DNA of 64,000 nucleotides from an uncultured Siphonobacter sp. (GTDB taxonomy: Bacteria; Bacteroidota; Bacteroidia; Cytophagales; Spirosomataceae): the NCBI GenBank assembly GCA_913775095.1, contig CAJYIW010000013.1, forward strand, positions 124,001 through 188,000, in the 5' to 3' direction. Positions 1 to 64,000 of the stretch are shown piece after piece. How positions within the stretch are numbered: the stretch's first letter is position 1; every line of letters starts with the position of its first letter. Made by a program: the position numbers and the translations under genes. The notes under the pieces are model-generated. The model searched no databases. It was not told the DNA's origin and saw only the letters and a list, made by a program, of their open reading frames with translations.

Positions 1-2
1 CC

Positions 3-566
3 ATGAACGTTATTTCCTTCCTTCAACAAACGATTCATCTTGGCCCGGAAACAGAAGCCGACCTGGCCCGCATCATTGTACGGGAACAGTTTCCTAAGAA
101 TCATATTCTGGTTCGTCCCGGCCAGTACTACCGCCGATTAATGTTCGTGGAAGAAGGCCTCATTCGGGAGCATTACCTGAGCATGTCTGGCAAGGATACC
201 ACCTATCGGTTCCATACGGAAGGCAATTTTGTCACGGCTGACGAAAGTTTCATCGACAATCAGCCGAGTCAGTATACCTTCGAGACGCTCGAAGATTCCG
301 TGATTTGTTCCATTTCGCACGCGGATTTCGAGACCCTTCTTCGCCAGCACCCGGAATTCGAGCAATTGCATATTCTGGTCATGCACCAACTCATTCGGGA
401 AATGAAGGAGCGGATCACTGCTCTGCAGTTCCAGACTGCCACCGAACGCTACGAATCATTACTCCAAAGTCAGCCTTCCATTTTTCAGCGGGTTAGTCTG
501 GGCCATATTGCTTCATTTCTGGGAATTTCTCAGGAGACGCTGAGCCGCATTCGAAGTAAGCGTTAA
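3..566 (+). CDS. Crp/Fnr family transcriptional regulator
   Basis: A 187-residue cytoplasmic regulator. Residues about 10-115 form a cyclic-nucleotide-binding-like beta-barrel (pattern ILVRPGQYYRRLMFVEEGLI), and the C-terminus carries a short winged helix-turn-helix ending in GISQETLSRIRSKR, the usual recognition helix of Bacteroidota Crp-like proteins. The ATG lies at the window edge but the N-terminus looks complete for the family. The ligand is unknown; many relatives lack cAMP-contact residues. It is followed by 437 bp without a gene and then an efflux operon on the same strand. Regulation of that operon is possible but not shown. Confidence 0.85.
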   Translation: MNVISFLQQTIHLGPETEADLARIIVREQFPKNHILVRPGQYYRRLMFVEEGLIREHYLSMSGKDTTYRFHTEGNFVTADESFIDNQPSQYTFETLEDSVICSISHADFETLLRQHPEFEQLHILVMHQLIREMKERITALQFQTATERYESLLQSQPSIFQRVSLGHIASFLGISQETLSRIRSKR

Positions 567-617
567 GGATCTCTGGCTTTCTCAAAGTTACTTTTTACTA
601 ATCCGCTGATACCATTC

Positions 618-641
618 GCTGCCAGCTTTTCCGCTGGCAGC
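618..641. repeat. GCTGCCAGC palindrome, copy 1
   Basis: Perfect inverted repeat GCTGCCAGC / GCTGGCAGC with a six-base loop. The same palindrome recurs at 20570-20593 and 20605-20638. Confidence 0.8.
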
Positions 642-675
642 ATTTCTTTACGACAACCTGTCTCAAGTTTGGGTA

Positions 676-740
676 GTCAGCCTTTTTGGGGGAGATGGTG
701 TGATGCCAGCAGAAAAGCTGGCATCGGTAGATATGCTGAC
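676..740. repeat. Nested palindrome with GATGCCAGC core
   Basis: Core arms GATGCCAGC (702-710) and GCTGGCATC (717-725) sit inside outer arms GTCAGC (676-681) and GCTGAC (735-740). The core belongs to the same family as the 618-641 palindrome. Confidence 0.65.
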
Positions 741-844
741 TTTTTCTCCCGCCCTGCCTGGTGTCTGGCCGGGAGAAGAAAAGAACTCTCCCCATGGCGG
801 GTGCCTTCACTAACCACGGCGGAGTTATTGGAATTTGCCTCTTT

Positions 845-876
845 AACTTCCCGAAAGTTTGAATTTTCGGGAAGTT
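845..876. repeat. AACTTCCCGAAA palindrome, copy 1
   Basis: Inverted repeat AACTTCCCGAAA / TTTCGGGAAGTT with an 8-base loop. It recurs almost identically at 24052-24084 and as a half-site near 24198-24213, so it is a dispersed hairpin repeat and not a gene-specific operator. Confidence 0.75.
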
Positions 877-1003
877 GCTTTGCTGGTAACCAAACTCCAT
901 CCCTCCTGCCTATTTGCCATGCTCCCCTTTGCTTTTTGACTTTTGTCAAAGACTTTGGCCTTACGTTTTAGGACCTTTGTGTCACCAATCCAGAGTAAAA
1001 GCC

Positions 1004-1429
1004 ATGAATGATTTATCTGAACTAATGAATGAGTCTGATCAAACGAAGCCTTCGCTGGTATTTATTACGGGCGAAGCTTCGCTTGACCAGGTAACGGACC
1101 GGGTCGTTCCTTTGATTGACCAGAACTATTCAATCCGTGTATTTTATGTATCCAGTGATCTTTCTTCCCATTTTTCCACGGCCGCAATAAGCCGATTGGA
1201 AAAAGAATTTCCCCATCAATTAAAAACGTATCATATTTCTGTTAACTCCCGGATGTATGATCCTGTCGTTGCTTTAGAAATGATCGAATCCTTTCTTAAT
1301 CATTACGATAAAGAGCAGCTTCGATTCTTTTTATCCAACCAGGAAGAATGGAGTGACTGCATTCATCAGCAATTGATTTTTTTAGGCGTAACTACCCATC
1401 AAATTAACCTTCTGGAAATTGCCAGTTAA
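1004..1429 (+). CDS. Degenerate ferredoxin-NADP reductase NAD-domain-like protein
   Basis: A 141-residue protein. Its plan resembles the NAD-binding half of ferredoxin reductase-like enzymes: beta strand FITGEAS near residue 20, strand IRVFYVSS near residue 45, and a C-terminal SNQEEWSDCIHQQL...LGVTTHQINLLEIA that lines up with the usual CGPxxM...L..GV...I..E.F block. The CGP motif and the glycine-rich GGxGxTP loop are both lost, so NAD(P)H binding is doubtful. ATG 1004 is chosen because upstream codons run into repeat DNA. It ends 7 bp before the membrane fusion gene and is probably co-transcribed with the efflux genes. The family call is an inference. Confidence 0.6.
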   Translation: MNDLSELMNESDQTKPSLVFITGEASLDQVTDRVVPLIDQNYSIRVFYVSSDLSSHFSTAAISRLEKEFPHQLKTYHISVNSRMYDPVVALEMIESFLNHYDKEQLRFFLSNQEEWSDCIHQQLIFLGVTTHQINLLEIAS

Positions 1430-1436
1430 TCAAATT

Positions 1437-2477
1437 ATGAAAACGAAATATTATCCTGCCCTTCTTATGGGACTGGTACTAGCCAGTTGCCAGTCCAAAC
1501 CGTCCACGGAAAACGTGGTCACTACTGAATCTGCGGTGCCGGTTATTACGCAGGCCGCCGCTCTTTCCTCTTCTGAAAGTCAGATGTCCATTAGTGGTAA
1601 CGTAGAAGGAAACCGGACGGTAAAACTGGGCTTTCTGGTAGCGGGTAAAGTCAACTACATTGCGGCGGCGGAAGGCCAGATGGTATCCGCAGGAAAGGTA
1701 CTGGCCAGCCTCGACCCCACCAGTTATAAACTCGGCGTTGATGCCGCCAATGCCAGCGTCAGCCAGACGCAGGATGAATACAATCGCCTCAAACTCATGC
1801 ATGATCGCAACAGTCTGAGCGATGCCGACTTCTCTAAAATCAGCAATGGCCTCAAACAGGCACAGGCTCAGGCAGGACTCCAAAAGAAGAATTTATCGGA
1901 TACGAAACTTTACACCCCTTTCTCCGGCGTATTACTCAAAAAGAATACCGAAATCGGTGAAATTGTGGGTTCAGGCATGCCGCTGTTTATCGTTTCGGAT
2001 ATTCAGAAAGTAAAGGTAAACGCGGCCGTTCCGGAAGCTGAACTTCGCAACGTAAAAATCGGACAGAAAGCTCAGGTGTACATTGCCGCCCTCGACAGCA
2101 CATTCACGGGAAAAGTCACCGAAGTGGGCTCGGCAGCTGATGCAACCACACGGTCTTTCTCGACTAAAATTGAGGTTGCTAATCCGAAGTTGTTAATCCG
2201 TCCGGGAATGATTGCTGAGATTAAATTACCTTCTGCTAAAAAGTCAGAATTCCTCAGTTTACCCACTGAAGCCGTGCTTCGGGATACGGATAACTCTTCT
2301 TACATCTACGTGGCTGATCCGCAGAAAAGACAGGCCTTTAAACGTCGGGTTTCCATCGGTCGATTACAGGATTCCACCATCGAAATTACGTCTGGTTTAC
2401 AAAAGGGCGAACTGGTGATTACGGGTGGTCAGCAGAAAATACATGATGGTTCATCGGTAAGCTTTACGAACCCTTAA
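1437..2477 (+). CDS. RND efflux membrane fusion (periplasmic adaptor) lipoprotein
   Basis: A 346-residue HlyD/AcrA-like adaptor that joins an inner-membrane RND pump to an outer-membrane channel. The N-terminus MKTKYYPALLMGLVLASC is a lipoprotein signal with the lipobox cysteine at residue 18. The biotinyl-lipoyl half-motif GKVNYIAAAEGQMVSAGKVL lies near residues 70-90. A helical hairpin follows at about 100-160, then the returning lipoyl strand, a beta-barrel and a C-terminal membrane-proximal domain (GLQKGELVITGGQQKI). ATG 1437 gives a proper signal peptide. It is second in the efflux operon, about 100 bp before the pump gene. Substrate is unknown. Confidence 0.9.
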   Translation: MKTKYYPALLMGLVLASCQSKPSTENVVTTESAVPVITQAAALSSSESQMSISGNVEGNRTVKLGFLVAGKVNYIAAAEGQMVSAGKVLASLDPTSYKLGVDAANASVSQTQDEYNRLKLMHDRNSLSDADFSKISNGLKQAQAQAGLQKKNLSDTKLYTPFSGVLLKKNTEIGEIVGSGMPLFIVSDIQKVKVNAAVPEAELRNVKIGQKAQVYIAALDSTFTGKVTEVGSAADATTRSFSTKIEVANPKLLIRPGMIAEIKLPSAKKSEFLSLPTEAVLRDTDNSSYIYVADPQKRQAFKRRVSIGRLQDSTIEITSGLQKGELVITGGQQKIHDGSSVSFTNP

Positions 2478-2578
2478 TTCAAAGGACGTATATTCTTAAT
2501 CGTTGTCTTTAGTTTCATCATCTTAAAAGACTGATTTACCAGCCGTAAGTAAGCTTCTGAATCGGTTTCCTACTAGTC

Positions 2579-5500
2579 ATGAATTTCGTTAAATCATCCC
2601 TGAAATATTCGCAGGTTACCCTGACGGTGCTGCTGATGGTTTTTGCCGTCGGCGTGCATTCGCTGCTGACCATGCCCCGGCGGGAAGACCCGAAAATTAC
2701 CATTCGTACGGGTCTGGTGCTGGCCTATTACCCCGGAGCCAACTCGGCTCAGGTAGAAGATCAGGTCACTAAAAAACTGGAACAATATCTCTTTCAGTTT
2801 GAGGAAGTTAAAAAGTCGAAAACCTTTTCCACGACCCGCGACGGAGCCGTGGTCATTAACGTCGAACTGGAAGATAAGGTCAAAGACCCGGATATCTTCT
2901 GGAGTAAGCTCCGTCACGAGTTATTGATTGCCAAGAGTTTGTCTTTACCCGAAGGCGTTCGCGGCCCGATTGTGAACTCCGATTTTGGGGATACGGAAGC
3001 CCTGGTTATTGGAATTGAGTCGGACAAGGCTTCGTATAATGATCTGAAAAACTACACCCAAAAAGTGGAAGATCAGATTCGGACGCTTCCGGCGGTCTCT
3101 AAAATCAAACGCATCGGCGAGCAGAAAGAGCAGATTCTCATTACGAGTAATTCGGAAAAACTGGCTCAGTACGGCATTCCCTTTACCCAGGTGATGAATG
3201 TGCTGAAGTCGCAGAATGCCATTGGCCCCACGGGAAACGTAAAAACCGGCACCGCCGAAGTCCCACTTTACGCCAACGGCATCTATAATACGGAAAGTCA
3301 GATTGCCAGCCAGATCATCGGTACCTCCAAAACGGGTGAAGTGGTTCGTCTGGGCGATGTAGCGACCATTACCCGCCAGTATCAGGACCCCACCAGCACC
3401 ACAACGGTCAACGGACATAAAGCTCTGATGCTGGCCGTTGAAATGCACGAAGGTAACAACATTGTGAAGTTTGGCGATGAAGTTCAGGCTCAGCTGGAAG
3501 CGGTTCGGAAGCTATTACCTTCCGAAGTAAAAATCACGACCATCGTAAACCAGCCGCACCTGGTGGATGAGAACGTAGGTCACTTCATCCGGGAGTTTTT
3601 TCTGGCCATCGTTTCCGTCGTCATTGTGGTGATTCTGCTGTTACCCTTCCGCATTGCCACCGTGGCCGCCATGGCCATTCCGATGACGGTAGCCGTGACG
3701 TTTGCTTTATTACACGCCTTCGGCATTGAGCTGCATCAGGTATCGCTGGCGGCGTTGATTGTGGTACTGGGGATGGTGGTGGATGATGCCATCGTAATTG
3801 CCGATAACTACGTAGAGCTCTTAGACGAAGGCGTGGATCGCTGGACGGCGGCCTGGCGGAGTGCGAGTGATCTGGTTATTCCGGTACTGGCAGCGACCAT
3901 TACCATCATTGCGTCCTTCATGCCGATGGTGATTCTGTCGGGTTCGGTGGGAGAATTCATTTTTGCCCTGCCCATTACCGTAGCCATTGCCCTCGCAGCT
4001 TCGTTCATTGTCGCCATGATTCTGACGCCGCTGTTGTGTTATACCTTCATTAAAAAGGGTTTACACGATCCTTCGGAGGCGACTAAGAAAAAACGCACGT
4101 CCCTACTTGATCGGATGCAGAATGGCTACAATCAGGCGATTGACTGGTGCATGCGTCACTCGGGCCTTACCATCGCGGGAAGTTTGGTAACGGTGGCCCT
4201 GGCGGGGTTATTATTCACGCAGATTCGTCAGAAATTTTTCCCTGCGGCGGAACGGAACCAGTTTGTAGTAGAGCTCTGGATGCCGACGGGAACGCAACTG
4301 GATAAAACCAAATCGGCGATTGAGAAGATTGAAAGCGTGATTAAAAAAGATGGTCGGGTCACGAGTTATGCGACCTTCACGGGTACGAGTGCTCCCCGCT
4401 TTTACTATAACTTCTCGCCCGAAGTGCCCGTTACCAACTACGCTCAGATTCTGATTAATACGAAAGACATTCCAACCACGCAAAACCTGGCGGCGGACCT
4501 CTCCAAACAGGTAGACGCTTTGGTGCCGGAAGGCCGCCCGCAGGTAAAACTTATGCAACAGGGAACGGTCACGAAAGCTCCCGTGGAAGTGCGAATTGTC
4601 GGCGATGACTTAAACACCCTTAAAACGATTGGGTTACAGGTCGACAGCCTCCTTCGCTCCACGCCCGGCAGTGCCATGGTCCGTACTGATTTCATGGAAG
4701 ATTACTACGGCGTGAATATTAATCTGAAAGGCGAAGCCAGTCGACTGGGCTTCACCACTTCCAGCATCGCCCAGACGATTTACGCGGGCTTCAACGGAGC
4801 TCCGGTAACGACGATGTACGAGGGGAATACCCCCGTTGATCTGGTTGTTCGACTGGATGAATCCAGCCGTCGCAACTTTGATGATTTACAGAATACCTAC
4901 CTGCCCTCGCCCGTAACGGGAGCCAGCGTTCCGCTGCGGCAGATTGCCGACTTACAACCCGCCTGGCAAACGGGCCGGATTATGCACCGCAACGGCGTTC
5001 GAACGCTGACGGTTCAGAGTGAGACGGCGAATAACCTGCTGCCTTCGGAATTACTGAAATCCGTTCGTCCGAAGATTGATAATATGAAACTGCCCGCGGG
5101 CTATCGTATCGAATACGGCGGCGAGTTTGAAGGCCAGAAAGAAACCTTCAGCCAGATGGTGGTGGTCATGGTCATTAGCATCGTCCTGATATTCCTGATT
5201 CTGTTGTTCCAGTTCCGGAATATCAAGGAAGCTCTGCTGGTCATGTTAACCATTCCGCTGAGTCTGTTCGGAGCCGTGCTGGGTCTTTACCTGACGCATA
5301 ACAACTTCGGTTTTACGGCTTTCGTCGGTCTCATCAGTCTTTCGGGAATTGTGGTTCGTAACGCGATTATCCTCGTCGATCATACCAACGAATTACTCAA
5401 GCACGGCATGGATATTCCTACCGCCGCCGCCGAATCCGGAAAACGACGCTTACGCCCCATTTTCCTGACGGCTATGGCCGCCGCCATTGGGGTATTACCG

Positions 5501-5662
5501 ATGATTCTTTCGGGATCACCGATGTGGAGTCCGCTGGCGAGTGTGATTGCCGTGGGGGTGGTCTGGTCCATGGTCATGGCCTTACTGACCGTTCCCGTTC
5601 TCTACGTCCGAATGATTAAACCCAGGGATAAAAAGTACATTCTGGAAGGTAATCACGCCTAA
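2579..5662 (+). CDS. RND multidrug efflux permease, AcrB/HAE1-like
   Basis: A 1027-residue inner-membrane proton-driven pump, the usual length of hydrophobe/amphiphile RND permeases. It has the duplicated plan: TM1 near residues 8-28, a porter domain, TM2-7 near 335-500, then the second half with TM8-12 near 860-1015. The proton-relay aspartates are in GMVVDDAIVIADN at about residues 398-410. The second half carries SLSGIVVRNAIILVDH, equivalent to AcrB TM10. It sits between the adaptor and TolC genes, making a tripartite pump. The substrate cannot be told from sequence; drug or organic-anion export is more likely than metal export, since no metal-type features were noticed. Confidence 0.92.
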   Translation: MNFVKSSLKYSQVTLTVLLMVFAVGVHSLLTMPRREDPKITIRTGLVLAYYPGANSAQVEDQVTKKLEQYLFQFEEVKKSKTFSTTRDGAVVINVELEDKVKDPDIFWSKLRHELLIAKSLSLPEGVRGPIVNSDFGDTEALVIGIESDKASYNDLKNYTQKVEDQIRTLPAVSKIKRIGEQKEQILITSNSEKLAQYGIPFTQVMNVLKSQNAIGPTGNVKTGTAEVPLYANGIYNTESQIASQIIGTSKTGEVVRLGDVATITRQYQDPTSTTTVNGHKALMLAVEMHEGNNIVKFGDEVQAQLEAVRKLLPSEVKITTIVNQPHLVDENVGHFIREFFLAIVSVVIVVILLLPFRIATVAAMAIPMTVAVTFALLHAFGIELHQVSLAALIVVLGMVVDDAIVIADNYVELLDEGVDRWTAAWRSASDLVIPVLAATITIIASFMPMVILSGSVGEFIFALPITVAIALAASFIVAMILTPLLCYTFIKKGLHDPSEATKKKRTSLLDRMQNGYNQAIDWCMRHSGLTIAGSLVTVALAGLLFTQIRQKFFPAAERNQFVVELWMPTGTQLDKTKSAIEKIESVIKKDGRVTSYATFTGTSAPRFYYNFSPEVPVTNYAQILINTKDIPTTQNLAADLSKQVDALVPEGRPQVKLMQQGTVTKAPVEVRIVGDDLNTLKTIGLQVDSLLRSTPGSAMVRTDFMEDYYGVNINLKGEASRLGFTTSSIAQTIYAGFNGAPVTTMYEGNTPVDLVVRLDESSRRNFDDLQNTYLPSPVTGASVPLRQIADLQPAWQTGRIMHRNGVRTLTVQSETANNLLPSELLKSVRPKIDNMKLPAGYRIEYGGEFEGQKETFSQMVVVMVISIVLIFLILLFQFRNIKEALLVMLTIPLSLFGAVLGLYLTHNNFGFTAFVGLISLSGIVVRNAIILVDHTNELLKHGMDIPTAAAESGKRRLRPIFLTAMAAAIGVLPMILSGSPMWSPLASVIAVGVVWSMVMALLTVPVLYVRMIKPRDKKYILEGNHA

Positions 5663-5678
5663 ACTATCAACCCAACAC

Positions 5679-5710
5679 CCTGCCGAAGCGAAACGTGTTC
5701 GGCAGGTTTT
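5679..5710 (+). terminator. Intra-operon hairpin between pump and TolC genes
   Basis: Stem CCTGCCGAA / TTCGGCAGG with a 10-base loop followed by only four T residues, in the 73-bp gap between the pump and the outer-membrane channel. It may be a partial terminator or an mRNA-processing site that lowers channel expression. Confidence 0.55.
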
Positions 5711-5735
5711 CCAAAGAAAACAAGACCTGAACGTC

Positions 5736-7052
5736 ATGAAAAAGGTTCTTTTATATAGTCTGCTGCTGATGAGTGGGTTTTACGCTCAGGCTCAGGAGTC
5801 CCTTACCCTGGAGCAGGCCAAGAGTCTGGCCCTTCAGAACAACCGCTTAGTCGGCATTCAAAAAGAAAAAGTCAAAGAAAGTGAGCTGAAAGTACTGGAA
5901 GCCAAAACCAAGAATAAGCCCATGCTGCTGGCTTCGGGAACGTACCTTTTCAACGGAATCAAAAAAGACCTGGAACTGCCGATGGGAGCTTTCGGTCAGG
6001 TGGGCGGCACGTATCTCCCTCAGCAGAATATTCCGCTGTTCAAGGGCAAACACAACCTGTTACTGGGATCCGTGGCCGCCTATCAGCCCATCAGTCAGTT
6101 GGGTAAAATCAAAGTAGGCGTCAAAGCGGCCGAAGCCGATGTCCGCATGGCAGAAACGCAGGTAAGCAAGGCCGAGCTGGAAGTATTACAGGGTGTTGAA
6201 AAGCTGTACTACGGCCTGCTCATCACCCAGAAACAACTCGACGAAGCCAACGCGAATGTGCAGTTAACGCAGGCGAAGTTATACGACGTGGAGAGTGCCT
6301 TACTGGCGGGAAAAACGGACGAAGTATATAAGGTAGGACTACAGGCCGAGTTAGCCAACCAGCAGCAGAAAGTCGTGCAGATTATGAACCAGATGGAAGA
6401 TTACTCTGCCGATTTAAGAAACGTACTGGGGGTACAGGACACCACGGCTTTCCAATTGGCAGATGTAAACGTAGAGCCTGCATCCATTCAAACGCTGCAA
6501 GCCTATCAGCAGGAAGCAAAGAACGCTAACCCGGACGTCAAACTGGCCAATCAGACCATTGAAAAAGTGAATTACGGATTAGAGGCGGCGAAGAAGGATA
6601 AGTTACCCAACATTGGCGTAGTGGGCGGCTACACCTATCAAAACGTAGTTTCCGATTTACCTAATAACAACTACTTTGTGGGGCTGAACCTTAGTTGGGA
6701 TATTTATGATTTCGGCCGACGCAAATCGCAGGAAAATCAGCGACTTTCCCAGAAAAAACAGGCCGAAGAATACCTGGCGTACACCCAGGAAGACGTTGCC
6801 GCAAAAATTGGAAAAGCGTACCGGAAGATTACGCAGTCGCAGCGGTTGATCACGGTGGCCAATCAGGCGGTTACCTTACGTCGGGAAGAAGTGCGGATGA
6901 AAACGAATGCCCGGGAGGCAGGACTCAAACTGGAGAAAGACTTACTGGAATCAAAAGTAAATCTGGCGAAAGCAGAACAGGATTTATACTCGGCTCAACT
7001 GGCGTATCGACTGGCGGTGGCAGAAATCAATACCCTAACTGGCACGCGGTAA
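5736..7052 (+). CDS. TolC family outer-membrane efflux protein
   Basis: A 438-residue outer-membrane factor that completes the tripartite pump. The N-terminal signal peptide MKKVLLYSLLLMSGFYAQAQ is followed by the TolC repeat start SLTLEQAKSLALQNN. Two long, mostly helical repeats contain the family landmarks, including a second-repeat block NPDVKLANQTIEKVNYGLEA and the strand LNLSWDIYDFGRR near residue 325. Length and architecture match TolC/OprM-like proteins. It is last in the operon that begins at 1004 and is followed by a rho-independent terminator. Confidence 0.9.
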   Translation: MKKVLLYSLLLMSGFYAQAQESLTLEQAKSLALQNNRLVGIQKEKVKESELKVLEAKTKNKPMLLASGTYLFNGIKKDLELPMGAFGQVGGTYLPQQNIPLFKGKHNLLLGSVAAYQPISQLGKIKVGVKAAEADVRMAETQVSKAELEVLQGVEKLYYGLLITQKQLDEANANVQLTQAKLYDVESALLAGKTDEVYKVGLQAELANQQQKVVQIMNQMEDYSADLRNVLGVQDTTAFQLADVNVEPASIQTLQAYQQEAKNANPDVKLANQTIEKVNYGLEAAKKDKLPNIGVVGGYTYQNVVSDLPNNNYFVGLNLSWDIYDFGRRKSQENQRLSQKKQAEEYLAYTQEDVAAKIGKAYRKITQSQRLITVANQAVTLRREEVRMKTNAREAGLKLEKDLLESKVNLAKAEQDLYSAQLAYRLAVAEINTLTGTR

Positions 7053-7079
7053 CCTTCGCGAAATAAGACGCTATTCACA

Positions 7080-7110
7080 AAAACGGCAACCCCAAGTTGT
7101 CGTTTTTTTA
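7080..7110 (+). terminator. Terminator of the efflux operon
   Basis: Stem AAAACGGCAAC / GTTGTCGTTTT with loop cccaa (one mismatch), followed by a T run, 28 bp after the TolC-type gene. Confidence 0.8.
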
Positions 7111-7472
7111 TTGCCTACTACCCAACAACCAATGATTAATCGACCCTATTTTAAAACATTTGCCTTTCATACCATCAATTAATCCGTTCATCCTCGATTT
7201 CAATAAAAACGCTCCTGAGTTGCAACGCGGGCTCTTTTCATCGCATCCTTGATACGTAATGCAAAAGAGAAGCGGGCCAGAAAGTTAGTAATCGAATGCT
7301 ACCATTCATCACACTAGATAGCCACACATACTACTTTGTATTACATAGTACCTTTCAGTCTACTATCTTTGAATCATCAATCAGGGCAAAGCACCCGAAA
7401 TTGATTAAGCCATGAAACTTTAAAAACACAACACGAACCTTTTTGTCAAACCAGTATCTATCTATAAAAGCC
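7111..7472. other. Gene-free region before the small secreted protein
   Basis: No gene is seen. The downstream part carries a -7-type promoter box (7364-7371) and an AT-rich leader for the gene at 7473. Confidence 0.6.
7364..7371 (+). promoter_or_regulatory. Bacteroidota -7 promoter box TATCTTTG
   Basis: Exact match to TAnnTTTG. A TTG at 7336-7338 lies 25 bp upstream, slightly longer than the usual -33/-7 spacing. It implies a leader of about 95 nt for the gene at 7473. Confidence 0.5.
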
Positions 7473-7859
7473 ATGAAAACTTCAATCAAATCCATCTTCG
7501 CCGCTACTCTGATTGCTCTTTCTTTTGTTAGCGTAAACGCTGCTTCCCTGGAAGATCCCAAAGAAACCGCTAAAGCCTCTTACGCCGTTAACGTCTTCAA
7601 AGGCAAAGAGGGTAAAGTAAACTTCCTGCTGGAAAAAACTCAGGGTAAAAAACTCAGCGTAACGCTCCGTAATAGCAAAGGTGAAGTTCTGTTTAATGAA
7701 AATATTACCAAGAATGCCAAAGGTTACGCCCGTCGTTTTGACGTAGCTACTCTGGCCGACGGTACTTACTCCATTGAAGTATCGGACGGAGAAACAAAAC
7801 TGAAAAAAGACTTCGTCATCAGCACGGATCAACCTTCTCGTACGATTGCCGTCAACTAA
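7473..7859 (+). CDS. Small secreted beta-sandwich-like protein (function unknown)
   Basis: A 128-residue protein with a clear signal peptide (MKTSIKSIFAATLIALSFVS, cleavage near VNA-A). The mature part is about 105 residues with alternating strands, including KLSVTLRNSKGEVLFNENI and ATLADGTYSIEVSDGETK, the second resembling the gliding/secretion C-terminal or DUF3244-like Ig folds common in Bacteroidota. ATG 7473 is used because it starts the signal peptide. It stands alone between a promoter box and a terminator, so it is probably monocistronic. It may act in the periplasm or cell envelope; no catalytic residues are apparent. Confidence 0.75.
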   Translation: MKTSIKSIFAATLIALSFVSVNAASLEDPKETAKASYAVNVFKGKEGKVNFLLEKTQGKKLSVTLRNSKGEVLFNENITKNAKGYARRFDVATLADGTYSIEVSDGETKLKKDFVISTDQPSRTIAVN

Positions 7860-7908
7860 TCTTTTATGAACGAGTAAAATGTGGTAGGTATGCAGCTGTT
7901 CTCTCATG

Positions 7909-7945
7909 ATAGTCCTGGGCCGTAAGGTCCGGGACTATTTTTTTT
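7909..7945 (+). terminator. Rho-independent terminator
   Basis: Stem ATAGTCCTGGG / TCCGGGACTAT (two G-T pairs) around loop ccgtaagg, followed by eight or more T residues. Ends the small secreted protein gene. Confidence 0.85.
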
Positions 7946-8035
7946 GCCCGCATTCCGAAGGGTACTACGAAAGGCTATTCGAATATAGCCCGGCCCCCGC
8001 GGTAGGGAAAACGTATTTTTGCTCATCTGTACTTG

Positions 8036-8143
8036 CTGTCATGCCGAGTGAAGCGAAGGACTTTCCCTGGCTCTTCAAATAAATTGACTCCAGGAAGCCT
8101 ATCCGCTGATTCGTAAGATCTCTCACTTCGTTCGAGATGACAG
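8036..8143. repeat. Dispersed GTCAT...ATGAC repeat, copy 1
   Basis: About 108 bp bounded by CTGTCATGCCGAG and GAGATGACAG, with GAAGCGAAGGAC inside the left end and TCTCACTTCGTTCGAGATGA at the right end. Relatives lie at 51234-51343 and 51375-51410. It is a non-coding mobile-like repeat; no transposase is attached. Confidence 0.7.
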
Positions 8144-8365
8144 ACAGGGGTATGCTCTTTCGGATTTACAATCCGAAAGCAAATCTGTAAGGGATTTATA
8201 ATCCCACAGTAACGTTAATCCCATCATTACCTTAATCAGAAGCGATCACTCGCGGCTTTACCTGGAGGTTTGTTCGGAACTTCGAGGGGAAACGATCTCC
8301 AAATAATCTTTCGCAAAAAGCATAAACTGAAAATGGTAATATCGTAAACTATTAACTCGATCGGT

Positions 8366-8373
8366 TACCTTTG
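8366..8373 (+). promoter_or_regulatory. -7 promoter box TACCTTTG
   Basis: Exact TAnnTTTG box 25 bp before the ATG of the FAD/Fe-S dehydrogenase gene. No clear -33 TTG was found at normal spacing. Confidence 0.5.
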
Positions 8374-8398
8374 TAGCCCCGAAGCAATCAAACGAATC

Positions 8399-11389
8399 AT
8401 GACCACAGCAACGGATCGATTAATTACGAAGTCCTCAGTTCCGACCGAAGCTCTCCGTGACCTTGCCACCCAACTCGAAGGCGAATTCTATTACGACGAA
8501 ACCATGCGTACGCTTTACGCTACCGATGCTTCAGCGTACCGGGAATTTCCAGCCGCGGTGGCCCTTCCCAAGACGAAGGAAGATTTACAAACCCTTATCG
8601 CTTTTGCCCGTCAGCATCGCACCTCGCTCATTCCCCGTACCGCCGGAACCTCACTGGCCGGTCAGGTGGTTGGAGCAGGGATTGTGGTGGATGTGTCGAA
8701 ATACTTTACTAAAATTCTGGAGATCAATCCACAGGAAGGCTGGGTTCGGGTACAGCCCGGCGTCGTTCGCGATGAGCTGAACCTTTTCCTGAAACCCTAC
8801 GGATTTTTATTCGGCCCCGAAACCTCCACGGCCAACCGGGCCATGATTGGCGGCATGGTGGGTAATAACTCCTGCGGTTCCAATTCCGTGGTTTACGGTT
8901 CCACGCGGGAGCACGTACTGGAAGTAAAAACCCTGCTGGCCGATGGGTCCGAAGCTACTTTTGGTTCTCAGACCTCCCAAAGTCCACTGATTCAGTCTTT
9001 ACTTAAGAAAGATCAGGCCCTTGCGGGAACTTCAAATTCGCTGGAAGCCGACATTTATCGCCAGACGTTTGATATTCTGTCCAATCCGGATAATCAGCAG
9101 GAAATTCGGAAGAACTTCCCCAAACCCAGCATCGAACGCCGGAATACGGGCTATGCCCTGGATATGCTCCTGAATTGTGAGCCTTTCACACCCGGCGGCA
9201 TGGATTTTAACTTCTGCCAGCTGATTGCGGGTTCGGAAGGAACGCTCTGTTTTCTGACGGAAATCAAACTGCACATTAACCCGCTGCCTCCCAAGGAAGC
9301 CGGGCTGGTTTGCGTGCACTTTCATTCGGTGGATGAGGCTCTGCGGGCGAACATCATCGCCATGCAGTACAAGCCTTCGGCCAGCGAGCTGATTGATCAC
9401 TACATTCTGGAGTGTACGAAGGAAAACATCGAGCAGAGTAAAAACCGTTTCTTCGTACAGGGCGATCCGGGAGCCATTCTCGTGGTTGAGTTCCGTCGGG
9501 AAACGCAGGAAGAAATTCTGGAAGTAGCCGCCCGGATGGAAGCCGAAATGAAGGCCGCTCACCTGGGTTACCACTTTCCTATTCTGTTTGGGGCCGATAC
9601 CAGCAAAATCTGGACTTTGCGTAAAGCCGGATTAGGCTTGTTATCCAACCTGCCCGGTGATGCCAAAGCCGTAGCAGTGATTGAAGATACTACCGTCGAT
9701 ATTCATGATTTACCCGATTTCATTCGGGATTTCAATGAAATTCTGGCTCAGAATAACATGAGTGCCGTTCACTACGCCCACGCGGGTTCGGGTGAGATTC
9801 ACTTACGGCCCATCATTAATCTAAAAACGAAAGAAGGAAATCAGCAATTCCGCTTAATTGCCGAAGAGATTGCCCGACTGGTCAAGAAATACGACGGCTC
9901 GCTTTCGGGAGAACACGGCGACGGTCGTCTGCGGGGCGAATTCATTTCCTGGATGGTGGGTGAAAAGAACTACGCTTTAATGAAAGAAGTAAAGCGAATG
10001 TGGGACCCCGAGAATATTTTCAATCCCGGCAAGGTGGTGGATACGCCTCCCATGGATACCTTCCTGCGGTATGAACCCGGTCAGGAAACGCCCGAGTTCA
10101 AAACCTTCTTCCGGTATCAGAATCAGAATGTTTTGCAACACGCCGAGCAATGCAACGGCTCGGGTGATTGCCGCAAGACTGAATTGAGCGGCGGTACGAT
10201 GTGCCCCAGTTTCATGGCCACCCGAAACGAAAAGGAAACCACCCGCGCACGGGCCAACATTCTCCGGGAATTTCTGACCAACTCCACGCAAACCAATCGC
10301 TTTGCTCACGAAGAGATCAAGGAGGTTCTGGATTTGTGCCTGCTTTGCAAAGGCTGTAAGGCTGAATGCCCTTCTAATGTGGACATGGCCAAACTCAAAA
10401 TGGAGTTTTTACAGCATTACTATGAGGAGAAAGGTATTCCGCTGCGTTCCCGGCTGGTAGCCAACTTTACCTCCCTTAATAAGCTGGCAAGTTTAGCTCC
10501 CTGGGCCTACAACGGTATTTTCGATACCCCGGCCCTGAGACGCGTCGCTAACCGGATGGTAGGCTTCCACCCCGACCGGACGATGCCTTTACTCGCCAAA
10601 CAGACCTTTACCAACTGGTGGAATAAAGAAGGTAAATCGAAAAACCCGCAGGGTCGGAGTTTTTATCTATTCGCGGACGAATTTACCAATTATAACGACG
10701 TTGAAGTAGGGAAGAAAGTTGTTCAGCTCTTTGAGCGACTGGGCTATAACGTCATGCTTCCCGGCGAGAATATGCAGTCAGGACGGCCCCAGTTATCGAA
10801 AGGATTACTGAAAATGGCCAAGGAAGTGGCCAACCGCAACGTTCGACTGCTTCGCACGCTGATTACGAAAGAAACGCCACTGGTCGGTGTGGAACCCTCC
10901 GCCATCCTTACCTTCCGGGATGAATACCCTGATCTGGTGGATGACGATCTGGTGGACGATGCCAAAGCCATTGCTTCTCACGTGTACACCTTCGAAGAGT
11001 TTCTGGCTCAGGAACTGGACGCGAAACGCATCAAAGCCGACCAGTTTACGACGGAAAAACGCCTCATCAAACTGCACGGGCACTGCCAGCAGAAAGCAAT
11101 GAGTTCGCTCGTGCCGAGTAAGAAAATTCTGTCCTTACCTGCCAACTACGAAGTGCAACTGATTCCTTCGGGTTGTTGTGGCATGGCGGGTAGTTTCGGG
11201 TATGAAGCCGAGCATTTTGACGTTTCGATGAAAATTGGTGAACTGGTTTTATTCCCAACGATCCGAAAACAGCCCGAAGAAGTCATCATTGCCGCGGCCG
11301 GTACCAGCTGCCGCCACCAAATTCACGACGGAACGGGCCGCAAAGCCCTGCACCCGGCGGAAATTTTGTGGAATGCATTAAAGAAATAA
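8399..11389 (+). CDS. FAD-linked oxidase / Fe-S / CCG-domain dehydrogenase (YdiJ-like)
   Basis: A 996-residue fusion of three modules typical of D-2-hydroxyacid dehydrogenases such as YdiJ. Residues about 50-190 form the PCMH-type FAD domain (PRTAGTSLAGQVVGAG; MIGGMVGNNSCGSNS). Residues about 270-550 form the FAD-oxidase C domain (AGSEGTLCFLTEIKL; SGEHGDGRLRGEF). Near residue 584 CNGSGDC and near 646 CLLCKGCKAECP give Fe-S ligands. C-terminal CCG blocks follow (LHGHCQQK; SGCCGMAGSFGYE near 923). It probably oxidises a D-2-hydroxyacid (lactate or 2-hydroxyglutarate) and passes electrons to the respiratory chain; the exact substrate is not decidable. Single gene between a promoter box and a strong terminator. 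Confidence 0.88.
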   Translation: MTTATDRLITKSSVPTEALRDLATQLEGEFYYDETMRTLYATDASAYREFPAAVALPKTKEDLQTLIAFARQHRTSLIPRTAGTSLAGQVVGAGIVVDVSKYFTKILEINPQEGWVRVQPGVVRDELNLFLKPYGFLFGPETSTANRAMIGGMVGNNSCGSNSVVYGSTREHVLEVKTLLADGSEATFGSQTSQSPLIQSLLKKDQALAGTSNSLEADIYRQTFDILSNPDNQQEIRKNFPKPSIERRNTGYALDMLLNCEPFTPGGMDFNFCQLIAGSEGTLCFLTEIKLHINPLPPKEAGLVCVHFHSVDEALRANIIAMQYKPSASELIDHYILECTKENIEQSKNRFFVQGDPGAILVVEFRRETQEEILEVAARMEAEMKAAHLGYHFPILFGADTSKIWTLRKAGLGLLSNLPGDAKAVAVIEDTTVDIHDLPDFIRDFNEILAQNNMSAVHYAHAGSGEIHLRPIINLKTKEGNQQFRLIAEEIARLVKKYDGSLSGEHGDGRLRGEFISWMVGEKNYALMKEVKRMWDPENIFNPGKVVDTPPMDTFLRYEPGQETPEFKTFFRYQNQNVLQHAEQCNGSGDCRKTELSGGTMCPSFMATRNEKETTRARANILREFLTNSTQTNRFAHEEIKEVLDLCLLCKGCKAECPSNVDMAKLKMEFLQHYYEEKGIPLRSRLVANFTSLNKLASLAPWAYNGIFDTPALRRVANRMVGFHPDRTMPLLAKQTFTNWWNKEGKSKNPQGRSFYLFADEFTNYNDVEVGKKVVQLFERLGYNVMLPGENMQSGRPQLSKGLLKMAKEVANRNVRLLRTLITKETPLVGVEPSAILTFRDEYPDLVDDDLVDDAKAIASHVYTFEEFLAQELDAKRIKADQFTTEKRLIKLHGHCQQKAMSSLVPSKKILSLPANYEVQLIPSGCCGMAGSFGYEAEHFDVSMKIGELVLFPTIRKQPEEVIIAAAGTSCRHQIHDGTGRKALHPAEILWNALKK

Positions 11390-11392
11390 AAG

Positions 11393-11426
11393 AAAAAGGC
11401 GACTCTGAGAGTCGCCTTTTTCTTTT
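11393..11426 (+). terminator. Rho-independent terminator
   Basis: Perfect stem AAAAAGGCGACTCT / AGAGTCGCCTTTTT with a tiny loop and flanking A/T runs just after the dehydrogenase stop. It may act in both directions. Confidence 0.85.
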
Positions 11427-11692
11427 GGGCTTCCTAAGATTTTAATTCCAGATGGCTTTCGGATTGTAATTCAGAAAGAGCGGCTATAAATCTGAGTGCA
11501 GTCGCCCGGCTCTGCCGAGTGACCCCGTAGCTGTAAGCCTCTGGCCGTCTTCCGCTAATAAATATAGGTAACCAAGTACTTACCTACCCCGAACACTTTT
11601 CCATACCACCTGGACAAAGACCTATACTTCTAGTATTGTCACTCGACAAGCCCAAATGAAGACGGGCGAACGTATATTTCTTTGTTCATGTA

Positions 11693-11784
11693 GAGACGCA
11701 ACTTTATCGCGTCTGGGTAGTGGGATTATAAATCCCTGACTGATGGCTTTCGGATTGCAAATCCGAAAGAGCGGTGTAAAGGCG
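11693..11784. repeat. TGTAGAGACGC...GAAAGAGCGG repeat, single copy
   Basis: Begins TGTAGAGACGC, then GGGATTATAAATCCC and CTTTCGGATTGCAAATCCGAAAG palindromes, ending AGAGCGG. Same order of modules as the units at 25616-25850. Confidence 0.75.
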
Positions 11785-11908
11785 GTTTTAAGGCAACCTC
11801 CGAACTTATAAATTCCTTCGTACCTGAGTTTGAATGAATACATCCGAACAGTACCCGATTCCAGAAAAGTAACCTAAGTACCTGAACTAAACCTGGTCAA
11901 ATTTGATT

Positions 11909-11926
11909 TATATGTATATACATATA
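11909..11926. promoter_or_regulatory. Perfect 18-bp AT palindrome before pirin
   Basis: TATATGTATATACATATA is a perfect palindrome ending 8 bp before the pirin ATG. It could be an operator or a hairpin near the ribosome-binding region. It contains no -7 box. Confidence 0.4.
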
Positions 11927-11934
11927 TTTAGCTA

Positions 11935-12783
11935 ATGACTCTACGTTCGATTCATACCATCATTCATCCCCAGCCCCGACCCATGGGTCCGCTGACGATG
12001 CATCAGCCACTTCCAGCCGCTGGACTTAATCAGATTGATCCTTTCCTGTTATTGCATCACCACGGGCCACAGGTGTTTCCCCCTCATAATAGCGGACTTC
12101 CTTTTTCCCCTCACCCCCACCGGGGTTTTGAAACGGTCACGTTCATTTACGAAGGCGACGTTCAGCATCGGGACAGCAGTGGCTTCGCCAGCACGATCAA
12201 AAAAGGAGGCGTTCAATGGATGACAACGGGCAGCGGACTGGTTCATGCGGAAGAATCTTCCGATGAATTCCGTAAAACGGGTGGCCCCGTGGAATTAATC
12301 CAGCTCTGGACGAATTTGCCCGCTCGTTATAAGATGGTGAAGCCCCATTACACGGGTTTACAGGAACAGGAAATTCCCCTGGTTTCTCTGGGTAACGGTT
12401 CGGTATCCGTTGTTTCTGGAGAATGGAATGGCGTAAAAGGCCCTATTCAACCGCTTATTGACCTTTCGCTGGCAAATGTAAGCCTGCAAACGGGCGGTTC
12501 TTTTACCCGAACAATTCCCGCTCAACAGAATATTTTATTTTATCTCCTCCATGGTTCAATCATCGTGAATGGACGGGACGTCAGCAACCGTTCTTTAGTA
12601 CACTTTGCTAACGATGGTGATGAACTTACGGTGGAAGCCACCAGCGATGCACGCATTCTGATTGGTTCTGCGGAGCCCTTAAACGAACCTGTCGTTGCAC
12701 ACGGCCCGTTTGTGATGAACACTTACGAAGAAATTCAACAGGCCATTACTGATTATCAATCGGGCAAAATGGGGGTGTTGTAG
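11935..12783 (+). CDS. Pirin family cupin protein
   Basis: A 282-residue two-cupin protein. The metal ligands of the first cupin are visible: H60 and H62 in SPHPHRGFETVTF, and H104 and E106 in GLVHAEES. The second cupin (residues about 160-270) lacks such a set, as usual for pirins. Bacterial pirins bind Fe(II) or other metals; some have quercetin 2,3-dioxygenase activity and others act as redox-responsive regulators. Which applies cannot be told. It is monocistronic, with an AT palindrome before the start and a bidirectional terminator after. Confidence 0.88.
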   Translation: MTLRSIHTIIHPQPRPMGPLTMHQPLPAAGLNQIDPFLLLHHHGPQVFPPHNSGLPFSPHPHRGFETVTFIYEGDVQHRDSSGFASTIKKGGVQWMTTGSGLVHAEESSDEFRKTGGPVELIQLWTNLPARYKMVKPHYTGLQEQEIPLVSLGNGSVSVVSGEWNGVKGPIQPLIDLSLANVSLQTGGSFTRTIPAQQNILFYLLHGSIIVNGRDVSNRSLVHFANDGDELTVEATSDARILIGSAEPLNEPVVAHGPFVMNTYEEIQQAITDYQSGKMGVL

Positions 12784-12840
12784 TTAGCAGTTGCTGGTTG
12801 ATAGTTATTCATTTTACTTCAGTTACAATTTTTAAAACAA

Positions 12841-12873
12841 AAAGGCTCTGAAAATAAGTTTCAGAGCCTTTCC
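12841..12873. terminator. Bidirectional terminator between convergent genes
   Basis: Stem AAAGGCTCTGAAA / TTTCAGAGCCTTT with an A run before and T run after; serves the pirin gene on plus and the DUF4440 gene on minus. Confidence 0.8.
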
Positions 12874-12898
12874 TATGAAGGAATAGCTATAACGATCC

Positions 12899-13330
12899 TT
12901 AACTAACCTTATATGCCTGACGGCCCAGTAATACCCACTTTCCTTTTTCTTTGATCCAGGTGAGTAATACGCCAATTTTTACCTGACCCGCCTGCCCTTT
13001 GTTGGCTGTTTCGCCCGAAAGGATGTGTCGTACCAAAGCCGTATTCCCAACAATCGTGATGGTCTGATCATGGAGCGTAATCGTTTTGAAAACCGAATTC
13101 CCATTCGTGAGATTATCCACGAACGCCGTCTTGTCTTCCACGAGTCCACTCGAATGTCCGTAATTAAGTTTATCGTTGGCAATGGCATTTAAGGCACTCT
13201 TATCGCCCTTGATCATCGCCGTCTTTAGCTCTTCAACAGCAGCGGCCACCGCTGTTTCGTCTTTAGACTGAGCCATACTGGAAAAAGCCAGGAGTCCCAG
13301 ACCCAGGCAGAGCAGAATCGTTTTTTTCAT
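12899..13330 (-). CDS. Secreted NTF2-like (DUF4440) protein
   Basis: A 143-residue protein with signal peptide MKKTILLCLGLGLLAFSSMA followed by an NTF2-like fold: helical AAAVEELKTAMIKGDKSAL, then KLNYGHSSGLVEDKTAFVDN and strands HDQTITIVGNTALVRHIL and KIGVLLTWIKEKGKWVLLGR. Such DUF4440/SnoaL-like proteins are periplasmic or extracellular ligand-binding or isomerase-like proteins; the substrate is unknown. The ATG at 13330 is preferred to upstream starts because it begins the signal peptide. Its gene lies 71 bp downstream of csaA on the same strand. Confidence 0.82.
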   Translation of the reverse strand: MKKTILLCLGLGLLAFSSMAQSKDETAVAAAVEELKTAMIKGDKSALNAIANDKLNYGHSSGLVEDKTAFVDNLTNGNSVFKTITLHDQTITIVGNTALVRHILSGETANKGQAGQVKIGVLLTWIKEKGKWVLLGRQAYKVS

Positions 13331-13401
13331 ACAAAGGAATGTTATCTGTCGAGGTATCATTAACATGAAGACGAAAAGATCGTGGTTATTCCCTTGTTTT
13401 C

Positions 13402-13734
13402 CTAAATCAGGCGAGTACCGTTAGGAACTATACGCTCAGGCTGGGACAGCACAATGTTCCCGTGTTCATCCGCAAAGCCAGTCACCAGCACTTCCGAGAA
13501 AAAGTTAGCAATTTGTCGGGGCGGGAAATTCGTAACCGCCACCACCTGTCGGCCCACCAGCTCTTCTTTCGTATAAAGAACCGTAATCTGAGCGGAAGAA
13601 CGTTTTTGTCCAATTTCAGGGCCGAAATCGATGAGTAACTGATAGGCAGGTTTACGAGCTTTTGGGAAATCATGAACTTCCAGAATGGTGCCTACTCTGA
13701 TTTCGACGGCTTCAAAGTCATCCCACGTGATCAT
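13402..13734 (-). CDS. csaA: CsaA-like tRNA-binding protein
   Basis: A 110-residue protein that is essentially one tRNA-binding OB-fold (EMAP/Arc1p type). Family motifs are plain: DFEAVEIRVGTILEVHDFPKAR at the start, LIDFGPEIGQKRSSAQI in the middle, VVAVTNFPPRQIANFFSEVL, and VPNGTRLI at the end. CsaA is a homodimer that binds tRNA or unfolded proteins and has been linked to protein export in Bacillus; its role in Bacteroidota is not established. About 60 bp upstream lies a terminator-like hairpin with further hairpins behind it, suggesting attenuation or a separate small RNA. Confidence 0.88.
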   Translation of the reverse strand: MITWDDFEAVEIRVGTILEVHDFPKARKPAYQLLIDFGPEIGQKRSSAQITVLYTKEELVGRQVVAVTNFPPRQIANFFSEVLVTGFADEHGNIVLSQPERIVPNGTRLI

Positions 13735-13795
13735 ACCATAGAATTTTAAGTAACAGAATATTCTGCGAAGAAAGTAATACTACCATAAGAAAAGC

Positions 13796-13832
13796 AAAAA
13801 GGGCCCCTTTCCGCCAAGAAAAGGCCCTTTTT
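13796..13832 (-). terminator. Orphan terminator-like hairpin upstream of csaA
   Basis: Stem AAAAAGGGCC / GGCCCTTTTT with a 17-base loop. It lies between divergent genes, so no known gene ends here. Read on minus it would end a transcript started near 14000, or act as a leader attenuator 62 nt before the csaA ATG. Confidence 0.65.
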
Positions 13833-14001
13833 ATGAGAGATAATTATCTCCAGAAAATAAAGTCTCCGATCCGAGAAACCCGAATCGGAGAGCGGCGTCT
13901 ATCCAACCCACGTTATACCCGATCTGCAGACGCAGCAAGATCGAGTGAGATTATTATGAATGCCTGCAAAGGCGATCAAGTCTGTTTAATACTCAAATGA
14001 A
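13833..14001 (-). ncRNA. Candidate structured leader or small RNA
   Basis: On the minus strand three inverted repeats precede the hairpin at 13796-13832: GCGTCT/AGACGC (13895-13900 with 13927-13932), CTCCGAT/ATCGGAG (13864-13870 with 13884-13890), and the palindrome GAGATAATTATCTC (13837-13850). A near-consensus -7 box TTCATTTG (13994-14001, one mismatch) could start it. It matches no RNA family I recognise; 4.5S RNA, RNase P and tmRNA hallmarks are absent. It could be a csaA leader or an independent RNA. Strand and extent are inferred. Confidence 0.4.
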
Positions 14002-14396
14002 TAGTACAAGTTCATTAGCTGCTCTTTCCCTCTACCGCAATGTGCTATCTTGTTCTCAAATTGAGTCATTTGTTCTGCAACATTACAAGTTTTTTCTCAA
14101 TTTGCTACGATTAGATTCTATTTTTTTTTACAAAAAGATAAAACAATCAGATCATTGAATTTAGATTAAAATACCTAGTTCCAAAGGCACTCCTATCAGG
14201 TAGCACCAAATAATCTATTGACATTCAAAAGATAAACCTTTTTCGTCTTTTGGGTACCCGCTATTTACTGCACTAATATATCTAATCTGCTTCGCATTTG
14301 CCTCCCTGCTTTTCTAATGAGAATTCTTGGAAAAATTATTTTTTCAGGCCGGATTTTCTTCTCCTCCTTTATGACCGGGTAATAGCCGGACTGATG

Positions 14397-14404
14397 TAAT
14401 TTTG
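14397..14404 (+). promoter_or_regulatory. -7 promoter box TAATTTTG before tsaB
   Basis: Exact TAnnTTTG box only 4 bp before the tsaB ATG. If used, the transcript would be leaderless or nearly so. Confidence 0.5.
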
Positions 14405-14408
14405 CAGC

Positions 14409-15098
14409 ATGCTTATTCTTTCATTAGATACCTCGACCCAGGTATGCTCCGTAGCCCTTCACCAAAACCAGGCACTACTGGGATGCTATGAATTGCTCAC
14501 GGAAAAGACCCATTCATCCATGCTGACAACGCTGCTCGAAAGCGTCGTTCAACAGGCCGGGTTTGCCCTTTCTGATCTTGATGCGATAGCAGTGGCCAAA
14601 GGCCCTGGTTCTTACACGGGCCTGCGGATCGGTGTCTCAACGGCCAAAGGCTTATGCTTTGCGTTGGATAAACCCTTACTGGCCGTTGATACCTTACAGG
14701 CCATGGCGGCTCAGTTACAGGATTTTTACCCCGAATCTCACGTCTTATGTCCGATGATTGATGCCCGTCGGATGGAGGTGTATTGTGCCCAGTACCAGGC
14801 CGGAACACTGGAGAATCTGCGGGCTACTGCCGCCGAAATCATTGATGAACATAGCTTTGAGGAACTTTTAAACGAACGACCCGTTGTATTCTTCGGGGAT
14901 GGAGCCGCCAAGTGTAAACCGGCTTTGGAGCAACATAGCAATGCTCTGTTTCCGTCCCGGCTGATTTATCCTTCGGCGAAAACCGTGGGGTATCTCGCCA
15001 GCGATGCCTTTCAGCGTCAGTCGTTTGAAGACCTCGTTACGTTTGAGCCTTATTATCTCAAAGAATTCATGGGCACCAAGCCTAAACCAAAATTATAA
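14409..15098 (+). CDS. tsaB: TsaB, tRNA threonylcarbamoyladenosine biosynthesis protein
   Basis: A 229-residue ASKHA-fold protein that pairs with TsaD (plus TsaE) to transfer threonylcarbamoyl to A37 of ANN-decoding tRNAs. It starts ILSLDTSTQVCSVAL, the phosphate-1-like strand, and has the TsaB signature AVAKGPGSYTGLRIGVSTAK near residues 60-80 and LLAVDTLQAMA after it. It lacks the metal-binding histidines of TsaD, as expected for TsaB. It is essential in many bacteria. The DUF2480 gene follows after 15 bp, so the two are probably one transcript ended by the terminator at 15633. Confidence 0.92.
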   Translation: MLILSLDTSTQVCSVALHQNQALLGCYELLTEKTHSSMLTTLLESVVQQAGFALSDLDAIAVAKGPGSYTGLRIGVSTAKGLCFALDKPLLAVDTLQAMAAQLQDFYPESHVLCPMIDARRMEVYCAQYQAGTLENLRATAAEIIDEHSFEELLNERPVVFFGDGAAKCKPALEQHSNALFPSRLIYPSAKTVGYLASDAFQRQSFEDLVTFEPYYLKEFMGTKPKPKL

Positions 15099-15113
15099 CC
15101 ATTCCAAGATCAG

Positions 15114-15629
15114 ATGGAAACGCCGGAAATCATTAATCGGGTAGCCAATTCAGGCATCAAAAGCCTGGATCTGGAAGAATATTACCACCAGGGTGAGCGG
15201 GTCATTTATGATTTGAAGGATAACCTTTTCATGGAAGCTATTCTTCGGGAAAAGGATTTTCGCGAATTTCTGAAAACCCACGACTGGAGCCAGTACACGG
15301 GTAAGAATGTAGCCATCATTTGCTCGGCTGATGCCATTGTGCCTACCTGGGCGTATATGCTGCTGGCCGTTCATCTGGAGCCTTACGCTCACCAGCTGGT
15401 CTTTGGAGATTTACAGGCTCTGGAAGATCGTTTATTTCAGGATGCTTTGTCTCAGATCGACCCTCAGGATTTTGAGGGAGCACGCGTAGTGGTGAAAGGA
15501 TGCAGTACGTACCCGGTCCCCATTTCGGCGTATGTAGAAATTACCCGGAAACTGAGGCCTGTGGCTCAGACCCTCATGTTTGGAGAGCCCTGTAGTACCG
15601 TACCCTTGTACAAGAAAGCTAAGAAATAA
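15114..15629 (+). CDS. DUF2480 family protein
   Basis: A 171-residue cytoplasmic protein of the Bacteroidota-specific DUF2480 family. Recognisable blocks are EIINRVANSGIKSLDLEEY at the start, LKDNLFMEAILREKDFREFL near residues 33-55, and KNVAIICSADAIVPTWAYML near 63-85. Two cysteines occur near the C-terminal half (VKGCSTYPVP and FGEPCSTVP). Function is unknown. It is usually a conserved housekeeping-type gene in this phylum; here it follows tsaB closely. Confidence 0.85.
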   Translation: METPEIINRVANSGIKSLDLEEYYHQGERVIYDLKDNLFMEAILREKDFREFLKTHDWSQYTGKNVAIICSADAIVPTWAYMLLAVHLEPYAHQLVFGDLQALEDRLFQDALSQIDPQDFEGARVVVKGCSTYPVPISAYVEITRKLRPVAQTLMFGEPCSTVPLYKKAKK

Positions 15630-15632
15630 AGC

Positions 15633-15662
15633 AAACGGACTGAAGCAATTCAGTCCGTTTTT
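15633..15662 (+). terminator. Rho-independent terminator
   Basis: Perfect stem AAACGGACTGA / TCAGTCCGTTT with loop agcaat and a T run, directly after the DUF2480 stop. Confidence 0.85.
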
Positions 15663-15795
15663 GTTAGGGACTAGCCCGGAAAATTCACTCGTATGTTGCT
15701 TCTGACCGGCATTACCAAAGGTCTGAAAATACCCGGTATCTGACGTTTTCGTTCCGATCTGTCTCTATTATTCGTTAGTAGTTAGTTCTTTTCAA

Positions 15796-15803
15796 TATTT
15801 TTG
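15796..15803 (+). promoter_or_regulatory. -7 promoter box TATTTTTG
   Basis: Exact TAnnTTTG box 16 bp before the ATG of the DUF4254 gene. Confidence 0.5.
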
Positions 15804-15819
15804 TGGAAAGTTTTACTGC

Positions 15820-16422
15820 ATGAATGCTCAATTAGCCAACAACATTTTCCGGAAAAGTATACATGATTACCATCGTACGGATCACGTTGATACTCCCTTG
15901 AATAATCCTTACGATTCAGGAACGATTGAATCGTATCTCTATCATAAAAACTGGATCGACACCGTTCAATGGCATCTGGAAGATCTGATTCGGGATCCGA
16001 ACATTAATCCTGCGGAACTGGTCGGCCTGAAGCGACGCATTGATGCTTCCAATCAGGACCGGACGGATATGGTGGAAAGAATGGACGACTGGTTCATGGC
16101 ATTTTTCGGAGAGATCTCCCGCAAGCCTGCCGCCCGCCTGAACTCCGAAACTCCCGCCTGGTTACTGGACCGGATGTCGATTCTTCAGCTTAAAATTTAC
16201 CACTTCCGTGAACAGGCGGAACGTTCAGATGCCTCGGAAGAACACCTGACTAAAGCCAGACAGAAGCTTCAGTTGTTACTCGAACAGGAACAGGATTTAG
16301 CCACCTGCTTTGACGAGCTTTCGGAGGATATCCGGGAAGGTAATCGTTACATGAAGGTGTACCGGCAGATGAAAATGTATAATGATCCGGCTCTGAACCC
16401 CGTGTTATACCAGCAGAAATAA
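15820..16422 (+). CDS. DUF4254 domain protein
   Basis: A 200-residue, highly charged, mostly helical soluble protein of the DUF4254 family (start ANNIFRKSIHDYHRTDHVD; IESYLYHKNWIDTVQWHLED near residues 47-66; LKRRIDASNQDRTDMVE near 82-98). No signal peptide or membrane segment. Function is unknown, but it is commonly found next to glycosyltransferase genes, as here: the GT9 gene starts 61 bp downstream on the same strand. A role in lipopolysaccharide or surface-glycan assembly is inferred from that pairing alone. Confidence 0.85.
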   Translation: MNAQLANNIFRKSIHDYHRTDHVDTPLNNPYDSGTIESYLYHKNWIDTVQWHLEDLIRDPNINPAELVGLKRRIDASNQDRTDMVERMDDWFMAFFGEISRKPAARLNSETPAWLLDRMSILQLKIYHFREQAERSDASEEHLTKARQKLQLLLEQEQDLATCFDELSEDIREGNRYMKVYRQMKMYNDPALNPVLYQQK

Positions 16423-16483
16423 GTTCAGAAAGTAATCCTCAAAGCTGAAGCCCTGATCCAAGAGTCAGGCGGATAGCTATCGA

Positions 16484-17542
16484 ATGAAGCAATTGATCAT
16501 TTTTCGGTTTTCGGCGATGGGCGACGTCGCCCTGTTAGCTCCTGTAGTACGGGCGATTGCCCAGCAATATCCTGACCGGCAGTTAACCGTAGTTACCCGA
16601 CCTAAGCTGGCAGCTTTTTTCGAAGGGATGGCGGGAGTACAGGTTTTCCCTGCCGATTTGCAGGGGCGTCACAAAGGTCTGAAGGGCCTCTACCAGCTTT
16701 ACCGGGATCTGAAGAATTCGGGCGAGATTGAGTATGTGATTGATGCCCATCAGAACCTGAGAACTTCCATTCTCAAATCCTTCTTCGCTCTTTCCGGCAT
16801 TCGTTCTACTACCCTTGATAAAGGCCGTTCGGATAAGAAAGCCCTTACGCGTCCCGAACATAAAGTATTAAAGCAGCTACCTCACAGCGTTGAAAGGTAT
16901 TTGCAAACCTTTGAAAAAGCAGGATATAAAGCCCAGATTGCGGCACCGCCTTATTTTGCACTGGGGGCTCGGGACGAGTTGGAACGGTATCTGAAAGACC
17001 AGGCTGTTCCTGACAAATCTCCTGACGTTCAGTGGATTGGACTGGCTCCTTTTGCTCAGCATCAACAAAAAATGTGGCCTTTTGACCGCATGCAGAAAGT
17101 GCTGGACCTGATTACCCAACGTCAGAACGTTCGCATTTTTCTCTTTGGTGGTGGGGAAGCAGAACTCGCTCAGCTGCAAACGCTGGAAAAAGCGTTTCCA
17201 CAAGCCCTGCTCGTGGCGGGAAATTTATCTTTTCGGGCCGAACTGAACCTCATTCATCAGCTGGATCTGATGATCTGTATGGATTCTGGTAATATGCACC
17301 TGGCTGCCCTGAATGGCGTTCCGGTGCTTTCCATTTGGGGAGCGACGCATCCGTTTGCCGGCTTTGGGCCCTGGATGCAATCAGAAAAGAATATCGTGCA
17401 AATTCCGACGGAAGAGCTAAGCTGCCGCCCCTGCTCGGTTTTTGGCAACAAACCCTGTGCCCGCGGAGATCTGGCCTGTCTGAACTGGATCACCCCGGAA
17501 ACGGTAGCCAACCGGGCCATAGAGTTACTTCAATCCGAATAG
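16484..17542 (+). CDS. Glycosyltransferase family 9 (heptosyltransferase-like)
   Basis: A 352-residue GT-B enzyme of family GT9, like the ADP-heptose:LPS heptosyltransferases WaaC/WaaF. The N-terminal Rossmann domain starts LIIFRFSAMGDVALLAPVVR. The C-terminal nucleotide-sugar domain has GLAPFAQHQQKMWP near residue 187, then LLVAGNLSFRAELNLIHQ and DLMICMDSGNMHLAALNGVP near residues 263-285, ending with the cysteine-bearing LSCRPCSVFGNKPCARG. It acts on the cytoplasmic face of the inner membrane in LPS-core or related glycan synthesis. The donor sugar is not certain. Terminator follows. Confidence 0.87.
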   Translation: MKQLIIFRFSAMGDVALLAPVVRAIAQQYPDRQLTVVTRPKLAAFFEGMAGVQVFPADLQGRHKGLKGLYQLYRDLKNSGEIEYVIDAHQNLRTSILKSFFALSGIRSTTLDKGRSDKKALTRPEHKVLKQLPHSVERYLQTFEKAGYKAQIAAPPYFALGARDELERYLKDQAVPDKSPDVQWIGLAPFAQHQQKMWPFDRMQKVLDLITQRQNVRIFLFGGGEAELAQLQTLEKAFPQALLVAGNLSFRAELNLIHQLDLMICMDSGNMHLAALNGVPVLSIWGATHPFAGFGPWMQSEKNIVQIPTEELSCRPCSVFGNKPCARGDLACLNWITPETVANRAIELLQSE

Positions 17543-17556
17543 TCGTTCGCTCAAAC

Positions 17557-17602
17557 AAAACTCCTCTGGTAATCCCATTGCAGGTTACCAGAGGAGTTTC
17601 TT
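17557..17602 (+). terminator. Rho-independent terminator
   Basis: Perfect 14-bp stem AACTCCTCTGGTAA / TTACCAGAGGAGTT with a 12-base loop, after the GT9 gene and before the convergent ohr gene. It may act for both. Confidence 0.85.
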
Positions 17603-17645
17603 TGGGGGAATGCTAACTCGAAACACTAAACCCAAAACGTATTTA

Positions 17646-18068
17646 TTAACTGGCCGTTACCTCTAAGGTCACTTCTACATTATTACGGGTGGCATTGGAA
17701 TAAGGACAAACCTGATGGGCTTTCGCGACCAGGGCTTCTGCCGTAGCCTGATCCACCCCGGGAATATTTACGTTCAGCGTCACCGCCAGACCAAACCCAC
17801 CCGCATCGTTTTTGCCGATACTTACTTCCGCCGTCACAGTGGTTGTTCCCGTTTTTACTTTTTCAGTGCGAATAATCAGGCTCAGGGCACTGTCGAAACA
17901 GGCCGCGTAACCCGCTGCAAATAATTGCTCCGGGTTAGTGTAGGCTCCACCGGAACCACCCATTTCTTTGGGAACGCGGACTTCGAGGTTCAGCACTCCG
18001 TCACTTGATTTTACCTGACCGTTACGGCCGCCCGTGGCAGTAGCCTGGGCTGTATACAATTTATCCAT
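17646..18068 (-). CDS. ohr: Organic hydroperoxide resistance protein (OsmC/Ohr)
   Basis: A 140-residue thiol peroxidase that reduces organic and fatty-acid hydroperoxides. The two redox cysteines are present: C57 in FAAGYAACFDSAL and C121 in AHQVCPYSNATR, matching Ohr and not OsmC spacing. The start DKLYTAQATATGGRNG and the GGSGGAYTNPEQLFAAGYA stretch are typical. The gene starts 5 bp after the ohrR stop and is thus in an ohrR-ohr operon. It is presumably derepressed when OhrR is oxidised. Confidence 0.92.
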   Translation of the reverse strand: MDKLYTAQATATGGRNGQVKSSDGVLNLEVRVPKEMGGSGGAYTNPEQLFAAGYAACFDSALSLIIRTEKVKTGTTTVTAEVSIGKNDAGGFGLAVTLNVNIPGVDQATAEALVAKAHQVCPYSNATRNNVEVTLEVTAS

Positions 18069-18073
18069 GGCGA

Positions 18074-18517
18074 TTATGTGTTTGATTGATAGGGATTTGA
18101 ATGATTATCTAAAAAGGCCTGAAGCTGGTTACGTAACTGAATAGCCTGCTCCACTTCCATATTCATGCAACTGATTAACTGATGGGGAATATCCGATGCT
18201 TTGTTTTTCAAAGCTTTACCAGCTTCCGTCAGGGTTATGTTTACCACTCGTTCATCGGCTTTATTCCGCGTCCGAACCACCAGCTCTTTTTCCTGCATCC
18301 GCTTGAGCAGAGGCGTTAACGTCCCACTGTCCAGCCAAAGCTTCTCTCCCAGTTCTTTTACCGTTACCGATTCTTTTTCCCACAAAACCAGTAAAACCAG
18401 GTATTGAGGATACGTCAGCGACAATTCTTCAAGCATGGGACGATACACCGACGTAATGAGGCGGGAAGCCGCATAAATCGGAAAGCAAAGCTGATTATCT
18501 AGTTTCAGGTGTTCCAT
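18074..18517 (-). CDS. ohrR: OhrR-like MarR family peroxide-sensing repressor
   Basis: A 147-residue MarR family regulator. The peroxide-sensing cysteine is C11 in DNQLCFPIYAASR, the position diagnostic for OhrR. The winged helix-turn-helix is at about residues 45-100 (VTVKELGEKLWLDSGTLTPL, then LVVRTRNKADERVVNITLTE). ATG 18517 is chosen because it places the cysteine correctly; upstream in-frame codons run into the operator. It is the first gene of ohrR-ohr. A palindrome between its -33 and -7 boxes indicates autorepression. Confidence 0.9.
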   Translation of the reverse strand: MEHLKLDNQLCFPIYAASRLITSVYRPMLEELSLTYPQYLVLLVLWEKESVTVKELGEKLWLDSGTLTPLLKRMQEKELVVRTRNKADERVVNITLTEAGKALKNKASDIPHQLISCMNMEVEQAIQLRNQLQAFLDNHSNPYQSNT

Positions 18518-18532
18518 AGTTGTTTGATGATG

Positions 18533-18565
18533 CAAATGTATTGCATGCAATTTAATTTTACACAA
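18533..18565 (-). promoter_or_regulatory. ohrR-ohr promoter with internal operator
   Basis: On minus: TTG (18565-18563), 22 bp, then TACATTTG (18540-18533), an exact -33/-7 pair. The palindrome ATTGCATGCAAT (18540-18551) lies between the boxes and touches the -7 element, resembling known ATTG-rich OhrR sites. Binding there would block RNA polymerase. Confidence 0.65.
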
Positions 18566-18569
18566 TATA

Positions 18570-18806
18570 TTTGGAATTATTTTGGCAGACTCTTAGAGAG
18601 TGGTAACATTTGTCCTATAGGCCTTTTATCCAATAACTGTCATCTCGAACCAAGACAGAGACCTTACTTGCATGGCAAATCATTGCCTTGTTGGATGGGT
18701 ACCTTAAGGAATCCATACGCTTCTTCGCTTTCAATTACCAGTTCAAGTTATCAGCGAACGCACTGCAATGCCTGTTCCCATCCCTAATAACTCGTTAAAG
18801 ATCATC
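18570..18806. other. Gene-free region
   Basis: No gene is seen. A weak trace of the GTCATC...GACCTTAC dispersed repeat is visible around 18637-18670. Confidence 0.4.
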
Positions 18807-18841
18807 AAAAATGGAGTCTCGTTAGCCAAGACTCCATTGCA
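18807..18841 (-). terminator. Terminator of the exported M20 hydrolase gene
   Basis: Stem AATGGAGTCT / AGACTCCATT; on minus it is followed by TTTT. It lies 18 bp beyond the stop of the gene at 18857. Confidence 0.75.
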
Positions 18842-18856
18842 TACGAAGTTTTATGG

Positions 18857-20512
18857 TTACTTACCCGCCTTTTCGGCTTTCTGTTTTTCTTCTTTGGAGC
18901 GAACCGTAGGATATTTGATCCCTAACTGCTCCAGATATGATTTATACTTGCCTGGGTTGTAATAGTACTTCTTCATTTCTTCCCGGTATTCCGCCATGAT
19001 CTCCGTGTTCAGGTGAACGGCAGGTTTATCCGTCTCCCGAACCAGCGGCTCGTATTTCATATCTTTCGTCTGAACGTTGGTATAGTAATCCCAGGATTTT
19101 TTGATTAAATCCGGATTCACCAGCAAATCCAGGATCGTCATAGCCTCTACCTTCGCCCCGGCCGTTACGCCTTTGTGAGCAATCGGCGTGGCCATCGAAA
19201 TGGCATTGGCCCAGTGGTGACCGGGTAAACCCGGAATATTGGAAGGATAACGCAATACAATCGTTGGCATGGACCACGCAATGTCCGCAATATCATCCGA
19301 GCCGCCGCCCAGTGAAACCACGGGGGGCTCAATGGTACTGTCTATTTTAGTAGCTAAGCCATTTTTTTCCGGTGACATCAATTCTTCCTGAATGGCTTTG
19401 GCCAGCGTCTGATCTTCGGTGGACCAGGTGGGCAAGCCTACCCGTTTGATGTTCTGGAAGGTTACTTCCGCCATGGGCTTATTGAAGTGACCCGGCCAGG
19501 CCGAACCCAGAATTTCGTAGCTGTATTTGGTATCGGTCATGATCGAGGCTCCTTCGGCCATTTTCACGCCGTAATCGAACAACTGCTTGATTTTGTCATA
19601 ACTACGTTCGCGGAAATAATACCAGACCGAAGCCTTGGACGGCACTACGTTAGGCTGATCGCCGCCGTCCACAATCACATAATGCGAGCGTTGGGTGGGC
19701 AGTAAGTGTTCACGCTTAAAGTTCCAGCCGATGTTCATTAACTCCACGGCGTCCAACGCACTTCGGCCCCGCCAGGGAGCTCCGGCGGCGTGAGCGGCGG
19801 CTCCTTCAAAGTTAAACTTCACCGAAACCAGCCCGTTATTACCCACGTCCCCATACGTCACGCCGAGGTTATTGCCCACGTGCGTGAAAATGCAGGCGTC
19901 TACATCCTTGAAATACCCATCCCGGATGTAATAGGCTTTCGTACCTACCTGCTCTTCAGCAACGCCCGGCCAGAGCATGAGTGTGCCGGAAATTTTCTCC
20001 CGTTCCATGATTTTCTTCAGGGCCAGAACGGCAGTTATATTCAGGGGATTACCCGAATTATGACCTTCGCCGTGACCGGGAGCTCCTTCAATGATGGGAT
20101 CGTGATACGCTACACCGGGCTTTTGCGAAGCTTTGGGAATACAGTCGATGTCAGAACCCACCGCGATTTTAGGCTTGCCCGTGCCCCAGGTTGCCGTCCA
20201 GGCAGTCGGAATGCCTCCGATGCCTCTCTGAATGGTAAACCCGTTTTTCTCTAAGATTCCGGTCAGGTATGTAGAGGTTTCGTGTTCCTGAAAGCCCAGT
20301 TCGCCGAAGCTGAAGACCATGTCATTCATTTCTGCCGAAAAGTCTTTCATTTTATCAATTTCCAGTACTAATTCCTGCTTTAAGGATTCCAGTTTTTTAG
20401 CCGGAACCAGCAGATTTACCGAAGCTTCAGGGGCTTTTTTTTTGCTCTGAGCTTCTGCGTTACCCAGACTTAACCCTAACAGGGCTAGTCCGCAGAGTAG
20501 TGATAGTTTCAT
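18857..20512 (-). CDS. Exported M20 family amidohydrolase (AbgB-like)
   Basis: A 551-residue zinc hydrolase with an N-terminal signal peptide (MKLSLLCGLALLGLSLGNAEA). It resembles the p-aminobenzoyl-glutamate hydrolase subunit AbgB. Metal-site motifs are visible: AVGSDIDCIP near residue 115, PGHGEGHNSG near 145, WPGVAEEQVGTKAYY near 178, HVGNNLGV, and LPGHHWANAIS near 430. The dimerisation insert GAAAHAAGAPWRGRSALDAV is present. Substrate is unknown; an N-acylated amino acid or peptide in the periplasm is likely. The lysine-rich tail (KEEKQKAEKAGK) is normal for these exported relatives. Confidence 0.88.
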   Translation of the reverse strand: MKLSLLCGLALLGLSLGNAEAQSKKKAPEASVNLLVPAKKLESLKQELVLEIDKMKDFSAEMNDMVFSFGELGFQEHETSTYLTGILEKNGFTIQRGIGGIPTAWTATWGTGKPKIAVGSDIDCIPKASQKPGVAYHDPIIEGAPGHGEGHNSGNPLNITAVLALKKIMEREKISGTLMLWPGVAEEQVGTKAYYIRDGYFKDVDACIFTHVGNNLGVTYGDVGNNGLVSVKFNFEGAAAHAAGAPWRGRSALDAVELMNIGWNFKREHLLPTQRSHYVIVDGGDQPNVVPSKASVWYYFRERSYDKIKQLFDYGVKMAEGASIMTDTKYSYEILGSAWPGHFNKPMAEVTFQNIKRVGLPTWSTEDQTLAKAIQEELMSPEKNGLATKIDSTIEPPVVSLGGGSDDIADIAWSMPTIVLRYPSNIPGLPGHHWANAISMATPIAHKGVTAGAKVEAMTILDLLVNPDLIKKSWDYYTNVQTKDMKYEPLVRETDKPAVHLNTEIMAEYREEMKKYYYNPGKYKSYLEQLGIKYPTVRSKEEKQKAEKAGK

Positions 20513-20569
20513 GGATCGTTTGAGTTTGTTTCTTTAGGGCTGATTGATGGGTACCAGCGTTTTCCATCC

Positions 20570-20638
20570 GCTGCCAGCTTTTTTGCTGGCAGCCAGTACC
20601 TGGACTGCTGCTGCCAGCAAAGAAGCTGGCAGCAGCAG
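20570..20638. repeat. Two GCTGCCAGC palindromes
   Basis: First hairpin 20570-20593 (GCTGCCAGC/GCTGGCAGC); second 20605-20638 with a perfect 14-bp stem CTGCTGCTGCCAGC/GCTGGCAGCAGCAG. Same family as 618-641. They occupy part of the 306-bp gap between the M20 and metalloprotease genes; the rest of the gap (20639-20818) shows nothing clear. Confidence 0.8.
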
Positions 20639-20818
20639 CTCAGAGCAATTCCTGGTTGTAAATGGGCTGTCCTGGAAAGTTGACCTCGAATGTTGGGTTA
20701 CCAATAAAAAAAGATTGATGAAATCAGGATCAGTAACTTTTATAACCATTAATAACCCATCCATCAACCATTATTCAGATGTAATCAACACCAACAACGA
20801 TCAACCAACAACTAAAAA

Positions 20819-23254
20819 TTACCATTCACAGCTGAACTCATCAAAGCTGCCGATGGGTGCTCCGTCGGGTTCCTTGGAAGAAGGCGTGATGATGACCGTT
20901 TCGGGGCTTGCTTCGAATTGCTGAATCTGCGAAACGGCAAAAAGGTACTGAGCCTTCTGGTTGACGTCTTTAACCGAACCAGCCGATTTTTCGAGCCAGT
21001 CTTTCAAATCTTTCAGTTTCAGGGAAGCCACGGCCCGCACCTGACTGGCGGCATCTTTATTAGCGGCCAATTGTAGTAATCGATCCAGTACGGCCGCATT
21101 TACCACACGTTGAACTTCGCCGGCATACCCTTCCTGAACGGGAGCTTTCCAGGTTGCTGCTACTACTTTATCCACCACTTCACTAAAATCGGGCAAAGAG
21201 GATTTAATGGAATGGTTGCCAATTAGTCGGGCCGCCCGTTCGTGCTGTAATACAAAACGCAGGGTCATGTTAGCCGCCGCTTCCGCGGGAGCCAGCGGGT
21301 CGAAGGTTAAGCCCGTGCGATCTTTGAATACTTCGCGGAAGTTTTCGTTAAATCCGTACGGACGGGGCGGGATCAGTTTGACCACATTGGCGGGCAAGAC
21401 CAGTTCTTCGGGTTTCAGCGTGGCCATGAGGGCATCGAGGGCTTTGCGTTGCTCGTCTCCCGACACGTATTCCATCACTTTCTGCTTGTCGCCCCGAACG
21501 GCGTAGGTATAAAATACGCCGCCCACTACTTTACTGGCCGCTTCGATCTGGTAGCGATGGAACAAATAAATGGGGACGAGGGCTTCTTCCAGCGTTGCCA
21601 TCGGAGCGTTCATGGGAATTTTCTTTTCGCTGAAATTATTCAGGGCAATCCGGCGGACCTGCATGACGCGGTTGAGTTCCTCCACCGAATTTTTACCATT
21701 ATCCCACAAGTGCGTGATGGGGTGAGCCGACCCTTCCGGGCGACCGTCCTGATCGCTCAGAAATAAGAAACCTTTGGCGATGTAATCATCAATAATTTTC
21801 TTCAGTCCCGCTTTTTCTTCTTCCTTCGTCCTGAACTCGCGGTAGGCGTAGTTGATGGCTACTTTATCCCAGCCACCAATTTCCTTGGTATAAGCATCGG
21901 CCAGACTCAGTTTGTTCTGACCCATCACCCGAACCAGCGGGTGCGGATAATCCATCACCGACGCCCGATCATTATGGTTGGAAGCGTAGTTGTGAGGCAG
22001 ACCCAGGGTGTGACCCGTTTCGTGAGCCCCTAACTGCCGCAGACGGGCCAGAGCCATTTCTTCGGCTTCCTTGCTGGGTTTGTCACTTTCATACTCCCCT
22101 ACCAGGCCATTCGCAATGAGGTAATCCTGACGAACGCGAAGGGAACCCAGGGTTACTTTCCCTTTGATAATCTCACCCGTGCGGGGATCAATCACGCTTG
22201 CTCCGTACGACCAGCCCCTTGTCGAGCGATGCACCCACTGGACAAGGTTATACCGAATATCCATCGGATCGGCTGAATCGGGTAATACCCGCACCTGGAA
22301 GGCATTTTTGAAACCGGCGGCTTCGTAGGCCTGATTCCACCACGCAATTCCATCCATTAACGCAGAACGAATGGGTTCCGGAGCACCGGGATCCATGTAA
22401 TACACAATGGGCTTCACGGCTTCGGAGACGGCTGCGTTCGGATTTTTCTTCTGCAGGCGATGCCGACGGATGTATCGCTTCTCAATGGCCGTGCTGAACG
22501 GCGACGAATAGTCAAAATAATCAATAGAGTTAATCCCCGCCCGAGGGTCAAATTCGCGGGGCTGGAAACCCGGCTCGGGTAATTTGATGAAGGAATAATG
22601 TTCGCGAACGGTCACGGCATTGGGAGTCGGAACGACTTCCCGCAGGAAGGCTCCCGGCTGTTCACCCGTCAGCGTGACGGTTACTTCCACTTCCGTATTT
22701 TCAGGAAAGTTTTTGGTATAGGGCAGGTAAAAGGCACAACGCGTAGGGTCTAGCCGAAACACGCCCTGTTTGGTACGGGCCAGACTGGAAGCGGCTTCGT
22801 ACCCGTCGCGTAAAAAAAAGCTGGTGGCGTCTACTAAAACGGATTTACCTTCTTCAGCGGCCACATCAAATCCCCATAAAGCGGATTGGGCGAAGGATTG
22901 CTCCACGGCCCGAACTTCCATTTTTTCGCCAGAGGTGGCCCGGTATCCGTAGTTCTGTTCCAGCATCAATACCTTCGGTCCCGTCCGCTGGAATTTAATG
23001 ACTTTGGCAGCCCCCATTTTTCCGCGATCCAATCCAATATCATTGGAACCTACACCCGCCGGAAGCGTGGTATGAAACAGCATTTCGGTATCCAGCTTAT
23101 CAATTTCCAGATACATTTTACCTTTTTTGGCATCCCAGTACAGATTGAGATAACCGGGCATTTTCTGCAGGCCATTGGTAACTCCCGAAAGACCCTGAGC
23201 AAAGGAAGGCAGCGAACACGCCAGCGACGCGGCTAGTAATAGAACTTTACGCAT
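20819..23254 (-). CDS. Exported zinc-dependent metalloprotease (DUF5117 family)
   Basis: An 811-residue secreted protein with signal peptide MRKVLLLAASLACSLPSFA. The metzincin-like motif HETGHTLGLPHN near residue 410 gives HExxHxxGxxH, with E as catalytic base and three His zinc ligands. The N-terminal domain (VTNGLQKMPGYLNLYWDAKK) and the region before the motif match the DUF5118/DUF5117 arrangement seen in Bacteroidota and other large zinc proteases. The C-terminal third is helical. Substrates are unknown. ATG 23254 is used because it begins the signal peptide. The gene is monocistronic on minus. Confidence 0.88.
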   Translation of the reverse strand: MRKVLLLAASLACSLPSFAQGLSGVTNGLQKMPGYLNLYWDAKKGKMYLEIDKLDTEMLFHTTLPAGVGSNDIGLDRGKMGAAKVIKFQRTGPKVLMLEQNYGYRATSGEKMEVRAVEQSFAQSALWGFDVAAEEGKSVLVDATSFFLRDGYEAASSLARTKQGVFRLDPTRCAFYLPYTKNFPENTEVEVTVTLTGEQPGAFLREVVPTPNAVTVREHYSFIKLPEPGFQPREFDPRAGINSIDYFDYSSPFSTAIEKRYIRRHRLQKKNPNAAVSEAVKPIVYYMDPGAPEPIRSALMDGIAWWNQAYEAAGFKNAFQVRVLPDSADPMDIRYNLVQWVHRSTRGWSYGASVIDPRTGEIIKGKVTLGSLRVRQDYLIANGLVGEYESDKPSKEAEEMALARLRQLGAHETGHTLGLPHNYASNHNDRASVMDYPHPLVRVMGQNKLSLADAYTKEIGGWDKVAINYAYREFRTKEEEKAGLKKIIDDYIAKGFLFLSDQDGRPEGSAHPITHLWDNGKNSVEELNRVMQVRRIALNNFSEKKIPMNAPMATLEEALVPIYLFHRYQIEAASKVVGGVFYTYAVRGDKQKVMEYVSGDEQRKALDALMATLKPEELVLPANVVKLIPPRPYGFNENFREVFKDRTGLTFDPLAPAEAAANMTLRFVLQHERAARLIGNHSIKSSLPDFSEVVDKVVAATWKAPVQEGYAGEVQRVVNAAVLDRLLQLAANKDAASQVRAVASLKLKDLKDWLEKSAGSVKDVNQKAQYLFAVSQIQQFEASPETVIITPSSKEPDGAPIGSFDEFSCEW

Positions 23255-23439
23255 AAGAAGTATTGGTAAGGAAATCAATGGGAAATGAACCGTTTCACAA
23301 CAAAATATTGTCATTCATTCATAATGCAGAACAATATTAAGTCACTTACACTTTTCACCATCAATTATACAAACAATACTTAAGATTATAGTAGAATTAG
23401 AGACCTATTCTCTTATTTAACCGTCCAGCCGGAAGATTG

Positions 23440-23447
23440 TATGTTTG
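23440..23447 (+). promoter_or_regulatory. -7 promoter box TATGTTTG
   Basis: Exact TAnnTTTG box 52 bp before the VOC protein ATG, in the divergent gap upstream of the metalloprotease. Confidence 0.5.
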
Positions 23448-23499
23448 TGGCGTTTTACAACCCAGACCTGCCGGCTCTGGTCTGAATCGTCTTTTAACT

Positions 23500-23868
23500 A
23501 TGACCATTATTGAACTGGATCACGTCGCTCTATACGTAGCCGATACGGAAACGAGTATTACTTTCTACCGGGATGTGCTGGAACTGGAAGCCTTGCCCCG
23601 CCCCGCCTTTGATTTTCCGGGAGCCTGGTTTAGCCTCGGCGGTACCAAGCAGCTGCATTTATTAGGCAATCGAACGGAGGTAGTGAATGGAGAGGTATTA
23701 GGCTCCCGCAAGAATCATTTTGCCGTGAAAATTGCGGATATGGATGAAACGGAAGCGTTCCTGAAACGTAAAAACGTAACCTTTAAAGGCCCCAAAGCCC
23801 GCCCCGACGGCATTCGTCAGATTTTTCTTCAGGACCCGGACGGGTATTGGATTGAATTAAATGAGTAA
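23500..23868 (+). CDS. VOC (glyoxalase/bleomycin resistance) family protein
   Basis: A 122-residue single-domain VOC protein. The two beta-alpha-beta-beta-beta modules are clear: IIELDHVALYVADTETSITF with first metal His (H8), GTKQLHLLGN in the middle, RKNHFAVKIADMDETEAFL, and RQIFLQDPDGYWIELNE at the end with the terminal Glu ligand. Such proteins include glyoxalases, dioxygenases and antibiotic-binding proteins; the substrate is not inferable. ATG 23500 removes an unrelated N-terminal extension seen with an upstream start. Confidence 0.85.
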   Translation: MTIIELDHVALYVADTETSITFYRDVLELEALPRPAFDFPGAWFSLGGTKQLHLLGNRTEVVNGEVLGSRKNHFAVKIADMDETEAFLKRKNVTFKGPKARPDGIRQIFLQDPDGYWIELNE

Positions 23869-24014
23869 TGGAGGCTCCGTTCTGACTGTTCGGTGAGAAG
23901 CGGTTGCCTGAAATAGTTTTAAAGGGTTCCAACGTTTCGGTTCCCAGCCGGGTCTCCTTTTGACAACAACAAGTGAAGTGCTTCTCAATTAGAGGGGTAT
24001 TTGAATACATTAGC

Positions 24015-24044
24015 AAAAAAGCTCTGGATACCCAGAGCTTTTTT
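24015..24044. terminator. Terminator hairpin, first of a duplicated pair
   Basis: AAAAAAGCTCTGG / CCCAGAGCTTTTTT with a short loop; bidirectional. A near copy lies at 24160-24190. The 375-bp gap 23869-24243 otherwise holds only repeats. Confidence 0.8.
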
Positions 24045-24051
24045 CTTTAGT

Positions 24052-24084
24052 AACTTCCCGAAAGTTTAAAACTTTCGGGAAGTT
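24052..24084. repeat. AACTTCCCGAAA palindrome, copy 2
   Basis: AACTTCCCGAAAGTTT / AACTTTCGGGAAGTT, same as 845-876. A half copy (ACTTTCGGGAAGT) follows at about 24198-24213. Confidence 0.8.
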
Positions 24085-24159
24085 CTGTTTCTGCTTCCAG
24101 CCAGTCTTTAACAAAACCTGGAGCAGTTCTCCAGTCAAGAGGTATTCCGAGTAATCAGC

Positions 24160-24190
24160 AAAAAAGCTCTAGTTGACCAGAGCTTTTTTT
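24160..24190. terminator. Terminator hairpin, second of a duplicated pair
   Basis: AAAAAAGCTCT / AGAGCTTTTTT. Serves pdxJ on minus and possibly readthrough from plus. Similar to 24015-24044, with similar flanks (GAGG.GTATT upstream, TTTAGTAACTT or TTTACTAACTT downstream). Confidence 0.8.
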
Positions 24191-24243
24191 ACTTTACTAA
24201 CTTTCGGGAAGTACTATTTCTCGTTCTATCACTAAACAATCCA

Positions 24244-24975
24244 TTAAATCACGCCCGCTTTAGCTTCCCGCAGGTATAACTGAATGGTATTTTCCAGACC
24301 GTAATACAAGGCATCACAAATCAGGGCATGGCCGATGGATACTTCCAGTAAGCCCGGAATGTTCTGCTGAAAATAGCGGAGATTATCCAGACTCAAGTCG
24401 TGCCCCGCGTTAATGCCCAGGCCCAATTCATTGGCCCGTTCAGCCGCCTTGATGAAGGGCGTCAACGCCAATGACTGATCGAGTGCATATTGATGAGCAT
24501 AAGGCTCTGTATATAATTCAATGCGATCAGCTCCAACCGCAGCGGCTCCCTCTACCATGGCCACGTCAGCATCCACAAAAATGGAAGTACGGATGCCCGC
24601 TTCTTTAAAGGTCTTCACCAGATCCGTGAGTAATTCTTTATTCGCAAGGGTGTCCCAACCCGCGTTAGACGTAACGGCTCCGAGTACGTCGGGCACCATC
24701 GTTACCTGAGCCGGTTTTACCTGAAGAACCAGATCAACGAATTTCTGCTCCGTGGGATTTCCCTCGATGTTGAACTCCGTCGTTAGTACTTTGCTCAGAT
24801 CCAATACGTCCTGATACCGAATATGACGTTCGTCGGGACGGGGGTGAACGGTGATTCCTTCGGCTCCAAATCGTTCGCAATCGAGGGCCACTTTAATAAC
24901 ATCCGGATTATTACCCCCGCGGGAATTTCGCAGCGTGGCTACTTTATTGATGTTTACCGAAAGACGAGTAGGCAT
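24244..24975 (-). CDS. pdxJ: Pyridoxine 5'-phosphate synthase
   Basis: A 243-residue TIM-barrel enzyme, the same length as E. coli PdxJ. It condenses 1-deoxy-D-xylulose 5-phosphate and 3-amino-2-oxopropyl phosphate to pyridoxine 5'-phosphate. Family motifs: [18 protein letters not shown] at the start, [18 protein letters not shown] near residue 43, [10 protein letters not shown] near 70, [15 protein letters not shown] near 155, and [13 protein letters not shown] with [20 protein letters not shown] at the end. ATG 24975 matches the usual start. Its transcript runs toward the terminators at 24160 and 24015. Confidence 0.95.
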
Positions 24976-25035
24976 AAATCGTATGATATGCAGGGGTGCT
25001 AGCACAGGAAAGCCCCTTCTGCGGTTGAGATTTTG

Positions 25036-25043
25036 TAACTTTG
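25036..25043 (+). promoter_or_regulatory. -7 promoter box TAACTTTG
   Basis: Exact TAnnTTTG box about 105 bp before the YqeY-like gene; no -33 TTG at standard distance. Confidence 0.45.
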
Positions 25044-25147
25044 CAAGGTAGAGAACTCTTCTTTAGCAAGAACAGTTCTAAATAACGCATCAAATATTGC
25101 GGGAAATCTTTTTAAATCTTTATAGATCAATCCTGAATTTTTAGGTC

Positions 25148-25594
25148 ATGTCTTTAAAATCAACCATCGAAGCTGAAATTAAATCAGCGATGCTCGCGAA
25201 AAATCAGTCACGCTTACTGGCACTGCGGGCCATTAAATCTGCCATCTTATTAGAAGAAACCTCTGGGACGGCTCACGAATTAACTACCGATCAGGAAATG
25301 AAAATCCTGATGAAAGCCGTCAAACAACGGAAAGATTCGGCGGAAATGTACGTTGGCAATGGTCGCCAGGAACTCGCCGATAAAGAATTTGCGGAAGTAG
25401 CCGTTATTGAAGAATTCTTACCCAAAATGCTGACCGAAGACGAACTCAAAGCCCGTTTACAGGAAATCATTGCCCGCGTGGGAGCCAGCGGCCCCGGGGA
25501 TCTGGGTAAGGTGATGGGTGTAGCTACGAAAGAACTGGCCGGAAAAGCTGAAGGCAAAGCCATTTCAGCGACCGTGAAGCAGTTGTTGCAGTAG
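25148..25594 (+). CDS. GatB/YqeY domain protein
   Basis: A 148-residue, helical cytoplasmic protein of the YqeY family. Visible motifs are LLALRAIKSAILLEETSG near residues 20-38, EMKILMKAVKQRKDSAEMY near 48-68, EEFLPKMLTEDELKARLQEI near 86-105, and DLGKVMGVATKELAGKAEG near 116-134, which corresponds to the tail domain of GatB. YqeY proteins are thought to bind tRNA, but the precise role is not known. ATG 25148 has a -7 promoter box about 105 bp upstream. A tandem repeat array follows. Confidence 0.88.
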   Translation: MSLKSTIEAEIKSAMLAKNQSRLLALRAIKSAILLEETSGTAHELTTDQEMKILMKAVKQRKDSAEMYVGNGRQELADKEFAEVAVIEEFLPKMLTEDELKARLQEIIARVGASGPGDLGKVMGVATKELAGKAEGKAISATVKQLLQ

Positions 25595-25615
25595 ATGAGT
25601 CAGGCAAATTCTATA

Positions 25616-25850
25616 CTGTAGAGACGCGGCTTTTAGTTACTATTTGGGATTATAAATCCCTGACAGGTGGCTTTCGGATTACAAATCCGAAAGAGCGGTT
25701 CATTAGTATTTAAACTGTAGAGACGCTCCCGCTATGGTTACTATTGGGATTATAAATCCCTGACAGCTGGCTTTCGGATTACAAATCCGAAAGAGCGGTT
25801 TATTAGTATTTAAACTGTAGAGACGCTCCTGCCATGGCTGGTGAAGACAC
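25616..25850. repeat. Tandem array of a 99-100-bp palindromic repeat
   Basis: Units begin with CTGTAGAGACGC at 25616, 25715 and 25815. Each full unit has GGGATTATAAATCCC and CTTTCGGATTACAAATCCGAAAG palindromes, then AGAGCGGTT and ATTAGTATTTAAA. The third unit is truncated. Single copies occur at 11693-11784 and, rearranged, at 8157-8204. Confidence 0.9.
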
Positions 25851-25892
25851 CAGCCATTACTAAACGCCTAATGGTTGATGAAGACACCAACC
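25835..25892. repeat. TGGCTGGTGAAGACACCAGCCA hairpins, written in parts
   Basis: Two adjacent inverted repeats: TGGCTGGTG/CACCAGCCA (25835-25856) and TGGTTGATG/CACCAACCA (25871-25892), both with an AAGA centre. They differ by matched changes in both arms. Confidence 0.65.
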
Positions 25893-25969
25893 ACGGCAGA
25901 TGAAGTAACTATCAATCAAACCTGCTCAAACCCAAAATCAAACTATTTTCAAATCCTACCCATTCCTAA

Positions 25970-26509
25970 ATGAATTTCAATTTTCTTGACCTGTTGTTAC
26001 TGATACCTCTGGCTTACGGAGCGTATACGGGATTTAGGCGGGGCGTGCTGGTCGAGATTATTGCGGTTATTGCATTTGCCGTATCCATTATTCTTGGATT
26101 CAAGCTATTAAACGAAGCCATTGCCTTTGCAGCCCCCTACGTGGGGGAAACCATTGGTCGAAAGTTTCTGCCTTACATTGGCTTTTCCAGTATTTTTGTA
26201 CTGGTCATTTTTACCATTAATCGCTTCGGCTGGCTGCTTCGACGAAGCATGCGTTATACCATTTTCGGCAGTTTCGACAGCATGGCCGGGGCCGTCGTAG
26301 GTTTATTTACGTACGCCTTCGGTATTAGTATTTTTTTATGGTTACTCAATGCTCTCCAGGTGGGTTATCCCAGCCGCGAACAGATGAAGGGCAGTTACGT
26401 TTACCCCATCATCCGTCCCTTTGCTCCGAAAGTCATGGACAAGGTATCGGATGCCATTCCCAAGAGTGACCGATTGATTGAAAAAGTTGATCAGTTACGA
26501 AAAGATTAA
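25970..26509 (+). CDS. CvpA family membrane protein
   Basis: A 179-residue inner-membrane protein with four predicted membrane segments (about residues 4-22, 25-45, 63-85 and 105-125). The opening FNFLDLLLLIPLAYGAYTGF followed by RRGVLVEIIAVIAF is the standard CvpA start. CvpA is needed for colicin V production in E. coli and affects envelope homeostasis and bile resistance in other bacteria; its molecular activity is unknown. It is encoded 61 bp before rlmN on the same strand. Confidence 0.88.
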   Translation: MNFNFLDLLLLIPLAYGAYTGFRRGVLVEIIAVIAFAVSIILGFKLLNEAIAFAAPYVGETIGRKFLPYIGFSSIFVLVIFTINRFGWLLRRSMRYTIFGSFDSMAGAVVGLFTYAFGISIFLWLLNALQVGYPSREQMKGSYVYPIIRPFAPKVMDKVSDAIPKSDRLIEKVDQLRKD

Positions 26510-26570
26510 GTATAGAATTGGAACCCAATGAGTTAGATTACAGTTGGGCAAAGAATCAGGATTTCGAGCA

Positions 26571-27644
26571 ATGGAACACACGGTTATACAAAAACAGGAT
26601 ATTCGGAAAATCTCGGCGGAAGGGCTGAAGACCTTTCTGGTTGAGCACGGCGAGCAGGGCTTCCGGGCCAAACAGATTGTAGAGTGGTTATGGAAGAAGT
26701 CGGCCCGCAGCTTTGACGAGATGACGAATCTTTCCAAAAAAACGCGGGAAGTCCTTGCCGAACACTTCGAAATTCGCCCCATCAACGTCTCCAGGCAGCA
26801 GATTTCAAGCGATAAAACGATCAAGTCGGCTTTTCAGCTTTTTGACGGTAAACTGATCGAAGGCGTATTAATCCCCGCCGACGACCGGATGACGGCCTGT
26901 GTGTCGAGCCAGGTGGGTTGTTCGTTAACCTGTAAGTTCTGTGCAACGGGTTACATGGATCGCGAGCGAAACCTCGACCCGGCCGAGATTTATGATCAGG
27001 TCGTAGCCATTAAAAATCAGGCTGAGCAGAACTATAATCAGCCGCTGACCAACATCGTGTACATGGGTATGGGCGAGCCCCTGCTGAATTATGCGAATGT
27101 GCTCAAGTCAGTCGAGTACATTACCTCGCCTGAGGGTCTGAACATGTCACCCAAGCGGATTACGGTCAGTACGGCCGGAATTGCCAAGATGATTCAGAAA
27201 CTTGGTGACGACGGTGTGAAATTCAATCTGGCTCTTTCGCTGCACGCGGCGAATGACAGCAAGCGGAATCAGATTATGCCCATTAATGAGAGCAATACGC
27301 TGCTCGCTTTGAAGGATGCCCTGAAGTATTTCTACAATAAAACGGGTAATAAAATCACGCTGGAGTACATCCTGTTTTACAACTTCAACGACTCGCTCGA
27401 AGATGCGAAAGAGCTCTGGAATTTTGCCAAGCACATTCCCAACGCTCACATCAACATCATCGAATACAACCCCATTGAAAACGCTCAGTATAAGAACACG
27501 GATCCGCAGACGCTGTCTAAGTTTGCCCGTTTCATTGAGCAGAAAAACATACCCATTACGGTGCGTCGCAGTCGCGGAAAAGACATTGACGCCGCCTGCG
27601 GTCAGCTGGCTACGAAAACAGCTCCGGCTACCGTTTCGGCCTAG
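26571..27644 (+). CDS. rlmN: 23S rRNA / tRNA adenine C2 methyltransferase RlmN
   Basis: A 357-residue radical SAM enzyme that methylates C2 of A2503 in 23S rRNA and A37 in some tRNAs. The Fe-S cluster cysteines are C117, C121 and C124 in VGCSLTCKFCATGYMD. The N-terminal accessory domain (FRAKQIVEWLWKKSARSFDE) recognises RNA. YMGMGEPLLNY near residue 170 is the SAM-binding loop, and the catalytic C-terminal cysteine lies in RRSRGKDIDAACGQL. ATG 26571 was chosen over an upstream TTG because it matches the family start. Confidence 0.95.
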   Translation: MEHTVIQKQDIRKISAEGLKTFLVEHGEQGFRAKQIVEWLWKKSARSFDEMTNLSKKTREVLAEHFEIRPINVSRQQISSDKTIKSAFQLFDGKLIEGVLIPADDRMTACVSSQVGCSLTCKFCATGYMDRERNLDPAEIYDQVVAIKNQAEQNYNQPLTNIVYMGMGEPLLNYANVLKSVEYITSPEGLNMSPKRITVSTAGIAKMIQKLGDDGVKFNLALSLHAANDSKRNQIMPINESNTLLALKDALKYFYNKTGNKITLEYILFYNFNDSLEDAKELWNFAKHIPNAHINIIEYNPIENAQYKNTDPQTLSKFARFIEQKNIPITVRRSRGKDIDAACGQLATKTAPATVSA

Positions 27645-27789
27645 CGATCCTCTGCATTTAAAATATTTTGGTCCTGCGGCCAAACAAAATTTCGAAAATT
27701 GAGTTGAAAGATAATTTTGTTTCTTCCAATAAAAATTCGGTATTTCCGGCATCAATCCGAAGGATAGCTGGACAATCCGCCTGATCTTT

Positions 27790-27838
27790 GCTCTAACGAT
27801 TGGTCAAATGTACATTCGCCACTCGTTAGAGCTTTTTT
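27790..27838 (+). terminator. Rho-independent terminator
   Basis: Stem GCTCTAACGA / TCGTTAGAGC with a long loop and TTTTTT. It lies about 145 bp after rlmN in the 300-bp gap before the phosphate transporter. Confidence 0.75.
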
Positions 27839-27944
27839 CTTGTCAGACGTTAAGTAGATTTCCCCGGATACTCTTAACAATTCCTTAACATTAGGCTTAA
27901 TCCCTTTGCGTAGCTTCGCGTCAAAATAGCCCCCTTAACTCCTT

Positions 27945-29345
27945 ATGTTTGGCTTAGAGACTGGAATTTTCTTTCTTCTGTGTATCTGCCTTTTCTGTGC
28001 TTGTGCTTTCGAATTCGTGAATGGATTTCACGATACGGCCAACGCGGTAGCTACCGTCATTTACACCAATTCACTGAAACCCAACGTGGCCGTGATGTGG
28101 TCGGGCTTCTGCAACTTCCTCGGCGTATTTTTTGGGGGAATCAGCGTAGCCATGGGTATTGTTAATCTTCTTCCCGTTGAACTGCTAATCGACCAAAATG
28201 TCTATCATGCCGTGGCGATGGTGCTATCTCTATTGATAAGTGCCATCATCTGGAACCTCGGCACCTGGTATTTTGGTCTTCCTTCTTCGTCTTCCCATAC
28301 GCTGATTGGCTCCATCCTCGGCGTAGGTCTGGCGTATTCCTTATTACCCGAGAACGTATCGGGCGTGAGCTCGGTAAACTGGGACAAAGCGAAAGAAACC
28401 GGCTTTGCTCTGCTTATTTCCCCCCTGGTTGGTTTTAGTCTGGTAATCATTCTGATGTTTATTTTGAAAAGAACCATCAAAAATGACATCATTTTTAAAG
28501 AGCCGAAGAAAAATCAGGCACCTCCCACCTGGATTCGGAGTATTCTGGTGGCCACCTGTACGGGCGTTAGTTTCTTCCACGGTTCCAATGACGGACAAAA
28601 AGGCGTGGGTCTGATCATGCTGATTCTCATCGGCATTACTCCGGCTTACTTTGCTCTGGACGAACACAAGGACACCTCTCACATGCAGACGAATCTGGTG
28701 CAGATTCAGCGTCTGGTCAATAACATTGAAGAGTCCCGTCTGGCGGCGGTAGATCAGGAACGGCTGAAGGTGGTTAAAGCCAGCATCGTTGATCTGGACA
28801 GCGTCCTGAAGGTCTCTAACGGAAAAATTCCTCCTCAGTTGCGTCTGGAATCCCGTAAGGACATTCTCCTGATTGCCCGCGATTTATCCAAAATCCAGAA
28901 AGACGGAGCCTTAACCCTGAACCGTGATGAAGTAGCGACGCTGGATTCATCACTCAAGGGCCTGAAATCTTACACGGAATACGCTCCAACCTGGGTTATT
29001 CTGCTGGTTTCGCTGTCACTGGGTCTGGGAACGATGGTAGGCTGGAAACGTATCGTCGTAACCGTAGGTGAAAAAATTGGTAAGCAGCACCTGACCTACG
29101 CTCAGGGAGCCAGTGCCGAGTTAGTAGCAGCCGGTACCATCGGACTTTCTTCAGGATTAGGATTACCCGTATCGACCACGCACGTTCTTTCTTCGGGTAT
29201 TGCCGGAAGTATGGTTGCGAATAAGGGAATCAAGAACCTTCAGGCCAGCACCATCCGTAACATCGTTTTAGCCTGGGTATTAACCCTGCCCGTATCGATG
29301 ATTCTGGCGGGAACGCTGTTCATTCTGTTCCGCACTATTTTATAG
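27945..29345 (+). CDS. Inorganic phosphate transporter, PiT family
   Basis: A 466-residue inner-membrane carrier that imports phosphate (as metal-phosphate with H+ or Na+). The two PiT signature halves are visible: GFHDTANAVATVIYTNSL near residues 27-45, and GLPVSTTHVLSSGIAGSMVA near 402-421; SHTLIGSILG near 118 and GSNDGQKGVGLIML near 210-225 are also present. A hydrophilic helical insert at about 235-340 separates the two membrane halves, as in many Bacteroidota PiT proteins. No phoU-like neighbour is present. A long bidirectional terminator follows. Confidence 0.92.
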   Translation: MFGLETGIFFLLCICLFCACAFEFVNGFHDTANAVATVIYTNSLKPNVAVMWSGFCNFLGVFFGGISVAMGIVNLLPVELLIDQNVYHAVAMVLSLLISAIIWNLGTWYFGLPSSSSHTLIGSILGVGLAYSLLPENVSGVSSVNWDKAKETGFALLISPLVGFSLVIILMFILKRTIKNDIIFKEPKKNQAPPTWIRSILVATCTGVSFFHGSNDGQKGVGLIMLILIGITPAYFALDEHKDTSHMQTNLVQIQRLVNNIEESRLAAVDQERLKVVKASIVDLDSVLKVSNGKIPPQLRLESRKDILLIARDLSKIQKDGALTLNRDEVATLDSSLKGLKSYTEYAPTWVILLVSLSLGLGTMVGWKRIVVTVGEKIGKQHLTYAQGASAELVAAGTIGLSSGLGLPVSTTHVLSSGIAGSMVANKGIKNLQASTIRNIVLAWVLTLPVSMILAGTLFILFRTIL

Positions 29346-29367
29346 TTGTTGGTTGTTAGTTCTTAGT

Positions 29368-29425
29368 AAAATAGTTGAGGGTGGTTCGTTTAGATTTTTC
29401 GATAACGAACCACCCTCAACTATTT
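29368..29425. terminator. Long perfect bidirectional terminator
   Basis: Perfect 21-bp arms AATAGTTGAGGGTGGTTCGTT and its complement, around an 11-13-base loop, between the convergent PiT and M20 genes. Confidence 0.8.
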
Positions 29426-29464
29426 ATAATCAGTTTTAAACAACTACCAACCAACCACTATCAA

Positions 29465-30646
29465 CTAAACAGCAAGTTCCTGAAGAGCCAGCCAGCTCAT
29501 CAGCCCCGCTCCGATTTCCAGCGAATGCTCGTCTACGTCGAACGTAGGCGTGTGTACGCCTGAAACAATGCCGCGTTCTTCATTACGGGTTCCCAGACGA
29601 TAGAAACAGGAATCGGTTACCTGAGAATAGAAAGCGAAGTCTTCTCCCGCCATCCAAATATCCAGATCAACAATGTTTTCGGCTCCCATATAGTCGCTGG
29701 CCTGAGCCCTCAGCCGACGGGTCAGTTCAGGGTGATTTTCCAGATAAGGATATCCCCGCACGATGTTTACTTCGCACTCCGCTCCCATGCTTTCACACAA
29801 ACCTTCGGCCAGTTTCTGAATTCGGCGTAAGCCTTCTTCCCGCCAGGTTTCGTTCATGCAGCGAAACGTTCCATCGATCTTGACTTCGTTAGGAATCACA
29901 TTGGTGGCCCCATTGGCAATGACGCGGCCAAAAGATAACACCGAAGGTGAATTCTGAGGACGGTTCCGGGAGACGATCTGCTGCAAAGCGACAATCAGAT
30001 GCGACGCTACCAGCACGGGATCCACGCCTAGTTCGGGAGCAGCTCCGTGTCCACCTTTGCCCTTAACCGTCAGGTAAATTTCATCCGTGGAAGCCATATA
30101 CATTCCTTCACGAAACCCGATTTTCCCGACGGGTACCTGGGGAGCCACGTGCTGACCAATCATGCCCTGAGGAGCCGGGTTTTCCAGTACTCCCTCCCGA
30201 ATCATCATGGAAGCTCCACCGGGAGCCAGTTCTTCTCCGGGTTGAAAAACGAGCTTGACCGTTCCTTCGAATTCATCTTTCAGATCCGTCAAAATACGGG
30301 CCACACCCAGCAGAGAGGCCGTATGCACATCGTGTCCACAGGCGTGCATCACGCCGGGATTGGTACTTTTATACGTTACATCGTTGGCTTCCAGAATGGG
30401 CAATGCGTCCATATCTGCCCGGAGAGCTACTACTTTTTTCGAAGGATTTTTTCCTTCCAGTAAAGCGACCAGCCCCGTGTTTGCTATGGCCTGAGGAGCC
30501 AGCCCTAAGGCTCGCAGCTGGCTTGCCACGAACTTCTGGGTTTCGTATTCCTGAAAAGACAGCTCCGGGTTACTGTGTAAATGACGGCGATTCGCCACAA
30601 AATCAGCAGCGTACTTCGCAGCTAAAGCCTTTATTTTTTCTTTCAT
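29465..30646 (-). CDS. M20 family amidohydrolase (M20D, N-acyl amino acid hydrolase-like)
   Basis: A 393-residue cytoplasmic zinc hydrolase. Motifs of the M20D subfamily (IAA-amino acid hydrolase, aminoacylase): ALRADMDALPI near residue 75, HACGHDVHTASLLGVARIL near 100, FQPGEELAPGGASMMI near 135, and MAGEDFAFYSQ near 350. The dimerisation domain starts GKGGHGAAPELGVDPVL. It removes acyl groups from amino acids or small peptides; the true substrate is unknown. There is no signal peptide, unlike the other M20 enzyme at 18857. The HepT-like gene ends 2 bp before its start, so the two are co-transcribed. Confidence 0.9.
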   Translation of the reverse strand: MKEKIKALAAKYAADFVANRRHLHSNPELSFQEYETQKFVASQLRALGLAPQAIANTGLVALLEGKNPSKKVVALRADMDALPILEANDVTYKSTNPGVMHACGHDVHTASLLGVARILTDLKDEFEGTVKLVFQPGEELAPGGASMMIREGVLENPAPQGMIGQHVAPQVPVGKIGFREGMYMASTDEIYLTVKGKGGHGAAPELGVDPVLVASHLIVALQQIVSRNRPQNSPSVLSFGRVIANGATNVIPNEVKIDGTFRCMNETWREEGLRRIQKLAEGLCESMGAECEVNIVRGYPYLENHPELTRRLRAQASDYMGAENIVDLDIWMAGEDFAFYSQVTDSCFYRLGTRNEERGIVSGVHTPTFDVDEHSLEIGAGLMSWLALQELAV

Positions 30647-30648
30647 GA

Positions 30649-30987
30649 TCAGTCTTCCATCAAAAGTTGTTGCACTGCTACTTTTAGCGGCGGTAAATCA
30701 TTAATTAAAACGGAGCGAATATCATCCAGGGTTACCCGTCCGTTGTCTTCTTCAATTCCTCTGCTTACCTCAATGAGATGAACGAGAGACGCTAACAAAT
30801 TACCCTTCAGCAGATTAACCTGGGTAATCGCCTCTCCAATAATATTCAGTTCTTCAGCAATGGCCTGAATCAATGGCAAATTTCCATCCATTTCCTTCAG
30901 ATTGTAGCCCGTGCCTAATACAGCCTCAATTTCATGAATGGACAACTGAATTTCAATAAGGTACTTCTTTTCATAAACGGTAATCAT
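30649..30987 (-). CDS. HepT-like (DUF86) protein with altered active-site motif
   Basis: A 112-residue helical protein. LNIIGEAITQVNLLK near residue 50 and LINDLPPLKVAVQQLL near the end match DUF86/HepT ribonuclease-toxin relatives, where NLEIIGEA and LPLLKKEVQ occur. The catalytic RxxxxHxY segment is replaced by LASLVHLIEVSRG: the His is kept but Arg and Tyr are absent at the expected places. No MntA nucleotidyltransferase antitoxin gene is adjacent. The gene instead heads an operon with an M20 amidohydrolase. ATG 30987 is chosen over a GTG 21 bp upstream. The homology call is from motif reading only. Confidence 0.6.
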   Translation of the reverse strand: MITVYEKKYLIEIQLSIHEIEAVLGTGYNLKEMDGNLPLIQAIAEELNIIGEAITQVNLLKGNLLASLVHLIEVSRGIEEDNGRVTLDDIRSVLINDLPPLKVAVQQLLMED

Positions 30988-31245
30988 AACTACGACGGTC
31001 AGGAACACTCATCGAAGACGGTTCATCTTCATACGTCTGTTCGGGTACTTGGGTGGCGGAGATGAATGAAGTGTATTGTTTTTTACCTTGTCAAACCCGA
31101 TCCATGGATCTTTCAAATTTTTGCAAAAATAGAAGGCAATACCTACGATATTCGTTGTATAAAAAAATTTAATCGCCTTCCAACCTTTTTCCAGTCAACT
31201 GTGTCAACTCTTCAGGAGGAAAAAGACATGGCCTAACCTTTACCA

Positions 31246-31791
31246 ATGACTTTTGATGAACAAGCACTAGTAAGCGGCTGCCGCCGGAAAGATCGCGTCT
31301 CGCAGCGTCGTTTGTACGACGCGTTCGCAGGACGGATGCTGGTGGTATGCCTGCGGTACGTCAAAAGTCGGGACGAAGCCGAAGATATCCTTCAGGAATC
31401 GTTTATTAAGGTCTTCGATAAGATCGACAGTTTCCGGTTTGAGTCCCCACTGGCCGCCTGGATCAAACGGATTGTGGTGAATACCGCTCTGAATTACCTG
31501 CGGGATAATCGCCGCTATCATTTCACGGAAGAGCTTGAGCACGTACAGGAAGAAGTGGCCACGACCTTTACCGATGATCTTCAGTGGAAAGACCTTCTGG
31601 CACTCGTCCAGGAATTACCGCCGGGTTGCCGGGCCGTCTTCAACCTCTATGCCATCGAAGGATATCAGCACCAGGAAATTGCCACCTTACTGGATATTTC
31701 GGAAGGCACCTCTAAATCCCAATACAGCAGAGCTAAAACTCTGATGCAAAAGATGTTACTAAACCGCCGCATCGCTGAAAACAGACATTAA
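31246..31791 (+). CDS. ECF RNA polymerase sigma factor
   Basis: A 181-residue sigma-70 family factor with regions 2 and 4 only. Region 2: RLYDAFAGRMLVVCLRYV, then SRDEAEDILQESFIKVFDKI near residues 45-65 and the DNA-melting segment. Region 4: LPPGCRAVFNLYAIEGYQHQ followed by EIATLLDISEGTSKSQYSRA near 145-165. It directs RNA polymerase to envelope- or stress-related promoters. The next gene encodes a membrane-anchored anti-sigma-like fusion, its likely regulator. Confidence 0.92.
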   Translation: MTFDEQALVSGCRRKDRVSQRRLYDAFAGRMLVVCLRYVKSRDEAEDILQESFIKVFDKIDSFRFESPLAAWIKRIVVNTALNYLRDNRRYHFTEELEHVQEEVATTFTDDLQWKDLLALVQELPPGCRAVFNLYAIEGYQHQEIATLLDISEGTSKSQYSRAKTLMQKMLLNRRIAENRH

Positions 31792-31809
31792 CATGAATTT
31801 ACCCTGGAC

Positions 31810-33339
31810 ATGAGCCAGTTAGAACCGAACGATTTTGAAGAACGCTGGCGTAAGGCGTTCGAGGAAGCTTCCGAATCTCCATCGGATGAGCTTTGGGATC
31901 GCATCGAGCAGAAACTTCCGCCCGAGCAACCCATTGGCTTGCCCCTGTTCTGGATAGGGACGGTGCTTCTATTCCTGATAGGCACTTTAGGCTGGTGGTA
32001 TTACCAGTCGAAGAATTCTGCTGTGCCCGAAAATCGTCCGGAATTAGCTCAGTCTGTACTTAAGAAAGAACGGATTCGTTCAATTCCTGAGAACAAAACT
32101 CCTACCGCATCGCAGGAAATGATTGTGGCTGCCCCGGCCCCCTCAGCTGCCATCTCAGCCTCCGTTCCTTCGTCCAGTCAGCCTGCTCGTAAGTCAGGAA
32201 AAACCTGGAGCAAACCTGGCCTGAACAAGGAAGCGTTAGCCGTACAAAATAGTCCCAAAGAACAGACGCAGTCAATCCATCGGCAGCCTGAAACGAGGCA
32301 GAGCAATGTGAAGAATACCTACGTTCCGGGTTCATCCATTCCCTCTATCCAATCCACGGTATCCGTTCCTTCCGTTGCTAATTCATCTACTTTCCCGGTA
32401 GCGGAAGAACCGAAAACGGTTGATTTAAAGGAAGCCTTTACTAAATCCTGGACTTTATATCCGTTCGGAAAGAAGCTAAACTCTCCAGCGGTAGCGGTCG
32501 CTCCTGTTATTTCCGTAAAACCCAAAAGCAGTTTCCCGCTCTCGAAACACTGGATCAGCTTTAATGCTTCCTGGGCCAATTTCAACCCTGCCGTTTCTAC
32601 GAGTGGTGGTTATACCTCCGCTTTTTATTCGTACGCACCAGCTTACAGTGGACAGTCGCTTCCGGCGGCGGCTCAGCCTCAAACGGATACGTATCGGGGT
32701 AAGTCCCACTTTTCATATCTGCTGGAGCTGACGGGAGGAAGTCGTCTTTCTAAACACTGGTACCTGGAAACGGGCGTTCAATACCTGAAGGGGCACTCCA
32801 TTCTTAATAACAATATTATTCTGACGAGCAGTAACTCCCGGAATAGCTTATATAACCAGATTCTGGAAAGCCAGAGAAGTTCCGGTCCCGGAGTCAAGGA
32901 TTATGCTCCTGTGGGTGGAAACAATACCCCCAATAACCTGAGTTCGGTTTCGGTAGGGACCATCAATCGCTTCCGGTATTCCTTTGATTTTCTATCGGTT
33001 CCGGTAAGCATTGGCTATACCTTCCGTCCGGAAAAGCGGTTGAATTACTTCGCTTCCGCCGGACTTACCATGGACTTTTTCCTGAAAAACGTATTGATTG
33101 ACGATACCTACGAGGATATTCCTCCCGCTGAATACGGGCCTAAAGATCGCGTGTATCGCAACATCACGACCAGTACGCAGGGAGCCATCGGAGCCAATTA
33201 CCGGCTTAGTCCAAAGACGTCCCTGAATCTGAAAGCTTTTGCCCGGAAGAGCCTGATGGGCGGAATCAGACACGGGGAATACATGCAAATCCGGCCGCTT
33301 ACGATGGGCATCGGCCTTGGCATCCGACGGGATTTATAA
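31810..33339 (+). CDS. Anti-sigma-like membrane anchor fused to outer-membrane beta-barrel
   Basis: A 509-residue protein in three parts. Residues 1-43 are a short acidic cytoplasmic segment (FEERWRKAFEEASESPSDEL) like the N-terminus of small anti-sigma factors. A single membrane segment follows at about 45-65 (PLFWIGTVLLFLIGTLGWWY). A Ser/Pro/Val-rich linker runs to about residue 235. The remainder resembles an outer-membrane beta-barrel (SKHWISFNASWANFNP; LELTGGSRLSKHWYLETGVQ; FRPEKRLNYFASAGLTMDFF; ending IGLGIRRDL). The gene starts 18 bp after the sigma factor. It may signal directly from outer membrane to sigma factor; the role is inferred. Confidence 0.75.
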   Translation: MSQLEPNDFEERWRKAFEEASESPSDELWDRIEQKLPPEQPIGLPLFWIGTVLLFLIGTLGWWYYQSKNSAVPENRPELAQSVLKKERIRSIPENKTPTASQEMIVAAPAPSAAISASVPSSSQPARKSGKTWSKPGLNKEALAVQNSPKEQTQSIHRQPETRQSNVKNTYVPGSSIPSIQSTVSVPSVANSSTFPVAEEPKTVDLKEAFTKSWTLYPFGKKLNSPAVAVAPVISVKPKSSFPLSKHWISFNASWANFNPAVSTSGGYTSAFYSYAPAYSGQSLPAAAQPQTDTYRGKSHFSYLLELTGGSRLSKHWYLETGVQYLKGHSILNNNIILTSSNSRNSLYNQILESQRSSGPGVKDYAPVGGNNTPNNLSSVSVGTINRFRYSFDFLSVPVSIGYTFRPEKRLNYFASAGLTMDFFLKNVLIDDTYEDIPPAEYGPKDRVYRNITTSTQGAIGANYRLSPKTSLNLKAFARKSLMGGIRHGEYMQIRPLTMGIGLGIRRDL

Positions 33340-33370
33340 GTCCCACTTACCCGTATACCTTCAAGGCCTT

Positions 33371-33418
33371 AAAAACAATCATATCCTCATCCTGACTGAT
33401 GAGGATATGGTTGTTTTA
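33371..33418 (+). terminator. Terminator of the sigma / fusion operon
   Basis: Stem AAACAATCATATCCTCATC / GATGAGGATATGGTTGTTT (a few G-T pairs) with loop ctgact, then TTTT-like end. Confidence 0.75.
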
Positions 33419-33423
33419 GGGCC

Positions 33424-33543
33424 TCACCAGACCAGCATCCGGTCAAACGGATCTTTATGAGGCGTGAGTACGTCCAGCTCCAGTGTTCCCAGGGTATAGT
33501 TGATGAAATCTCCCAGAAGGTCAGGGAACTCATGGTCAGCACC
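33424..33543 (-). pseudogene. PIN-domain (VapC-like) C-terminal remnant
   Basis: On minus, in one frame, 39 codons without a start end at TGA 33424-33426. They include TLELDVLTPHKDPFDRMLVW, strongly reminiscent of LPxHHKDPFDRLLIAQA in VapC-type PIN ribonucleases, with the DPFDR acidic motif. No N-terminal half or VapB antitoxin is nearby. It begins right after the SDR stop codon and happens to be in the same frame. It is most likely a decayed toxin gene. Confidence 0.5.
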
Positions 33544-34362
33544 TTATTCTTCAAAATCCGCCGATCGGCTCAATTCTTCCCAGGCCTGAATGTGTTTTAG
33601 CTCCATTTCCAGCTTCTGTTTGTAGCGTTCGACGGCCCAGTTGCCCAGTAAGAGTCGCAGGGGAGGTTCTTCTTTCTCTACCAGAGCAATCAGAATTCCA
33701 GCCGCTTTCGCAGGGTCTCCTACCTGATTGCCATTCGTTTTTTCGAAGTAGGTACGAATCTTTCCAGCGGTTTCCGCATACTCCGGAATCGGATCAGCCA
33801 GCTTGATGGAAGTCCCCGCAAATTCCGTCCGGAACGGACCGGGCTCCACGATGGTTACTCGTATTCCGAAGGGTCTTACTTCTTGTTGCAGGGCTTCAAA
33901 CATACCTTCCAAAGCAAACTTCGACCCGTTATAATAAGCAAAGCCGGGGGTTGAGACCAGACCTGCAATGGAGGAAATGACCTGAATATATCCACTTTTC
34001 TGCTCCCGCATCAGGGGTAACACGGCTTTGGTTACGTTGATCGTTCCGAACACATTGGTTTCAAACTGAGCCCGAATCTGCTCATCGCTGGCTTCTTCCA
34101 GTGCTCCGCCCAGACCGTATCCGGCATTATTAATCAGTACATCGATACGTTCGAAACGGCTCACCGCTTCCTTTACTGCAGATTCGACGGCTGAAGCATC
34201 CGTAATGTCCAGGGAAAGTTTCAGTACCTGTTCGTCCGGACCCAGGTCTTCCAGACTATCCAGATTACGGGCCGTAGCGACGACCTGCTCCCCTTTTTCC
34301 AGTAATTGCCGGGCCAGTTCCTTTCCAAAACCAGACGAACAACCCGTAATAAACCAAACCAT
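33544..34362 (-). CDS. Short-chain dehydrogenase/reductase
   Basis: A 272-residue classical SDR. Cofactor motif VWFITGCSSGFGKELARQLL at the N-terminus (TGxxxGxG), NNAGYGLGGALEEASDEQI near residue 80, catalytic S near 130 (ISSIAGLVSTPGF), and YxxxK in YYNGSKFALEG near residues 145-155. ARN after the second strand suggests NADP(H). Substrate is unknown. It lies 65 bp downstream of the TIGR01777 gene on the same strand, so the two may share a transcript. Confidence 0.9.
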   Translation of the reverse strand: MVWFITGCSSGFGKELARQLLEKGEQVVATARNLDSLEDLGPDEQVLKLSLDITDASAVESAVKEAVSRFERIDVLINNAGYGLGGALEEASDEQIRAQFETNVFGTINVTKAVLPLMREQKSGYIQVISSIAGLVSTPGFAYYNGSKFALEGMFEALQQEVRPFGIRVTIVEPGPFRTEFAGTSIKLADPIPEYAETAGKIRTYFEKTNGNQVGDPAKAAGILIALVEKEEPPLRLLLGNWAVERYKQKLEMELKHIQAWEELSRSADFEE

Positions 34363-34427
34363 ACGTGTGAGATTTTATTGAATGAGTTTTGTATAAAGTG
34401 GGAGGCTACCCATCTTCGGTGCTCCGC

Positions 34428-35348
34428 TTATTTCAGAATAGCTTCCAGGGCAGGTTTTAATTCAGGATATTCATACTGAAAGTCCGTTTCCAGCCTGATG
34501 CGTTGATTTAAAATATAATTCCCCCCCAGAACGGCTACCGACATTTCCCCAAATAAGCCCTTTAATACCCAGGCCGGTACTTTCGGAGCCCAGTAGGGTT
34601 TGTGCAAAATTTCTGCTGTAGTTTTCACCAGCTCTTCGTTGGTAACGGGCTTGGGGGCCACCGCGTTATAAGCTCCCGTCCAGGCCGGATTTTCCATTGC
34701 TTCAATGTACATGCGGCAGAGGTCATCGGTGTGAATCCAGCTGACAAACTGTTTGCCCGAACCCAGCGGCGAGCCAATACCCAGTCGCACCGGAATCAGA
34801 AAACTTTTTAAGGCTCCACCTTTGGTATCCAGCACAATGCCCGTTCGAAGCTTTACCGTTCGAATTCCCAGGGCCTCCAGTTCGTCGGCCGCCGCTTCCC
34901 ATTGAATGACTACCTCCGACAGGAAGTCAATGCCGGGAGTGTACTGCTCGGAAATCCATTCGGCTCCCGTGTCGGCTCCGTAATAACTAATTCCAGAAGC
35001 TGAAACGAACGACTCGAACCGATGGCCGGACGCTTTTAATTTCCGGGCAATCAAACCAATCGTCTGGACGCGACTGTCAATAATTTCCTGCTTGCGTTTT
35101 TCCGTCCACCGCCCCTCGGCAATGCCCGCTCCCGCCAGGTGAATCAGGTAATGACTATCCAGCAGGGCATTCTCATCGAGCCTATCCTTACTGACATCCC
35201 AGCGGTATTGCCTGACTTTGGGATTAATCTTTGTTTCACTCTGGCTGCCCCGGGTCAGGTAAGCCACATGATACCCTCTTTGCAAAAGCAGCTGGGTTAG
35301 CCGGGTCCCGATTAAGCCCGTTCCGCCGGTGAGTAATACCTGTTTCAT
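34428..35348 (-). CDS. TIGR01777 family NAD(P)-dependent epimerase-like protein
   Basis: A 306-residue protein of the TIGR01777/YfcH (SulA-like) family of atypical SDR proteins. N-terminal nucleotide motif LLTGGTGLIGTRLTQLL, then LIHLAGAGIAEGRWTEKRKQ near residue 70, SASGISYYGADTGAEW near 115, and GSPLGSGKQFVSWIHTDDLC near 200. The C-terminal DUF1731 region (LHKPYWAPKVPAWVLKGLFG, then LGGNYILNQRI) is present. Biochemical role is unknown; some relatives affect cell division. It is the upstream gene of a likely two-gene unit with the SDR. Confidence 0.9.
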   Translation of the reverse strand: MKQVLLTGGTGLIGTRLTQLLLQRGYHVAYLTRGSQSETKINPKVRQYRWDVSKDRLDENALLDSHYLIHLAGAGIAEGRWTEKRKQEIIDSRVQTIGLIARKLKASGHRFESFVSASGISYYGADTGAEWISEQYTPGIDFLSEVVIQWEAAADELEALGIRTVKLRTGIVLDTKGGALKSFLIPVRLGIGSPLGSGKQFVSWIHTDDLCRMYIEAMENPAWTGAYNAVAPKPVTNEELVKTTAEILHKPYWAPKVPAWVLKGLFGEMSVAVLGGNYILNQRIRLETDFQYEYPELKPALEAILK

Positions 35349-35446
35349 TAGAGATAGAAGGTGCGTGATTTACGAATGAGTTAACGGGTTAATAACTAAG
35401 GAATCGGGAAAGAATACCGTCTTTTGTAAAAATTTCTTTTCAGACC

Positions 35447-36325
35447 ATGCTGCGTTTCCTTTTCCTGATTCCATTGCTACTCGTGAATACTCTTGATTTT
35501 CAGACTACTTGCCGTAAAAAAAACGAGCCTCTTCAGGAATATTTCAGGTGGGAAAGCAACAAGAAGCTCATTATGGCTCATCGGACGACTCCGGTTTCGG
35601 GTTATTCAGAGAATACGCTGGCCGCGATGCAATATGCCTGCCGGGTGTCGCCCTGTGCCACGCAGGAAATTGACGTACGAATGAGTAAAGACAGCGTACT
35701 GATGCTTCTGCACGATGCTACCCTGGAGCGAACCACGACCGGAACAGGAAATCTTAGTGATTTTACGTATCAGGAATTACGAAAACTGGAACTGAAAGAT
35801 GACCGCGGACGCGTCCTGAACCAGCAGCGGATTCCGGCCCTGGAGGAGCTACTGGCGTTTGCTAAAAACAAAATCGTCCTGTTTCTGGACATGAAACCCG
35901 GTACGGATCCGCAGCGGCTTTTGCAAACCTTAGTCAAACACGAAATGGTGAACGAGGTGGTAGTGATCTGTTATACCGTTGCTGAAGCTCAGAAGTTACA
36001 TCAACAGTTTCCATCACTGATGCTGGCTCTGGGTTTTAATGATGAAAAAGCCATTGATACCATCCAAAAGTCCGGTATTGCTTTTCGTAATCTGGTGGCT
36101 TTGACTCCTTCACAGGTGCAGCCTGCTGCCTTTTACGACCGCATTCATCAGATGGGCATCATGACCTCCTGGGGAGCTAATAATACGGTCGATAAGCTCC
36201 CTTTTACGCAGGCAAAAGCCCAGTATCAAGACGCCCTGCTCACCGGAGCCGATATCATCTGTACGGATAGTCTGGAGCGGGTGCAATCGTTATTTACGAC
36301 TAATCCACGATCAGTTTCGAAGTAA
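35447..36325 (+). CDS. Exported glycerophosphodiester phosphodiesterase
   Basis: A 292-residue GDPD-type TIM barrel with an N-terminal hydrophobic signal (MLRFLFLIPLLLVNTLDF). Catalytic features: LIMAHRTTPVSGYSENTLAA near residues 41-60 (HR...EN), QEIDVRMSKDSVLMLLHDAT near 73-93 (E.D and HD), and LFLDMKPGT near 147. It hydrolyses glycerophosphodiesters to glycerol 3-phosphate and an alcohol, probably in the periplasm. The end of its coding sequence overlaps the convergent bestrophin gene by 26 bp. Confidence 0.9.
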   Translation: MLRFLFLIPLLLVNTLDFQTTCRKKNEPLQEYFRWESNKKLIMAHRTTPVSGYSENTLAAMQYACRVSPCATQEIDVRMSKDSVLMLLHDATLERTTTGTGNLSDFTYQELRKLELKDDRGRVLNQQRIPALEELLAFAKNKIVLFLDMKPGTDPQRLLQTLVKHEMVNEVVVICYTVAEAQKLHQQFPSLMLALGFNDEKAIDTIQKSGIAFRNLVALTPSQVQPAAFYDRIHQMGIMTSWGANNTVDKLPFTQAKAQYQDALLTGADIICTDSLERVQSLFTTNPRSVSK

Positions 36326-37220
36326 CCTGAGCTGGTACCGGAAGGCTTTGGCCGATGGTTTCCAGCACGCTCGCCTCAATGGTCTGACACATGGCATTGA
36401 GCGGCAAATCATTGGGTTCAGTTCCGAAAGGCTCCTCAATTTCATTGCCGATGGCATCAACGGCGATGAAGGTATACCCAATAAACACGACAATGACGGG
36501 CGTCATCCAGCCCAGCGAATCCACCAGACCGAAGGGTAATAACAGACCGTAGAGGTAAACGGTGCGGTGCAATAATACATTATAGGTATAAGGAATGGGC
36601 GTATTGGCAATGCGTTCACAACCCGTTACAATTCCTGAAAGCTGACTCAGCGTATGATCGATAGCGGTTAAGGTGATGGAATCCAGATTCCCGGCTAATC
36701 GCTGTTGCTGAAGCCAGAAGCCCATTTCCCTTAATAAGAAGATGGGCTTAAAGCGGGCCTGCATGACCTGCGTCACTACCGATTCAGGTAAATTTCGCTC
36801 CAGATCCGCCCGTGGATCCGTCGACCTCAACTGGTGTTTCAGCGAATACGTAAAGGCGATTTGCAGGTGAATGAAGTACGCGAGTTGGGGAGCATGGATC
36901 GGCAAACCCGTGAGGGTGGTTACCTGCCGGGCCAGCGAGCGATTTTCCAGCACCAGGGCTCCCCAGAGTTTTCGTCCTTCCCAGAAGCGGTCGTAACTGG
37001 CATTATTCCGAAAGCCCAGAAAGATGGCCACGGCTACCCCAATCAGGGAAAAGGGAGTCGGGTTCAGGGCGATTTTGTATTCGAAAATTTCTCCCCGCAG
37101 GTAAACAATTACGCAACAGAAGACAAACAATACAATCAGTCTGGGATAGATCTTTTCAATGATGGAGCCTTTCCAGACAAACAGTAGGCGAAACCAGTTG
37201 TATTTAGGGGGTACGACCAT
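36300..37220 (-). CDS. Bestrophin family ion channel
   Basis: A 306-residue inner-membrane protein of the prokaryotic bestrophin family (formerly UPF0187). It starts VVPPKYNWFRLLFVWKGS, which is the typical family start, so ATG 37220 is preferred over an upstream GTG at 37271. Other landmarks: FRNNASYDRFWEGRKLWGAL near residue 70 and PIPYTYNVLLHRTVYLYG near 210. Four membrane segments are expected. Bacterial homologs form pentameric anion or cation channels. Convergent 3' overlap of 26 bp with the phosphodiesterase gene. Confidence 0.88.
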   Translation of the reverse strand: MVVPPKYNWFRLLFVWKGSIIEKIYPRLIVLFVFCCVIVYLRGEIFEYKIALNPTPFSLIGVAVAIFLGFRNNASYDRFWEGRKLWGALVLENRSLARQVTTLTGLPIHAPQLAYFIHLQIAFTYSLKHQLRSTDPRADLERNLPESVVTQVMQARFKPIFLLREMGFWLQQQRLAGNLDSITLTAIDHTLSQLSGIVTGCERIANTPIPYTYNVLLHRTVYLYGLLLPFGLVDSLGWMTPVIVVFIGYTFIAVDAIGNEIEEPFGTEPNDLPLNAMCQTIEASVLETIGQSLPVPAQVTSKLIVD

Positions 37221-37453
37221 GGCAAAACCTGAATTATCTTTACAAAGTAACCCTACTCCTTTCGTCTTCACCTAACGTATTTTCAGAAAAAGCGTTTCCG
37301 TCTGTCTTTTCCCAGAGCTTTTCCGCTTTCAGAACAGCTCCGCTGACGCATTATCCCCCAGATATTTCATTTTTTTTATAAATAATATAAAAATCGATTT
37401 AGGGTATAGACCTCTTTTTTAGTCATAGTCCAAATTCTCTAATCCTACCCGCT

Positions 37454-38098
37454 ATGATATCGATACAGCCGGCATCCCCTTTGGGCGAATCCGATGCTCC
37501 CGAAAGTAATCCGAAGCATCCGATTTTGCTGGACAAGGAAATGCTCATCCGCCGGGCTTTCGAGGAAGACCCACGCAAAGGCTTTGAATTTCTGTACCGA
37601 CAGTATTACGCTCCTTTGTGCAGCCACGCCATTCGTTACGTGTACAGTAAGGAGCAGGCGGAAGACATTGTAGGCGATATTTTCTTCGCGTTCTGGCAAA
37701 AGGAACTTTATAAATCCATTCAGATTTCTTTTCAGGCTTATTTATATACCTGCGTGCGACATCACTGCCTGACCTACCTCAAACAGGAATTTGCCCGGGA
37801 CTTACCCGTGGAAGCTCTGGAGTCAGCCTCTGCCTTTCCTTCCCCCGAACAGACCATTCAGTACGAGGAGCTTTACCACCGCATCAATACCACCATTGAA
37901 AGCCTGACTCCGCAGGTGCAGAAAGTATTCTTGATGAGCCGGTTTGAAGGAAAAAAAAACCAGGTCATTGCCCGGGAGCTTCAGGTTTCCCTTAAAACCG
38001 TAGAAGCTCACATGACCCGGGCTCTGAGCACCTTACAGAAAGCCCTGCGGCAGGACTGGACGTTGTTATTGCTTCTTTTTCCCCTTTTTTCCGCCTAA
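37454..38098 (+). CDS. ECF sigma factor, Bacteroides expansion family
   Basis: A 214-residue ECF sigma factor of the type that controls SusC/SusD loci. Region 2: GFEFLYRQYYAPLCSHAIRY and SKEQAEDIVGDIFFAFWQKE near residues 55-75. Region 4: LTPQVQKVFLMSRFEGKKNQ then VIARELQVSLKTVEAHMTRA near 175-195. The N-terminus has about 25 extra residues before region 2; a later ATG (codon 30) could be the true start. The FecR gene begins 15 bp downstream. The pair should sense substrate through the SusC-like transporter and activate the locus. Confidence 0.93.
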   Translation: MISIQPASPLGESDAPESNPKHPILLDKEMLIRRAFEEDPRKGFEFLYRQYYAPLCSHAIRYVYSKEQAEDIVGDIFFAFWQKELYKSIQISFQAYLYTCVRHHCLTYLKQEFARDLPVEALESASAFPSPEQTIQYEELYHRINTTIESLTPQVQKVFLMSRFEGKKNQVIARELQVSLKTVEAHMTRALSTLQKALRQDWTLLLLLFPLFSA

Positions 38099-38112
38099 AA
38101 CCCCAGCACACC

Positions 38113-39096
38113 ATGACCATTCCGAAAAGCACCTTCTATGCTTACTTCGATGGGAAAGCGACGCCCCTGCAGAAGAAACTACTGGAGGATTGGCTTCGGC
38201 AGGACCCGCAGAATTACGAAATTTTTTACGAGTACCTCAACGACTGGGAACACGACCATCCCCAATTTATTCCTGACCCGGAAGCGGCGTTTACTTCCCT
38301 TCTGGATCGCCGGCAACAGATGCCATTGCCCACTGCCGAAGGTAACACAGTACCCGCAAAACGGTGGGTAAGGCTGGGGCTGGGTACAGCGGCACTCCTT
38401 TTGGTAACCCTGGGACTGGGGTACTGGCAACGCCATGCTCTGCTCTATCAGCAGTATAAAACTGCTTTTGGTGAAGTCAAAAAACTGACGCTCAACGACG
38501 GTACGCAGGTTACCTTGAATGCCAATTCATTGTTACAGGTACCCCGGCTGTCACTGGAACCGGGCATTCGTCGGGTACTGCTGACGGGCGAAGCCACGTT
38601 TTCGGTAACGCATACGGCTGATCATCAAAAATTTATTGTTTCTACTCCTCACCACATGGAAGTAGAAGTGCTGGGAACCGAATTTCTGGTTTTCAGTCGC
38701 AAACGGGGCAATAAAGTCATTCTCCACAAGGGAAAAGTAGTAGTGCGTAACCTCAACCACACGCAGCCGGAAACCCTGACCCTGAAGCCCGGAGAAACCG
38801 TTACCCTGGATAAGGCCAGACTACAAAAGCCCGTCCTTCCCCAATCCTTTGAAAACCAGACCGCCTGGACCAACCACCGCTTCGTATTTGATCATCAGTC
38901 CATGGCTGAAGTAGCCCAACAGCTGCACGAACAGTTTGGCATGAACCTGGAAATTCGGGATTCGACGCTGGCTCAACGCAGGCTGGTGGGATCGTATGAG
39001 GCTACCAACGCCGAAGAACTGGTAAAGACCCTGGCAGAAATGCTGCAATTAAAAATTACCCAGACCCGGCAAACCGTTCAGTTATCCCCGCAATAA
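38113..39096 (+). CDS. FecR family anti-sigma factor
   Basis: A 327-residue single-pass inner-membrane protein. The N-terminal cytoplasmic anti-sigma part (PLQKKLLEDWLRQDPQNYEI) spans residues 1-85, a membrane segment lies at about 88-104 (LGLGTAALLLVTLGLGYW), and the periplasmic FecR domain includes LTLNDGTQVTLNANSLLQVP near 125-145 and LHKGKVVVRNL near 205. The C-terminal DUF4974 domain (FVFDHQSMAEVAQQLHEQFG near 257) contacts the SusC-like signalling domain. It restrains the adjacent sigma factor until substrate binding is signalled. Confidence 0.93.
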   Translation: MTIPKSTFYAYFDGKATPLQKKLLEDWLRQDPQNYEIFYEYLNDWEHDHPQFIPDPEAAFTSLLDRRQQMPLPTAEGNTVPAKRWVRLGLGTAALLLVTLGLGYWQRHALLYQQYKTAFGEVKKLTLNDGTQVTLNANSLLQVPRLSLEPGIRRVLLTGEATFSVTHTADHQKFIVSTPHHMEVEVLGTEFLVFSRKRGNKVILHKGKVVVRNLNHTQPETLTLKPGETVTLDKARLQKPVLPQSFENQTAWTNHRFVFDHQSMAEVAQQLHEQFGMNLEIRDSTLAQRRLVGSYEATNAEELVKTLAEMLQLKITQTRQTVQLSPQ

Positions 39097-39169
39097 CGAG
39101 CTCTGACGCCTGAGTCATTCGATGTATTCTTAATCCAGTAACCATTCAATAAACCCGTATCTATCAGTC

Positions 39170-42100
39170 ATGAAGCACTTAAACCCATGGTATAAAAGAA
39201 GCGTTGGCGGCCTGATGATCTTTGGTCTCATGAGCGATCCGGCGGGCCTTCGCCCGTTGATGGCTTACCCAATGACTCACCAGATGCACGTTTCGATTTC
39301 TTTACAGGAAGCCCTGCTTCGCCTGAAAGAAACCTATAAAGTCGACATCCTTTTCGAAGCCGACGCCGTAGCCGGATTAACCGTTGAAAGCCGCATTCTT
39401 CAGTCTCAGGCGGGACTTGAGTCTACGCTTGCCTCGGTATTATCCGAATCTGGTTTACAGTATAAAAAGATTAAAAAAGGTACCTACGTCATTCTCTCCA
39501 AAGCCCGTGAAAAGCGATCCGTCAGCCAGGCAGTTCTGACCACCCTTCCGGCCAGTCCGTCGGTATTCGTAACCCAGACTCCCGGTAAAGCTGTCTTTCG
39601 TATAGCCGGGAGGGTCACCGACGAATCCCGGCAGGGATTACCCGGCGTAAACGTGTACCTTAAGGAGAACACCAGCGTTGGAGCGACGACCGATGCCAAC
39701 GGAGCCTACAGCCTTAACGTCCCCGACGATCAGGCCAATGGAACGCTGGTCTTTAGCTACATTGGGTACAAGAGTCAGGAAGTAGCGATCAATAACCGGA
39801 CGGAAGTCAACATCCAGCTCGAACCGGATAATCAATCCCTCAATGAAGTCGTGGTGATTGGGTACCAGAGTGTTCGCAAAAAAGACCTGACCGGGGCGAC
39901 GGGTCTGGTGGAAATTGAGAATACCAGCAAAATCGTTACCCGCTCGGCGGTTGAATCGTTGCAGGGGCAACTCTCCGGGGTAACCATTCGCAACGGGGGA
40001 GCTCCCGGGCAGGAGGCCGTTATCCAGATTCGGGGTTTGAGTACGCTGAACGGAAACGCGAACCCGCTTTACATCATCGACGGGATGTATGCCGATGCCA
40101 ACACCACGGTAAACCCCGACGATATTGCCTCCATGCAAGTTCTGAAAGACGCCTCGGCCGCAGCTATTTACGGTTCCAGAGCGGCCAATGGAGTAGTGAT
40201 CATTACCACGAAAAAAGGCAAGGAAGGCCCAATGAAAGTGAGCGTCTCCGGGCGGTACACGGTTTCTTCCGTTCCCCGCCGCTGGGACGTCATGAACGCT
40301 CAGGAATACGTGGACTTCAACCGACGGGCTTACGAGGCCGCGGGCTATGCCCTTCAGCCTTCGGTTGTTAATTTCAATCCGGCCACCAGCCCGAACACCG
40401 ACTGGCAGGACGCCCTGATTCGCACGGGTTCGGTGCAGGATTATAACCTGACGCTTTCCGGGGGCGGAGCTAATTCCAGTTACCTGATCTCCGGGAGTTA
40501 CTTCAAAGACGAAGGAACGCTGATTAAAAACAACTTCGAACGCATGTCCATGCGGATTAATACGGAGTCCAAACGCGGGCGTTTTACCTTTGGCGAGAAC
40601 CTGATGATTTCCAATTCCGTACGAAACAGCCCCTTCAGTGGCGGTTTTGCCGAAGGGAATCCCTGGTATGATCTGGCCAATAACCTGCCCATCGTTCCGG
40701 TTCGTGATCCCAGCCTGATCAGCACCAGCAATCCGGGAGGCTATGGCTTTGGGTCCATCAATACCCGAACCTTTTCCCGGAATCAGGTAGCGGTAGCCGA
40801 GCTGACCCGCAACCGCAGTTCATTCTTCAAAGTGCTGGGTAACGCCTATGTGGATGTGAAACTCTTCGACTGGCTGCAATACCGATTCAATGCCGGACTG
40901 GAAACCAGTTTTGATAATGGCGGAAGCATTCGCCGCGAAGGACTTTGGTACTGGAACCAGTCGCCGGAGTTTAGCAGTACGGGTGAAAACCGTTCGCAAT
41001 TCCTGAGCACGCTTTTTGAACATACCCTGAACTTCAACCGGACCTTCGGCAAACACAGCATTAACGGCGTGGTGGGTCTAGTCAATCAGACCATTCGCAA
41101 TAACAATGCCTTTGCCAGTCGCCAGCAGCTTACCATTGCCAACGGGCAGTACTTCACTACCATTGGGTCCGCTACGGGCGGCATGACGGCTTCGGGGGGT
41201 AATAACCAGACCCTGATTGGTTCCTACCTGGGTCGTTTGAATTATACCTACGATGATCGGTATCTGCTGACGCTGACCTTCCGTTCGGACAAAGATTCGC
41301 GGTTTTCTCCCAATTACCGCCGGGGAAATTTCCCTTCCGTGGCTCTGGGCTGGCGACTGAGTGAGGAAGACTTCTTCAAGGTTGACTGGATCAATGATTT
41401 GAAAATTCGCGGGTCGTACGGGGTACTGGGACAGGCCAATCTGGGTAACTACCAGTACACGGGTTTCATCACGCAGGGCCCACGGGCCGTATTTGGTTCT
41501 GATCAAACGGCCTTTCAGGGAGCTACACAATCGCGAATTGTGAATGAAAACCTACGCTGGGAACAGAAAACAACGACCAACGCAGGCGTGGATCTGAGTA
41601 TGTTTAATAACCGCTTCGGGGTAACGCTCGATGTCTTCCGTTCCATCGCCCGTGATGTACTGGTGCAGTCCCCGATTCCGGCCTACACCGGTAACCTCGG
41701 CGGCAATCCCTTAACCAACATTGGTTCTATTCAGAATCAGGGGATTGAAATGGACCTGACCTATCGTAATAATGACAAGGACTTTAAATGGTCGGTCTCG
41801 GGTAACCTGTCGGTCATTCGCAACAAAGTACTGGAACTGGGGAACCTCGGAACGGATCCGGAAACGGGTCAGGCCCGGAATTACATTGCCACCACGCTGA
41901 CCCGCTCGCAGGTCGGTCGTTCCATTGGCGAATGGTTCCTGTTGAAAACGGATGGTATCTTCCAGAATCAGGGTGAAATTGACGCTCACCGGGCTCAGGC
42001 TGCCTATGCCAAACCGGGCGATATCCGGTACGTAAATGCCGTAGACGGAGGCACTAACGATGACATCAACGCTCTGGACCGACTCTTTGCGGGTTCGCCC

Positions 42101-42637
42101 TGGCCCAAGCTTCAGGCGGGTCTGCAATTCAATGGTTCCTATAAAAACTTCTCGCTGGCCGTGCAGTTCTATGGTTCCTTCGGTCAGCAGGTGTATAACG
42201 ACGTTCGCCGCGATCTGGATGCATTAGGCTACTCCAACTACCGCCGGGGCATTCAACCCTGGACGGCCGAGAACCCTAATACGGACTTTCCCCGCATCGG
42301 CGTTTCGTACGGAACGGGTGTTGCCGGAGACCCGGCCGTGGACCGTGGCATTGTTTCCAACGCCCGCAATGACAGCGACCGCTGGCTGGAAAGTGGCTCC
42401 TACCTGCGAATCCGGAATGTGGAGTTGGGATATTCGATTCCTAAACCCCTGCTGACCCGCTTCGGGCTGAGTGATGCCCGCGTCTACGTAAGCGGCCAGA
42501 ACCTGTACACATTTACGGGGTATTCGGGACTGGACCCGGATATCGTAGGGGGCAATGTGATCCTGGAACCGGGTCTGGACGTGGGAAATTACCCCGCCTC
42601 CCGCATGGTGTCACTTGGCTTGAACCTCAATTTCTAA
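39170..42637 (+). CDS. SusC/RagA-type TonB-linked outer-membrane transporter with STN domain
   Basis: An 1155-residue TonB-dependent importer. After the N-terminal export signal comes a secretin/TonB N-terminal signalling domain (HVSISLQEALLRLKETYKVD, residues about 42-100), a carboxypeptidase-regulatory-like domain (ITGRVTDE-like GRVTDESRQGLPGVNVYLKE near 145-165), then the plug beginning LNEVVVIGYQSVRKKDLTGA near 220 and a beta-barrel ending GLNLNF. The STN domain marks it as a transducer, working with the FecR and ECF sigma proteins encoded upstream. With the SusD lipoprotein it imports oligosaccharides. Confidence 0.95.
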   Translation: MKHLNPWYKRSVGGLMIFGLMSDPAGLRPLMAYPMTHQMHVSISLQEALLRLKETYKVDILFEADAVAGLTVESRILQSQAGLESTLASVLSESGLQYKKIKKGTYVILSKAREKRSVSQAVLTTLPASPSVFVTQTPGKAVFRIAGRVTDESRQGLPGVNVYLKENTSVGATTDANGAYSLNVPDDQANGTLVFSYIGYKSQEVAINNRTEVNIQLEPDNQSLNEVVVIGYQSVRKKDLTGATGLVEIENTSKIVTRSAVESLQGQLSGVTIRNGGAPGQEAVIQIRGLSTLNGNANPLYIIDGMYADANTTVNPDDIASMQVLKDASAAAIYGSRAANGVVIITTKKGKEGPMKVSVSGRYTVSSVPRRWDVMNAQEYVDFNRRAYEAAGYALQPSVVNFNPATSPNTDWQDALIRTGSVQDYNLTLSGGGANSSYLISGSYFKDEGTLIKNNFERMSMRINTESKRGRFTFGENLMISNSVRNSPFSGGFAEGNPWYDLANNLPIVPVRDPSLISTSNPGGYGFGSINTRTFSRNQVAVAELTRNRSSFFKVLGNAYVDVKLFDWLQYRFNAGLETSFDNGGSIRREGLWYWNQSPEFSSTGENRSQFLSTLFEHTLNFNRTFGKHSINGVVGLVNQTIRNNNAFASRQQLTIANGQYFTTIGSATGGMTASGGNNQTLIGSYLGRLNYTYDDRYLLTLTFRSDKDSRFSPNYRRGNFPSVALGWRLSEEDFFKVDWINDLKIRGSYGVLGQANLGNYQYTGFITQGPRAVFGSDQTAFQGATQSRIVNENLRWEQKTTTNAGVDLSMFNNRFGVTLDVFRSIARDVLVQSPIPAYTGNLGGNPLTNIGSIQNQGIEMDLTYRNNDKDFKWSVSGNLSVIRNKVLELGNLGTDPETGQARNYIATTLTRSQVGRSIGEWFLLKTDGIFQNQGEIDAHRAQAAYAKPGDIRYVNAVDGGTNDDINALDRLFAGSPWPKLQAGLQFNGSYKNFSLAVQFYGSFGQQVYNDVRRDLDALGYSNYRRGIQPWTAENPNTDFPRIGVSYGTGVAGDPAVDRGIVSNARNDSDRWLESGSYLRIRNVELGYSIPKPLLTRFGLSDARVYVSGQNLYTFTGYSGLDPDIVGGNVILEPGLDVGNYPASRMVSLGLNLNF

Positions 42638-42694
42638 CGCATTGGTTTTCCATTCATTACCGGGGACATTCCCGTACTGACTTTGCCACTTTCT

Positions 42695-44239
42695 ATGAAA
42701 AAGATAACACTTCTTCTCTATGGTCTTCTCCCCCTTCTGATGGGATGTGACCGGGATTTCGATGCTCCCAACCCGAATGCTCTTACCGTCGAGCAGTTCT
42801 GGCAGTCGCAAACCGACGCGGTCAAGGGAGTGAATGCCGTTTACAGTGGCCTGCATCGCACGCCTTTATACGGCCGCTGGATGTTCTATCACACCACCCT
42901 CCGCTCGGACGAAGGTTTTGGATCGGGCGGCGACATCGGTCTGAATAACCTGATGAGCTTCGTACAGACCAATTATAATCAGGACCTGACCTCGGGCACC
43001 TGGGCGGATAGTTACGTCGTCATCTGGCGGGCCAATCAGGTACTCGAAAACGTTCCTGCCATCCCGATGGACGAAGCGGTGAAACGTCGGCTGCTGGCCG
43101 AGGCGAAAGTCCTGCGGGCCCTGATGTATTACAACCTGGTTACCTTTTTCAACCGTCCCCCACTGATTCTGCGTTCCGTGCAAAGCTCGGATACGCCCGG
43201 CAATGCCACTCCCGAGCAGGTTTGGGCTCAGATTCAGACGGACCTCAGCGAAGCCGCTCCCGACTTACCCCTGCGGTACAGCGGTGATGATCTGGGTCGG
43301 GTAACCCGCGGTTCGGCCTACGGTCTGCTTGGAAAAGCGTTGTTACAGCAGCGGAAATTTCAGGAAGCTCAGACGGCCCTGGCCTGGTTCATCACGGGCG
43401 AAGGCCGGGACGTGTACCGACTCATGCCGAATTACCGCGACAATTTTATTATTACGCAGGAAAACAACACCGAGTCCGTATTCGAGATTCAGTTTGCCCA
43501 GAACAACAATGAAACGACGGACGACGATACCCAGCAGGGCGTCGTTATCAACGTGGGAGCCTCGTTACCGCAGTTTCTGGCTCCAAGGGGCGTAGGCTTC
43601 TCGGATGGAGCGGCCCGCCGCTGGATGATCTGGGAAATGCAAAAGGAACGCACCACCACCGGAGGCCGCGACCCCCGCATTGAGGCCTCGTTTCTCTATG
43701 ACTCCACGGACGTGAGAGGACCGTCTCAAACGCTTATTTACGGTCAGACCTTTGCCACTCGTTACGGTACGGGTCCTGATCGTAACTCCGTGTGGTTCCG
43801 AAAGCTGCTTAATGATCACTGGAAAAACGAAGAAGGTTTCCGTTCACCCAATAATTACCGCTTCATTCGTTACGCCGATATTCTGCTGATGTATGCCGAA
43901 TGCCTGAATGAAATGGGTCGGACGACAGAGGCTTATACGTACGTGGATCAGGTTCGACAAAGGGTAGGACTTCCCCGATTAACAACCGCTCGTCCGGGCT
44001 TATCCCAGGCCCAGTTTCTGGCTCAGCTCAAGCACGAACGGGTTACGGAACTGTCCGGCGAAGGTCACCGCTGGCACGATTTACAACGCTGGGGCGAGTT
44101 AACCCAGGCGAACCTACCCGTACTGCGGGCCCGCGATCCTGAATTTGGATCTTTTACCAGTAATAAAACGGAATACTACCCTATCCCGCAGTCGGATATT
44201 GATTTAAATCCGGCCTTAACGCAAAACCAGGGGTATTAA
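42695..44239 (+). CDS. RagB/SusD family substrate-binding lipoprotein
   Basis: A 514-residue cell-surface lipoprotein. The lipobox cysteine is in LLYGLLPLLMGCDRDFDAPN, near residue 16. TPR-like helices carry the family marks LRALMYYNLVTFFNRPPLIL near 130-150, FRSPNNYRFIRYADILLMYA near 385, LNEMGRTTEAYTYVDQVRQR near 407-426, and the C-terminal HERVTELSGEGHRWHDLQRW then YYPIPQSDIDLNP. It forms the lid of the SusC channel and binds glycans. ATG 42695 is used because it starts the signal peptide. Gap to SusC is 57 bp. Confidence 0.95.
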   Translation: MKKITLLLYGLLPLLMGCDRDFDAPNPNALTVEQFWQSQTDAVKGVNAVYSGLHRTPLYGRWMFYHTTLRSDEGFGSGGDIGLNNLMSFVQTNYNQDLTSGTWADSYVVIWRANQVLENVPAIPMDEAVKRRLLAEAKVLRALMYYNLVTFFNRPPLILRSVQSSDTPGNATPEQVWAQIQTDLSEAAPDLPLRYSGDDLGRVTRGSAYGLLGKALLQQRKFQEAQTALAWFITGEGRDVYRLMPNYRDNFIITQENNTESVFEIQFAQNNNETTDDDTQQGVVINVGASLPQFLAPRGVGFSDGAARRWMIWEMQKERTTTGGRDPRIEASFLYDSTDVRGPSQTLIYGQTFATRYGTGPDRNSVWFRKLLNDHWKNEEGFRSPNNYRFIRYADILLMYAECLNEMGRTTEAYTYVDQVRQRVGLPRLTTARPGLSQAQFLAQLKHERVTELSGEGHRWHDLQRWGELTQANLPVLRARDPEFGSFTSNKTEYYPIPQSDIDLNPALTQNQGY

Positions 44240-44245
44240 CGCTCA

Positions 44246-44288
44246 AGGGAGATTCCGGTTACCGGATGGATTTACCGGAGTCTCCTTT
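44246..44288 (+). terminator. Intercistronic hairpin between susD-like and GH43 genes
   Basis: Arms AAGGGAGATTCCGGT and ACCGGAGTCTCCTTT pair with one bulge and one mismatch. It lies in the 66-bp gap, so it is probably a partial terminator or processing site that lowers enzyme expression. Confidence 0.55.
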
Positions 44289-44305
44289 CTTACGTATAAA
44301 ACGGT

Positions 44306-45352
44306 ATGAATCTTCGTTATTGGCTACTACTGGTCTGGCTGGGCATGGGTTGTGGAAAAGACACACCCCCGGCCGTCGACCCTCCGCAAACCCCGGAAGC
44401 TACCTTCAAAAATCCGCTTCAGAACGGGGCCGATCCCTTTGTAAGTCAGAAGGACGGTCAGTATTATTACCTCCAGACGGTCGGAAACCGAATTGACCTC
44501 TGGCGGACGGAGAAAATGAGTGAACTTTCCTCGGCCCGCCGCACCACGATATTTACCCCGCCCGCTACGGGACCCAACTCCCGGAATCTCTGGGCTCCTG
44601 AGATGTATTTTCTCAACGGCAAGTGGTATGTCTACTACACGGCTGGCTCGGATACGGATGAGTTTTCTCAGCGTACCTGGGTGCTTGAAAATGCCAGTTC
44701 CGACCCCACGCAGGGTACCTGGACCTCCAAAGGCCGTCTGTTCAACGCCGAGAACGATAACTATGCTCTGGACGGAAATATTCTCGAACACAACGGCAGT
44801 CTGTATTTTCTCTGGAGTGGCTGGCCGAAGGGCGTGACCAAAGTAGAACGGCAGGAGATTTACATTTCAAAAATGGAAAACCCCTGGACGCTGACGGGAA
44901 AAACGACGCTTTTAACTACGCCACAACTCAACTGGGAACGCAATGGCTTTGGAGTAAACGAAGGACCGCAGGCTCTTAAGAATCCACAGGGCCGGGTGTT
45001 TATGATTTACTCGGCCAGTTATTGCGGTACGGACGATTACGCCCTGGGTATGCTCAGCCTGCGGGAAGGCGGCGACCCACTCAATGCCGCCGACTGGACC
45101 AAGACCCAGCAACCCGTATTTACGAAACTTCCTTCTTCGAATGCCTTTGGGCCGGGGCATAACTGCTTCTTCCAGTCGCCCGACGGTTCAGAACACTGGC
45201 TTCTTTACCACGCCAACTCCAATACCGGAGAAGGTTGCGGCGAAAAGCGTAACATTCGGATGCAACCCTTTACCTTTACCAGCTCCGGTCTGCCGCAGTT
45301 TGGCGAACCCGTGGCTACGGGACGCTCCATTGCCGTTCCAGCGGGAGAATGA
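44306..45352 (+). CDS. Glycoside hydrolase family 43 lipoprotein
   Basis: A 348-residue surface or periplasmic lipoprotein (RYWLLLVWLGMGCGKD; lipobox cysteine at about residue 16). It has a five-bladed beta-propeller of GH43. The three acidic residues are visible: base Asp in NGADPFVSQKDGQYYYLQT near 50, pKa-modulating Asp in ALDGNILEHNGSLYFLWSG near 153, and acid Glu in GVNEGPQALKN near 217. GH43 enzymes act on arabinan, arabinoxylan or xylo-oligosaccharides; the specificity here is not inferable. Fifth gene in the glycan locus. Confidence 0.85.
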   Translation: MNLRYWLLLVWLGMGCGKDTPPAVDPPQTPEATFKNPLQNGADPFVSQKDGQYYYLQTVGNRIDLWRTEKMSELSSARRTTIFTPPATGPNSRNLWAPEMYFLNGKWYVYYTAGSDTDEFSQRTWVLENASSDPTQGTWTSKGRLFNAENDNYALDGNILEHNGSLYFLWSGWPKGVTKVERQEIYISKMENPWTLTGKTTLLTTPQLNWERNGFGVNEGPQALKNPQGRVFMIYSASYCGTDDYALGMLSLREGGDPLNAADWTKTQQPVFTKLPSSNAFGPGHNCFFQSPDGSEHWLLYHANSNTGEGCGEKRNIRMQPFTFTSSGLPQFGEPVATGRSIAVPAGE

Positions 45353-45367
45353 CTTGACTAGTAACCT

Positions 45368-46843
45368 ATGAAATCTCTTTTAATAACCTCTCTTTTAACG
45401 ATTGCCTCGACGACGTACGCCCAGCAACAAGCGGTGCTTCCGGGCGATCATGCGGACCCTTCGGTTACCAAAATCGGTGACACGTACTGGGCCTCGGCCA
45501 CGTCTTCCAACTGGGCTCCCGAATATCCACTCTTAAAGTCAAAAGACCTGGTTCACTGGCAAACGGCGGGCTATATTTTCAACAAGCTCCCCGACTGGGC
45601 CGATTATTACTTCTGGGCTCCTGAAATCTCTTACGAAAAGGGGAAAGTCTACGCTTATTATACGGCCCACAAAAAAGGCGGGAATCTCTGCGTAGCCGTG
45701 GCCAGTGCCGATAAGCCCGAAGGTCCCTGGAAAGATCACGGTCCGCTGGTTTGTCAGTCAGACGGCTCGATTGATGCCTTTCCGATGCGGGATGAAAACG
45801 GTAAGCTGTTTCTGATCTGGAAAGAAGACGGAAACAGTATTCGTCAGCCGACGCCCATTTTTGCTCAGGAAATGAATGAAGAGCGGACGGCCTTATTAGG
45901 CGAGAAAAAAGAAATTTTCCGGAACGATCAGCCCTGGGAATCCAATCTGGTGGAAGGGGTATCGATGATTCGTCGCGGCGGCTATTTCTACGCCGTGTAC
46001 GCGGCAGCGGGTTGCTGCGGAGACGGCTGTACGTACGTAACGGGCGTGGCCAGGGCGAAAAACCTGCTGGGACCCTGGGAGAAGTTCTCCGGAAATCCCA
46101 TCCTGACGTCCGACGAAAACTGGAAGTGTCCCGGCCACGGAACGATGATTGAAAAAGACGGCAAGCATTATTTCCTGTATCACGCCTACAGCACCAAAAG
46201 TACGGTTTACTCAGGTCGGCAGGGCGTTCTGCGTGAGTTTGACTTTACGCCCGACGGCTGGCTTGCATTCAAGGCTCCGATGGCCACGCCAAATCAGGTG
46301 CCCGCATTGGTTAAGGATGATTTTTCCCGCTTTTCCAATCAGTGGAACTGGTCGGTCTTTCATCGTCCTGAGTATCAGGTGAAAGGCGGAAAACTTCAGC
46401 TGAAGGCCATTCCCGAACAGGCCGGCGTCTACCTGGCCCGAAAAACGTACACGGGTAATTACACCGCTCAGGTACAGGTAGAAGTTCCTGCCACAACCGA
46501 GCTCAAAAGCGGCCTGAGTCTGATTGGAGACGACGACAATGCCCTCGGTATTTCCGTTCAGAAAGGAGAATTGCTGGTCTGGAAACGCGAAAAAGGAAAA
46601 GATAAAGTCCTGCAAACGCTCCCGCTGGCCAATTCGAAAACGGTAACCTTACAGGCTCAGGTAAAAAACGGAAATGACGTTACATTCAAATACCTCATCA
46701 ACGGAAAAAACACCCAGGTATTCGATTCCGTCAACGGAGCGTTTCTGCCTCCCTGGGATCGGGCCGTTCGGGTTGGAGTAATCGCGAAGGGTGAAGGCAC
46801 GGGTGTGTTTGATAACTTTCAGTTAGTTACTGAGAAAGAATAG
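45368..46843 (+). CDS. Glycoside hydrolase family 43 with C-terminal beta-sandwich domain
   Basis: A 491-residue secreted enzyme. Signal peptide MKSLLITSLLTIASTTYA. The GH43 propeller spans about residues 22-300 with Asp in PGDHADPSVTKIGDTYW, Asp in GSIDAFPMRDENGKLFLIWK near 138, and Glu in LVEGVSMIRRGGYFYAVYAA near 198. A cysteine-rich loop CCGDGC follows. Residues about 320-490 form a concanavalin-like domain common in beta-xylosidases and arabinofuranosidases of family 43. The gap from the previous enzyme is 15 bp, so they are co-transcribed. Its last codons are echoed in a downstream duplication. Confidence 0.87.
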   Translation: MKSLLITSLLTIASTTYAQQQAVLPGDHADPSVTKIGDTYWASATSSNWAPEYPLLKSKDLVHWQTAGYIFNKLPDWADYYFWAPEISYEKGKVYAYYTAHKKGGNLCVAVASADKPEGPWKDHGPLVCQSDGSIDAFPMRDENGKLFLIWKEDGNSIRQPTPIFAQEMNEERTALLGEKKEIFRNDQPWESNLVEGVSMIRRGGYFYAVYAAAGCCGDGCTYVTGVARAKNLLGPWEKFSGNPILTSDENWKCPGHGTMIEKDGKHYFLYHAYSTKSTVYSGRQGVLREFDFTPDGWLAFKAPMATPNQVPALVKDDFSRFSNQWNWSVFHRPEYQVKGGKLQLKAIPEQAGVYLARKTYTGNYTAQVQVEVPATTELKSGLSLIGDDDNALGISVQKGELLVWKREKGKDKVLQTLPLANSKTVTLQAQVKNGNDVTFKYLINGKNTQVFDSVNGAFLPPWDRAVRVGVIAKGEGTGVFDNFQLVTEKE

Positions 46844-46860
46844 ATTTGCGTTTGGAGAGG

Positions 46861-46910
46861 CACGTCGCAGACGTGCTTCTCTGTCATCCGCGTTGCAAAC
46901 GCGGACGAAC
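46861..46910 (+). repeat. REP-like unit 1 (direct)
   Basis: 50-bp unit with two hairpins: CACGTC-GCA-GACGTG and TCCGCGTT-GCA-AACGCGGA, ending ACGAAC. Member of a six-copy family around the transposase at 47184. Confidence 0.88.
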
Positions 46911-46924
46911 TGCAACGACTGTTT

Positions 46925-46975
46925 TTGATATTTTTCAGTTAGTTACTAACAAAGAATAGGTTTGGATTGAGGAGG
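46925..46975 (+). repeat. Duplicated 3' end of the GH43 gene
   Basis: GATATTTTTCAGTTAGTTAC then AAAGAATAGGTTTGG repeats, with few changes, the GH43 gene end at about 46811-46857 (GATAACTTTCAGTTAGTTAC, AAAGAATAGATTTG). The duplicated piece runs straight into REP unit 2, as the original runs into unit 1. Confidence 0.8.
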
Positions 46976-47025
46976 CACGTCACAGACGTGCTTCTCTATA
47001 ATCCGCGTTGTAAACGCGGACTAAC
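46976..47025 (+). repeat. REP-like unit 2 (direct)
   Basis: CACGTC-ACA-GACGTG and TCCGCGTT-GTA-AACGCGGA hairpins, ending CTAAC. Confidence 0.88.
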
Positions 47026-47055
47026 GGCATTACATTAGTTATCATTAATTCCGCG

Positions 47056-47105
47056 GTTCGTCCGCGTTTACAACGCGGATGCCTGGGAAAGGCGTCTGCG
47101 ACGCC
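47056..47105 (-). repeat. REP-like unit 3 (inverted)
   Basis: Reverse orientation. The first hairpin is GGCGTC/GACGCC, a paired change relative to CACGTC/GACGTG; the second is TCCGCGTT/AACGCGGA. Confidence 0.85.
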
Positions 47106-47183
47106 CCATCAGTTAATTAGTAAACGGCTCTAAAGACAACGCTATACTTCTTTCTTTTACTGGCTAACACAATTGCTACAGCA

Positions 47184-47732
47184 ATGGCCGGAGACCGTTA
47201 TTTCATCAATGATCCTTTTGGAACCCATTTTCTTACCTTAACCATTGTCGACTGGGTAGACCTCTTCAGCAGACCCGTTTATAAATCCATCATTACTGAA
47301 TCGCTTACCTACTGTACCCAACATAAAGGGTTAGTTATTTATGGATGGGTATTGATGAGCAATCACTTGCATTTACTGGCTCGTACGGAGCCTCCCCATA
47401 CCCTATCGGCTTTTCTGCGTGATTTCAAAAAATTCACATCGAAGCAAATTACGGCGGCTATTGAAACACAACCCGAGAGCCGTAGAAAATGGTTACTCGA
47501 TCGCTTTTCTTTTGAGGCCAAGAGAAGTCGCCGAGCCGAGATTTATAAAGTCTGGAAAGACGACAACCATGCCATGCAGTGTCATACTGAAACGTTTTTC
47601 AGACAAAAGTTAACTTACCTTCATACTAATCCCGTACGTCAGGGTATCGTTCTGGAAGCTGATCACTATTTGTACAGCAGTGCCGTCGATTATTCCGGAA
47701 TGAAAGGATTAGTCCCTGTTATTGTTGCATAG
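47184..47732 (+). CDS. REP-associated tyrosine transposase (RAYT, Y1 transposase)
   Basis: A 182-residue HUH single-strand transposase of the TnpA-REP/Y1 family. The HUH motif is N60-H61-L62-H63 in WVLMSNHLHLLART. The probable catalytic tyrosine is Y145 in QKLTYLHTNPVRQG, and YLYSSAVDY near residue 162 is the typical end. It starts GDRYFINDPFGTHFLTLTI. Unlike IS200/IS605 elements it has no partner gene or mobile ends of its own; RAYTs are single-copy and linked to REP hairpins. Here three REP units lie just upstream and one just downstream, plus two 11 kb away. Confidence 0.92.
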   Translation: MAGDRYFINDPFGTHFLTLTIVDWVDLFSRPVYKSIITESLTYCTQHKGLVIYGWVLMSNHLHLLARTEPPHTLSAFLRDFKKFTSKQITAAIETQPESRRKWLLDRFSFEAKRSRRAEIYKVWKDDNHAMQCHTETFFRQKLTYLHTNPVRQGIVLEADHYLYSSAVDYSGMKGLVPVIVA

Positions 47733-47747
47733 ATTTACTTTGTAACT

Positions 47748-47797
47748 CACGTCACAGACGTGCTTCTCTCAAATCCGCGTTGTAAACGCGGACTAAC
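47748..47797 (+). repeat. REP-like unit 4 (direct), just after the RAYT gene
   Basis: CACGTC-ACA-GACGTG and TCCGCGTT-GTA-AACGCGGA, ending CTAAC; nearly identical to unit 2. It starts 15 bp after the transposase stop. Confidence 0.88.
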
Positions 47798-47863
47798 AGA
47801 GAAATGAAAAATCAAAAGATCAATCAAAAAATTACCATTAGTTTAGGATCGTAATTTATCGTC

Positions 47864-48056
47864 GTTCCGAGTGACGCTCTACAAGCTTAACACTCGGAAC
47901 AGTTTCTTTTTTTATTCTATAGCATTTAGGGTTCGTCCGAAGGACGCTACTTGGAACGATCGATCATTAGCAGTTTGCAACTGCCAACCCTCACAGACTG
48001 ACTTTTATTTTTCATTCCAGGTAACGCTTTACAAGCCTAACTCTTGAACTAGTTTT
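47864..48056. repeat. Mosaic repeat locus 1 (GTTCCGAGTG... family)
   Basis: Contains GTTCCGAGTG / CACTCGGAAC arms with CGCTCTACAAGCTTAA between them (47864-47900), an inverted AGCAGTTTGCAACTGCC...ACAGACTGAC module (about 47968-48003), and a decayed second arm set ending TTGAACTAG. Related loci: 51478-51596, 55494-55648 and 57989-58139. Confidence 0.75.
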
Positions 48057-48057
48057 G
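48050..48057 (+). promoter_or_regulatory. -7 promoter box TAGTTTTG before arr
   Basis: Exact TAnnTTTG box 26 bp before the arr ATG; it lies within the end of the mosaic repeat. Confidence 0.5.
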
Positions 48058-48083
48058 TAAGTCCGGATTTAACTTACAATTCC

Positions 48084-48500
48084 ATGGCATCAAAACCCGA
48101 ATCCACCACTCCTCCTTATTACCACGGCACCAAAGCCGATCTGAAACCCGGAGACCTGATTCAGCCGGGCTTTCACTCGAATTACGGCAAAAAGAATAAA
48201 GCTAAATTCATCTACCTAACCGCTACGCTGGATGCCGCCATCTGGGGAGCCGAACTGGCGGCGGGCGACGGACGCGAACGGATTTATATCGTTGAGCCCA
48301 CTGGTCCTATTGAAGACGACCCTAACCTGACCGATAAGAAATTTCCGGGTAATCCTACCAAATCATATCGTTCTCAACACCCCTTTCGGGTCATGGATGA
48401 ACTCACCGACTGGCAAAGCCACACGCCGCAGCAGGTGCAAACCATGAAAGATCACTTGGAACGATTGAAACAACTTGGTATTGAAGCTATTGAGGATTGA
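48084..48500 (+). CDS. arr: Rifampin ADP-ribosyltransferase
   Basis: A 138-residue protein matching Arr over its whole length. The NAD-pocket motifs are YYHGTKADLKPGDLIQPG (H14), KFIYLTATLDAAIWGAELA (Y44), and IYIVEPTGPIEDDPNLTDKK with the catalytic-region Asp near 78-79, then FPGNPTKSYRSQHPFRV. Arr transfers ADP-ribose from NAD+ to the C23 hydroxyl of rifamycins and inactivates them. Arr-like genes occur on both resistance integrons and environmental chromosomes; here it is surrounded by chromosomal repeats with no integrase or integron site, so an intrinsic gene is likely. Activity is untested. Confidence 0.92.
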   Translation: MASKPESTTPPYYHGTKADLKPGDLIQPGFHSNYGKKNKAKFIYLTATLDAAIWGAELAAGDGRERIYIVEPTGPIEDDPNLTDKKFPGNPTKSYRSQHPFRVMDELTDWQSHTPQQVQTMKDHLERLKQLGIEAIED

Positions 48501-48549
48501 GTCAGGTCGATAAGACTGCCTCGTTACCTTACTAAATTTAAACAATAAA

Positions 48550-48584
48550 TAAGTATGTTTATATAATCATTTATAGCATACTTA
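48550..48584 (+). promoter_or_regulatory. Inverted repeat before the GMC oxidoreductase start
   Basis: Arms TAAGTATG (48550-48557) and CATACTTA (48577-48584), 19-bp AT-rich spacer, ending 3 bp before the GTG start. It could be an operator or a hairpin masking translation start. Confidence 0.45.
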
Positions 48585-48587
48585 ACC

Positions 48588-50282
48588 GTGAACGAAGAAA
48601 CGACATTCGATGCCATCGTCATTGGCTCAGGCATCAGCGGGGGCTGGGCCGCCAAGGAACTCTGCGATAAAGGGTTTAAAACGCTGGTTTTGGAACGGGG
48701 CCGTTCGGTGGAACACCTCAAAGATTATCCAACGGCTCTTATGCATCCCTGGCAGATTCCGAACCGGGGTCGAATGAGTAAGGTCTTTCTGGAGGAAAAC
48801 CCGCTGATCAGTAAAGCCGCCGGGTTTGGTTCGGACAATGCTCATTTCTTCATTCGCGATCAGGATCATCCCTACATTCAGGAAAAACCTTTCGACTGGA
48901 TTCGGGGCTATCAGGTCGGCGGTAAATCCCTGACCTGGGGCCGGGCCTGTCAACGCTGGAGCGACTTTGAATTTACCTCTCCCCACCGTTTCGGCTACGG
49001 TATCGACTGGCCCATTCGTTATGCGGACGTGGCTCCCTGGTACACTCACGTCGAAAAATTCATTGGCGTCTGTGGGCATCCGGATGGCATTGAAGCCATG
49101 CCCGATGGCGATTTTCTCCCACCTTTTCAACTGAACTGCGTGGAAGCGGCCCTTCAGGAGTCCATCCGGAAAAATTACCCCGACCGACATCTGGTGCAGG
49201 CCCGCTGGGCTCACCTGACCCAGCCTAAAGAGATTCATCGGCAACAGGGCCGGGGCCAGTGTCAGGCTCGTAACCTGTGCATGCGGGGCTGTCCCTTCGG
49301 CGGGTATTTCAGCTCCGTCTCTTCCACCCTGCCCTGGGCTCAGAAAACGGGAAAACTGACCATCCGTCCGCATTCCGTGGTGCATTCCATTCGTTACGAC
49401 GAAAAAACGAAGAAGGCTTCGGGTGTGCGAATCATAGATGCGGAAACGCAGCAAACCCTTGATTTTTCGGCCCGCGTTATTTTTGTCAACGCCTCTGCTC
49501 TCAACAGTAACCTTATTCTACTGAATTCCCGCTCGGACCGCTTTCCTAACGGACTGGGTAACGACTCAGGTTTGCTGGGGAAGTACGTGGCTTTTCATAA
49601 CTACCGGGCCAGTCTACACGCCGAAATGCCGGGCTTCACCGATCGGTATTACTTTGGCCGCAATCCCACCGATGCCATCATTGCCAATTACCGGAATCTG
49701 CACCGACAGGATACCGATTATCTGGGCGGTTTTACGACTTTTCTGGGAGCCTATCGCCCCAAAGGAAGGCTGGAAGCCGACGACCCCGGTTTTGGAGCGG
49801 ACTTTAAAAAGGCCATGACCGAACCCGGCCCCTGGCAGATTTATATGTACATGCAGGGCGAAACCATTCCCAAAGCCAGTAATCACGTGCGGCTTAGTTC
49901 GGGCCAGACCGATCCCTGGGGCATTCCACGGCTGATTACTTCGGTTGGGTATGACGAAAACGATGAGAAAATGACGCAGGATTTTCTGCGGGAAAGCGAA
50001 GCCATGCTGCAAAAGGCTGGTTGCACGAACATTGAAACGCACGACAACCGGCAGGCTCCCGGACTGGATATTCACGAAATGGGCGGCGTACGAATGGGCC
50101 ACGACCCGAAAACGTCAATACTTAATGCCCATAATCAGATGCATGCGGTTCCCAATGTGTTCGTCACCGACGGAGCCTGCATGACCAGCACGGGCAATCA
50201 GAGTCCTTCGCTGCTGTACATGGCCCTGACGGCCCGGGCCGTTGATTACGCCGCCAGGGAGTGCCGGGCGGGTCATTTGTAA
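48588..50282 (+). CDS. GMC family FAD-dependent oxidoreductase
   Basis: A 564-residue flavoenzyme of the glucose-methanol-choline family, related to gluconate 2-dehydrogenase and glucose 3-dehydrogenase large subunits. FAD motif: AIVIGSGISGGWAAKELCD at the start (GxGxxG) with VLERG after it. GGKSLTWGRACQRWSDFEF near residue 110 is the second flavin motif. The catalytic His/Asn pair lies in DIHEMGGVRMGHDPKTSILN and TDGACMTSTGNQSPSLLYMA. The start codon is GTG 48588; no in-frame ATG precedes FAD. The usual small subunit-3 partner gene is absent here. The substrate is likely a sugar or polyol. Confidence 0.9.
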   Translation: MNEETTFDAIVIGSGISGGWAAKELCDKGFKTLVLERGRSVEHLKDYPTALMHPWQIPNRGRMSKVFLEENPLISKAAGFGSDNAHFFIRDQDHPYIQEKPFDWIRGYQVGGKSLTWGRACQRWSDFEFTSPHRFGYGIDWPIRYADVAPWYTHVEKFIGVCGHPDGIEAMPDGDFLPPFQLNCVEAALQESIRKNYPDRHLVQARWAHLTQPKEIHRQQGRGQCQARNLCMRGCPFGGYFSSVSSTLPWAQKTGKLTIRPHSVVHSIRYDEKTKKASGVRIIDAETQQTLDFSARVIFVNASALNSNLILLNSRSDRFPNGLGNDSGLLGKYVAFHNYRASLHAEMPGFTDRYYFGRNPTDAIIANYRNLHRQDTDYLGGFTTFLGAYRPKGRLEADDPGFGADFKKAMTEPGPWQIYMYMQGETIPKASNHVRLSSGQTDPWGIPRLITSVGYDENDEKMTQDFLRESEAMLQKAGCTNIETHDNRQAPGLDIHEMGGVRMGHDPKTSILNAHNQMHAVPNVFVTDGACMTSTGNQSPSLLYMALTARAVDYAARECRAGHL

Positions 50283-50423
50283 ACAGGTCCGCAGGGTTAT
50301 TCCCGGGTATCAGCCATTCATCCGTTTCTCAAGTCTATAGAAGGATTGTTACTTGGATGCGTTCCGGTCATTGCCTAACCTTGTGCCCATACGTGAACGA
50401 CTACCGTCCAAACTCTCTGCTCT

Positions 50424-51125
50424 ATGGAAGAAATTAAACCTTATGCCACCGCCGGGGAGGCCATTCGTGATCTGGATAATGGTGGCCGCTTTTATAATTG
50501 GTTTACCCGGGCCGAAGACAATGTGATTACCGAGGCCGAATTATCCAAAGTTTCCGGAGCCTTCTTCGGGAAGCAGCAAATGATTCTATTTCTGGAAATG
50601 GCTCTTTCCCGACTCAATGAAACGGACAAAGCCGAAGTTTTGTCAAAACTGGATGAATCGCTTCAGGTGCAGGTTCAGAAGTATAAGCCTCAACGCTTGG
50701 ATACCTTACAGACCGATGAAAAGGGAAAACTTACCTCCAGTACGATCATCACTGGCGTACCTATACTTCAGGAATCAAAATCCTACGTCAATGGATTCAT
50801 TATGATTCCCATCGGAAAAGCGTTTACGATCGTGCCGATTATGGACCTTTACCACATCTATGAGTTTACCGAAGAAGGTTCAGCTTATCAGATACTCGTT
50901 GCTCATAGCAAAGTCGTAAACAAGCTCCGGCTACCCGAAACTCAACTCACGGTGGGTGGAGTCTGGAAAAAATTTACCTCTTCCTTTGGAGAGAACACAA
51001 CGATGGCCCAGGAACTTTCCGGCGGCGTACCTACGTCTTACGAATCCATCAATCGTGTCTTTGAACAACTGGAATCCGATCAGAAAACAACGAATTATCT
51101 GGAGGTTACTTATTTTATGAAGTAG
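50424..51125 (+). CDS. Hypothetical protein of unknown family
   Basis: A 233-residue soluble protein that I do not recognise. It has no signal peptide or membrane segment. The N-terminal half is helical and charged (EAELSKVSGAFFGKQQMILF; LSRLNETDKAEVLSKLDESL); the C-terminal half is strand-rich (SYVNGFIMIPIGKAFTIVPI, then VVNKLRLPETQLTVGGVWKK). Upstream, TTG (50353-50355), 20 bp and TAACCTTG (50376-50383) form a near-consensus promoter with one mismatch. Codon use resembles the neighbours. It stands alone between the GMC gene and a repeat-rich region. Confidence 0.7.
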   Translation: MEEIKPYATAGEAIRDLDNGGRFYNWFTRAEDNVITEAELSKVSGAFFGKQQMILFLEMALSRLNETDKAEVLSKLDESLQVQVQKYKPQRLDTLQTDEKGKLTSSTIITGVPILQESKSYVNGFIMIPIGKAFTIVPIMDLYHIYEFTEEGSAYQILVAHSKVVNKLRLPETQLTVGGVWKKFTSSFGENTTMAQELSGGVPTSYESINRVFEQLESDQKTTNYLEVTYFMK

Positions 51126-51233
51126 CTACTGATTTAGGAGTATGACTGGTAACGCTTCATTACTCATCAGGAACGCAGAAAATACTTTTTGTATCCTTGC
51201 GAGTAGTTCCTTAGTCAGGTAAGGTCCCTTCCC

Positions 51234-51343
51234 CCTGTCATCCAGAGCGTAGCGAAGGACCTTACCAGTCAAACAGGTAACTCTCCTTTCACAAAGTGAT
51301 CTCCGGCCTAAGTAAGTTCTCTCCCTGCGGTCAAGATGACAGG
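51234..51343. repeat. Dispersed GTCAT...ATGAC repeat, copy 2
   Basis: 110 bp with ends CCTGTCATCC and GATGACAGG and internal GCGTAGCGAAGGACCTTACC and TCTCCCTGCGGTC. Compare 8036-8143. Confidence 0.8.
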
Positions 51344-51374
51344 GCAAGGGGTTGGTTTCTTTGCTAACCCTCGG

Positions 51375-51410
51375 CCTGTCATCCCAAGCGTAGCGAAGGA
51401 CCTTACCGGG
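51375..51410. repeat. Dispersed GTCAT...ATGAC repeat, truncated copy 3
   Basis: Only the left end is present: CCTGTCATCCCAAGCGTAGC then GAAGGACCTTACC. Confidence 0.75.
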
Positions 51411-51477
51411 GGTTGAAATGCAGTTTGCCACTCTACCTTACCAATCGTTCTACTGAACAACGAAAAAAGTGTCCCTT

Positions 51478-51596
51478 ACCATTCCTCGGAATGGTCGATT
51501 AATGTCAGTCTGTGAGAGTTGGCCGTTGCCAAGGGCCCATCATCCGTAATTTCAAATGATGCTCAGCGAGCTTAATCCCTGGAATAGTTTAGAGGC
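51478..51596. repeat. Mosaic repeat locus 2
   Basis: ACCATTCCTCGGAATGGT hairpin, GTCAGTCTGTGAGAGTTGGC module, and GCTCAGCGAGCTTAATCCCTGGAATAG end; degenerate relative of locus 3. Confidence 0.65.
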
Positions 51597-51617
51597 TACC
51601 GCAGCACATCCATTCCC

Positions 51618-52082
51618 TCAGGGAATATTCTTCAGTAATTGAATCTGGGCTTCCCTTTCTTTTCTGACCTGATCCCGATCGCCGGGGAACATTTTATTGA
51701 TCAGGGTAACCGCAAAATCAGTGGCCCATAAACTGTGGTATTTCGTGTGCGGACTTGCGGCTATCTGAGCCATGGTTCTTAAAAATTTCACTTTGACCGG
51801 ATCTTGCTCAGTCTTCGCAATCCGGCTAATTTCCAGACTCAGGTTTCTGGCTTCGTGATAATTGGTCTTTCCATCCAGCCATCTTTGCATGGCTACGAAT
51901 GAAGCCGTTATTTCAGGACATGGCTCAAAGCCCGTCTTATGGATGAGATGCGAACCGAATACCAGACAAAACTGCACCATTTCCCGGTGGCTTTTGGTGT
52001 CATACACAGTGATGAATGCATCCTTTAGTTCTGGAATGTCGTCTATCTTCCCGACCAGTCGCTGGTATTCGTAAATGTTCAT
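51618..52082 (-). CDS. Putative immunity protein (Imm5-like)
   Basis: A 154-residue helical soluble protein. The C-terminal pattern AQIAASPHTKYHSLWATDFA...ALINKMFPG-like (here VTLINKMFPGDRDQVRKERE) with an ERxxQ-type end resembles Imm5-like putative immunity proteins, where AAxxxxHxxxAAxYA precedes ERxWQxxxL. No cognate toxin gene was found within the window. ATG 52082 is preferred; an in-frame ATG at 52136 would add 18 residues. It lies downstream of the acnB terminator and reads in the same direction. The family call is tentative. Confidence 0.55.
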   Translation of the reverse strand: MNIYEYQRLVGKIDDIPELKDAFITVYDTKSHREMVQFCLVFGSHLIHKTGFEPCPEITASFVAMQRWLDGKTNYHEARNLSLEISRIAKTEQDPVKVKFLRTMAQIAASPHTKYHSLWATDFAVTLINKMFPGDRDQVRKEREAQIQLLKNIP

Positions 52083-52284
52083 ACTTTCATCGTTTGCAGG
52101 TTCAACGAAATGTCTGACTGATAGGTACCTACCCATGCAACTCGTCCACCAGAAAAGATTTTTGACTAGACTCCGGAGGGTCGCAGGAAATATACCGCAT
52201 GAAGTTTCACAAGTTACTTATAGCGATGGTAACATCTCTCATTCCGTACGAGGATTCAAGGACAGATTTCAATTCTCTTCAACA

Positions 52285-52320
52285 AAAAGACCCATCCGCC
52301 TAAAGCCGATGGGTCTTTTC
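52285..52320 (-). terminator. Terminator of acnB
   Basis: Stem AAAAGACCCATC / GATGGGTCTTTT with loop cgcctaaagcc, 22 bp beyond the acnB stop; A and T runs allow bidirectional use. Confidence 0.85.
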
Positions 52321-52341
52321 ATTATACTGGATCAGGAGTCC

Positions 52342-55146
52342 CTAGAACGAAAGCTGATGACTCGCAGAAGTGTTCGTCGTCATTTTCTGAACGGGAGGAG
52401 CAAACTGCGTCAGTTTGATTCCTTTCACCGCTGATTTGTATTCTTCAATCGTTGGCGTTCTACCCAGGATAGCCGAAAGAACCACCACCGGCGTCGAAGC
52501 CAACAGAGACTCGCCTTTCTTGCGATCTGAATCTTTCACCACGCGTCCCTGGAACAAACGGGTCGACGTAGCCATGACGGTATCGCCTTTCTCAGCCTTT
52601 TCCTGGTTACCCATACACAGGTTACAACCAGGACGCTCCAGATACAGGATGTTTTCGTATTCGGTACGGGCGGTTACTTTCGGAGCCGCATCGTCGAATT
52701 CGAAACCAGAATAGCGTTGCAGGACGTCCCAATCGCCTTCTTCTTTCAGTTCAGCAATGATGTTATAGGTAGGAGCGGCCACGACCAGCGGAGCCTGAAA
52801 CTCAACCTTACCATGCTGTTCTTCCAGATTCTTCAGCATTTTGGAAACGATCTTGATGTCTCCTTTGTGAACCATGCAGGAACCCACAAAACCCAGATCT
52901 ACGTGCTTGTCACCGCCGTAATACGTCAGGTCGCGGATGGTATCGTGCGTGTACCGCTTCGAGGCATCCACGTTGTTTACGTCGGGGTCAGCAATCATCG
53001 GCTCTTCAATGGCATCCAGGTCGATCACTACTTCCGCAAAATACTTAGCGTTTTCATCGGGAGTAAGCGGGGGCTTCTCGCCCGATCTGATTTCGCTGAT
53101 GCGTTTATTGGCTTTGTCAATCAGCCCCTGTAACACCTGATTCTCATTGTCCATGCCCTTCTCGATCATGATCTTGATACGATCTTTCGCGATCTCCAGT
53201 GATTCGATGAGCGTTTCGGGCTGAGAAATACAGATGGATGCTTTGGCTTTCATTTCGGCCGTCCAGTCCGTAAACGTGAAGGCCTGATCCGAAAGCAGGG
53301 TACCGATGTGTACTTCAATCACCCGTCCCTGGAAGACGTTCTCTCCGTTGAATTGCTTCAGCATCTGCAACTGAGTCGCGTGTACGACATCCCGGAAATC
53401 CAGGTGATCGTTCATTTGTCCTTTGAAGGTTACTTTCACGGACTCAGGAATAGGCATCGAAGCCTCACCCGTAGCCAGTGCCAGAGCCACTGTACCGGAA
53501 TCTGCCCCAAACGCTACGCCTTTCGACATACGCGTGTGAGAATCTCCACCGATAATAATCGCCCAGTCATCCACCGTAATGTCATTCAACACTTTGTGAA
53601 TAACGTCGGTCATGGAATGATAGACGCCTTTGGGGTCACGAGCTGTGATCAGACCAAAGTCGTTCATGAACTTCATCAGTCGGGGAATATTCTGCTGAGA
53701 TTTGCTATCCCAAACCGATGCCGTGTGGCAACCCGACTGATAACCCGCGTCCACGATAGGAGAAATCACCGTGGCCGCCATGGATTCCAGTTCCTGAGCC
53801 GTCATTAATCCCGTTGTATCCTGGGATCCGACGATGTTTACTTTCGCCCGAACGTAAGAACCGGCGTGTAATGTCGCTCCGGAAGTACCCACAGCATTGC
53901 GGTTGAAGATTTTTTCAACGGCCGTCAGACCCTGTCCTGGAATAGAGATTTCCTTCGAAGGAGCAAAAACCGCCGGAGGCGTAATGCCCAGCGTCTTGGC
54001 GGCAAACGTTTGTAATTTTTTACCGAATTCGATGGAATACGATCCACCGGCTTTCATGAATTCGATCTTCTGAGGCGTGAAGGCCGAACTTACGTCCATA
54101 ACCTCCTGACCGTCTTTATACAGTTTCTTGGTTTTGGTATTCACCGTCAGCACCGTTCCTGTATCAACGGAATAGGTTTGCTTCAGGATGGGCTGACCAT
54201 CCGCATCTACGATTAGCTTACCGTTTTCATCGAACTGCTTCACCCAGTTTTTCAGATCCAGACCGATACCTCCCGTTACCCCAACGGTCGTCAGGAAGAT
54301 CGGAGAAATACCGTTGGTTCCGGCAACCACGGGAGCAATGTTCACGAAAGGAACGTAAGGACTTGCCTGCTTACCAATCCACAAAGCCACGTTATTCACT
54401 CCTGACATCCGGGACGAACCTACGCCCATGGTACCTTTTTCGGCTACCAGCATGACGGTTTTGTCGGGATGTTGAGCTTTCAGTTCCTTCAGGGCTGCCT
54501 GCTGAGCCTTGTTGTGCTCGAACATACACTGACCGTGCAATTCGCGGTCGGAACGGGAGTGAGCATCACTACCGGGAGACAATAAATCCGTAGAAATATC
54601 ACCGATCCCGGCAATGAAGGTTACTAAGGTAATCTCTTCGGGAATGTCGGGTAACTTGGTATAGAAATCGGCCCGGGCGTAGCTCTCCAGAATATCTTTG
54701 GCGATTTCGCTGCCATTCTTGTAAGCGGCTTCCAGACGGTCGGTATCGGCATCGTACAGGAATACCTGCGTTTTGAGAACCTCAGCCGCCTGCGTCGCGA
54801 TGGCCGGATCATTGCCCAAGGCTAAATCCAGTAATACCTCAATGGAAGGACCACCCTTCATGTGAGACAACTGTTCAAAAGCAAAGGCGGGAGAAATTTC
54901 TGCGACGATGGACTCACCCAGAATGATTTCCTTTAAAAAGCTCGCCTTCACCCGGGCTGCACTCGTGGTACCGGGTAATACATTATAAATGAAGAACTGA
55001 AGGGATTCATCGCGGTGCTCATGGCCGGCGTGCTTGATCTGCTCGATCACTTCGTACATCAGCTCCGCACCATCAATCGGCAAGGGATGAAGCCCCTGAG
55101 CCTCTCTATCTATAATCTGCTTTTGATACTCGTCATATTTGCTCAT
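52342..55146 (-). CDS. acnB: Bifunctional aconitate hydratase 2 / 2-methylisocitrate dehydratase
   Basis: A 934-residue TCA-cycle enzyme that interconverts citrate and isocitrate. The N-terminal HEAT-like and swivel domains of AcnB precede the catalytic core, so it is AcnB and not AcnA. Core motifs: SGCHTASVWDSKSQQNI near residue 455, GGDSHTRMSKGVAFGADSGT near 520-540, and 4Fe-4S cysteines in GFVGSCMVHKGD near 760 and RPGCNLCMGNQEKAEKGD near 830. It is somewhat longer than E. coli AcnB (865), as normal in Bacteroidota. Preceded on minus by a -7 box at 55192-55199. Confidence 0.95.
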   Translation of the reverse strand: MSKYDEYQKQIIDREAQGLHPLPIDGAELMYEVIEQIKHAGHEHRDESLQFFIYNVLPGTTSAARVKASFLKEIILGESIVAEISPAFAFEQLSHMKGGPSIEVLLDLALGNDPAIATQAAEVLKTQVFLYDADTDRLEAAYKNGSEIAKDILESYARADFYTKLPDIPEEITLVTFIAGIGDISTDLLSPGSDAHSRSDRELHGQCMFEHNKAQQAALKELKAQHPDKTVMLVAEKGTMGVGSSRMSGVNNVALWIGKQASPYVPFVNIAPVVAGTNGISPIFLTTVGVTGGIGLDLKNWVKQFDENGKLIVDADGQPILKQTYSVDTGTVLTVNTKTKKLYKDGQEVMDVSSAFTPQKIEFMKAGGSYSIEFGKKLQTFAAKTLGITPPAVFAPSKEISIPGQGLTAVEKIFNRNAVGTSGATLHAGSYVRAKVNIVGSQDTTGLMTAQELESMAATVISPIVDAGYQSGCHTASVWDSKSQQNIPRLMKFMNDFGLITARDPKGVYHSMTDVIHKVLNDITVDDWAIIIGGDSHTRMSKGVAFGADSGTVALALATGEASMPIPESVKVTFKGQMNDHLDFRDVVHATQLQMLKQFNGENVFQGRVIEVHIGTLLSDQAFTFTDWTAEMKAKASICISQPETLIESLEIAKDRIKIMIEKGMDNENQVLQGLIDKANKRISEIRSGEKPPLTPDENAKYFAEVVIDLDAIEEPMIADPDVNNVDASKRYTHDTIRDLTYYGGDKHVDLGFVGSCMVHKGDIKIVSKMLKNLEEQHGKVEFQAPLVVAAPTYNIIAELKEEGDWDVLQRYSGFEFDDAAPKVTARTEYENILYLERPGCNLCMGNQEKAEKGDTVMATSTRLFQGRVVKDSDRKKGESLLASTPVVVLSAILGRTPTIEEYKSAVKGIKLTQFAPPVQKMTTNTSASHQLSF

Positions 55147-55191
55147 AATAAACTTATTAGTTCCAGAAGATTAGATAAACCAGGAAAACCA

Positions 55192-55199
55192 CAAATCTA
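55192..55199 (-). promoter_or_regulatory. -7 promoter box TAGATTTG for acnB
   Basis: On minus, an exact TAnnTTTG box about 45 bp before the acnB ATG. Confidence 0.5.
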
Positions 55200-55682
55200 C
55201 TAAAAAACTAGTAAATAGGCCCTCTATCCCTTGTTTTTCATCGGTATATAATGCCCTTTCAGGCCCTGTCTATAACGAGGTTTTCCTATCTAATGACAAC
55301 TACTTTTCCTCCTTAGTTCCAGGAAGCTTCCGGCATTTTACACTGGAAACCGTTTGGGTTGCCCTTAACGACTATTTTTTCGTATGCGGCTTAATAGAGG
55401 ACTGAGGAATGCCCGGCAATGAAGCCAGGGAAGAAAGGGAATACTTTTGCCGTTGTTAGTGCTTTCTGCCATTGTTGGTGTCTAATTGAACTATTTCCAG
55501 TGACGCCCGGCATGGAATACCTTTCAGGCTTAACACCCGGAATGGCTGATAGAGGTCAGTCTGTGACTGACGGCAGTTAGAAACTGTCTTGATCCATAGT
55601 TCCAAGTGTCGCTCTGTGAGCTTAATACCTGGAACAGCTTAAGAGGTCCGAATCATTGGTTTTACGCGTATGTATAAAAAGT
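55200..55682. other. Gene-free region upstream of acnB
   Basis: No gene is seen. Its right part is mosaic repeat locus 3 (55494-55648); the rest shows nothing clear. Confidence 0.6.
55494..55648. repeat. Mosaic repeat locus 3
   Basis: TTCCAGTGACGCCCGGCATGG, ACACCCGGAATGG, then an 86-bp stretch from GAGGTCAGTCTGTGACTGAC to ACCTGGAACAG. That stretch is nearly identical to one at locus 4 (starting about 58018). Confidence 0.8.
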
Positions 55683-55732
55683 CAGGCGACCTGAATCAAT
55701 CATGACTTAGCATGATTGATTCAGGTCGCCTG
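55683..55732 (-). terminator. Perfect 22-bp-stem terminator of the double GH43 gene
   Basis: Arms CAGGCGACCTGAATCAATCA+TG (55683-55704) and complement (55711-55732), loop acttag; on minus it is followed by ACTTTTTATA. It lies 35 bp after the GH43 stop. Confidence 0.85.
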
Positions 55733-55767
55733 GGTTATGAATACTTTCTACAATCGTTTTTTAGAAC

Positions 55768-57717
55768 TCATTTAGACGTACTCGACACACCTTCACTGGT
55801 CATTACTACCCGTTTTAGAGTTCCGTTTTTGTTATACTCTAGTTTATCAATACATATCGAGCGGCTAAAACTACTACCGTCGGTTTGGATACCTCCGTTG
55901 TGGTAAATGAAGTACCACTGCCCTTTATGCTGGACAATCGCCTGGTGATTGGTATTACTGTTTCCGGCAATTTCATTTAAAATGCCTTTGTATTCGTAAG
56001 GCCCTTCTACGGAATTAGCCACTGCATACGCAATTTTCTCCGGAAAACCCGTCGCGTAACTCAGGTAGTATTTGCCTTTGTGCGTATGAATCCAGGGGGC
56101 TTCCGTAAAATCGAAACCAGGGAACTGAACCCGTTTGATTTCCCCTTCTATTTCGACCATGTTCTTCTTTAATCTGGCATAATAGCATTCGCGATTGCCC
56201 CAGAAAAGCCAGGCCTGATCGTTCGCATCGATATAGACCGTGGGGTCAATACAGGCCCAGGAGTGGGAAGAGGCAAAACAATCCTTGTTGGTAAGCAGAG
56301 GTTTTCCCAACGCATCTTTGTAGGGACCTTCCGGTCGATCCGCTACTGCCACACCAATACCCGACCAGTTGGTGCTGATGTACCAATAGTATTTCCCCTT
56401 TCTTTCAATGACCTGACCCGCGTACGCATCTCCACTCTTCGCCCAGGAGAAATCCATTATTTGTAAAGGCACGGGATACTGGGTCCAGGTCTTTAAATCC
56501 GTGGTAGAATACACCAGCCAGTCTTTCATTTTATACCCACTTTGTCCCCCCTCGAAATCGTGACCCGCGAATAACCACAGCGTATCTCCTTTCACCAGTG
56601 CCGCCGGATCGGCCGTGTATGCATGCGTGATGATGGGGTTTCCTCTGGAAGTAAATGAATAGCGATCAGAAGCCTCCACGGGTTGTAACAAGTCGTTGGA
56701 AACGCCCCCCCATTTCACCTGTAGACGGCGGGCTTCTTCCCGGGTAATGCCGATGACACTGCCATGCCGGGGATTAAAGTTTTTGGTGAAAGACTCGGGT
56801 TTATCCGTAAAATGATACAGATCGGTGCTCCGCTGAAACTCATACCGCAGGTTGGTGTATAGGTCATACATCAAAATATACTCGTCCGAGTCATTGAGTT
56901 TGAAGACACTGGACCCTTCCACCACAATGTTTTTATCCGAATACGCATCCAGGTACTTGAAATCCTCTACCCAGGGACCGCTCAACGACTTCGCAGTGGC
57001 CTGCTGAATGCCATTTTTAATTTCTTTCCCCTTCTCATCTTTGGCATTCCCTTTGAAGAACAGATGGTACGTGCCGTCTTTATACACAATATCGCCGTCA
57101 ATGGCTCCGTATTTGGCCCGGAACATCAACTTGGGTTCCGCTTCAAAACCGGTAAAATCCGGATTGGCGTAGGCGGAATAAAAATCAAGCCTGGCATCGT
57201 CTTTGAAACGCACCGTGAAGTAGACCAGGTACTTTTTGACCTGTGGATCATAAATGGTTTGCGGAGCCCATACCCATTGAACATTCCCAAACGTCTGCGG
57301 GTAGGTTTTGGCCAGGTCGATACTCCGGTGGGTCCAATCCACCAGATTAGTGGAACGCAACAGAACAATGCCGGGATTGCTGCCCCATCCATTTTTACCG
57401 ACGAACATATCGGTTGCCGTCAGGTAAAAGGTATTTCCATCCTGTCCGCGTAGTAAATGCGGGTCCCGAATCCCGCCCGTTTGTGAGATATCACTGGAGG
57501 CAAGAATAGGCTGATTGTTGTTTAAAGCAGACCAGTGAACGGCATCCTTGCTGATGCCCAGTCGTAACTGCTCCTGCTGGAGGGGGTCGCCTGATCCTTC
57601 AAAGTAAGCAAATAAATAGCCTTCAAAAGGCGGTGAAGCCTGCTTAGTTTGGGTAAAAGCGGATACACTGCTTAACATGGCCCAAAGGAAGGTCAGTGTT
57701 TTTTGGCGTAGATTCAT
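55768..57717 (-). CDS. Secreted protein with two tandem GH43 domains
   Basis: A 649-residue exported protein with a signal peptide (RQKTLTFLWAMLSSVSAFT). Two GH43-like propellers follow. Domain 1 (about 30-330): Asp in GGIRDPHLLRGQDG, Asp in GAIDGDIVYKDGTYHLFFKG, Glu in VVEGSSVFKLNDSDEY. Domain 2 (about 355-640): Asp in YTADPAALVKGDTLWLFAG, Asp in WACIDPTVYIDANDQAWLFW, Glu in FTEAPWIHTHKGKYYLSYAT. Each domain keeps all three expected acidic residues, so both may be active. The likely targets are arabinose- or xylose-containing glycans. ATG 57717 starts the signal peptide. It is 9 kb from the main glycan locus. Confidence 0.85.
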   Translation of the reverse strand: MNLRQKTLTFLWAMLSSVSAFTQTKQASPPFEGYLFAYFEGSGDPLQQEQLRLGISKDAVHWSALNNNQPILASSDISQTGGIRDPHLLRGQDGNTFYLTATDMFVGKNGWGSNPGIVLLRSTNLVDWTHRSIDLAKTYPQTFGNVQWVWAPQTIYDPQVKKYLVYFTVRFKDDARLDFYSAYANPDFTGFEAEPKLMFRAKYGAIDGDIVYKDGTYHLFFKGNAKDEKGKEIKNGIQQATAKSLSGPWVEDFKYLDAYSDKNIVVEGSSVFKLNDSDEYILMYDLYTNLRYEFQRSTDLYHFTDKPESFTKNFNPRHGSVIGITREEARRLQVKWGGVSNDLLQPVEASDRYSFTSRGNPIITHAYTADPAALVKGDTLWLFAGHDFEGGQSGYKMKDWLVYSTTDLKTWTQYPVPLQIMDFSWAKSGDAYAGQVIERKGKYYWYISTNWSGIGVAVADRPEGPYKDALGKPLLTNKDCFASSHSWACIDPTVYIDANDQAWLFWGNRECYYARLKKNMVEIEGEIKRVQFPGFDFTEAPWIHTHKGKYYLSYATGFPEKIAYAVANSVEGPYEYKGILNEIAGNSNTNHQAIVQHKGQWYFIYHNGGIQTDGSSFSRSICIDKLEYNKNGTLKRVVMTSEGVSSTSK

Positions 57718-57988
57718 TTTAGAAAATAGACTTAGTAGCACAAGATAGACGAGGTTTGTTAGGGTTCTTTTCAGGCGACTCTAAAAGGCCCGATGCATTT
57801 GCCAACAGGGAATGAGTTAGCTTTTCCACCGCAGCATTTACTACTCTTACGTTGTCTGGAGCTGTTTATACTCGTTCTGGAAGAATTAATCTGGTAAGTA
57901 TCTGCATGCTTTTGAAAAACTAGGGCATGCAACCCTGTCGTCCGAGCCTGTGTTACGGATGCCGGAGAAAAGGGGCTTTGACCCTACT

Positions 57989-58139
57989 ATTCCGGGTGTC
58001 AGCCGGAATGGATAATAGAGGTCATTCTGTAGCTGACGGCAGTTGCAAACTGCCTGTGATCCGTGGTTCCAAGTGTCGCTCTGCGAGCTTAACACTTGAA
58101 ACAGTCTGTGTTGATTTACAAGCTTAACACCTTGAACAT
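57989..58139. repeat. Mosaic repeat locus 4
   Basis: ATTCCGGGTGTCAGCCGGAATGG, then the module GAGGTCATTCTGTAGCTGAC through GAGCTTAACACTTGAAACAG shared with locus 3, then an extra TTTACAAGCTTAACACCTTGAA. The 432-bp gap 57718-58149 otherwise holds no gene. Confidence 0.8.
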
Positions 58140-58149
58140 TTGTGGGTCA

Positions 58150-58617
58150 TTACAACCACCTAGCCACACCTCCGTGGTGTGAGCAAGTACCTCTTCTACT
58201 TCGGCTGAAACTATAGGTCCCATCTCTGCAGAGAGCCGTGGCTCCTGCTGGTACTGAGCTATAAAACGTTGGAGACTGGACTCTTTCTCCCGAAGAATTG
58301 ATATAATATTTCTTACCTGAACTCGTACTTTTTCTTTCTCGTACAGTAGCTGATTCTTGTTTATTAACTAACTGCTGGCTTGTAAGATACTTTGAGCTTA
58401 CAAACCCTATATTACCTTGATAGTGAACTTTGATCCAACTGCAATCACAATTTTCAGCCATTGCTACGCTAGTACCTTCGGGAATTGTAGTAAGTACTGG
58501 ATAAAAACTATCAGGTCCACTTCTAAGATTTAAGTTAGCCGAAGCGTATTTATAACTTTGTCCAAAAGTTGTTACTGCGTAAAAGAAAGCCAAGAAAATA
58601 AATACATATTTTTTCAT
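58150..58617 (-). CDS. Secreted SH3b / DUF3761 protein
   Basis: A 155-residue exported protein. Signal peptide MKKYVFIFLAFFYAVTTFG. An SH3b domain follows at about 23-85 (KYASANLNLRSGPDSFYPVL, then GNIGFVSSKYL). The C-terminus is the DUF3761 motif CRDGTYSFSRSRRGTCSHHG ending GVARWL. SH3b domains usually bind peptidoglycan or surface ligands; DUF3761 function is unknown. Its DNA looks more AT-rich and uses more A/T-ending codons than the flanking genes, suggesting transfer, though composition was not computed. It sits between repeat clusters. Confidence 0.85.
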   Translation of the reverse strand: MKKYVFIFLAFFYAVTTFGQSYKYASANLNLRSGPDSFYPVLTTIPEGTSVAMAENCDCSWIKVHYQGNIGFVSSKYLTSQQLVNKQESATVRERKSTSSGKKYYINSSGERVQSPTFYSSVPAGATALCRDGTYSFSRSRRGTCSHHGGVARWL

Positions 58618-58656
58618 AGTTGATATGAATGAGAGTGTAGTATACTATTGGCCTCC

Positions 58657-58706
58657 GTTCGTCCGCGACTGCGTCGCGGATGCTGGAGAATGGCGTCTGT
58701 GACGCC
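58657..58706 (-). repeat. REP-like unit 5 (inverted)
   Basis: Reverse orientation; hairpins TCCGCGAC-TGC-GTCGCGGA and GGCGTC-TGT-GACGCC. Both stems carry paired changes relative to units 2 and 4. Confidence 0.85.
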
Positions 58707-58717
58707 CGTATCAGTTG

Positions 58718-58767
58718 CACGTCACAGACGTGCTTCTACCAAATCCGCGTTGAAAACGCGGACTAAC
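58718..58767 (+). repeat. REP-like unit 6 (direct)
   Basis: CACGTC-ACA-GACGTG and TCCGCGTT-GAA-AACGCGGA, ending CTAAC. With unit 5 it forms an inverted pair separated by 11 bp. Confidence 0.87.
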
Positions 58768-58792
58768 AATGGGTTAAAAATTTCACTGTATT

Positions 58793-58835
58793 ATATAGAA
58801 GGTCCACTGGTTAGAAACCAGTGGACCTTCTATAT
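58793..58835 (-). terminator. Terminator of dnaE
   Basis: Perfect 20-bp stem ATATAGAAGGTCCACTGGTT / complement with loop aga, 13 bp beyond the dnaE stop. Confidence 0.8.
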
Positions 58836-58847
58836 ACAATACTCTAC

Positions 58848-61800
58848 TTAATTCAACCGAAAACTATTCTTCCCAAACATCTGCTCCAGTCCCTGAATCA
58901 ATTCGTTGGAAACGTTGATTTTGTTGAAGCGGCTTTGCAGGGTCACTTCTACCGGACTATCGGAGTCTTTCAGCTTCACGAACAGGTTACAGGTGCCGGG
59001 ATTCTGTTTGAATAACTCACTCAGGCTGGCGACGATTTCGCCGCTTACTTCCTGTAAGTTAATCTCCAGACTTAACTGCTTGCAAAGCTTCTCCCGCACT
59101 TCTGGTAATAGCTGAATCTGCGTAGCCTTGAATTCGTATTGGCCCTGATTTCGCCAGCTGGGTTGCAGCTTGCCGCGAATGTACAGGAACCGATCCGGGG
59201 CGATGTACTGGCCCATTTTCACGTAATCTTCGCCGAACAGGGCCATTTCCATGCTTCCGGCGTAATCTTCAATCGTAAAGATGCAGAAAGGATTCCCATT
59301 CTTGGCGTACCGTTCCTGATACTTGGTCACGATGCCCGCAATGCGAACGTCGCGGTTGTACCAGTTCTTTTCCTCTTCCGAATCGCGGAAACGCCCTAGC
59401 GTAACGTCGCAGAAGTTATCCAGCTCAATGCGGAATTCGTCCAGCGGGTGACCCGAAATGTATACGCCAATCACGTCGCGTTCCTGATTCAGCTCGATCA
59501 TCCGGGCCCAGGGTTCAGCCGAAGGAATCCGGGGAGCCATGATGTTGGCCCCGCCGCCCCCACTCATCGACCCAAAGAGCGACACCTGAGCGGCGGCTTT
59601 TTCTTCATGGTGTTTGTTGGCGTAGCGAATCAGCGTCTCGATGAACGTGCCCGTTCCGGTATCGGCAAAGAAGGCTGAGCGGTTAATACCAAAGCTGTCA
59701 AAGGCTCCGGCATAGGCCAGCGATTCCAGCGTTTTCTTGTTCACCGTCCGCAGGTTAATACGGGTGACGAAATCAAAAATATCCTGATAAGGTCCGTTCA
59801 GCGTGCGTTCCTGAATGATGCTATCCACGGCGGCATCACCCGTTCCTTTGATCCCACCCAGCCCGAAACGGATCTGTTTTTTCTTGTTAACGTTGAATTC
59901 CTTGATGGATTCGTTCACGTCAGGGCCTAATACATCGAGGCCCATGCGGCGGGTTTCTTCCATGAACAGGGTGATTTTCTTAATATCTCCCAGCTCATTG
60001 GTTAAGTTGGCCGCCATGTATTCTTCGGGGTAATGAGCCTTCAGATAGGCCGTTTGATACGCCACGAAGGCATAACAGGTCGAGTGCGATTTATTGAAGG
60101 CATACTGAGCGAAGGCTTCCCAGTCGGTCCAGACTTTTTCGAGCTTTTTCGCATCCAGTCCTTTTGCTACGGCCCCTTCCATGAACTTACCCTTCATCTT
60201 ATCCAGCGTCGCCCGGTCTTTCTTACCCATGGCTTTCCGCAGGACGTCGGCATCGCCTTTGGAGAATCCCGCCAGTTTCTGGGAAAGTAACATCACCTGC
60301 TCCTGATAGACGGTAATCCCGTAAGTATCGGCCAGGTATTCTTCCATTTCGGGAAGGTCATAGACCACGGGCTTGCGACCGTGTTTCCGGTCAATAAACT
60401 CCGGAATGTACTGAATCGGGCCGGGACGATACAGGGCGTTCATGGCAATGAGGTCTTCAAACCGCGTGGGTTTCAATTCCTTCATGTACTTCTGCATCCC
60501 GGCACTTTCGTACTGGAAGATTGCGTAGGTTTCTCCGCGTTGGAACAGCTCGTAGGTTTTGGCATCGTCGAGCGGCAGGCTGTCCAGATCAATTTCCACG
60601 CCGTGGTTTTGCTTGATGAGGGCCAGTGCATTTTTCAGGATCGTCAGCGTGGACAATCCCAAAAAGTCCATCTTGATAACCCCGGCATCTTCAATGACTT
60701 TTCCTTCAAACTGGGTAATAAACCAGTCCGAATCCTTCGACGTACAAACGGGAATAATCTCCGTCAGGTCCATCGGAGCGATGATAATCCCGGCGGCGTG
60801 AATCCCCGTTCCGCGAACGGAGCCTTCCAGTTTCAGGGCTTCGGTTAATACCTTTCCGGCCACAGTGTTCGACTTCATCGTTTCCCGCAGCTTCATCACG
60901 TTCTGCAATTCCTCCGCGACCCAGCCCTCTTTGTCTTTCACGCCGCCCGGTCCGTCAATCGGAGCGAGTAAGACGCGTTGCAGGTTCAGATCCAGGGGTT
61001 TTTCCGGAATCATTTTAGTGAGCATGTTGGTCTCATCCAATGGTAAATCCAGCACGCGTCCCACGTCTTTGATGGCCGACTTGGCCTTCATTCCGGTATA
61101 ACTCACAATCTGAGCTACCTGATTCCGGCCGTATTTATCGACTACATAATCAATCACTTTCTGGCGACCGGCATCGTCAAAGTCCGTATCAATATCGGGC
61201 ATGGACTTCCGGTCCGGGTTCAGGAAACGCTCGAACAGCAGGTTATACTTGATCGGGTCAATGTTGGTAATGCCAATGCAATAGGCCACTGCCGAACCCG
61301 CCGCCGAACCCCGGCCCGGCCCCACGAAGACACCAATGTCGCGACCGGCCTTGATGAAGTCCATTACAATGAGGAAGTACCCCGCAAAACCCATGGTTTT
61401 GATGGTGTGCAACTCAAAGTTCAGACGTTCTTCGGCTTCGGGCGAAATGGTTTCATACCGCTGACGGGCTCCTTCAAAGGTTAACTCCCGCAGGTATTCC
61501 CACTGGTTGAGGGTATCATCGGCGTGAATTTTAAACTCATCGGGAATCGGGAAGTTGGGTAAGAGAATGTCCTTCTTCAGCTTCGGTTCGAAGCATTTAT
61601 CAACGATTTCCTGCGTATTATCCAGCCCTTCCGGAATATGACCCCAGACGTTCAGCATTTCTGCTTTGGTCTTGAAGTAAAACTGGTCATTATAGAAGGC
61701 AAAGCGGGAACCGCGGGGCATGGCCTCGTCATCCGAAAAATCCTTGGCCGAGGGCGTGCTCTGCTTTTCGCCGGTGTTGACGCACAATAAAATATCGTGG

Positions 61801-62450
61801 GCGTTGGCATCCTGCTGATCGACGTAATGACTATCGTTGGAAACAATAATCTTCACGTTATGCTTCCGGGCAAATTTGAGTAATACCTCGTTCACCCGTT
61901 TCTGATCGGGAATTTCGTGGTCCTGCAATTCGACGTAGAAATCTTCACCGAAGATATTCAGCCACCACAAAAACTCTTTTTCGCCTTCTTCTTCTCCTTT
62001 CCGTAAAATCGTCTTAGGCACGCTTGCTCCGATGCAGCAGGTCGTGGCAATCAGGCCTTCATGGTATTGAAGAATCAGCTCCTTGTCAATCCGGGGGTAT
62101 TTCCCGTACATCCCCTCGATGAAACCCAGCGAGCAGAGTTTCACCAGATTTCGATACCCGACTTCATTCTTGGCCAGCATGAGCTGGTGATAGCGAACGT
62201 CTTTTCTCTCCTTGGTAAACTTTCGTTCGTGGCGATCCTGCACTACGTAAAACTCGCATCCGACGATGGGTTTCACGCCGTGTTTGCCCGCTTCGGCCAC
62301 GAATTTAAACACGCCAAACATATTGCCATGGTCGGTAATGGCCACAGCTGAATGTCCGTCAGCCTTGGCTTTCTTGAACATTCCACCGATGTCAGCGGCA
62401 CCGTCGAGCAGGGAAAATTTGGTATGGCAGTGAAGATGGGAAAAATGCAT
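58848..62450 (-). CDS. dnaE: DNA polymerase III alpha subunit
   Basis: A 1200-residue replicative polymerase subunit of the DnaE1 type. N-terminal PHP domain: HLHCHTKFSLLDGAADIGGM at the start and ITDHGNMFGVFKF near residue 40. The catalytic palm has GPGRGSAAGSAVAYC near 375 and PDIDTDFDDAGRQKVIDY near 415, with the metal-binding Asp pair. The finger and beta-binding regions include GSVRGTGIHAAGIIIAP near 545. The C-terminal OB fold is VRIAGIVTKYQERYAKNGNP near 1030. No 3'-5' exonuclease domain is fused. Length and order agree with other Bacteroidota DnaE proteins. Confidence 0.96.
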   Translation of the reverse strand: MHFSHLHCHTKFSLLDGAADIGGMFKKAKADGHSAVAITDHGNMFGVFKFVAEAGKHGVKPIVGCEFYVVQDRHERKFTKERKDVRYHQLMLAKNEVGYRNLVKLCSLGFIEGMYGKYPRIDKELILQYHEGLIATTCCIGASVPKTILRKGEEEGEKEFLWWLNIFGEDFYVELQDHEIPDQKRVNEVLLKFARKHNVKIIVSNDSHYVDQQDANAHDILLCVNTGEKQSTPSAKDFSDDEAMPRGSRFAFYNDQFYFKTKAEMLNVWGHIPEGLDNTQEIVDKCFEPKLKKDILLPNFPIPDEFKIHADDTLNQWEYLRELTFEGARQRYETISPEAEERLNFELHTIKTMGFAGYFLIVMDFIKAGRDIGVFVGPGRGSAAGSAVAYCIGITNIDPIKYNLLFERFLNPDRKSMPDIDTDFDDAGRQKVIDYVVDKYGRNQVAQIVSYTGMKAKSAIKDVGRVLDLPLDETNMLTKMIPEKPLDLNLQRVLLAPIDGPGGVKDKEGWVAEELQNVMKLRETMKSNTVAGKVLTEALKLEGSVRGTGIHAAGIIIAPMDLTEIIPVCTSKDSDWFITQFEGKVIEDAGVIKMDFLGLSTLTILKNALALIKQNHGVEIDLDSLPLDDAKTYELFQRGETYAIFQYESAGMQKYMKELKPTRFEDLIAMNALYRPGPIQYIPEFIDRKHGRKPVVYDLPEMEEYLADTYGITVYQEQVMLLSQKLAGFSKGDADVLRKAMGKKDRATLDKMKGKFMEGAVAKGLDAKKLEKVWTDWEAFAQYAFNKSHSTCYAFVAYQTAYLKAHYPEEYMAANLTNELGDIKKITLFMEETRRMGLDVLGPDVNESIKEFNVNKKKQIRFGLGGIKGTGDAAVDSIIQERTLNGPYQDIFDFVTRINLRTVNKKTLESLAYAGAFDSFGINRSAFFADTGTGTFIETLIRYANKHHEEKAAAQVSLFGSMSGGGGANIMAPRIPSAEPWARMIELNQERDVIGVYISGHPLDEFRIELDNFCDVTLGRFRDSEEEKNWYNRDVRIAGIVTKYQERYAKNGNPFCIFTIEDYAGSMEMALFGEDYVKMGQYIAPDRFLYIRGKLQPSWRNQGQYEFKATQIQLLPEVREKLCKQLSLEINLQEVSGEIVASLSELFKQNPGTCNLFVKLKDSDSPVEVTLQSRFNKINVSNELIQGLEQMFGKNSFRLN

Positions 62451-63194
62451 ATATCTGGGCTCTAATCGAAATTCAAACTTGAAGATACCATGAAAAACGT
62501 GGGGCTACAAGTAAGGTTCCGACGGCGGGCGTTTTTCCTCCAGAATAAGGAAAGAACGTCCAGCCGGACCCAGCCCGAAGAGGTCTTACCGATCCTTTCC
62601 ATTGAACCGATTTGCCTGACGGCTCTCTTCGTAAACTACGTTTTGTCCCTGTGCTTCGTGTGAGTCCTTACTTAACAACGAGCTATTTTAACTCATACCA
62701 CTTTCACTCTCAGTCTGCAACCGAACCAGGATTTTCCATCCATAAGCCAATTCTTACTTAAAAACTGAATTTCCCGTCCAATTAACTTATTCTTAACCAG
62801 GTAATCTGATTTTTTACTTAGTTTTAACCTATGATTATCATTTTAGAAAAATGATTAATTTTCAGGAGATCATAGGCAAAAATATGGCATCTTTAGTCCT
62901 GATTACCAATCCTTGTGCATTTTTTAAGTATTCTCTGTTACCGTAATTTGTCTCAGCAACCTAAACCTTTAAGTATAGACACCTATCCGAACTGAATCAA
63001 CTTCAGGAAATGATGATCTTTCCTTTTATTATTTTTCGACTGTATTGATAAAAGATAAAAATACGTATTTACTATTGCGTATTTCCTTGGCTCTTTTCCT
63101 CCTTTCCCGGCCATTCATTACCCCTGTTTGATTAGTATACCTAATTACCCTTTATGTATTTACTTCTCTGTATATCCATTTTACCCCCCCTGGT
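62451..63194. other. 744-bp gene-free region before the porU2-like gene
   Basis: No convincing gene is seen. A 57-codon frame at 62490-62663 has no recognisable content. From about 62700 on the DNA is strongly AT-rich, as expected for a long promoter or leader region; ATGATTATCATTT near 62831 loosely recalls an iron-box half, but too weakly to call. Confidence 0.55.
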
Positions 63195-64000
63195 ATGAAA
63201 AAAATTTACTTCTTACTTACCTTCCTTTTAGTAGGCTGGACGACAGAATCCTTTTCGCAACAGTTTGGAAACGAATGGATTAATTACCAGCAGACGTACT
63301 TTAAAATTCCGGTTTCCAAGAAAGGGATGTACCGGATTACGTACACGGAATTACAAAACGCCGGTTTTAACGTAGCCGCAAACCCTCAACACATTCAACT
63401 TTTCAGAAGAGGGGTGGAACAAGCGATTACTGTGGCGGGAGAAGGAGACGGGACCTTTGATTCGGGCGATTACATTGAATTCTTCGGGGTTGGTAACGAC
63501 GGTTCCCGCGATGCGGAACTTTATGTTCCCCAGGAATCACATCACAATCCCTACGTAAGCTTGTTCACGGAAAATTCTTATTATTTCCTGACACTGACGC
63601 TCAATGGGCAGAAGGGGAAGCGTATGAACACGCCTACCCCTCCCAGTAGAGATAACCTGTCAGCAGAGCCGTATCACTGGTCGGAAAACGTATCTCTTTT
63701 CAGGACTCACTACGACGTCGGTCCTGCCTATTCCAGTGCCTATACGCAAATGAAATTTGAACAGGGAATGACGTTGGCCAGCTACGGAGTCGGAAAAGGC
63801 TACATGGATACTCCGATCGGCAATAACGCCCGGAGAGCGTATGACTTATCGGTAGAGAACCCCTACCGGGCTGAAGAAAATCAAGTCAAGCCCCGGCTGG
63901 ATCTTTCGTTATTCACGGCCAACCTGGGTAATCATGAGGTAGAAGTGGGCATCCGTCCTTCGTCGTCTGCGGCCGAGAATACAATCCTGACGTTTCCCAC
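63195..64000 (+). CDS. PorU2-like type IX secretion sortase homolog (3' truncated by window)
   Basis: The first 268 codons of a gene that runs off the window. It has a signal peptide (MKKIYFLLTFLLVGWTTESF, then SQQ). The next part, EWINYQQTYFKIPVSKKGMY, RITYTELQNAGFNVAANPQH, IQLFRRGVEQAITVAGEGDG and FDSGDYIEFFGVGNDGSRD, is the N-terminal domain typical of proteins annotated as putative type IX secretion system sortase PorU2 in Cytophagales. The expected C-terminal C25-like cysteine-protease domain would lie beyond 64000. PorU-type enzymes cleave and attach type IX cargo at the cell surface. Confidence 0.75.
   Translation, partial: MKKIYFLLTFLLVGWTTESFSQQFGNEWINYQQTYFKIPVSKKGMYRITYTELQNAGFNVAANPQHIQLFRRGVEQAITVAGEGDGTFDSGDYIEFFGVGNDGSRDAELYVPQESHHNPYVSLFTENSYYFLTLTLNGQKGKRMNTPTPPSRDNLSAEPYHWSENVSLFRTHYDVGPAYSSAYTQMKFEQGMTLASYGVGKGYMDTPIGNNARRAYDLSVENPYRAEENQVKPRLDLSLFTANLGNHEVEVGIRPSSSAAENTILTFP

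Follow-up and report, generated by a model that had tools for sequence, protein, structure and literature searches.

The locus lies in a window of 64,000 nucleotides, the whole stretch of DNA analysed here, and comprises a RAYT gene (REP-associated tyrosine transposase, HUH Y1 family; 47184-47732, + strand) accompanied by short double-hairpin units. The gene encodes a protein of 182 amino acids, and its reading frame and active site are intact. The protein scored 90.7 bits against NCBIfam NF047646 (cut-off 80) and 29.3 bits against Pfam Y1_Tnp (cut-off 23). The best PDB fold match of its AlphaFold model (pLDDT 94.3) was the REP-bound RAYT 4er8 (E 7.3e-8), which was found by fold only, as a search of the PDB with the sequence alone gave no match. 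These results confirmed the single RAYT gene proposed in the initial annotation. The HUH motif, NHLH, occupies residues 60-63, and, by homology, the catalytic residue would be Tyr145 in the sequence YLHTNP. Among 141 Bacteroidota RAYT loci, the HUH histidines were present in 141/141 and the tyrosine in 139/141. As in other RAYT systems, the window gene is single-copy and lies between inverted palindromic repeats, further copies of which occur across the genome; its next relative in the same genome is 57% identical.

Six double-hairpin units of 50 bp each were found exactly where the initial annotation had placed them, and they align without gaps over 51 columns. Unit 3 (47056-47105, - strand) lies inverted on the 5′ side of the RAYT gene, with inner stem GGCGTC/GACGCC, outer stem TCCGCGTT/AACGCGGA and tail CGAAC, while unit 4 (47748-47797, + strand) lies on the other side, with inner stem CACGTC/GACGTG, the same outer stem and tail CTAAC. 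We refer to these as the left and right ends, respectively. Units 1 (46861-46910, + strand) and 2 (46976-47025, + strand) are, by alignment and fold, extra units of the right-end type, the second of them arranged tail to tail with unit 3. Unit 5 (58657-58706, - strand; left-end type, inner stem GGCGTC, outer stem TCCGCGAC/GTCGCGGA) and unit 6 (58718-58767, + strand; right-end type, inner stem CACGTC, outer stem TCCGCGTT) are partners in a doublet that has no RAYT gene. When folded alone as single-stranded DNA, each unit forms a 6-bp stem with a 3-nt loop, an 11-nt linker and an 8-bp stem with a 3-nt loop, in agreement with the earlier description of two small hairpins in fixed order; the fold z-scores against shuffles were -3.1 to -6.1. 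The 45-nt pattern of the direct units, with up to three mismatches, matched four times in the window and never in 100 shuffles.

The initial annotation also proposed that the hairpin arms change together. In the six-unit alignment, 84 of 84 cells are paired, and 4 of the 14 pairs change on both sides, a value reached in 4 of 500 shuffles (mean 1.5); the number of extra pair types was not greater than chance (191/500 shuffles). Since CACGTC (direct) and GGCGTC (inverted) units appear to be the two end types, right and left, of a single element, the arm change among the six units amounts to few separate events. The covariation within this genome is real but modest, and the strong evidence lies between families, not inside one genome.

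Based on the mirrored units, and on the hairpins that flank both sides of the gene in relatives, the putative whole RAYT element spans 742 bp (47056-47797, + strand) and consists of left end, RAYT and right end; these limits, read from the sequence, are its candidate cleavage points. The doublet search identified the RAYT-less form at 58656-58768, which carries both inner stem types of the RAYT element with 11 bp between its units. The natural element thus seems to consist of two ends, left and right, placed either around a RAYT or side by side without a gene. The repeat first annotated does belong to a dispersed family whose structure is kept, but the 50-bp unit seems to be only one half of the full element.

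Our search of the 5.65-Mb source genome with a model of the six units gave 56 matches at E<=1 and 55 at E<=2.3e-4. The family therefore comprises at least 55 units, grouped into 28 clusters, a lower bound because 150 of 693 candidates were scored. The six units are only the local count, and the repeat is not confined to the positions in the window. Twenty-six of the 28 clusters lie outside mechanical ORFs of at least 90 codons, and the outer stem is fully paired (G-T allowed) in 41/50 full-length copies and the inner stem in 35/50.

With respect to the same mechanical ORFs, 13 clusters are located between convergent genes, 15 between codirectional genes and none between divergent genes, a shortage with a probability of about 0.001 if the window's share of divergent gaps (8/37) applies. 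Most clusters would consequently be transcribed, which would suit hairpins that act in expression as host RNA elements (terminators or stabilisers of mRNA 3′ ends), the RAYT being an irrelevant neighbour. We consider this highly improbable. Rfam gave no match in the window between 46500 and 59000, and such a role leaves unexplained both the mirrored hairpins around RAYTs and the match between stem and RAYT over Bacteroidota presented below. It also leaves unexplained the presence in one genome of several unlike families, each matched to one RAYT; the second RAYT of the source genome (C3), for example, has 39 cognate sites. A role in RNA may be a side effect of the hairpins.

The dispersed copies are not uniform. 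The right-end arm CACGTC that flanks the RAYT was present in 4/50 full-length copies, all in the window, and the inner arm in most other copies is AGCGTC or AGCGTT; thus, the window RAYT may not have spread them. A different RAYT that has since been lost could have spread them instead, with the window enzyme moving the CACGTC/GGCGTC subfamily only; in agreement with this reading, the TCCGCG outer stem was absent from the flanks of the genome's four other RAYT loci. Nevertheless, the two subfamilies have outer stems and CNAAC tails in common, and the outer stem of the window doublet at 58656-58768 is the GAC type that characterises the dispersed copies. We therefore regard a lost RAYT as rather unlikely, and the dispersed copies would have been moved by the window RAYT.

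The element at C2:466843 was absent in all four relatives in which both flanks aligned, out of five in the genus; in the fifth, G046, both flanks were not kept together. A base-exact empty site was not found among the three loci tried. At C2:466843 the gaps had diverged. At C5:206812, G060 has 80 bp where the source genome has 281, with no element match listed there, and the 320-bp gap of G083 did not align; at C17:56158 synteny was not kept in the relatives, which made this locus uninformative about an empty site. The C2:466843 result and the intact frame and active site of the RAYT argue against the family being an inactive relic that no longer moves, with its RAYT domesticated for another job. 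Low copy number and the decayed pairing noted above would fit a relic, as would the description of RAYTs as single-copy, vertically inherited, domesticated genes in the text of PMC8049555; on balance, we judge that the family is probably not one.

At C5:206812, the flanks of the doublet contain an exact direct repeat of 12 bp. Together with the size of the doublets (about 103 bp) and their inverted ends, this repeat is what would be expected if they were ordinary MITEs with terminal inverted repeats that depend on a DDE transposase, the RAYT being there by chance. However, exact flanking repeats in the other 27 clusters reach 6-8 bp at most or are absent, and hairpins accompany HUH RAYTs at 106/141 loci, leaving this explanation with almost no likelihood.

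To follow the hairpins over the phylum, we used the 141 Bacteroidota RAYT loci, whose proteins are less than 95% identical to each other. Hairpins occur on both sides of the gene at the 106 loci just mentioned, and were missing from one or both sides at 35/141 at the cut-offs used. An identical 6-nt stem arm is found left and right at 84 of the 106 two-sided loci (permuted mean 9.3, maximum 21 in 2000) and was missing at 22. Two hairpins per side are present on at least one side at 91/141 loci and on both sides at 48/141; the 93 loci without two hairpins on both sides become 82 if one mismatch is allowed. Of 80 named Bacteroidota loci, 79 offered enough sequence for the test; hairpins flanked the gene left and right at 63 of these, and an identical arm was present at 51. 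When the test was shifted 1.3-1.8 kb aside, these numbers fell to 0-2 and 0-1, respectively, of 66-74 loci.

The stem sequence follows RAYT identity over Bacteroidota. The share of locus pairs with an identical arm is 1.8% at 40-50% RAYT identity, 17% at 50-60%, 45% at 60-70%, 76% at 70-80%, 83% at 80-90% and 93% above 90%. There is a counter-trend at the lower end, where pairs of 20-30% identity share arms (12.8% of 196 pairs) more often than those of 30-50%. Other pairings of RAYT and repeat are dispersed as well: TCCTCGTTNNNAACGAGGA has 11-34 sites, RAYT-adjacent ones included, in each of seven genomes with that stem at the RAYT locus, and none in three genomes with other stems; reversed controls gave 0. 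At this scale, unit sequence tracks RAYT sequence, in support of the initial annotation's reading of the units as part of a RAYT-REP system.

Within the family, perfect hairpins numbered 204 in the flanks of 74 RAYT loci, which were the best-scoring, mostly full-length matches after weaker, partial and duplicate ones were set aside; 40 dinucleotide shuffles gave a mean of 8.4 and a maximum of 15. The suggestion that unit copies track the RAYT in relatives found weak support. A RAYT at E<=1e-10 is present in 11/13 family genomes with R1 units against 64/137 without them (Fisher p=0.017), these counts of units being lower bounds, as the search outside the source genome used stricter filters and scored 39 candidates per genome. 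Nevertheless, only 4/13 genomes (G000, G024, G118 and G128) have R1 units next to or close to a RAYT, and G125, with 12 units, and G148, with two, have no RAYT at E<=1e-10. G083 has 20 units, and its RAYT has other stems and a stop.

The tetranucleotide GT[AG]G was not found 5′ of either hairpin in any of the 50 full-length copies of the source genome, and at the 141 loci it was found on 0/423 outer and 3/423 inner sides. The family therefore does not belong with the canonical GT[AG]G REPs (subclasses 2.2, 2.4, 2.5, 2.7 and 2.8). In place of GTAG, a few nucleotides on the far side of the outer hairpin may serve as foot, namely TTNG in the window family, ATNG in the Pedobacter family and NGCT in many of the families whose stems are 10 bp long; NGCT was found outside 44/76 such stems.

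Among known systems, the HUH Y1 fold is shared with IS200/IS605 elements (IS608, ISDra2). These are complete multi-copy elements with a class 1 TnpA and one hairpin per end, which is not known to be mirrored. Unlike them, the single-copy window RAYT falls below the cut-off of the transpos_IS200 model (26.6 against 55 bits), which leaves it outside that group. Hairpin ends are nonetheless a common trait; those of IS200/IS605 are processed as single strands (PMC6006769), and the ends described here may be processed likewise.

The closest published group is subclass 2.6 of TnpA-Y1 (Quentin), equivalent to RAYT group 5 (Bertels), which the main text of PMC6006769 describes as mostly from Bacteroidetes, with flanking 'atypical secondary structures' that recur at other places in the genome. 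Its signature there is NH[LIV]H, W-Q, YIH[QN]NP, a long HUH-Y distance and SS after the core. The window RAYT agrees in phylum, length (182 aa against a median of 179), NHLH, HUH-Y distance (84 against a median of 82), SS after the core and flanking structures without GT[AG]G that are copied elsewhere, and differs, on comparison by motifs, in having W-K and YLHTNP. W is followed by Q in 100/141 relatives, and S165 and S166 are invariant in 36 sequences. In view of this description, the suggestion that the system may be undescribed was too strong: a repeat system of the group 5 or subclass 2.6 kind is known, and the two-hairpin ends, the doublets and the other foot make the picture sharper and partly new. 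In its main text as consulted, PMC6006769 does not describe mirrored two-hairpin ends, left and right end types, RAYT-less doublets or a replacement foot, and the novelty claimed here is relative to the main texts of open-licence papers.

The lay-out also resembles that of TIRtrons or TIRYTs (Di Nocera et al. 2013, PMC3733652), in whose text a RAYT-like gene lies between inverted repeats, some of them 'double palindromic', with repeat dimers elsewhere and a GGGGWSAS motif common to some. The likeness is one of anatomy and not of subclass, as the text of PMC6006769 assigns 20 of 26 TIRYTs to subclass 2.1, the rest to 2.2 and 2.5, and none to 2.6. CGTC-tagged REPs, reported in Bacteroidetes among others, have CGTC as an unpaired tag and, according to the text of PMC3733652, flank no RAYT; here CGTC occurs, by coincidence, within the paired inner stems. 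With the REPtrons and REPINs of E. coli, Pseudomonas and Stenotrophomonas (groups 2 and 3), our system has in common inverted palindromes flanking the RAYT, gene-less inverted doublets dispersed in the genome and coevolution of RAYT and repeat, reported for Stenotrophomonas (PMC2817692, as far as its text was consulted); unlike them, it has two hairpins per end and lacks the GTAG/GTGG foot on the outer sides.

Most probably, then, the locus represents a REPtron that belongs to the Bacteroidota RAYT group (group 5, subclass 2.6) and is accompanied by a non-autonomous family, with hairpin ends that the RAYT would read. The single-copy HUH/Y1 enzyme would recognise in single-stranded DNA an end made of the outer 8-bp stem, the 11-nt linker and the inner 6-bp stem, with their 3-nt loops, and would cut near the foot via Tyr145. 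If it reads the stem sequence, each RAYT lineage would have its own stems. Whatever lies between a left and a right end could be moved or copied, and the commoner mobile form would be one that has lost the RAYT, its two ends adjoining in a doublet of about 103 bp. REPIN-like doublets would thus have a simple origin, each being a RAYT element reduced to its left and right ends.

A broader reading, that the group 5 RAYTs of Bacteroidota are true two-ended elements rather than solitary-palindrome REPtrons, we hold tentatively and at somewhat less than an even chance, because only 48/141 loci have two hairpins on each side. Such elements would typically have two-hairpin ends with a lineage-specific stem key and a non-GTAG foot (NGCT, TTNG, ATNG), and their RAYT-less doublets would be phylum-wide, multi-hairpin, single-strand miniature elements, with several unlike families side by side in one genome. 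If true, they would offer a large natural table of protein-to-hairpin specificity. The RAYT literature, as consulted in part, rests on GTAG-footed repeats, mostly of Gammaproteobacteria. The Bacteroidota set has another architecture and foot, with stem and enzyme changing together over 141 loci, so that two questions become testable: how a RAYT discriminates its own repeats within a cell, and what cleavage guide replaces GTAG.

The genome has 18 doublets, inverted and head-to-head as in REPINs, 17 of them with 1-2 bp between the units and the one in the window with 11 bp; typically, they have four hairpins and lie downstream of genes. The one at C2:61849 has the outer right arm TCCGCGTT. All 18 join two unlike units. 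Similarly, the inner stems of a Pedobacter RAYT element are one of CATT type and one of GCGAT type, and the same combination was found in 12/12 Pedobacter doublets fetched from three genomes. These unlike pairs raised the idea of palindrome avoidance, that is, selection against perfect palindromes, which we rejected as a general rule because the doublets of G104 and G028 are homotypic. Three-hairpin forms are found in G015 and G042. Unlike left and right ends suffice to account for the unlike halves of the doublets.

The six 50-bp R1 units reported in the initial annotation are present in the window at 46861 (+), 46976 (+), 47056 (-), 47748 (+), 58657 (-) and 58718 (+). All six share one single-unit fold, in which an 11-nt linker joins a 6-bp inner stem to an 8-bp outer stem, each stem being closed by a 3-nt loop; every pair cell (84/84) is paired, and two-sided changes occur at 4 of the 14 pairs. 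A weak covariance-model match at 57936-57985 (19.2 bits, E 0.41) may be a decayed left-end unit. That a RAYT gene accompanies the units was borne out by domain and profile matches of the ORF at 47184-47732 (+). The structure model of its product (pLDDT 94.3, pTM 0.89) best matched 4er8, a RAYT bound to a REP hairpin (E 7.3e-8, TM 0.63/0.69), followed by the ISDra2 and IS608 transposases; among RAYT relatives, both histidines are conserved in 141/141 and the tyrosine in 139/141. Compared by motifs, length and HUH-Y distance, the protein mostly agrees with subclass 2.6, a largely Bacteroidetes group, as described in the accessible part of PMC6006769, but it carries W-K and YLHTNP where that group has W-Q and YIH[QN]NP. 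A gene for Arr (rifampin ADP-ribosyltransferase) lies directly downstream of the RAYT element, at 48084-48500.

The RAYT is flanked by the inverted unit 3 (inner stem GGCGTC) on the left and the direct unit 4 (CACGTC) on the right. This end order is identical to that of the doublets, in which a left-end and a right-end unit lie side by side without a RAYT; the window doublet (58656-58768) holds both inner stem types and no gene. The RAYT element of Pedobacter ginsenosidimutans has a CATT-type inner stem on the left and a GCGAT-type on the right, and 12/12 Pedobacter doublets from three genomes, picked from listed sites with a spacing of 83-179 bp, combine one of each (a single weak inner stem was scored by eye). 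Because unit order and left/right inner stems match the RAYT elements in both cases, we read the doublets as putative pairs of element ends minus the gene. A compact three-hairpin form, with two outer hairpins and one shared inner hairpin, occurs in two genomes (G015 and G042; loci L310, L312 and L313).

A covariance model built from the six window units retrieved 55 R1 units genome-wide at E<=2.3e-4, in 28 clusters; 36 of them form 18 head-to-head doublets, spaced 1-2 bp in 17 cases and 11 bp in the window doublet. In every doublet the two outer stems differ, a GAC/GTC-like stem being combined with a GTT/AAC-like one (one arm by eye). The proposal that the arms change together held in part: over the 18 doublets, 96.0% of 504 cells are paired, 6/28 pairs show two-sided change, and the covariation score (0.140) exceeded the shuffled value (0.107; 0/500 shuffles reached it) and slid versions (0.027-0.081), but further pair types were within chance (55/500 shuffles) and one helix of this alignment showed no two-sided change. 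Among the 50 of 55 copies exactly 51 nt long, a C-N-A-A-C tail comes after the outer hairpin (C in 49, A in 50, A in 45 and C in 49 copies), and on the opposite strand this tail is a GTTNG foot of the outer hairpin; GTAG/GTGG stood immediately 5' of either hairpin in 0/50. The window right-end inner arm occurs in 4 of these 50, every one local to the window. By mechanical ORFs, 0/28 clusters lie between divergent genes (chance about 0.001, with the expectation taken from the window's own gaps). Three tandem doublets on contig C19 (37490-37871; period 139 bp) suggest local duplication. A 17-bp direct repeat, nearly perfect and exact over 12 bp, brackets the doublet at C5:206812 (locus L015, around 1430-1570); such a repeat is unusual for HUH elements.

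The expectation that units track the RAYT in relatives was met with mixed results. R1 units were found in 13/150 family genomes, 11 of which have a RAYT at E<=1e-10, versus 64/137 unit-free genomes (p=0.017); however, only 4/13 genomes have units adjoining a RAYT or at most about 510 bp from one (G000, G024, G118 and G128, the RAYT of the last being a fragment), and a cognate RAYT is absent from G125, G148 and, probably, G083, all of which contain units. One element site is empty in the four relatives permitting comparison.

Flanking hairpins recur at RAYT loci of other Bacteroidota. The -200/+150 flanks of 74 family loci (34 from RAYT searches, 40 requested by position) contain 204 hairpins versus a shuffled mean of 8.4, on both sides in 53/74 (shuffled mean 0.1), with an identical 6-nt arm left and right in 41/53 (between-locus rate 3.6%). 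For the best 80 of 538 named Bacteroidota loci, the values were 64/80 and 52/64, with a between-locus rate of 18.4% because many are related. Shifting the test by 1.3-1.8 kb left both-sided hairpins in 0-2 of 66-74 loci. Pooling after removal of RAYTs >=95% identical gave 141 loci, only partly independent since many RAYTs are related, with both-sided hairpins in 106/141 and an identical arm in 84/106 (permuted mean 9.3, maximum 21). At least two hairpins occur on at least one side in 91/141 and on both in 48/141 (98 and 59 with one mismatch permitted; displaced controls on both sides, 0-1 of 66-74). The more alike two RAYTs are, the more often their loci share an arm (1.8% of pairs at 40-50% identity, 93% above 90%), the 20-30% bin being off-trend (12.8% of 196 pairs). 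In right-end orientation, 156 hairpins with ATT/GTT-closed loops read RCA, versus 35 that read its reverse, TGY, so the ends hold strand information. NGCT lies on the outer side of 44 and the inner side of 6 of 76 hairpins with 10-bp stems; GT[AG]G was found on 0/423 outer and 3/423 inner sides.

The suggestion that the unit may be undescribed goes too far, as the accessible text of PMC6006769 already describes Bacteroidetes RAYTs flanked by atypical structures that recur elsewhere in the genome. Likewise, the available portions of PMC3733652 and PMC2817692 report RAYT-like genes that have double palindromic repeats in inverted orientation, plus dimers of these, and RAYT-REP coevolution, respectively. 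The kind of system is thus known, while two-hairpin mirrored ends in this RAYT group, feet of the NGCT, TTNG or ATNG type, and the interpretation of doublets as paired ends were not found in the accessible open-licence main texts searched, and we regard these features as new to that extent.

Other RAYT-linked stems are also dispersed (counts include RAYT-adjacent sites; a palindromic site counts once). TCCTCGTTNNNAACGAGGA has 11-34 sites in each of 7/7 genomes with that stem at a RAYT locus and 0 in 3/3 whose locus has other stems. CCCCGATTNNNAATCGGGG was counted 8, 9, 1, 4 and 5 times in the five genomes carrying that stem (the one site in G013 is the RAYT flank itself) and 0 times in two with another. 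TTTCGGATTNNNAATCCGAAA, the stem of the RAYT on contig C3, has 39 sites in the window genome, 28 in G083, whose RAYT has the same stem, 12 in G060, and 4, 2 and 0 in the remaining three; GGTTGGTGNNNNCACCAACC, the stem of the C5 RAYT, has 37, with 59 in G083 and 0 in four others. The window genome thus contains at least three coexisting RAYT-and-repeat pairs. G083 has its 59 GGTTGGTGNNNNCACCAACC sites, yet the sole RAYT listed at E<=1e-10 has other stems. The C12 RAYT has a stop in the gene and no flanking hairpins; the C19 RAYT (L033) has flanking repeats. Inside the window, TTTCGGATTNNNAATCCGAAA copies lie at 8158, 11748, 25672 and 25772, and near copies of GGTTGGTGNNNNCACCAACC at 25836 and 25873. 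AGCTTAACACTCGGAAC, which also flanks the C19 RAYT, has window copies with 0-3 mismatches at 47884, 55527, 55619, 58086 and 58121, one of them shortly beyond unit 4.
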